Virus record (IMG/VR): IMGVR_UViG_3300046457_000027
Coordinates: 1 to 20,204 of that record
From: a virus
Direction: 5' to 3' (one strand)
Length of the DNA: 20,204 nt
Positions 1 through 20,204 of the stretch are shown here, piece by piece. Within the stretch, counting starts at the first letter, position 1, and every line of letters begins with the position of its first letter. The notes under the pieces are model-generated. The model was not told where the DNA came from and made no database searches. It was given only the letters and a program-made list of their open reading frames with translations. Made by a program: the position numbers and the translations under genes.

Positions 1-131
1 TCCTGTACGAAGCGTGCTTCTTGTCCAGCATCGGGAACATCTCGGAAGAGATTCACAGCACGGCGCACGACCTCTGGGAGGCTCTCGAATTCGTGGGTGT
101 TGAACCCGCTGACTTGGACACGCTTCACTGA
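1..131 (+). CDS. 3' end of an unidentified gene (partial)
   Basis: An open frame enters from the left edge (first full codon at position 3) and ends at a TGA (129-131) that overlaps the ATG of the amidase gene by one base. The visible 42 residues are acidic, end in PADLDTLH, and contain no motif I recognise. In T7 the gene before the lysozyme encodes endonuclease I, but this C-terminus does not resemble that enzyme, so I make no assignment. The stop/start overlap suggests it is co-transcribed and translationally coupled with the amidase. Confidence 0.6.
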   Translation, partial: LYEACFLSSIGNISEEIHSTAHDLWEALEFVGVEPADLDTLH

Positions 132-577
132 TGGCCTCGCTGACCACTGAATCTGTGGTCTACATTGTTATCCACAGTTCAAATACAAAACCAAGGCAGA
201 AAGTCAACAAGGCTTTCATCGAACGCCAGCATCGCCTTAAAGGGCGCCTGTGGGTCGGCTATCACTTCATCCTAGACCGCAAGGGGAACATCGAAACGGG
301 CCGCTCACTGGACCAAATCGGTGCCCACGCTCCGGGATTCGATAGTCAATCCATCGGCATCTGCTTGGCTGGCGGTATGGACCAGGAAGGCAGCCCCGCA
401 GACAACTTCACGAAGGACCAGCGGGAGAACCTTCTGACTCTCCTAACGTATCTCCACACGCAGTTCCCGCAGGCAATCGTAGTGGGGCATAGGGACCTCC
501 CTAACGCCACCACAAGCTGCCCGCAGTTCTCGGTCAAGCAGTTCCTCCAGGAGTCTGGATATGTTCACCCGCTTTAA
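131..577 (+). CDS. N-acetylmuramoyl-L-alanine amidase, T7 lysozyme (gp3.5) type
   Basis: The 148-residue protein is close in length to T7 gp3.5 (151) and aligns along its whole length. Zinc ligands are visible at H15 (IVIHSS), H120 (VVGHRD) and C130 (SCPQF), and the catalytic-type tyrosine at Y44 (VGYHF). The motifs GAHAPGFD (64-71) and SIGICLAGG (74-82) match T7 GSHAKGYN and SIGVCLVGG. The family cleaves the bond between N-acetylmuramate and L-alanine; in T7 the same protein also binds and inhibits the phage RNA polymerase, which cannot be read from this sequence. The residue aligning with T7 K128, needed for amidase activity there, is T128 here; Thr at this place is found in catalytic PGRP amidases, so activity is plausible. 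The start overlaps the previous stop. It lies early in the DNA-metabolism block, as in T7. Confidence 0.93.
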   Translation: MASLTTESVVYIVIHSSNTKPRQKVNKAFIERQHRLKGRLWVGYHFILDRKGNIETGRSLDQIGAHAPGFDSQSIGICLAGGMDQEGSPADNFTKDQRENLLTLLTYLHTQFPQAIVVGHRDLPNATTSCPQFSVKQFLQESGYVHPL

Positions 578-647
578 AGCATGGCTGAGCGAGGAGCTCC
601 GCAAGCTGTTCGACCAGCCGTACATCCGCACTTCCTTCACCTACTAA
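561..647 (+). CDS. Possible 28-residue protein overlapping the amidase 3' end
   Basis: A short ORF starts inside the last codons of the amidase gene in another frame. AGGAG at 548-552 sits 8 nt before the ATG, a good ribosome binding site. The product begins MFTRFKAWLSEELRKLF and is amphipathic, with aromatic and basic residues, and ends at a TAA at 645-647. It is too short for homology to help, and I cannot name a function. The main support is the well-placed Shine-Dalgarno sequence and the phage's habit of overlapping genes. Confidence 0.4.
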   Translation: MFTRFKAWLSEELRKLFDQPYIRTSFTY

Positions 648-662
648 GTCCTCTCTAGGCGG

Positions 663-687
663 TCCCGATGCCCTCGCTGGGCAGGGA
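663..687 (+). other. Bulged hairpin between small ORFs
   Basis: TCCC (663-666) and TGCCC (669-673) pair with GGGCA (679-683) and GGGA (684-687), giving 9 pairs with a 2-nt bulge and a 5-nt loop. No U-run follows, so it is not a standard intrinsic terminator. In T7-like phages such stems in early transcripts can be RNase III sites; here that is only a guess. It lies in the short non-coding gap before the TTG-started ORF at 711. Confidence 0.3.
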
Positions 688-710
688 TACACATATTCAA
701 GGAGTTCCAC

Positions 711-893
711 TTGTCATTCATTCTCGTTTTGTTCCTGTACGCAGGCTCGTTTTCCAAGGGAGACAGCGTGGCCCTCACCAGCGTCCCCGGCTTTGCCACT
801 GAGGCTGCCTGTGTGGCTGCTGGCGATAAGTCGCAGGCCCTTGTAAAGAACACCCTTAAAGACGCTCGCTTCATCTGCGTTCAATCCAAATGA
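711..893 (+). CDS. Small protein with hydrophobic N-terminus, function unknown
   Basis: The 60-residue ORF uses a TTG start, supported by AAGGAG at 699-704 with 6 nt spacing, the best ribosome site in this gap. Residues 2-13 (SFILVLFLYAGS) form a short hydrophobic stretch that could be a signal peptide or membrane anchor. The rest is a small polar domain with two cysteines (C34, C56), compatible with a disulfide after export. Its stop overlaps the ATG of the next small membrane ORF, suggesting a coupled pair. A role in lysis or host-envelope modification is possible but unproven; I recognise no family. Confidence 0.6.
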   Translation: MSFILVLFLYAGSFSKGDSVALTSVPGFATEAACVAAGDKSQALVKNTLKDARFICVQSK

Positions 894-988
894 GCCGCCC
901 CATCACTGAGCGCGAGGGTCTCTTCATCGTAGCCCTCGTATGTGTCACCACAGCAGCGAACTTCGCGCTGTACTTCCACCTCATCTAA
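890..988 (+). CDS. Possible 32-residue single-pass membrane protein
   Basis: The ATG at 890 overlaps the TGA of the previous gene (ATGA), and the ORF ends at TAA 986-988, directly ahead of the ribosome site of the next gene. The N-terminus (MSRPITEREG) is charged, followed by about 20 mostly hydrophobic residues (11-31) ending in YFHLI, consistent with one transmembrane helix. It has no own Shine-Dalgarno sequence, so expression would rely on coupling to the gene before it. Size and shape are compatible with a tiny holin-like or regulatory membrane peptide, but I cannot assign it. Confidence 0.45.
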   Translation: MSRPITEREGLFIVALVCVTTAANFALYFHLI

Positions 989-998
989 GGATCAGACC

Positions 999-1607
999 AT
1001 GAGCAAGTCAGTCAGCAACAACGTGTTCAAGAAGAAATCGGGCATCCAGAACATCCAGGCTTATCTGGAGTCCGGCCGCAGCATCACCCCTCTGGAAGCC
1101 CTGAGCAACTTCGGCATCTTCCGGTTGGCTACGGCCATCGATACGCTCCGCAAGCGTGGTATGCCCATCGAAACGGAGATGAAGAAGGACCCGAACGGGA
1201 AGACCTATGCGCGCTATGTGCTGGGTGAAGAGAAGGTCGAAGCGGTGGTTCCGCAATTCAACGTGGGTGACCGCGTACTGGTCGTAGGCAACTACTACCC
1301 AGAACGAAAGGGCAAGACGGCTGCTGTGGTCAAAGTCTACACAGACGGTCCGTACCCCTGCCGTGCGCTGGTTGATGGGGAAGAGCGCGCCTCACTCTAC
1401 CTCGCTGAAGAACTCACCCTGGCCCCCGCAGAGGCCCCCAAGAAGGAACTGAAGGTGGGCGCTCGGGTTCGCTCCCGCCTGAGTCTGGAAGAGGCGCTGG
1501 GAACGGTCATCAGCATCGACAGCTACGAGTGGCCTGTGCGGGTGGCGCTGGACAACCTGGACGGCGACGTGGGGCGCTTCGATGCCCATGAACTGGAGGT
1601 CATCTAA
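999..1607 (+). CDS. Helix-turn-helix protein with two SH3/KOW-like repeats
   Basis: I place the start at the ATG at 999 because AAGGA (987-991) lies 7 nt upstream; an open frame extends to 942 but lacks such a site and would run through the preceding small gene. The 202-residue product has a lysine-rich N-terminus, then a compact helical segment (about residues 16-70: SITPLEALSNFGIFRLATAI) like the phage winged-helix/HTH domain seen in many small phage proteins. Two beta-rich repeats follow, each starting with a hydrophobic-x-VG-x-R-V pattern (FNVGDRVLVV and LKVGARVRSR), which resemble KOW/SH3-like modules that bind nucleic acid or proteins. Role unknown; a DNA- or RNA-binding function during early or middle infection is an inference. 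Its TAA overlaps the next ATG. Confidence 0.75.
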   Translation: MSKSVSNNVFKKKSGIQNIQAYLESGRSITPLEALSNFGIFRLATAIDTLRKRGMPIETEMKKDPNGKTYARYVLGEEKVEAVVPQFNVGDRVLVVGNYYPERKGKTAAVVKVYTDGPYPCRALVDGEERASLYLAEELTLAPAEAPKKELKVGARVRSRLSLEEALGTVISIDSYEWPVRVALDNLDGDVGRFDAHELEVI

Positions 1608-1792
1608 TGACCACCCTCCGCACCGCATTCGAAGACGCCATTGAACTAACGGCCCCCACGGACCTCAGTGTGCGCATCTGGGAGGCCCTCCTGAAGAAGC
1701 CTAAGACATCCCGTGACACCCAACGCGGCTACTCGACCACCATCGGGTTCCGCACGTACAGCCAACTGAAGAACCAAGGGGTACTGGAATGA
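1607..1792 (+). CDS. Small protein of unknown function (61 aa)
   Basis: The ATG overlaps the preceding stop by one base (TAATG), and its own TGA overlaps the next ATG by four bases (ATGA), so it sits in a tightly coupled run leading to the primase-helicase. The product is soluble and mixed in charge, with a basic middle (KKPKTSRDTQRGY), and shows no signal peptide, membrane segment or known motif. It is accepted as a gene because of the gene-chain spacing; no function can be given. Confidence 0.6.
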   Translation: MTTLRTAFEDAIELTAPTDLSVRIWEALLKKPKTSRDTQRGYSTTIGFRTYSQLKNQGVLE

Positions 1793-2001
1793 CCAACTCC
1801 CAAGCTACATACATCTCCGAACTCGAAGACTCCATCGTTGAAGCGGAGTGGGAAGTAGAGGACCTGAAGGCATCCATCCGTGAAGCTGCGGAGGAAGGCG
1901 GGGATACCTGGATTTTCTCGCAGATGCTTGAGCACGCTGAGCAGACCCTTCACGCCCTTCAAGAGGACCTCGATGTGGCTGAAGAGGCCTACGACCGCTG
2001 A
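1789..2001 (+). CDS. Small acidic coiled-coil protein (70 aa)
   Basis: Coupled to its neighbours by overlaps at both ends (ATGA at 1789; its last base is the first base of the primase-helicase ATG at 2001). The sequence is strongly acidic and has heptad-like spacing of hydrophobic residues through most of its length (ISELEDSIVEAEWEVEDLKA and ALQEDLDVAEEAY), predicting a helical hairpin or coiled coil. Only a short GGD stretch in the middle breaks the helix. Its place immediately before the primase-helicase suggests a replication accessory or adaptor role, but that is inference from location. Confidence 0.6.
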   Translation: MTNSQATYISELEDSIVEAEWEVEDLKASIREAAEEGGDTWIFSQMLEHAEQTLHALQEDLDVAEEAYDR

Positions 2002-3647
2002 TGACTGAAAGCGAGTTCCTCCAACATGAGCCGTGCCCTTCCTGTGGTAGCTCGGACGGGCTCGCTCGATACACCGATAACCACGCGTACTGCTTCGTCT
2101 GTAAGCACCGCGAGAGGGGCTCCGAAGATGGGGCTGTAGAACACACCCCAAGGAAGCCAATGGCAAAAGACCTGATTCTGGATGGAGAAGTAAAGGCCCT
2201 CAGCAAGCGCAAGCTCAGCGAGGAAACCTGTAGGAAGTTCGGGTACACCGTGGGGACCAGCAGTAAGGGCAACACGGTTCAACTGGCGCCGTACTTTGAT
2301 GGGCAGCAGATGGTTGCCCAGAAGATGCGGGACGCTGACAAGAACTTTGTCACGCTCGGAGACTTCAAGAACGCTGGCCTCTTCGGTCAGCAACTCTGGA
2401 GGGATGGCGGCAAGAAGGTGGTGGTAACGGAAGGCGAGATTGACTGCATGACCGTCTCCCAGCTCCAAGGCAACAAGTGGCCTGTTGTCTCCGTACCTAA
2501 TGGGGCACAGGGGGCCAAGAAGTCCCTGCAGAAGCACCTTGAGTGGCTTGAGCAGTTCGAGGAAATTGTGTTGCTGTTCGATATGGACGAACCGGGGCAA
2601 GCAGCGGTAGCCGAATGTGCCCCACTGTTCACTCCCGGCAAGTGCAAGGTGGCCAGCCTCCCGAACGGCTTCAAGGACCCGAACGAGATGCTGCTGGCAG
2701 GTAGGGGTTCCGAAGTCATCGATGCTGTATGGGGTGCCAAGACGTACCGCCCTGATGGCCTTGTGCGCATCGGGGACCTCCGCGAGAAGCTCCGCACCCC
2801 GGTGGTTATGGGCCTCCCCTGGTTCCTCCCCGAGCTCACTGAGTGGACCTACGGCCGCCGCTATGGGGAAATTTATGGGGTTGGTGCAGGTACTGGAGTA
2901 GGCAAGACCGACTTCCTCACCCAACAGATTGATTACGACATCAACGTACTCAAGCAGCGGGTGGGCACCATCTTCTTGGAGCAGCAGCCTGATGAAACAG
3001 TGCGGCGGGTGGCAGGGAAGATGTGCGGCAAGCGGTTTCACGTACCCAACGCTGGGTGGACGCAGGAGGAACTAGATGAGGCCGCTGACAAGCTGGAGCA
3101 CGAAGACCTGCTGCTTCTATACGACTCCTTTGGGGAGACCGAGTGGGATGTTGTGAAGGCCAAGGTGCGGTTCATGGCTGTCTCCGATGGCATCCGCATT
3201 ATCTACATCGACCACCTCACGGCGATGGCGGACACCGCTGATGAGAAGGGCAGCCTTGAGCAGATCATGAAAGAGATGGCAGGGCTCGCTAAGGAGCTCA
3301 ACATCATCATCATCTTCGTGTCCCACTTGACCACCCCCGAGAAGGGCAAGAGCCACGAGGAAGGTGGCCGGGTAACCATCCGCCACTTCAAGGGCTCCCG
3401 TGCAATTGGCTTCTGGGCGCACTACCTCTTCGGCCTAGAGCGCGACCAGCAGGCTGAGGAAGAGCGGCTCCAGCAGGTGACCACCCTCCGAGGACTCAAG
3501 GACCGCTACACAGGTCAGGCTACCGGGAAGGTCCTCTACTTAGGGTACACGGCCGAGACTGGCATGTTATTCCCGATTGATGGCAACCCATTCGAAGACG
3601 AGACCCAGGGCAAGAAGTCCCATTGGGACGAAGACGCACCTTTCTGA
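2001..3647 (+). CDS. Bifunctional DNA primase-helicase (T7 gp4 type)
   Basis: The 548-residue protein has the full T7 gp4 layout. The N-terminal zinc-binding domain has C12/C15 (CPSC) and C31/C34 (CFVC). The TOPRIM primase core follows, with E145 (TEGEID) and the acidic pair in LFDMDE (D194, D196). The RecA-like hexameric helicase has Walker A GAGTGVGKT (295-303), catalytic E327 (FLEQQ) and Walker B IYIDH (D404). The C-terminus is acidic and ends in an aromatic residue (DEDAPF), like the T7 tail that contacts polymerase. The enzyme makes RNA primers and unwinds the replication fork, with the DNA polymerase encoded downstream as partner. The start overlaps the previous stop. An internal in-frame ATG with its own ribosome site (2160) probably gives a shorter form. 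Confidence 0.96.
   Translation: MTESEFLQHEPCPSCGSSDGLARYTDNHAYCFVCKHRERGSEDGAVEHTPRKPMAKDLILDGEVKALSKRKLSEETCRKFGYTVGTSSKGNTVQLAPYFDGQQMVAQKMRDADKNFVTLGDFKNAGLFGQQLWRDGGKKVVVTEGEIDCMTVSQLQGNKWPVVSVPNGAQGAKKSLQKHLEWLEQFEEIVLLFDMDEPGQAAVAECAPLFTPGKCKVASLPNGFKDPNEMLLAGRGSEVIDAVWGAKTYRPDGLVRIGDLREKLRTPVVMGLPWFLPELTEWTYGRRYGEIYGVGAGTGVGKTDFLTQQIDYDINVLKQRVGTIFLEQQPDETVRRVAGKMCGKRFHVPNAGWTQEELDEAADKLEHEDLLLLYDSFGETEWDVVKAKVRFMAVSDGIRIIYIDHLTAMADTADEKGSLEQIMKEMAGLAKELNIIIIFVSHLTTPEKGKSHEEGGRVTIRHFKGSRAIGFWAHYLFGLERDQQAEEERLQQVTTLRGLKDRYTGQATGKVLYLGYTAETGMLFPIDGNPFEDETQGKKSHWDEDAPF
2150..2162 (+). promoter_or_regulatory. Internal ribosome site and ATG for a short helicase form (gp4B-like)
   Basis: AAGGA (2150-2154) precedes the in-frame ATG at 2160 by 5 nt. 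Translation from M54 would give a product of 495 residues lacking the zinc-binding domain but keeping TOPRIM and helicase domains. T7 makes exactly such a pair from one gene (gp4A and gp4B, the latter from Met64). The position just after the zinc domain and the good spacing make the same arrangement likely here. Confidence 0.6.
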
Positions 3648-3656
3648 GCACCCTAG

Positions 3657-3857
3657 ATGAAACAGAAGATTAGCCAGTGGACCGTGCGGCACCGTGAGCA
3701 AACCGTAGCGGGCCCGTGGACCACCCGCGCTATGGCTACTGCCCACATTGCGAAGGCGGTCCGTGACAACCCAGCCGTGAGCGTAGACCAGTACCAGATT
3801 GTGGAAGTGGTCTACCAACTCGAAGGCTTCAACTACTACCAACCGAAACTAGATTGA
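3657..3857 (+). CDS. Small protein of unknown function (66 aa)
   Basis: Starts 9 nt after the primase-helicase stop, with an in-frame TAG immediately upstream fixing the earliest possible start at this ATG; there is no clear Shine-Dalgarno sequence. The product begins MKQKISQWTVRHREQTVAGP and ends in a Tyr/Pro-rich tail (YYQPKLD). It has no membrane segment or recognised domain. Its TGA (3855-3857) overlaps the TTG start of the muramidase gene, so it may serve partly to couple ribosomes into that gene. Function not assignable. Confidence 0.6.
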   Translation: MKQKISQWTVRHREQTVAGPWTTRAMATAHIAKAVRDNPAVSVDQYQIVEVVYQLEGFNYYQPKLD

Positions 3858-4291
3858 ACTTCACATACAGCAAGAACGGCTTGGCACTCACGAAGCAATT
3901 CGAGGGGTGCAAGCTGACCGCGTATCAAGACTCAGTGGGTGTATGGACCATTGGCTACGGCCACACGGGCTCAATCGTCAACCGCATGGGAGTAGTTATC
4001 ACCCAAGCACAGGCGGACTCCTTGCTCATGCAAGACATCGCTCGCTTTGAGGACGGAGTGAACAAGTTGGTTAAGGTTCCCCTCAACCAGAACCAGTTCG
4101 ATGCCTTGGTGGACTTCTCGTTCAACCTCGGGCTGGGCAATCTGGGTAGCTCCACGCTGCTCAAGAAGCTCAACGCTGGGGACATCAAAGGGGCAGCGGA
4201 AGAGTTCCTGAGATGGGATAAGGCTGGCGGGAAGGTTCTCGCTGGGCTGACCAGACGCAGGAAAGCAGAGCGGGACTTGTTCCTGAGCTAA
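3854..4291 (+). CDS. Endolysin, GH24 muramidase (T4 lysozyme/RrrD type)
   Basis: The 145-residue protein has the GH24 catalytic layout: E17 (FEGCK), D26 (YQDSVG) and T32 (VWTIGYGHT), the same 9- and 6-residue spacing as E11, D20 and T26 of T4 lysozyme. FDALVDFSFNLG and the C-terminal LTRRRKAERDLF are typical of phage endolysins in this family. It hydrolyses the MurNAc-GlcNAc bond of peptidoglycan. No N-terminal signal-anchor is visible, so release would need a holin. The start is a TTG in a TTGA overlap with the previous gene; no strong ribosome site is present, so translational coupling is likely. An intrinsic terminator follows 22 nt after the stop. The phage thus carries two wall-degrading enzymes, this one and the amidase at 131. 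Confidence 0.93.
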   Translation: MNFTYSKNGLALTKQFEGCKLTAYQDSVGVWTIGYGHTGSIVNRMGVVITQAQADSLLMQDIARFEDGVNKLVKVPLNQNQFDALVDFSFNLGLGNLGSSTLLKKLNAGDIKGAAEEFLRWDKAGGKVLAGLTRRRKAERDLFLS

Positions 4292-4312
4292 GTAACACAC
4301 AAGCAAGTACAC

Positions 4313-4344
4313 AAGGGCTGCCTTCGGGTGGCCCTTTTCATTTT
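4313..4344 (+). terminator. Intrinsic terminator after the muramidase gene
   Basis: A 10-bp stem (AAGGGCTGCC with GGTGGCCCTT, including two G-U pairs) capped by a TTCG tetraloop is followed by TTTTCATTTT. This is a standard rho-independent terminator. It separates the block ending with the muramidase from the polymerase block and would cut host-RNA-polymerase transcription, and possibly part of the phage-polymerase transcription, at this boundary. Confidence 0.88.
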
Positions 4345-4366
4345 CTAAAGCTACTCGATAGGGAGA
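4344..4366 (+). promoter_or_regulatory. Possible phage RNA polymerase promoter (weak)
   Basis: Directly after the terminator, the sequence ends in ATAGGGAGA, identical to positions -3 to +6 of the T7 promoter. Further upstream, five of the remaining 14 promoter positions also match, including G at -11 and C at -7 and -5, but the usual CACT is not present in register. GGGAGA also serves as the ribosome site for the ATG at 4371, which could explain it alone. Location (after a terminator, before the polymerase block) favours a promoter; the match alone does not prove one. Confidence 0.28.
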
Positions 4367-4370
4367 GCGT

Positions 4371-4757
4371 ATGCGATTCGATGACAACCCGCTGGAGATG
4401 ACTCCGCGTGAAGCATGGCTGGAAATGCAGTACCTGAAGCTGAAGGGCGAGAACGAGTACCTGAAGCAAGCGAGTGGGCAGCGTTACAGCATGGCCGAGC
4501 CCCCTGAGACTCTGTATATGGACCGCAACATCCGTGTACTGCAACTGGCTGCCGAGTGCCGAGCAGTTAACGATGTCCAGCGGGATGGCCTCCACGTGAT
4601 GGTCCGCAGCAACACAACCGAATTCGGGGAGACAAGCCTAAAGTACTTCGTCTCTAACATGGCCCTGTACACAGCGCGGGACCGGGCAGCGGTAATGACT
4701 GACATGCACAAGAAGGTGGTCTTTGATATTGGCCGCCATCTCTGGGATGTCAAATGA
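4371..4757 (+). CDS. Protein of unknown function preceding DNA polymerase (128 aa)
   Basis: First gene after the terminator at 4313, with GGGAGA 5 nt upstream as ribosome site. The N-terminal half is probably helical (EAWLEMQYLKLKGENEYLKQ, near residues 14-33), which could be a short coiled coil; the C-terminal half is mixed. No membrane segment, zinc motif or catalytic signature is seen. The TGA overlaps the ATG of DNA polymerase (ATGA), so expression is coupled to the replication enzyme. I do not recognise the family. Confidence 0.75.
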   Translation: MRFDDNPLEMTPREAWLEMQYLKLKGENEYLKQASGQRYSMAEPPETLYMDRNIRVLQLAAECRAVNDVQRDGLHVMVRSNTTEFGETSLKYFVSNMALYTARDRAAVMTDMHKKVVFDIGRHLWDVK

Positions 4758-6598
4758 GGTTCATCGCTGACATCGAATCGAATGGGTTCCTGGACAAGGT
4801 AACCACCATTCATTGCTTGGTCCTCAAGGACCTCGACACAAGACAACATCACCGCTTCAACCACCTGCATGGGGGCCGCAGCATCGAAGAGGGCCTCGCC
4901 CTGCTGCAGAAGGCGGACCTCGTGGTGGGTCACAATTGGATTTCGTTTGACTACCCGGTTATCCAGAAGCTCTACCCCGGGTTCACTCTGGATGAATCCA
5001 AGGTCCTCGATACGCTGGTAATGGCCCGCCTCATCTACCCGGACCTCTGGGACATCGATACGGCCCTCTACGAGAAGGGCAAGCTCCCCGGCAATCTCCG
5101 TAAGCGCCAATCGTTGGAGGCCTGGGGTCACCGTCTGGGGCTCCATAAGGGGGACTACTCGGCTGAGATGAAGGCTAAGGGCTTGGACCCGTGGGAGTGC
5201 TGGAACATGCCGATGGAGGACTACTGCTGTGGCGATACGGATGTAACCGAGGCCCTGTTCAAGAAGCTGGAGGGGAAGAACTATTCCCAGATGGCTATCG
5301 AACTGGAGCATCAGGTGGCCTGGATCATCACCGCACAGGAGCGCCGTGGGTTCTCTTTCGACAAGGACGGGGCCGCCAAGCTGCTGGCTACGTTGGTCAA
5401 GGAGAAGCTCAAGATGGAAGAGGAGCTCACCGAAGTATTCAAGCCAATGTGGATGCGCGATGGGAAAATCTTCACCCCGAAGCGTGCTGACAAGAAGCGC
5501 GGCTATGAACCGGGTGTCCCCTTCCAGAAGATCAAGCTCACCGAGTTCAACGCCACGAGCCGTGACCACATCGCCCTCTGGCTGAAGCGCCTCTATGGCT
5601 GGACTCCGCTGGAGTTCGGCAAGGACGGGAAGCCCACGGTTGACGAAGAGGTCCTCGCAAAGCTGCCCTACAAGGAAGCTGAGGTGCTCGTGAAGTACCT
5701 CATGATTGGCAAGCGGCTGGGCCAGTTGGCTGAGGGCAAGGAAGCATGGTTGAGGCACGAGAAGAACGGGCGCATCCACGGTTCCGTAATGACCAACGGA
5801 GCGGTCACTGGGCGCATGACCCACAGCAAGCCTAACGTTGCTCAGGTCCCCAGCGTGAAGGTGGACAAGGCGGGCAACAAGCTGCTGGGCATGGAAGGCG
5901 GGTACGGAGTGGAGTGCCGCTCGCTGTACCGCGCAACCCCGGGCATGGCTCTGGTGGGCACTGACCTCTCAGGCATCGAGCTTCGCTGCTTGGCCCACTA
6001 CATGGCCCGCTGGGATGGTGGCGCCTATGGTGAGGTCCTGCTGAACGGGGACATCCACACGGAGAACCAGAAGGCTGCTGGCCTCCCCACGCGGAACAAC
6101 GCCAAGACGTTCATCTATGGGTTCCTCTACGGGGCCGGTGTGGAGAAGATTGGTTCCATCGTGGGCAAGGGGCGGGCTGAAGGAACCAAGCTCCGCAACA
6201 AGTTCCTGGCCTCCCTCCCCGCACTGAAGAGTCTCATCGATGCAGTACAGGCCAAGGCCAAGTCCGCTGGTGTTCTCATCGGCCTCGATGGTCGGCTCCT
6301 CCACGTTCGCTCTGCCCACTCCGCACTCAACACGCTCCTTCAAGGGGCTGGTGCTGCTATCGCTAAGCGCTGGTTGGTGGAGGTTGACCTTGGGCTGAAG
6401 GCGGCAGGCATCCGGGATGTGGTCCACCAAGTAGCCCACGTCCACGATGAGGTTGAACTGGAGTGCCCTGTGGAGCTGGCAGAGCAGGTCGCTCGGATTA
6501 CTCGGGAAGCGGCTGCCCGTGCTGGTGAGTTCTACAAAATCCGTATCCCTATCGCTGCTGAGTCCCACATTGGGGACACCTGGGCGAACGTTCACTAA
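4754..6598 (+). CDS. DNA polymerase, family A (T7 gp5 type)
   Basis: The 614-residue enzyme has a 3'-5' proofreading exonuclease domain with D6 and E8 (ADIE), D66 (ISFDYP) and D161 (CCGDTD), and a polymerase domain with motif A around D404 (GTDLSGIELRC), motif B with K451 and Y455 (RNNAKTFIYGFLYGAG) and motif C HDE at 564-566. These match T7 gp5 in order and spacing. It copies the phage genome with the primase-helicase. It is about 90 residues shorter than T7 gp5 (704); a large part of the difference is between the thumb helix (MEEELTEVF) and ATSRDHI, where T7 carries its thioredoxin-binding loop and this protein has only a basic segment of roughly 40 residues. The start overlaps the previous stop (ATGA). 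Confidence 0.97.
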   Translation: MRFIADIESNGFLDKVTTIHCLVLKDLDTRQHHRFNHLHGGRSIEEGLALLQKADLVVGHNWISFDYPVIQKLYPGFTLDESKVLDTLVMARLIYPDLWDIDTALYEKGKLPGNLRKRQSLEAWGHRLGLHKGDYSAEMKAKGLDPWECWNMPMEDYCCGDTDVTEALFKKLEGKNYSQMAIELEHQVAWIITAQERRGFSFDKDGAAKLLATLVKEKLKMEEELTEVFKPMWMRDGKIFTPKRADKKRGYEPGVPFQKIKLTEFNATSRDHIALWLKRLYGWTPLEFGKDGKPTVDEEVLAKLPYKEAEVLVKYLMIGKRLGQLAEGKEAWLRHEKNGRIHGSVMTNGAVTGRMTHSKPNVAQVPSVKVDKAGNKLLGMEGGYGVECRSLYRATPGMALVGTDLSGIELRCLAHYMARWDGGAYGEVLLNGDIHTENQKAAGLPTRNNAKTFIYGFLYGAGVEKIGSIVGKGRAEGTKLRNKFLASLPALKSLIDAVQAKAKSAGVLIGLDGRLLHVRSAHSALNTLLQGAGAAIAKRWLVEVDLGLKAAGIRDVVHQVAHVHDEVELECPVELAEQVARITREAAARAGEFYKIRIPIAAESHIGDTWANVH

Positions 6599-6613
6599 CC
6601 AAAGGACACAAGC

Positions 6614-6913
6614 ATGTTAAACAAACTCAAGGGGTTCCTCCAGGGATTCCAGAGCCTCTCGATGTGGGAGGCGCAGTCGATGATTCCGCGCAAGGAACCG
6701 CAGCCCACCGATGCCAAGGATGTCCTCACTGAAGTCATCCAGCGTGCTCAATCCGGGGGCTTCAGTCTCCAGAACGATTACGCACGGACCAACGCTCAGG
6801 TGGTCGCTATGGCTGCCTCTTGTGGGTACATCACGACCGAGCAGAAGCGTGGCTCGTTTGGCCGCAAGTGGTTGGCTACAAGGAAAGGTAAGGCTTACCT
6901 GGAGGTGAACTGA
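6614..6913 (+). CDS. Possible winged-helix protein, unknown role (99 aa)
   Basis: AAAGGA (6601-6606) lies 7 nt before the ATG. After an N-terminal amphipathic stretch (MLNKLKGFLQGFQSL), residues 34-96 look like a small winged-helix fold: a helix (DVLTEVIQRAQ), a candidate recognition helix (NAQVVAMAASCGYI) and a wing-like end (RKWLATRKGKAYLEV), where W-x-x-T-x-x-G is common at the end of such domains. DNA binding is an inference from pattern only. The gene follows DNA polymerase and its TGA overlaps the i-spanin start. Confidence 0.7.
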   Translation: MLNKLKGFLQGFQSLSMWEAQSMIPRKEPQPTDAKDVLTEVIQRAQSGGFSLQNDYARTNAQVVAMAASCGYITTEQKRGSFGRKWLATRKGKAYLEVN

Positions 6914-7356
6914 TGTTCCCCCTATCGCTCCCCCTCAAGTGGATTGCTGGGGGTCTCCTAGCCCTCCTCATCCTCGCCATCGGCTACTTCTCAGTCCACA
7001 CCTACACCACCACAGTCCACCAGAACGGGCAGCTACAGGCCGCTAACGTGACCCTGAAGGCTGACTCTGCGAAGGCTTCAAGTGCTACGGAAGTGGCCGT
7101 GAAGAAGCTCCAGCAGTTCGACACCATCATCCAGAAGAAGGTAACGAATGAACAACACATCCAGCAAGACACTGCCCAGTTCGTCAATGCGCGCAAGCAG
7201 CTCGGTGTGCAGAGCGTGGCTGTTGATGCTTGGGCTACCGCTGCTGTGCCTGCTGCTGTCATTAGCAGCCTGTGTGAGCGCACCGCAATCCGTAGCTCCG
7301 ATTGTCACCGAGACCAAGACAGTCCAAATCCCGCAAGCACTGACCTCCCCCACTGA
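6913..7356 (+). CDS. i-spanin (Rz-like inner-membrane lysis protein)
   Basis: A strong ribosome site (GGAGGTG) precedes the ATG, which overlaps the previous stop. The 147-residue protein has one N-terminal transmembrane segment (residues about 9-28, IAGGLLALLILAIGYFSV) followed by a long periplasmic helical/coiled-coil region rich in Ala, Lys, Gln and Val (about 38-100), the layout of Rz-type i-spanins. The last quarter is compositionally odd (Cys, Pro, Asp) because the DNA there also encodes the o-spanin in another frame. With the lipoprotein at 7148 it would bridge inner and outer membranes and fuse them in the last step of lysis. Family assignment is by topology and by the overlapping partner, not by direct motif. 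Confidence 0.85.
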   Translation: MFPLSLPLKWIAGGLLALLILAIGYFSVHTYTTTVHQNGQLQAANVTLKADSAKASSATEVAVKKLQQFDTIIQKKVTNEQHIQQDTAQFVNARKQLGVQSVAVDAWATAAVPAAVISSLCERTAIRSSDCHRDQDSPNPASTDLPH

Positions 7357-7483
7357 GCCCGCTATCTGCAGGCTGGAAACCAACGGGGACTTGGTGGACT
7401 GCATCAAGGCGTACGACAACCAATTGCTCTCGTGCAATGCCGATAAGGCGAGCATCGAAGAGTTCCAGAAGGAGCCTAAGTGA
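7148..7483 (+). CDS. o-spanin (Rz1-like outer-membrane lipoprotein)
   Basis: This gene starts inside the i-spanin gene in the +1 frame and extends beyond it, the overlapping Rz/Rz1 arrangement. The ATG at 7148 has AAGAAGG 6 nt upstream; an ATG at 7187 would also give a full signal peptide but lacks a ribosome site. A hydrophobic segment (LLMLGLPLLCLLLSL) ends in the lipobox LAAC, predicting lipidation of C42. The mature part is about 70 residues with several prolines near its start (APQSVAPIV, IPQALTSPTEP), as usual for o-spanins. It would sit in the outer membrane and bind the i-spanin. AGAAGGAG near its 3' end is the ribosome site for the next gene. Confidence 0.87.
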   Translation: MNNTSSKTLPSSSMRASSSVCRAWLLMLGLPLLCLLLSLAACVSAPQSVAPIVTETKTVQIPQALTSPTEPAICRLETNGDLVDCIKAYDNQLLSCNADKASIEEFQKEPK

Positions 7484-7671
7484 CCTCTGCTCAGCTCCTC
7501 GCATTCCACACCCAAGAACTCCTCGAAGCCCACCGCCAGTTGTCCTTGGCTGGCGTCATCACCCACCTCAACGGCCAGCGACTGACCATCAGCCAACGCT
7601 GTGCAATCGCACGGGAAGCGCTGGTTGCCTGGGGGTCTACCAAGTCGGTCCTTACAAAGGCTATGCAATGA
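7480..7671 (+). CDS. Small protein of unknown function (63 aa, GTG start)
   Basis: The GTG start overlaps the o-spanin stop (GTGA), and AGAAGGAG just upstream is an excellent ribosome site, which decides the start. The product is predicted mostly helical (SAQLLAFHTQELLEAHRQLS near the N-terminus), without membrane segment or known motif. Its TGA overlaps the next ATG (ATGA). Position directly after the spanins does not by itself imply a lysis role, since the following genes concern nucleotide or DNA metabolism. Confidence 0.65.
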   Translation: MTSAQLLAFHTQELLEAHRQLSLAGVITHLNGQRLTISQRCAIAREALVAWGSTKSVLTKAMQ

Positions 7672-7844
7672 ACCTCTTTGACGCAATCACATTCGCCCGT
7701 GCAGCCATGCACACCTCGGGCACCATCGTGCTGGACACTCGGGCACGGAAGATGGTCGCCAAGGTTTCCGATGACCTCAACTCCCGGATGATTGCGGAGG
7801 CGTACAACAAACTCGCAGAGTTCCACAAGGAGTTACGGGCATGA
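7668..7844 (+). CDS. Small protein of unknown function (58 aa)
   Basis: I start this gene at the ATG at 7668, which overlaps the previous TGA and has AAAGG shortly upstream; the frame stays open further left but would run through the preceding gene. The product is MNLFDAITFARAAMHTSGTI and about 38 more residues, alpha-helical in its second half and ending KELRA. Its first five residues are the same as those of the next gene (MNLFD). No domain is recognised. Its TGA overlaps the start of the nucleotidyltransferase-like gene. Confidence 0.6.
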   Translation: MNLFDAITFARAAMHTSGTIVLDTRARKMVAKVSDDLNSRMIAEAYNKLAEFHKELRA

Positions 7845-8434
7845 ACCTGTTCGATCAATTCGAAGAAATCCTCAGCAAGCTCAAGGATGCTGGAATCATG
7901 GGAGCCCTCATCGCGGGGGGTGCTTGCCGCGACCACATCCTGGGCCGCCCCGTAAAAGATGTGGATGTCTTCGTGCCCTCGCAGCCGAACATCGATGTGA
8001 AGCTGGCGCAAGCCTTTGGGGCCTTCAACGTGAGCCCCATCATCGCCGCAGAGTACGCAGGTGCGGGTGGCGAGGTGGAGCACGTCTACGAGATTCAAGA
8101 GGAAGACGCGGACCCCTTCGCTCCCCATCCGTTGGAGCATGTGCCCGTTCAGGTCATCGTACTGGCACCTGGGCTGAACCCAGTTGAACGTGCTGCGCAC
8201 CATGACTTTGGCATCTGCCAAGCGTGGTATATCGGAGGTCGCGTCTTTAGTTGGACCGAAGCGTTCCACTTGGACATGCAATTCAGGACGTTCACCCTCA
8301 GCCAGTGTGAGGACCAGCAGCAGTTCGACCGCTCGATGCGCAGGTGGACCGGGAAGTTTGCCAAGCGGTTCCCTGAGTTCTCTCTGCATATCCCGGTGGG
8401 GTTCCATCACTTTGACCAGCAGGTGTTCGGTTGA
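7841..8434 (+). CDS. Nucleotidyltransferase-fold protein
   Basis: AAGGAG lies 9-10 nt before the ATG, which overlaps the previous stop. The 197-residue protein shows the nucleotidyltransferase signature: GGACRD (26-31), then LGRPVKDVDVFV with D40 and D42 as the two metal-binding aspartates. This is the active-site pattern of the Pol-beta superfamily (tRNA nucleotidyltransferase/poly(A) polymerase heads, MNT-type enzymes), and related proteins are common in T7-like phages. A third acidic residue, usually on a later strand, is not evident; the candidate strand reads VPVQVIVL. The target is unknown: it could modify a nucleotide, RNA or host protein. It sits in an operon just before the exonuclease. 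Confidence 0.75.
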   Translation: MNLFDQFEEILSKLKDAGIMGALIAGGACRDHILGRPVKDVDVFVPSQPNIDVKLAQAFGAFNVSPIIAAEYAGAGGEVEHVYEIQEEDADPFAPHPLEHVPVQVIVLAPGLNPVERAAHHDFGICQAWYIGGRVFSWTEAFHLDMQFRTFTLSQCEDQQQFDRSMRRWTGKFAKRFPEFSLHIPVGFHHFDQQVFG

Positions 8435-9192
8435 AGACCACCCTACTCTTGGATGCGGACATCTTCGCCTTCCGAATCGCTGCCACCTCCCAGAAGGCCT
8501 ACAAGTTCGATGGGGATGACGGCCCGGTGAGCCTGCAGGTGGATGACTGGGAGGATGTCTACCCCCGCGTGGATGAGGTCTTCGCCAACGTGAAGGCGCA
8601 CCTCAAGGCCGATGAGCTAATCGTCTGCCTTTCCTGCAAGACTGAGGAAGGCTTCCGCTTTGGCATCTACCCGGACTACAAGCAGAACCGGAAGGGCACC
8701 GCGCGGCCTGCCTACCTTCAGCCTTTGAAGGAGTACATGGCTGAGAAGTACCGCACCTACTGGAAGGGCACCCTTGAGGCGGATGACTGTATGGGGATTC
8801 TCTCCACGCATCCCACACTGGTCCCGGGTAAGAAGGTGATTATTTCGGAAGACAAAGATATGGCGACGGTCCCAGGGTGGCTCTACAACCCCGCCAAGGA
8901 CACCAAGCCGCGCCTCATCTCAGAGGAACAAGCAGAGTACTTCCACATGTACCAGACCCTCGTTGGGGACTCCACGGACAACTACAAAGGTTGCCCTGGG
9001 ATTGGCCCCGTGAAGGCTGAGAAGCTCCTGAAGGAAGCCCACCCGGCTGGCCTATGGGACATCGTGGTGGGAGCTTATGAAGCTAAGGGCCTCACCGAAG
9101 AAGATGCACTCCTGCAGGCGCGGCTTGCCCGCATCTGCCAACACACCGACTACGATTTTAAGAAGGCTCAGGTAATTTTATGGAACCCGTAA
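8431..9192 (+). CDS. 5'-3' exonuclease (T7 gp6 type)
   Basis: The 253-residue protein begins at a TTG overlapping the previous TGA. It has the FEN/5'-nuclease acidic cluster: D8 and D10 (LLLDADIF), EADD (116-119), and SEDKDM (D141, D143), the phosphate-binding segment YPDYKQNRK (80-88), and the helix-3-turn-helix region GDSTDNYKGCPGIGPVKAEK. T7 gp6 is longer (about 300) and has an insertion where this protein is compact. The family removes RNA primers, processes concatemer ends and degrades host DNA for nucleotide supply. It overlaps the small Cys-rich gene at 9180. Confidence 0.92.
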   Translation: MKTTLLLDADIFAFRIAATSQKAYKFDGDDGPVSLQVDDWEDVYPRVDEVFANVKAHLKADELIVCLSCKTEEGFRFGIYPDYKQNRKGTARPAYLQPLKEYMAEKYRTYWKGTLEADDCMGILSTHPTLVPGKKVIISEDKDMATVPGWLYNPAKDTKPRLISEEQAEYFHMYQTLVGDSTDNYKGCPGIGPVKAEKLLKEAHPAGLWDIVVGAYEAKGLTEEDALLQARLARICQHTDYDFKKAQVILWNP

Positions 9193-9335
9193 AGAACGAT
9201 AAGACGTGCCTTGATTGTGTGCATGGGAAGGTCGATGTCACCAACGGTGGCGTTCGCTGCACCCAGCACGATAAGCACGTGGTGCAGTGGTTCTCAACCC
9301 CGGCAAGCTGCCTCAACTATAAGGACCCGGTGTAA
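9180..9335 (+). CDS. Small Cys-rich, probably zinc-binding protein (51 aa)
   Basis: The ATG lies inside the last codons of the exonuclease gene and the TAA overlaps the ATG at 9335. The product starts MEPVKNDKTCLDCVHGKVDV and contains C10-x2-C13, then C27 and C44, plus two histidines nearby; this spacing is compatible with a small zinc ribbon. It has no clear ribosome site, so coupling is likely. A similar short Cys-rich N-terminus occurs in the next gene. Function unknown; a nucleic-acid or protein-binding zinc module is a reasonable guess. Confidence 0.65.
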   Translation: MEPVKNDKTCLDCVHGKVDVTNGGVRCTQHDKHVVQWFSTPASCLNYKDPV

Positions 9336-9808
9336 TGGAACGAGATTGCAATACGTGTGCTGTGCATACGCAGGGTTCAAGCGTTGATGAGGTGGAGCCT
9401 TGCTGCTGGACTTGCTGCGCCTCGGAGACTCACGGCGGTCCTGTGCTCCCCCAGTGGGAGCCGATTGAGTTCGTCAAGGCCACTCCGGGGTGGTGCCCCA
9501 ATTGTGGGGTTGGAATGGACCCGCAAACCAGTGTCTGCCCCAATGGAAGCTGCAGCCACGTATCTGAACTGATGGGTGGACTTGACGCCCTCCATCGGCA
9601 AATCGGTGGGGCGCACTACAAGGGCCTGAAGATTCAACCGATGGAATACTCGGTTGCCAATGGCCTCAACGCATGTGAGCACACGGCCATCAAGTACATC
9701 ACCCGGAAGAAGGGCGATAAGGCGAAGCGCTTGGAGGACTTGGACAAGGCAATCCACTCCATCGAGCTTCTGAAACAGTTCATCGAAGACGGCACTTTGG
9801 TGGATTAA
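9335..9808 (+). CDS. Cys-rich N-terminus fused to a DUF3310 domain
   Basis: The C-terminal part (about residues 87-152) has the DUF3310 pattern: HRQIGGAHYKGLKIQPMEY, then ACEHTAIKYITRKKGDKAKR and a final helix DLDKAIHSIELL. DUF3310 is frequent in phage replication regions, where it is often annotated as a nucleotide-kinase-like protein without proof of activity. The first 80 residues are unusual: C5/C8, C23/C24/C27/C28 and C54/C57/C68/C73 could form up to two or more zinc sites. The ATG overlaps the stop of the Cys-rich gene before it. It is the last gene before the long hairpin that ends this block. Confidence 0.82.
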   Translation: MERDCNTCAVHTQGSSVDEVEPCCWTCCASETHGGPVLPQWEPIEFVKATPGWCPNCGVGMDPQTSVCPNGSCSHVSELMGGLDALHRQIGGAHYKGLKIQPMEYSVANGLNACEHTAIKYITRKKGDKAKRLEDLDKAIHSIELLKQFIEDGTLVD

Positions 9809-9814
9809 CTCGAT

Positions 9815-9849
9815 TCCCGCAGATGCTTACTGGCTCGGCATCTGCGGGA
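9815..9849 (+). terminator. Long perfect hairpin closing the DNA-metabolism block
   Basis: CCCGCAGATGC (9816-9826) and GCATCTGCGGG (9838-9848) form a perfect 11-bp stem, extended by one T-A pair, with an 11-nt loop. Only ATTTAGG follows, so there is no U-tract of standard length. It may be a terminator for the phage polymerase, an RNase III processing site or a transcript-stabilising end. Its place right after the DUF3310 gene and before the candidate late promoter favours a transcript boundary. Confidence 0.6.
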
Positions 9850-9857
9850 TTTAGGGG

Positions 9858-9880
9858 TCTTAACCCTCACTCTCGCAGTA
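9858..9880 (+). promoter_or_regulatory. Candidate phage RNA polymerase promoter (T3-like core)
   Basis: TTAACCCTCACT (9860-9871) is identical to positions -15 to -4 of the T3 RNA polymerase promoter, including the ACCC specificity bases. The start-site part differs: CTC then GCAGTA instead of AAA then GGGAGA. The site lies in a 104-bp non-coding gap between a long hairpin and the first late genes, where T7-like phages place a class III promoter. The downstream stretch to 9912 is AT-rich. The mismatched initiation region and lack of a clear second copy keep this tentative. Confidence 0.4.
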
Positions 9881-9912
9881 TGCCGAAAAATGTATATAAG
9901 GTTACTTAAGAT

Positions 9913-10113
9913 ATGTCCACGGCATCCGTAACTCTCTCCGAACAAATCGGACAGCTTCTCTCACCTGAGCTCCTCAGGCTTCTTGATGAGCTGCTCCCTC
10001 TCAGCCTTCCCAATCCTAACGACCCACCATCCGTGATGTGGTTAAAGGTAGGGCAGCGCTCCATGATCGAAACCCTGCACGCGAAGTACGCAGAGGTGAA
10101 CGACCCCTCCTGA
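9913..10113 (+). CDS. Small protein of unknown function upstream of virion genes (66 aa)
   Basis: First gene after the 9809-9912 gap; AAGG lies about 11 nt before the ATG, a rather wide spacing. The product is helical and Leu-rich (LLSPELLRLLDELLPLSLPN) with a second helix (QRSMIETLHAKYAEV). It has no signal or membrane segment clear enough to call. Small genes in this position, before the gp7.3-like and portal genes, occur in many T7-like phages and are mostly uncharacterised. I do not recognise this one. Confidence 0.65.
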   Translation: MSTASVTLSEQIGQLLSPELLRLLDELLPLSLPNPNDPPSVMWLKVGQRSMIETLHAKYAEVNDPS

Positions 10114-10126
10114 GGTAATCCCCACC

Positions 10127-10327
10127 ATGTGCAGCGCCCCCAGCGCCCCGAAGCAGCAGACTGTGGCCCCGGCCCAGACCCCGGCTCCGATGGCTAACCC
10201 TGAGAACACCGCTAGTACCAACACTGCAGGTGGTCAACGGGCTGCCTCAACGGGCCGTAACGCTCTCCGTATCGACCTCGCTACACCCGCAGCATCGGCT
10301 GCATCTGGCCTGACGATTCCGAAGTAA
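10127..10327 (+). CDS. Small virion/tail assembly protein, T7 gp7.3-like
   Basis: GAGG upstream at 10112-10115 provides the ribosome site. The 66-residue protein begins MCSAPSAPK, is rich in Ala, Pro, Gln and Thr and low in structure, and ends with a GRNALRIDL segment and SGLTIPK. Phages of this group carry, just before the portal gene, a short disordered protein with basic residues and a glycine-hydrophobic C-terminal tail (T7 gp7.3 ends in GGGINI); the match here is of position, composition and tail pattern rather than alignment. T7 gp7.3 is needed for tail assembly and adsorption. Its TAA overlaps the portal ATG. Confidence 0.55.
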   Translation: MCSAPSAPKQQTVAPAQTPAPMANPENTASTNTAGGQRAASTGRNALRIDLATPAASAASGLTIPK

Positions 10328-11892
10328 TGGGTGACGTTACCGCCAGTCTCAAGGCACGGTATGACAAGCTCAGCACTGACCGCCTTACGTTCTTGGAGCG
10401 TAGCCGGGACTGTGCGAAGCTGACCATCCCCACCTTACTCCCCCCAGAGGGCTCCACTAGCTCCACCAAGTTCCCCACTCCGTACCAGTCTTTCGGTGCC
10501 AGAGCGGTGAACAACTTGGCAGCTAAGCTCCTCCTAGCATTACTCCCCCCGAACTCCCCGTTCTTCCGCCTCGTGGTGGATGACGTGACCATGCAGAAGC
10601 TCACTGGCCGCCAAGACATGCGCGCCCAGATCGAGAATGCACTGAGCGGGATGGAGCGGTCAGTCATGACCAACATCGAAACAAGCACTATCCGCACCTC
10701 GGCATTCGAAGGTATCAAGCTGCTGCTCGTTACGGGCAACGTGCTGTTCTTCTTGGCCCCTACAGGCGGCATGAAGACCTTCCGGTTGGACCGTTACGTG
10801 GTCAAGCGGGACCCTATGGGCAACGTCTTGGAACACATCACGAAAGAGTGTGTGTCCCCGATGGAGCTCCCTGAGGGCATCCGTGAGTCCGTACTGGCGA
10901 ACAAGAAGGCTGATGACAACGAAGATGTGGTGGATGTCTACACCAGCGTGAAGCGCACCAAGAGTAACTGGGAGGTCTATCAAGAAGCCAATGGCATCGA
11001 GATTCCCGGCTCGCGTGGCTCGTATCCGCTGGGCAAGTCTCCGTGGATTCCCCTCCGCTTCATCGCAGTAGATGGCGAAGACTATGGCCGCAGCTTTGTG
11101 GAAGAGTACCTGGGTGACATCAAATCCCTCAACGCTCTCCGTAAGGCCATCGTTCAGGGCTCCGCTGCTGCAGCCAAGGTCCTCTTCCTGGTCAAGCCTA
11201 ACTCCACCACCAAGCTCCGAGTGCTCACTGAGAGCGAGTCAGGTGCCGTGAAGGAAGGTAACGCTGAAGATGTGACTGTGCTGCAGATGCAGAAGCAGGC
11301 TGACTTCGCCATTGCCAAGCAGACGTGCGACACGATTACCCAAGAGCTTAGCTTTGCCTTCCTCCTGAACACCGCCATCCAGCGTAATGGTGAGCGGGTG
11401 ACAGCCGAGGAAATCCGATACATGGCTAACGAACTGGAGAGCTCACTGGGCGGTGTCTACTCGACACTGAGCCAAGAGTTCCAGTTGCCCCTCGTACAGC
11501 GAGTGATGTTCCAGATGGAGCGCCAAGGGAAACTCCCGGTGTTGCCTGAAGGAACCGTTAAGCCTGCCATCACCACAGGCATTGAGGCTATCGGACGTGG
11601 CAATGACCTCACGAAGCTGCAGCAGTTCATGACCTCCCTTGAGCAACTTGGTCCGCAAGTGGCACCCACCTACGTCAACATGGGTGACCTTATCAAGCGC
11701 ACCGGGGCATCTCTGGGTATCGACATGAACGGCCTGATTAAGACCGATGAGCAGATTGCCGCAGCAGAGCAACAGGCTCAGATGCAGAACATGCTTCAGA
11801 CATTGGGACCCAACGCTGTGAACCAGATGGGTGGTCTCGCTAAACAACACATGCAGGGCCAGCAGGCAGCCCCCGCACCACAAGGACAGTAA
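10327..11892 (+). CDS. Portal protein (head-tail connector, T7 gp8 type)
   Basis: The 521 residues align throughout with T7 gp8 (536). Diagnostic segments are TPYQSFGARAVNNLAAKLLL (near 50-70), SYPLGKSPWIPLRF, DYGRSFVEEYLGDIKSLN, KQADFAIAKQ and GERVTAEEIRYMANELE (near 355-371), followed by LGGVYSTLSQEFQLPL and TTGIEAIGRGNDL. The C-terminus is Gln/Ala/Met-rich, as in the family. Twelve copies form the ring at the capsid vertex through which DNA is packaged and ejected. The ATG overlaps the previous stop. Confidence 0.97.
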   Translation: MGDVTASLKARYDKLSTDRLTFLERSRDCAKLTIPTLLPPEGSTSSTKFPTPYQSFGARAVNNLAAKLLLALLPPNSPFFRLVVDDVTMQKLTGRQDMRAQIENALSGMERSVMTNIETSTIRTSAFEGIKLLLVTGNVLFFLAPTGGMKTFRLDRYVVKRDPMGNVLEHITKECVSPMELPEGIRESVLANKKADDNEDVVDVYTSVKRTKSNWEVYQEANGIEIPGSRGSYPLGKSPWIPLRFIAVDGEDYGRSFVEEYLGDIKSLNALRKAIVQGSAAAAKVLFLVKPNSTTKLRVLTESESGAVKEGNAEDVTVLQMQKQADFAIAKQTCDTITQELSFAFLLNTAIQRNGERVTAEEIRYMANELESSLGGVYSTLSQEFQLPLVQRVMFQMERQGKLPVLPEGTVKPAITTGIEAIGRGNDLTKLQQFMTSLEQLGPQVAPTYVNMGDLIKRTGASLGIDMNGLIKTDEQIAAAEQQAQMQNMLQTLGPNAVNQMGGLAKQHMQGQQAAPAPQGQ

Positions 11893-11893
11893 C

Positions 11894-12052
11894 ATGGCAG
11901 ACGCAATTCCCCTCGGCAGTGAACCCTCGGCTCCGGTAGAGGTAGCCCCGAAGAAGGCCAAGGCTCCCGCTAAGGTCCTCGAAGATGGCTTCTCGATTCC
12001 TGAAGGCGCAGTTCAGTTGGACTCGCACGAAGCCTACCGGGTAGACAATTGA
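11894..12052 (+). CDS. Small protein between portal and scaffold (52 aa), unknown
   Basis: The ATG at 11894 is one base after the portal stop, with the CAAGGACAG ribosome-site-like stretch upstream; the TGA overlaps the scaffold ATG by one base. The product starts MADAIPLGSEPSAPVEVAPK, has a Lys/Ala/Pro-rich middle (KKAKAPAKVLEDG) and ends DSHEAYRVDN. The low-complexity Ala-Pro-Lys composition resembles the adjacent gp7.3-like and scaffold proteins and suggests a disordered assembly accessory. I recognise no family. Confidence 0.6.
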   Translation: MADAIPLGSEPSAPVEVAPKKAKAPAKVLEDGFSIPEGAVQLDSHEAYRVDN

Positions 12053-12858
12053 TGAGCCAAGAGAACGCAGCAGCCGCACAAGCCCCCGCCAATCAACCGG
12101 CACCGGGGACCCCCGAGTACGATGCAGCGATGGCCGCGAAGTACGATGCAGCCTCGGGCAATGCTCCGCAAGCAGAAGCCCCGCAACGCCCCGCTCACGT
12201 TCCCGAGAAGTTCTGGAACCCTGAGACTGGTGCAGTAGACACCGAAGCGTGGGCGCGCTCGTACACCGAACTGGAACAGAAGCAATCCCAAGGTAAGCCC
12301 GCAGAGGCCCCGGCTGGTGAAGCTCCTGCAGCACCGGATGCGGCAGCCGAAGCCCTGGAATCGAAGGGCCTGAACCTCGCTGACTTCAGCACGGAGTTCG
12401 CTCAGGCAGGCAACCTCTCGGAAGCCTCGTACCAGAAGCTCGAAGCCGCTGGCATTCCGAAGCCGATGGTGGACGCCTACATCGCTGGTCAGCAAGCTCT
12501 AGCCACGCAAGTCCGCGCACAGGGCCTTGAAGCTGCAGGCGGTGAGGAACAGTTCAACGCTATGGCAACGTGGGCCAAGAACGGCCTTACCGCTGGTGAG
12601 CTCGATGCCTACAACCAAGCGGTCACCACGGGTTCTGTGGATCAAGCCAAGCTGGCTATCTCGGGTCTCCGCGCGCGCTATGAGGCAGCCAATGGCCGCG
12701 AACCGCAACTCCTTGGTGGTGGCAATGCCAACGCTGGGAATGCTGGCTATGGTTCACGGGCTGAGATGGTGCGTGATATGTCGGACCCGCGCTACTCGAA
12801 GGATGAAGCCTACCGAAAGTCGGTGGAAAATAAACTCGCTGTAACTACGGCCTTCTAA
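12052..12858 (+). CDS. Capsid assembly scaffolding protein (T7 gp9 type)
   Basis: I take the ATG at 12052 rather than the TTG one codon earlier. The 268-residue product (T7 gp9 is 307) has a disordered Ala/Pro/Gln-rich N-terminus containing a short repeat (EYDAAMAAKYDAAS), then PEKFWNPETGAVDTEAWARS, a common scaffold motif, then helical segments. The C-terminus, EMVRDMSDPRYSKDEAYRKS followed by VENKL, is the capsid-interacting end typical of gp9 homologues. The protein directs prohead assembly and leaves before DNA packaging. It is co-translated with the small gene before it. Confidence 0.94.
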   Translation: MSQENAAAAQAPANQPAPGTPEYDAAMAAKYDAASGNAPQAEAPQRPAHVPEKFWNPETGAVDTEAWARSYTELEQKQSQGKPAEAPAGEAPAAPDAAAEALESKGLNLADFSTEFAQAGNLSEASYQKLEAAGIPKPMVDAYIAGQQALATQVRAQGLEAAGGEEQFNAMATWAKNGLTAGELDAYNQAVTTGSVDQAKLAISGLRARYEAANGREPQLLGGGNANAGNAGYGSRAEMVRDMSDPRYSKDEAYRKSVENKLAVTTAF

Positions 12859-12859
12859 C

Positions 12860-13111
12860 ATGCCCTCTCTGGATGCCAATAAGGGCTCCACGGTGAACGC
12901 TTCTGGAACCAAGATTGCTGCTGCTGTTGCACTCGGCAGTGGCAAGCTGGACACCACGAAGGCGGTCAACGATGCCCATACCTTTGTCAAAGTAGGTAAC
13001 CTTCAAGTCAACGTCAAGACTGCCATTGCAATGGGAATCTTGGCGCGCAATGCAAGTGACACACTGGTTGAACTGAACGGGGCTACGGCTCCCACGGTTA
13101 CTACCAAGTAG
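12860..13111 (+). CDS. Small Ala/Thr-rich protein between scaffold and capsid (83 aa)
   Basis: Starts one base after the scaffold stop and ends 174 nt before the capsid ATG. The sequence (MPSLDANKGSTVNASGTKIA and onward) is rich in Ala, Thr, Asn and Val with predicted beta strands (FVKVGNLQVNVKTAIAMGIL) and no cysteines. T7 itself has no gene at this place. The position and composition suggest a head-associated or decoration protein, but nothing in the sequence proves it. Alternative: a minor morphogenesis factor. Confidence 0.6.
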   Translation: MPSLDANKGSTVNASGTKIAAAVALGSGKLDTTKAVNDAHTFVKVGNLQVNVKTAIAMGILARNASDTLVELNGATAPTVTTK

Positions 13112-13285
13112 TACCGCAGTACCCATCTCAAGCAAACAAAGCTAGGAACACTTGGCCTTCCCGAGGGAAGATAACCCTGCACACGTCCACGCCTAAGTCT
13201 GCTCTGAAGTGAACCCTCCAAGGCCACCCTCTCGCTGCTCCCGCAGCTATGGCCGCTCTTTCATTTCATTCTGGATTTATCTCAA
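13112..13285 (+). other. Non-coding leader region upstream of the capsid gene
   Basis: This 174-bp gap is the longest non-coding stretch outside the intron. It contains the hairpin CTTCCCGAGGGAAG (13157-13170), then TAACCCT (13172-13178), which also occurs within the T3-promoter-like element at 9861-9867, and finally a pyrimidine-rich leader before the capsid ATG. T7-like phages place their strongest class III promoter here (phi10), so a promoter is expected; the TAACCCT-GCACAC segment is the best candidate but the match is short. No plausible ORF with a ribosome site is seen. Confidence 0.4.
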
Positions 13286-14860
13286 ATGGCAAACGCAACA
13301 GTCCTGGCCGGTGGTCAGATTAACGGTGCAGGCGCAACTGATGCCCTGTTCCTCAAGGTTTATGGCGGTGAAGTTCTCACGGCGTTCGATCAGAACAACG
13401 TGGTTATGCCGCTGCATACCGTCCGCACTATCTCGTCTGGTGAATAAGCAGTTCACTCTTGCCTGACGTTAAACACCGCGTTAATTGCTAGGACACCCCT
13501 CAGGGGCAATCAGCAGCCAAGCCTGACCTAACGGCAGGAAGGTTCAACGACTATCCCGAAAGGGAGTAGGGAGAATGCTCTCCCCAAACGCGCGGCACTA
13601 TCTTAAAAGGAAATAGCAATAGCAAAATGACGACGAAGGTCTGTCGTATCTGCCGGACTGAAAAGCCGCTTAGCGAGTATTATCAAAGGGACTCCGGTGT
13701 CCACAGAAACGAATGTAAAGAGTGCACGAAAGAACTGCACAGGTATCGTACGTTCGGAATCTGCAATGCTAAGTATGATGAAATGCTAACCGCCCAGCAT
13801 GGTAAATGTGCAATCTGTGAAAGCGTGCTGAATAGCTCGCGCTACACAAAGCTTGCCGTTGACCATGACCACAAAACCGGTAAGGTTCGTGGACTTCTAT
13901 GTATGAATTGCAACACTGGCCTAGGACTGTTTAAAGACAGCCCGATTCGGATTCAGAATGCAATCGCTTACCTAGAGCGGTCTGGTAGTAAAGATATAGT
14001 CTGAGCTGTATGGCGACATACAGGTGGGTTAATTCCCCGGTAAGGACTCGCAACCCTTATTGAACATCGCACTGAAGAGTGCACAATTCCCGGCAACGTG
14101 GCGCGTCACGGGTGGTTACCACACCGCAGGTACGGAAATCGTTGGTCAGACTTCGAACCTCGCAGAACGCATTATCACCATCGATGACCTCTTGGTATCG
14201 AGCGTGTTCATTGCTGACATCGATGAAGCGAAGTCGCACTTCGATTACCGTAGCACCTACTCGGCTGAAACGGGCCGCTTCCTGGCAGCAAACTGGGACA
14301 AGAACGTGATGCAGGTTATGGCTCTCGCAGCCCGTGCTTCGGCTACGGTTACGGGTGCTGTTGGCGGCACGGTTCTCACCTCGGCCACCACGCTGTACAA
14401 GACCTCGGCAACGGACCTCGCTGCTGGTATCTACGCTGCAGTTCAAGCGTTCGATGAGAAGGACATTCCGATTACCTCGGAGCGTAACGCTCTCGTGCGT
14501 CCGGCTCAGTACTACCTCCTGGCGCAATCGACCGCACTGGTCAACCGCGACTGGGCAGAAGGCAATGGTAACTACGGCACGGGCAAGCTGCTGAAGATTG
14601 GTGGTGCAAACATCATCAAGACGAACCACGTCCCGAGCACGAACGTCACCACGGGTCCGACCGCTTATCAGGGTGACTTCACGAAGACCGCTGCCATCAT
14701 CACCACGAAGGAAGCAGTGGGCACGGTAAAGCTGCTCGACCTGAGCATGCGGATGTCGTACGACGAGCGCCGCTTGGGCACGCTGATCGTGAGCAAGTAC
14801 GCGGTTGGGCACGGGCTCCTTCGCCCGGAGTGCGCAGTTGAACTCGTCACGACCACGTAA
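13286..14860 (+). CDS. Major capsid protein (T7 gp10 type), split by a group I intron
   Basis: The gene is two exons: 13286-13441 (52 codons) and 14075-14860 (261 codons plus stop). Joined, they encode 313 residues (T7 gp10A is 345). Exon 1 contains DALFLKVYGGEVLTAFDQ and ends HTVRTISSG; exon 2 begins KSAQFPATWRVTGGYHTAGT. T7 gp10 reads VRSISSGKSAQFP across the same place, so the junction restores a conserved motif. Exon 2 carries IITIDDLLVSSVFIADIDEA and ends AVGTVKLLDLSMRM, YAVGHGLLRPE, also as in gp10. The protein forms the icosahedral shell. Without splicing, translation ends after SSGE at a TAA (13445-13447). The ATG lacks a strong Shine-Dalgarno sequence. A terminator follows 18 nt after the stop. 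Confidence 0.95.
13442..14074 (+). ncRNA. Group I intron (IA2-like, td-type) in the major capsid gene
   Basis: Splice sites are fixed by pairing. P1: exon CGUCUGGU (13434-13441) with internal guide GCCUGACG (13461-13468), 7 of 8 pairs including the U-G wobble at the 5' site. P10: CACUCUU (13454-13460), next to the guide, pairs over 7 bp with the first exon 2 bases AAGAGUG (14075-14081). The intron ends in G (14074). P7 strands are GACUA (13549-13553, in UUCAACGACUAUCCC) and UAGUC (13997-14001, in AGAUAUAGUCUG). A P9-like hairpin, CUGUAUG-GCGA-CAUACAG (14006-14023), has a GNRA loop. The core and the 3' domain (ATTCCCCGGTAAGG, TTGAACAT) closely resemble the T4 td intron as I remember it. The HNH ORF occupies the loop between the P7 strands. 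Confidence 0.93.
13627..14004 (+). CDS. Intron-encoded HNH homing endonuclease (endonuclease VII type)
   Basis: The 125-residue protein has an N-terminal zinc module (C6-x2-C9, C30-x2-C33) and a second one framing the nuclease centre: C61-x2-C64 and C92-x2-C95. Between them lies LAVDHDHKTG with D79-H80, and N96 follows the last cysteine, corresponding to D40 and N62 of T4 endonuclease VII. Such enzymes cleave intronless alleles of the host gene so that repair copies the intron in. AAAAGG (13605-13610) is about 16 nt from the ATG, a poor spacing that may keep expression low. Its sequence is more AT-rich in codon choice than the neighbouring virion genes, consistent with separate ancestry. The last codons (GAT ATA GTC TGA) overlap the ribozyme core. 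Confidence 0.92.
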   Translation: MTTKVCRICRTEKPLSEYYQRDSGVHRNECKECTKELHRYRTFGICNAKYDEMLTAQHGKCAICESVLNSSRYTKLAVDHDHKTGKVRGLLCMNCNTGLGLFKDSPIRIQNAIAYLERSGSKDIV

Positions 14861-14878
14861 TACACAGTAGTACCCATA

Positions 14879-14912
14879 GGGGGATTCGCTTAATTGCGGG
14901 TCCCCCTTTTTT
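14879..14912 (+). terminator. Strong intrinsic terminator after the capsid gene
   Basis: GGGGGATTCGC (14879-14889) pairs with GCGGGTCCCCC (14896-14906) over 11 bp (two G-U pairs) around a TTAATT loop, followed directly by TTTTTT. T7 has its main phage-polymerase terminator (T-phi) in exactly this place, after gene 10, where partial termination raises capsid mRNA over tail mRNA. The same role is likely here. Confidence 0.92.
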
Positions 14913-14937
14913 CGTTTACCACTCAAGGGATTCCCCA

Positions 14938-15537
14938 ATGGCATCCGCATTAATGACCGAACTCGAAGCCGTGAACATGTGTCTTGCGGCCATCGGAGAG
15001 TCTCCGGTTAATACCCTACTCAATACCGGCCTCGCTGATGTCTCATCGGCTCAGGCGAAGCTTACGGAATTCAGCCGTACCATCCAGTCTAACGGCTGGG
15101 CATTCAACACCGAACTCAACTACCCGCTTCTCCGTGGCCCCGATGGAACCATTACGGCCCCCATCAATGCCCTCTCGGTCTCCACTGATGCCGGCGTGAC
15201 TGATGCGGTTATCGCTCAACGTGGCCTAAAGATTTACGACAAGAAGGCCCACACCTACATCTTCACGAAGGACCTCACGGTCAACCTGATTCTCTTCCTG
15301 GACTGGGATGAGCTCCCCCAGGCGGCCCGCCAGTACATCGCAGTCTGCGCAGCGCGGTCCTTCCAAGGCACCAACCTGAGCTCCGATACGCTGGACAAGC
15401 TCACCCAGGATGATGAACTGAGGGCGCTGGTTGCACTCAAGGACGCTGAGGGTGACAACGGGGACTTCAACATGTTCAACGATAGCTACTCAGTGGCATC
15501 CGCATGGCAACGTCCGGGCGCGGGGGTGGTCTACTGA
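14938..15537 (+). CDS. Tail tubular protein A (T7 gp11 type, adaptor)
   Basis: AAGGGA lies 8 nt upstream of the ATG. The 199-residue product (T7 gp11 is 196) begins with the typical pattern ALMTELEAVNMCLAAIGESP and VNTLL, has the segment GWAFNTELNYPL, and ends with WDELPQAARQYIAVCAARSF and a helical C-terminus. These are diagnostic of the gatekeeper/adaptor ring that binds the portal and holds the nozzle. Its TGA overlaps the start of the tail tubular protein B gene. Confidence 0.96.
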   Translation: MASALMTELEAVNMCLAAIGESPVNTLLNTGLADVSSAQAKLTEFSRTIQSNGWAFNTELNYPLLRGPDGTITAPINALSVSTDAGVTDAVIAQRGLKIYDKKAHTYIFTKDLTVNLILFLDWDELPQAARQYIAVCAARSFQGTNLSSDTLDKLTQDDELRALVALKDAEGDNGDFNMFNDSYSVASAWQRPGAGVVY

Positions 15538-17855
15538 TGGCCTTGATTGACCACAGCATCCCCAGCCTGTTCAATGGAGTTAGCCAGCAACCCGCTACAC
15601 AGCGGAACGACTCTCAGGCTGAACTGCAAGAGAACGCGTACCCGACCATTGCTACCGGCCTACGCAAGCGCCCGCCCCTGAAGTACCTCGCTAAGTTGAC
15701 ATCGACCATCAACAGCTCGGCTGCGGTCCACGTCATCAACCGCTCCACCACAGAGCAGTATGCGGTGTTTGTCAGCAACGGCAGCCTCCAGGTATTCAGC
15801 CTTCTGGATGGCACCCCGCGAACCGTAGCGTTCCCCTCAGGGACCACCTACCTAGCCACTACGGACCCCCGCGCTGACTTCGCGTTTGTCACGGTAGCTG
15901 ATTACACCTTCGTGCTCAACAGGTCCATCCCGGTGCGCCTCGGTGCGGCATCGGCAGCCAACCCGGTGAACGTGGGCTACTTCGCTGTTGTCTTAGCGGA
16001 GCCTGGGATCATCTACACGGCAACGGTTGATGGTCACTTCGTGAGCTACACGAGCCCCACCAGTGGTGTCATCGATACGCAATCCATTGCCATCCAGTTG
16101 CAGACTCTTCTGTCCGCATCGCTGGGGGCAGGCTACACCGTGGATGTGCGCCCGAACTCCTCAACGGTCCACGTGGTCCGTCTGTCTGGGGCTGCTGTCT
16201 CTGTGGACTGTGCGGATGGCTACGCGAACACCGCAACGCTGAACCTCACCAAGACCGTCACCTCGTTCTCCAAGCTTCCCCCTACGTTTGAAGTAGGGTA
16301 CACGGTGCACATCTCTGGTGACCCCTCGGGCGGCTCCAGTGACTATTACGTGGCGTGGAACAATGGCGCATGGACTGAGTTCCCCCGGCCAGTGCAGGGC
16401 AACTCCATCAGCGTGGGGACGATGCCTTGGCAACTCGTTCGCCAATCTGATGGGACGTTCAGCTTCGCCCCTGTGACTTGGGCGGACCGACTGGTGGGCG
16501 ATGATACGAGCAACCCGCTCCCCTCGTTCATCAACCGCACCATCTCTGACATCTACTACTACCGTGGGCGCCTTGGGTTCCTCGCTGATGAGAACGTGTG
16601 CATGTCACGCGGAGGGGAGTATTACAACTTCTTCGCCAAGTCAGCGACCGCAGTTCTCGATACGGACCCCATCGATACCAACGTGGGGACCAACAAGGTC
16701 TCTATCCTGAAGTTCGCTGTGCCCTTCAATAAGAGCTTGCTACTCTTCTCGGACCAGACCCAGTTCCAGGTCACGGGTGGGCAGGAGCTGCTGACCCCCA
16801 AGACTATCCGTGCAGATGTCGCTACGGAGTTCGATGGTGGCACCGCAGCGCGCCCTGTAGGTATCGGGCAGGCGGTCTACTTCGGAGTCAAGGCGGGGAA
16901 CAACACGGGGATGAAAGAGTACTACGTGGATGCCACTACGCTGACTAACGATGCAACAGACATCACAGCGCATGTCCCCACGTATCTCCCCCAAGGGCTC
17001 TCCAAGATGGCCGCAAGTTCATCTGAAGATGTCATCTTCTGCTCGTTCGATGCTGAACCGTCCTCGGTCTATGTCTACAAGTTCTACTGGTCAGGCAACG
17101 AGAAGCAGCAGTCCGCGTGGAGCAAGTTCACGTTCAATGCTGACACCACGGTGCTGGGCATGGAGTTCATCAACAGCCGTTGCTACTTCGTCCTGAACCG
17201 CACCGATGGCACCTACCTTGAGTACATGGACATGCAGCCGAACCTGAGCGATGGCGGGATGGGCTTCACGGTCCACCTGGACCACTTGGTGGGCATCGCT
17301 GGGGTCTACAACGCCCCCGGGAACTACACAGACTTCACGTTCCCCTACAGCATCGCAAGCACTGGGTACTCCCTGGTCACGGGCGCCACCTTCACCAACC
17401 GGGGGAAGGTTCTCCCCTACACGGTGGTGGGCTCCAACATCGCTCGGGTGGCTGGTCGGTGGGATGCGGCAGGCGGGGCACTCTTCGGGCAGAACTACAC
17501 GATGCGCTATAGGTTCTCCCAGCAGTACGCGAAGGATGCCAACAAGAACGCGATGACCAGCGGAAAGCTCAAGCTTCGCAGGTTCTTCCTGGACTACACC
17601 GACTCTGGCTGCTTCAGAGTGGAGGTGCAGCCAAAGGCGCGGGACACGTACTCCTACCCGTTCACCGGGACCACCCTAGGTTCATCTTCCGCAGTCCTCG
17701 GTTCCCCCGCGATGCAGTCAGGGACCTTCAAGTTCCCCGTGCTGACTTCCAACGAGGGCGTCCGCATCGAGATCATCAACGACTCCTGGCTTCCTTCAAC
17801 CTTCCAGTCCGCTGCATGGGATGCGGAGTTCGTTGTCTTCGGGACCCGCTCATGA
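15537..17855 (+). CDS. Tail tubular protein B (T7 gp12 type, nozzle)
   Basis: The start is the ATG at 15537 in the TGATG overlap; the frame is open to the left but the family begins with ALIDHSIPSLFNGVSQQPA, which fits this start exactly. The 772 residues (T7 gp12 is 794) include LQENAYPTIATGLRKRPPLK, the nozzle-family segment ISDIYYYRGRLGFLADENVC and KSLLLFSDQTQFQVTG. The protein forms the hexameric tail nozzle attached to gp11 and to the tail fibers. The end overlaps the next ATG by four bases. Confidence 0.97.
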   Translation: MALIDHSIPSLFNGVSQQPATQRNDSQAELQENAYPTIATGLRKRPPLKYLAKLTSTINSSAAVHVINRSTTEQYAVFVSNGSLQVFSLLDGTPRTVAFPSGTTYLATTDPRADFAFVTVADYTFVLNRSIPVRLGAASAANPVNVGYFAVVLAEPGIIYTATVDGHFVSYTSPTSGVIDTQSIAIQLQTLLSASLGAGYTVDVRPNSSTVHVVRLSGAAVSVDCADGYANTATLNLTKTVTSFSKLPPTFEVGYTVHISGDPSGGSSDYYVAWNNGAWTEFPRPVQGNSISVGTMPWQLVRQSDGTFSFAPVTWADRLVGDDTSNPLPSFINRTISDIYYYRGRLGFLADENVCMSRGGEYYNFFAKSATAVLDTDPIDTNVGTNKVSILKFAVPFNKSLLLFSDQTQFQVTGGQELLTPKTIRADVATEFDGGTAARPVGIGQAVYFGVKAGNNTGMKEYYVDATTLTNDATDITAHVPTYLPQGLSKMAASSSEDVIFCSFDAEPSSVYVYKFYWSGNEKQQSAWSKFTFNADTTVLGMEFINSRCYFVLNRTDGTYLEYMDMQPNLSDGGMGFTVHLDHLVGIAGVYNAPGNYTDFTFPYSIASTGYSLVTGATFTNRGKVLPYTVVGSNIARVAGRWDAAGGALFGQNYTMRYRFSQQYAKDANKNAMTSGKLKLRRFFLDYTDSGCFRVEVQPKARDTYSYPFTGTTLGSSSAVLGSPAMQSGTFKFPVLTSNEGVRIEIINDSWLPSTFQSAAWDAEFVVFGTRS

Positions 17856-18307
17856 TTATCCGACCAGCAACAGTGGCCGACTGCATCCGCCTCTTCCCGC
17901 TCCTCCGTGAGGGGGACCGTAGGGAGATTGCTTTGGCAACCGGGGATTCCACAGTGAAGGTACTGCTGGATTCCCTGAAGGTCTCAGAGGAAGCATGGGT
18001 GGCTGAAGGTGACGATGGGGTACTGCTGGGCGTCTACGGGGTAGCCAATGTGAACGGCATGGGCGGCCCCTGGATGCTCGCCACCCCGGAGGTCTACAGG
18101 TACTCCAAGGCCCTAATCAAGGACGGCAGGAAGTGGGTCAAGGGCCTGCTCCTCCGCTACCCGATGCTGTTTAACTTTGTCCACGCGGAGAACACCAAGT
18201 CAATCGCTTGGCTCCGCAAGTTGGGCTTCACGATTGGCGAACTGGTTCCCGAGTTTGGGGCTGGCAAAGCCCCCTTCTACTTCTTCCATCAGAGTCCCCA
18301 TGTGTGA
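17852..18307 (+). CDS. gp13-like internal virion protein with GNAT fold
   Basis: The ATG overlaps the stop of tail tubular protein B (ATGA). The 151-residue protein opens with MIIRPATVADCIRLFPLLRE, the first strand and helix of a GNAT acetyltransferase fold, and ends with FVHAENTKSIAWLRKLGFTI, the usual last GNAT helix and strand. T7 gp13 (138 residues), encoded at the same place, shows the same shape (VWVGNTSHIRFLKTIGA). gp13 is a minor morphogenesis factor, and catalytic activity is not established. The acetyl-CoA binding loop R/Q-x-x-G-x-G/A is not visible, so a structural role is more likely than catalysis. Confidence 0.85.
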   Translation: MIIRPATVADCIRLFPLLREGDRREIALATGDSTVKVLLDSLKVSEEAWVAEGDDGVLLGVYGVANVNGMGGPWMLATPEVYRYSKALIKDGRKWVKGLLLRYPMLFNFVHAENTKSIAWLRKLGFTIGELVPEFGAGKAPFYFFHQSPHV

Positions 18308-18857
18308 ACCAGTAACCATCTCAACGACCACCGCGCTGGCAATCTCGATGGCGGTGTCCGCAGCGAGTGCTGCAGCTTCGTATGTCCAACAATCCGAGAG
18401 TGCCCGTAGGCAGACCAATGCAGCGCAGGATGCCTACGATGCCAATGTAGTCCAGATCAAGAACCAGCAGGTGGAAGCGAGCCAAGCGGCCTCTGCCCAG
18501 ATGTCTGAACGTGCGCGTCAGGCATTGGTGGAGACAGGCCACCTTGACGCACTCGCCAATGAGTCAGGCACCAACGCTGGCGGTTCGAATGACCGAGTAA
18601 CCAATGAGGCCGACTTCAACGCTGGGACTGACATCGCAACCATGCAGTCCAACGCCTCATCCACACAACGGAGCCTCGCGGACCAAGCGCGTGGAGCGGC
18701 AGCACAAGCATCACAGCGCATGTCCGCCATCCAGCAGCCGAGCCTTGTTGGTACAGGCCTCCAGATTGCGGGCTCGGCCATGTCAGCCTACACAGGCCAG
18801 CAACGCGCAGCAGCTATGGCAGCAGGGAAGATTCCCGCTTACCAAGGCGCCCAATAA
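18300..18857 (+). CDS. Internal virion protein B (T7 gp14 type)
   Basis: I start at the ATG at 18300, inside the end of the previous gene; T7 gp14 also starts Met-Cys, here MCEPVTISTTTALAISMAVS. The 185 residues (T7 gp14 is 196) show an N-terminal hydrophobic/Ala-rich segment, a long helical Gln/Ala-rich middle (QNAAQ-like spacing, e.g. RRQTNAAQDAYDANVVQIKN), and a second hydrophobic stretch near the end (GLQIAGSAMSAYTG). In T7 this protein is ejected into the host and forms the outer-membrane part of the DNA channel. An extended frame to the left has no ribosome site. Confidence 0.88.
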   Translation: MCEPVTISTTTALAISMAVSAASAAASYVQQSESARRQTNAAQDAYDANVVQIKNQQVEASQAASAQMSERARQALVETGHLDALANESGTNAGGSNDRVTNEADFNAGTDIATMQSNASSTQRSLADQARGAAAQASQRMSAIQQPSLVGTGLQIAGSAMSAYTGQQRAAAMAAGKIPAYQGAQ

Positions 18858-18865
18858 CACCACCA

Positions 18866-18880
18866 CTATCCGAGGATAGG
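18866..18880 (+). promoter_or_regulatory. Small hairpin overlapping the gp15-like ribosome site
   Basis: CTATCC-GA-GGATAG (18866-18879) can fold into a short stem, and GGATAGG is the only purine-rich stretch before the ATG at 18882. If it forms, it would mask the ribosome site. It resembles the hairpin CTTCCC-GA-GGGAAG at 13157-13170 upstream of the capsid gene. A regulatory effect is inference only. Confidence 0.3.
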
Positions 18881-18881
18881 A

Positions 18882-20204
18882 ATGCCACCGAATAACCAGC
18901 AGCAAATCATGCAGCGCGGTCAGGGCTCCCCTGGTCAACAGGCAGTTAATTTCCAGCCTCAAGAGAGAACTGTAGAGACCTACGCGGGAGCGGGCCAGAA
19001 CGACCCCACGCTTGCGGGCCTTGTGGATGGCCTGAAGTCCTTCAATCCCGAGCTGCAGAAGTACGCACAGTTTCAGGAGCAACAGGCGGCCACCTCCGCA
19101 TTCAAGGCAGGCACCGCACAGGGACAACTGGCTGACGCTGGGCTGGTCGATGCACAGACTGGTGGCATCAAAGTTCCTCCCCCGGATGACAGCTACAAGG
19201 TGGACCCCGCGTTCTCCCAGACCTTCGCGGCTGGCTACCGGAACTCTGTGGGTGTCAAGATTGGCTCACAGGTCCAGAACGACATCACCTCGGCCTACGC
19301 GGAGAACAAGAACAAGGACGGGTTCGACCCGGAACAGTTCCTCCACGAGCAGGTGGCACAGCACACGGCTGGCCTTACGGACCCGGCAATCATCGAGCAG
19401 GTTTCCAAGAACGTAGCTGATACCGCCAATGCGGTGCGCAAGGACTACGCTCAGGTGCAGTTCACGCGCCTCAAGGAGACCGCCAACGGGAATATCTCGG
19501 CAGCTATGGACTCCGTGATGAGCCCCACAGCGAGTCCCGCAGACATCTACAAGGGTCTCACCACAGTGGCCGAGCCGCTCCGTGGTCAGCTAGGCACGAT
19601 GACCCGCCCCGAGTTCTGGGATGCCGCACTGGATAAGGTCACCAACCTGTCCCTCAAGGCGGGTGGCCGCCCTGAACTGTTCGATGTGTTCGACCAGAAG
19701 GACCCCAATACGGGCCTCACCCCGCTGCAGATGAACCCCAAGCTCCAGTCCGAAGTGGCCCGGATGCGGGAGCACGCGGTTGGGGAGCAGAACAAGCGCA
19801 TCGAGCAGGGCCAGCAGGTGGACTTCTTCAAGGTGCGCCAGAAGGAGGAGGATGATGCGGATAACGGCGTCCTCCCCTCACAAGACGACATCGCTCACCG
19901 CATTGGGCAGCTCGGGATGTTCAAGAGCGGCTCGGAGGCTTCGGCCTACCTAGACCACCTGCAGACCAAGGCAGCCAAAGCGCAGGAGTCGGTGGCAGCG
20001 GTCAAGGCCTTAGACAATGGGCAAGGCTGGGCGCTGTCCGGTGAAGCCTACAACAAAGCAATGAATCTGAAGTTGGCTGGCCCGATTGGTACTCTGATGA
20101 ACTACGCCACCGGAGTGACCTCAGGGGACCCCTCGAAGGACCCCAACGTTCAGATGTCCCTTCAACAATTGGTGCAGACTGGCGCGAGAGCTGGGCGGTC
20201 AGAG
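18882..20204 (+). CDS. Internal virion protein C (T7 gp15 type), 5' part
   Basis: The frame is open from the ATG at 18882 to the window end: 441 codons of a gene whose T7 counterpart encodes 747 residues. It begins MPPNNQQQIMQRGQGSPGQQ, followed by a mainly helical, Gln/Ala/Asp-rich sequence with AGLVDGLKSFNPELQKYAQF and FAAGYRNSVGVKIGSQVQND, which fit gp15 homologues in composition and in the residues after the disordered N-terminus. In T7, gp15 forms the periplasmic tube of the ejectosome together with gp14 and gp16. The order gp13-gp14-gp15 is preserved. The gp16 gene should follow outside the window. Confidence 0.88.
   Translation, partial: MPPNNQQQIMQRGQGSPGQQAVNFQPQERTVETYAGAGQNDPTLAGLVDGLKSFNPELQKYAQFQEQQAATSAFKAGTAQGQLADAGLVDAQTGGIKVPPPDDSYKVDPAFSQTFAAGYRNSVGVKIGSQVQNDITSAYAENKNKDGFDPEQFLHEQVAQHTAGLTDPAIIEQVSKNVADTANAVRKDYAQVQFTRLKETANGNISAAMDSVMSPTASPADIYKGLTTVAEPLRGQLGTMTRPEFWDAALDKVTNLSLKAGGRPELFDVFDQKDPNTGLTPLQMNPKLQSEVARMREHAVGEQNKRIEQGQQVDFFKVRQKEEDDADNGVLPSQDDIAHRIGQLGMFKSGSEASAYLDHLQTKAAKAQESVAAVKALDNGQGWALSGEAYNKAMNLKLAGPIGTLMNYATGVTSGDPSKDPNVQMSLQQLVQTGARAGRSE

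Follow-up and report, generated by a model that had tools for sequence, protein, structure and literature searches.

The window, by which we mean the whole 20,204-nucleotide stretch of viral DNA analysed here (positions 1 to 20,204 of IMG/VR record IMGVR_UViG_3300046457_000027), encodes a T7-like DNA polymerase whose thumb carries a loop of exactly 37 residues at the site where T7 gp5 has its thioredoxin-binding domain. This short loop is a real feature and an ordinary one for its group, and the main interest of the result is that it reverses the usual view, in that the thioredoxin clamp of T7 looks like the special case. We lean towards a reading in which the loop, predicted to form a short basic hairpin, acts directly in place of the clamp and leaves the polymerase independent of thioredoxin.

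The four-protein T7 replisome with host thioredoxin is the textbook model and has been carried over to relatives of the phage. A paper on cyanopodoviruses, in its available text, names thioredoxin as the processivity factor and expects mechanisms like those of T7 (PMC9860041), and despite this expectation the cyanophage polymerases that we measured, those of P-SSP7 and S-CBP3, have loops of 32 residues. That phiKMV-like phages have lost the T7-type domain, and that the site varies, is already published in the portions of the sources at hand (PMC5653853; PMC3556154), the second of which reports an extended loop in phiCbK. Our literature search found no survey of loop variation, no account of a short basic hairpin, and nothing stating that the domain is missing from polymerases like those of LUZ100, the roseophages or the pelagiphages. 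Thioredoxin dependence would not extend to the relatives of T7 were the short basic hairpin the common state, and how such polymerases stay on DNA would then become a question testable in isolates such as LUZ100.

The polymerase and its thumb loop

The polymerase (614 aa; positions 4754–6598, + strand) matches the DNA_pol_A profile PF00476 at 144.2 bits against a cut-off of 34.3, with no NCBIfam match above cut-offs. In the structure comparison it aligned over its whole length with T7 polymerase (2ajq_A; Z 42.4, rmsd 2.0 over 587 residues). The T7 polymerases are its best solved relatives, their chains occupying ranks 1–20 (Z 42.4–32.2) ahead of Pol I-type chains (Z ≤31.4); the polymerase families among the 50 rows listed by VIA-align were the T7 and Pol I types and no others, a listing that excludes nothing. 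The original prediction that all catalytic motifs are intact is borne out, as the exonuclease positions D6, E8, D66 and D161 and the polymerase positions D404, R447, K451, Y455, Y459 and H564-D565-E566 all line up with those of T7. The window also holds a T7-type replication neighborhood of gp4-like, gp6-like and gp5.7-like genes; in this module a family profile match identifies a 5'-3' exonuclease (8431–9192, + strand). We place the phage among T7-like phages outside the T7 subfamily, with this enzyme as its replicative family A polymerase. As a separate observation, the polymerase gene is mosaic. Relative to the close relative L005, codons 1–229 differ by one synonymous change only and codons 267–360 by 17 synonymous and 5 nonsynonymous changes; beyond about residue 360 the polymerase diverges further from L004, with 12 extra residues near 369–384.

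The loop comprises residues 230–266 (5441–5551, + strand), located by anchor alignment between MEEELTEVF (221–229) and ATSRDHI (267–273); the same anchors applied to T7 gp5 (taken from NC_001604) enclose 74 residues. These lengths agree with what had been proposed from the sequence, namely about 37 residues within positions 4980–5590 and roughly 80 in T7. The accompanying description of the loop as mostly basic stands in part: the loop is basic, with 10 K/R and 4 D/E among its 37 residues, and not mostly so. A T7-type thumb insert of about 71–76 residues is not present (37 against 74 residues, and 32 relative to Pol I). When compared with E. coli Pol I by HHalign, window residues 226–257 (32 residues) had no counterpart, which makes the short loop an insertion in its own right, not a gap.

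The AlphaFold2 model, a single chain built from 27 alignment rows with a mean pLDDT of 92.6, predicts the loop to be an ordered β-hairpin with strands at residues 232–240 (5447–5473, + strand) and 257–263 (5522–5542, + strand), the pLDDT of the blocks covering it being 81–88. The loop alignment places the motif region at residues 240–254, FTPKRADKKRGYEPG (5471–5515, + strand). In this alignment the stretches that T7 has in addition to the window core are 268–278, 283–284 and 296–319, 37 residues in total, and we take the basic loops of T7 to lie at about 275–285 and 299–314. The T7-only stretches overlap T7 regions 269–288 and 294–302, which were crosslinked to template DNA according to the available part of the report (PMC9198812).

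Compared with the window, the loop codons of four close relatives carry synonymous/nonsynonymous changes of 3/0 (L004), 5/3 (L005), 7/2 (L008) and 6/0 (L010). Because of these changes, and because loops of 35–37 residues recur in 48 of 107 polymerases, the short loop is not a sequencing accident. A decaying, degenerate domain was also considered; it is ruled out by the conserved length class, motif and charge, and by changes in the relatives that are mainly synonymous.

Loop length, charge and motif among relatives

Polymerases were collected by two IMG/VR scans and one genome-contig scan and from named phages, giving 148 usable sequences and, at 90% identity, 107 non-redundant ones including that of the window (an earlier set of 68 rows had given 46). 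The second IMG/VR scan contributed the best 80 loci of at least 600 stretches, so the proportions describe relatives near the window enzyme rather than all phages, and the sample leans towards the window since its members were fetched by similarity to the window polymerase. The first loop alignment had 63 rows and, once the loopless fragments L042 and L050 were dropped, 61 loops of 17–113 residues; also left out of the loop counts were a copy of the window (L001), a chimaeric contig (L032) and four distant or badly aligned loci (L063, L069, L070 and L072). In L032, positions 2482–5907 form a 1142-aa open frame that runs from a polymerase into a T7-type terminase (PF22530), and the contig is probably chimaeric.

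Among the 107 polymerases of this sample with its best 80 loci, 28 have loops of ≤24 residues, 60 of 25–45, 9 of 46–60 and 10 of >60 residues, and the 35–37-residue loops account for 48 (15 + 26 + 7). Of the named phages and proviruses, loops of ≤45 residues are found in LUZ100 (36), CRP-125 (35), HTVC031P (35), HTVC109P (24), RHEph21 (35), S2B (42), jiawei (42), S-CBP3 (32), P-SSP7 (32) and SIO1 (44) and at a Litchfieldella locus (36) and a Caballeronia locus (24), while loops of >60 residues occur in T7 (74), IME205 (74), Keeri (65), Vibrio N4 (65), BB8 (64) and Lo5R7ANS (68). The insert had been called reduced in the original prediction, a term that probably has the direction wrong: most of the sampled relatives have a short loop, and both inserts are missing from Pol I.

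We calculated a maximum-likelihood tree of 44 rows with the loop and hairpin columns excluded and the fragments L053 and L064 also dropped; it comes from a quick search, is rooted on SIO1, whose branch is very long, and contains several open forks. On this tree the four sampled Studiervirinae group together (SH-aLRT 100) among short-loop relatives, the loop classes (≤24, mid-size and ≥54 residues) require at least eight changes and the fork hairpin two, and 26 of the 44 rows have mid-size loops, more than have any other class. Growth in the line of T7 is favoured over loss in that of the window enzyme because mid-size loops are commonest and Pol I lacks both inserts. As far as can be judged from these sequences and a root that is not secure, the thioredoxin-binding domain of T7 is probably a later expansion rather than the rule.

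Large loops outside the Studiervirinae occupy the same site as that of T7, and in the loop alignment several of their inserts fall after the PK motif and before the GY motif. In L043 the loop of 79 residues (240–318) is predicted to be a ten-stranded β elaboration of the same hairpin (pLDDT 78–89). The 60-residue loops of L024, L101, L109 and L123 share an SKxEAxxxAKxWAK-like stretch unlike the T7 domain.

The charge of the mid-size loops was compared with that of random windows of the same length from the same proteins. In the sample with the best 80 loci, these loops (32–45 residues, n = 60) have a mean net charge of +4.1 against 0.44 (sd 0.45) for the random windows, and 0 of 2000 random draws lay above a net charge of 1.8; the loop sequences are related, so the comparison is not a probability. 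Net positive charge is found in 57 of the 60 mid-size loops and in 103 of the 107 loops of all sizes in that sample. Taken protein by protein, the basic charge is modest: of 28 mid-size loops, three rank in the top 5% of windows of their own protein, the median share being 0.155; the window loop, with a share of 0.029, is one of the three. P242 is found in 25 of these 28 loops, K243 in 27, G250 in 26 and Y251 in 23, and the PK..N plus GY motif occurs in 44 of the 60 mid-size loops from the best-80-loci sample. Conservation in the motif region exceeds that of the whole enzyme only moderately (0.68 against 0.60), a level matched by 30% of 15-residue windows.

Thioredoxin contacts and the fork-facing hairpin

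A molecular-dynamics paper, in the text available, identifies E319 and E330 of T7 gp5 as salt-bridge partners of thioredoxin and names Y265, P325 and V329 as thioredoxin contacts (PMC5984650). In the window enzyme E330 is replaced by K261 and T327 by Q, E319 falls in an alignment gap, and three contacts are kept in kind (Y265 as W233, P325 as P256 and V329 as I260). Among 42 rows from outside the Studiervirinae, 29 have K at the E330 position and 38 have a gap at E319. Across the four Studiervirinae rows E330 is E, E, Q and T and E319 also varies; with Q or T in two of these rows, the E330 salt bridge is weakened as proof against thioredoxin. Weak binding may remain, since some hydrophobic contact positions are kept in kind.

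Thioredoxin is, to our knowledge, to be expected in all bacterial hosts. It might be proposed that thioredoxin binding persists, with enough of the T7 contact surface retained at the hairpin base, at W233, P256 and I260, while the T7-only stretches serve DNA and tail binding and not the docking of thioredoxin. We regard this as unlikely: half of the T7 domain is missing, and the lysine at E330 and the gap at E319 prevail outside the Studiervirinae in the numbers given above, although both positions vary within the T7 subfamily too. A search for a phage-encoded thioredoxin gene gave 0 of 20 related records above the cut-off (control 13/14) and one for a phage β-clamp gene 0 of 14 (control 10/14), in records none of which has a completeness value of ≥90% in the tables; gene absence from such fragmentary records proves little. 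In L065, the record behind L036, a 108-codon open frame gives a thioredoxin-like match of 19 bits, below the cut-off of 23.5. Processivity without thioredoxin is plausible on the sequence evidence.

The window enzyme also lacks a second T7 element, one missing from the original prediction: the fork-facing β-hairpin that carries W579, together with the stretch K587–R591, for which we presume a tail-binding role in T7. In the T7 alignment their site corresponds to residues 500–510 (6251–6283, + strand), where the AlphaFold2 model has a strand pair only at 507–509/515–517. The available text of two papers places the W579 hairpin of T7 at the fork opening and reports that its exchange for a linker lowered DNA binding, removed the help in helicase loading and halved coupled synthesis (PMC8835902; PMC8472574). 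At least 15 residues are present at this site in 7 of the 107 polymerases (sample with the best 80 loci), namely those of the Studiervirinae T7, IME205, Vibrio N4 and Keeri and of RHEph21, L106 and L140. The inserts of RHEph21 (L058), L140 and L106, of 41, 25 and 19 residues, are unlike in sequence. The thumb hairpin and the fork hairpin appear to be two sites of repeated module gain in T7-like polymerases.

We advance tentatively, and with slightly less than even confidence, an evolutionary reading of these inserts. The 35–37-residue basic hairpin, F-[ITV]-P-K-x-x-N-[KR]-x-x-G-Y-x-x-G, would be an older element for thioredoxin-independent processivity and tail docking; the T7 domain would have arisen from this core at a later stage, through two main inserts and along with the fork hairpin, in the Studiervirinae, and other lineages would have expanded the hairpin independently. 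Were this true, thioredoxin would be a peculiarity of T7's subfamily.

Candidate partners at the fork and comparison with known systems

The T7 gp4-like primase-helicase of the window, a fused protein of 548 aa recognized by a family profile match (2001–3647, + strand), has an acidic, Phe-ended C-terminal tail, DGNPFEDETQGKKSHWDEDAPF (3579–3644, + strand), that closes with ...HWDEDAPF. In the tail counts, which cover loci up to L078 and not L079–L158, helicase tails end in Phe at 56 of 61 loci (43 of 48 distinct tails) and are net acidic in 47 of the 48 distinct tails, and SSB tails end in Phe at 40 of 41 loci and are acidic in 36 of 36 distinct tails. The SSB gene lies beyond the window and is present in three of four close-relative records. 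For T7, the portions of the sources at hand state that the helicase tails bind positive patches on the polymerase (PMC8472574) and that the SSB tail binds via the thioredoxin-binding domain (PMC7699545). Since the tails are kept while the known landing places of T7 are absent, the basic hairpin is, by analogy, a natural candidate for the tail site. The positively charged cleft K545/K549/K553 of T7 is R, T and N in the window enzyme, because of which coupling may differ from T7 altogether.

In the reading that we favour, in which the hairpin itself stands in for the clamp, its basic residues would contact the primer-template duplex, catch the acidic Phe-ended tails of the helicase and SSB, or do both. 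Functional thioredoxin binding would be absent, and a tether to the helicase would keep the polymerase at the fork, so that processivity would come from this coupling and not from a thioredoxin clamp. The proposal builds on the observed loop lengths, alignment, conservation, charge and tails and on a predicted fold. An enzyme with no replacement for the clamp would be a low-processivity, perhaps error-prone replicase that depends on repeated rebinding, as proposed for phiKMV-like phages without the domain in the available text of one paper (PMC5653853). We consider this distinctly improbable for the window enzyme, in which the loop is conserved, basic, predicted to be ordered and not decayed, and whose group has retained the acidic tails of helicase and SSB.

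We give marginally less credence again to the idea that another phage or host protein binds the short hairpin as a processivity factor, a role for which the small proteins next to the polymerase had been suggested. Several small genes annotated without function do lie near the polymerase, and independent larger loops at the same site, such as the 79 residues and ten predicted strands of L043, could hold partners. However, the gene for an unknown 128-aa protein, an open reading frame that overlaps the polymerase start (4371–4757, + strand), is missing from L004, L008 and L010, three of the eight close relatives holding the region, and a 66-aa gene is missing from L008, one of the eight; the loop is nevertheless kept, identical in L004 and L010 and with two residues different in L008. 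The 99-aa protein (6614–6913, + strand) belongs by family match to the T7 gp5.7 family (phrog_1334), which thioredoxin-using T7 also has, and eight small window genes (g711, g1607, g1789, g3657, g4371, g7148, g7480 and g9180) matched 0 of 67 distant loci, many of them fragments, in phmmer searches. Within the reach of these comparisons we reject the neighbouring small genes as obligate partners, since they are absent from relatives that keep the loop or shared with T7.

Set beside T7 gp5 with host thioredoxin, the window enzyme has the same whole-length family A fold and catalytic residues, the same gp4-like primase-helicase with an acidic Phe-ended tail and the same gp5.7-family neighbour, but it differs in the thumb insert (74 residues in T7 against 37), in the cleft lysines, which it has not kept, and in the W579 β-hairpin and K587–R591 stretch, found only in T7 of the two. 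LUZ100, Roseobacter phage CRP-125 and Pelagibacter phage HTVC031P (Autographiviridae outside the Studiervirinae) have loops of the same type (36, 35 and 35 residues) and are also without the β-hairpin; at 50, 49 and 45% identity to the window polymerase, they differ from it by sequence divergence only. Our search found no experimental work on these three polymerases, and the available text of the LUZ100 paper makes no mention of thioredoxin.

The phiKMV-like (Krylovirinae) polymerases lack the thioredoxin-binding domain according to the accessible part of one study (PMC5653853), and the T7-type domain is missing from the window enzyme as well, but the phiKMV polymerase has 807 aa with other insertions in the same stretch, and phiKMV has separate primase and helicase-like genes whereas the window has a fused T7-like primase-helicase. 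Plant organellar DNA polymerases work in a T7-like replisome and have thumb insertions proposed to face DNA, as described in the text at hand (PMC7699545); their likeness to the window enzyme is taken here from that description of the thumb insertions. E. coli Pol I (Klenow part) shares the fold (Z about 31) and has no fork-facing β-hairpin, but is without the 32-residue insert 226–257 of the window enzyme altogether.

An Rz-like spanin gene (phrog_214; 6913–7483, + strand) adjoins the polymerase inside the replication region, and a second ORF (7148–7483) overlaps it in another frame. By comparison with annotated relatives, the ORF at 131–577 (+ strand) reads as an amidase resembling T7 lysozyme and that at 3854–4291 (+ strand) as another lysozyme-like protein, both of them putative cell-wall enzymes; the ORF at 3854–4291 lies between helicase and polymerase, and a different ORF takes its place in L008. 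A group I intron (RF00028, 77.8 bits; 13396–14023, + strand) holds an endonuclease VII-type ORF (PF02945; 13627–14004) and is flanked by ORFs at 13286–13447 and 14060–14860, which, judging from the ORF list and gene order, are apparently two parts of the major capsid gene.
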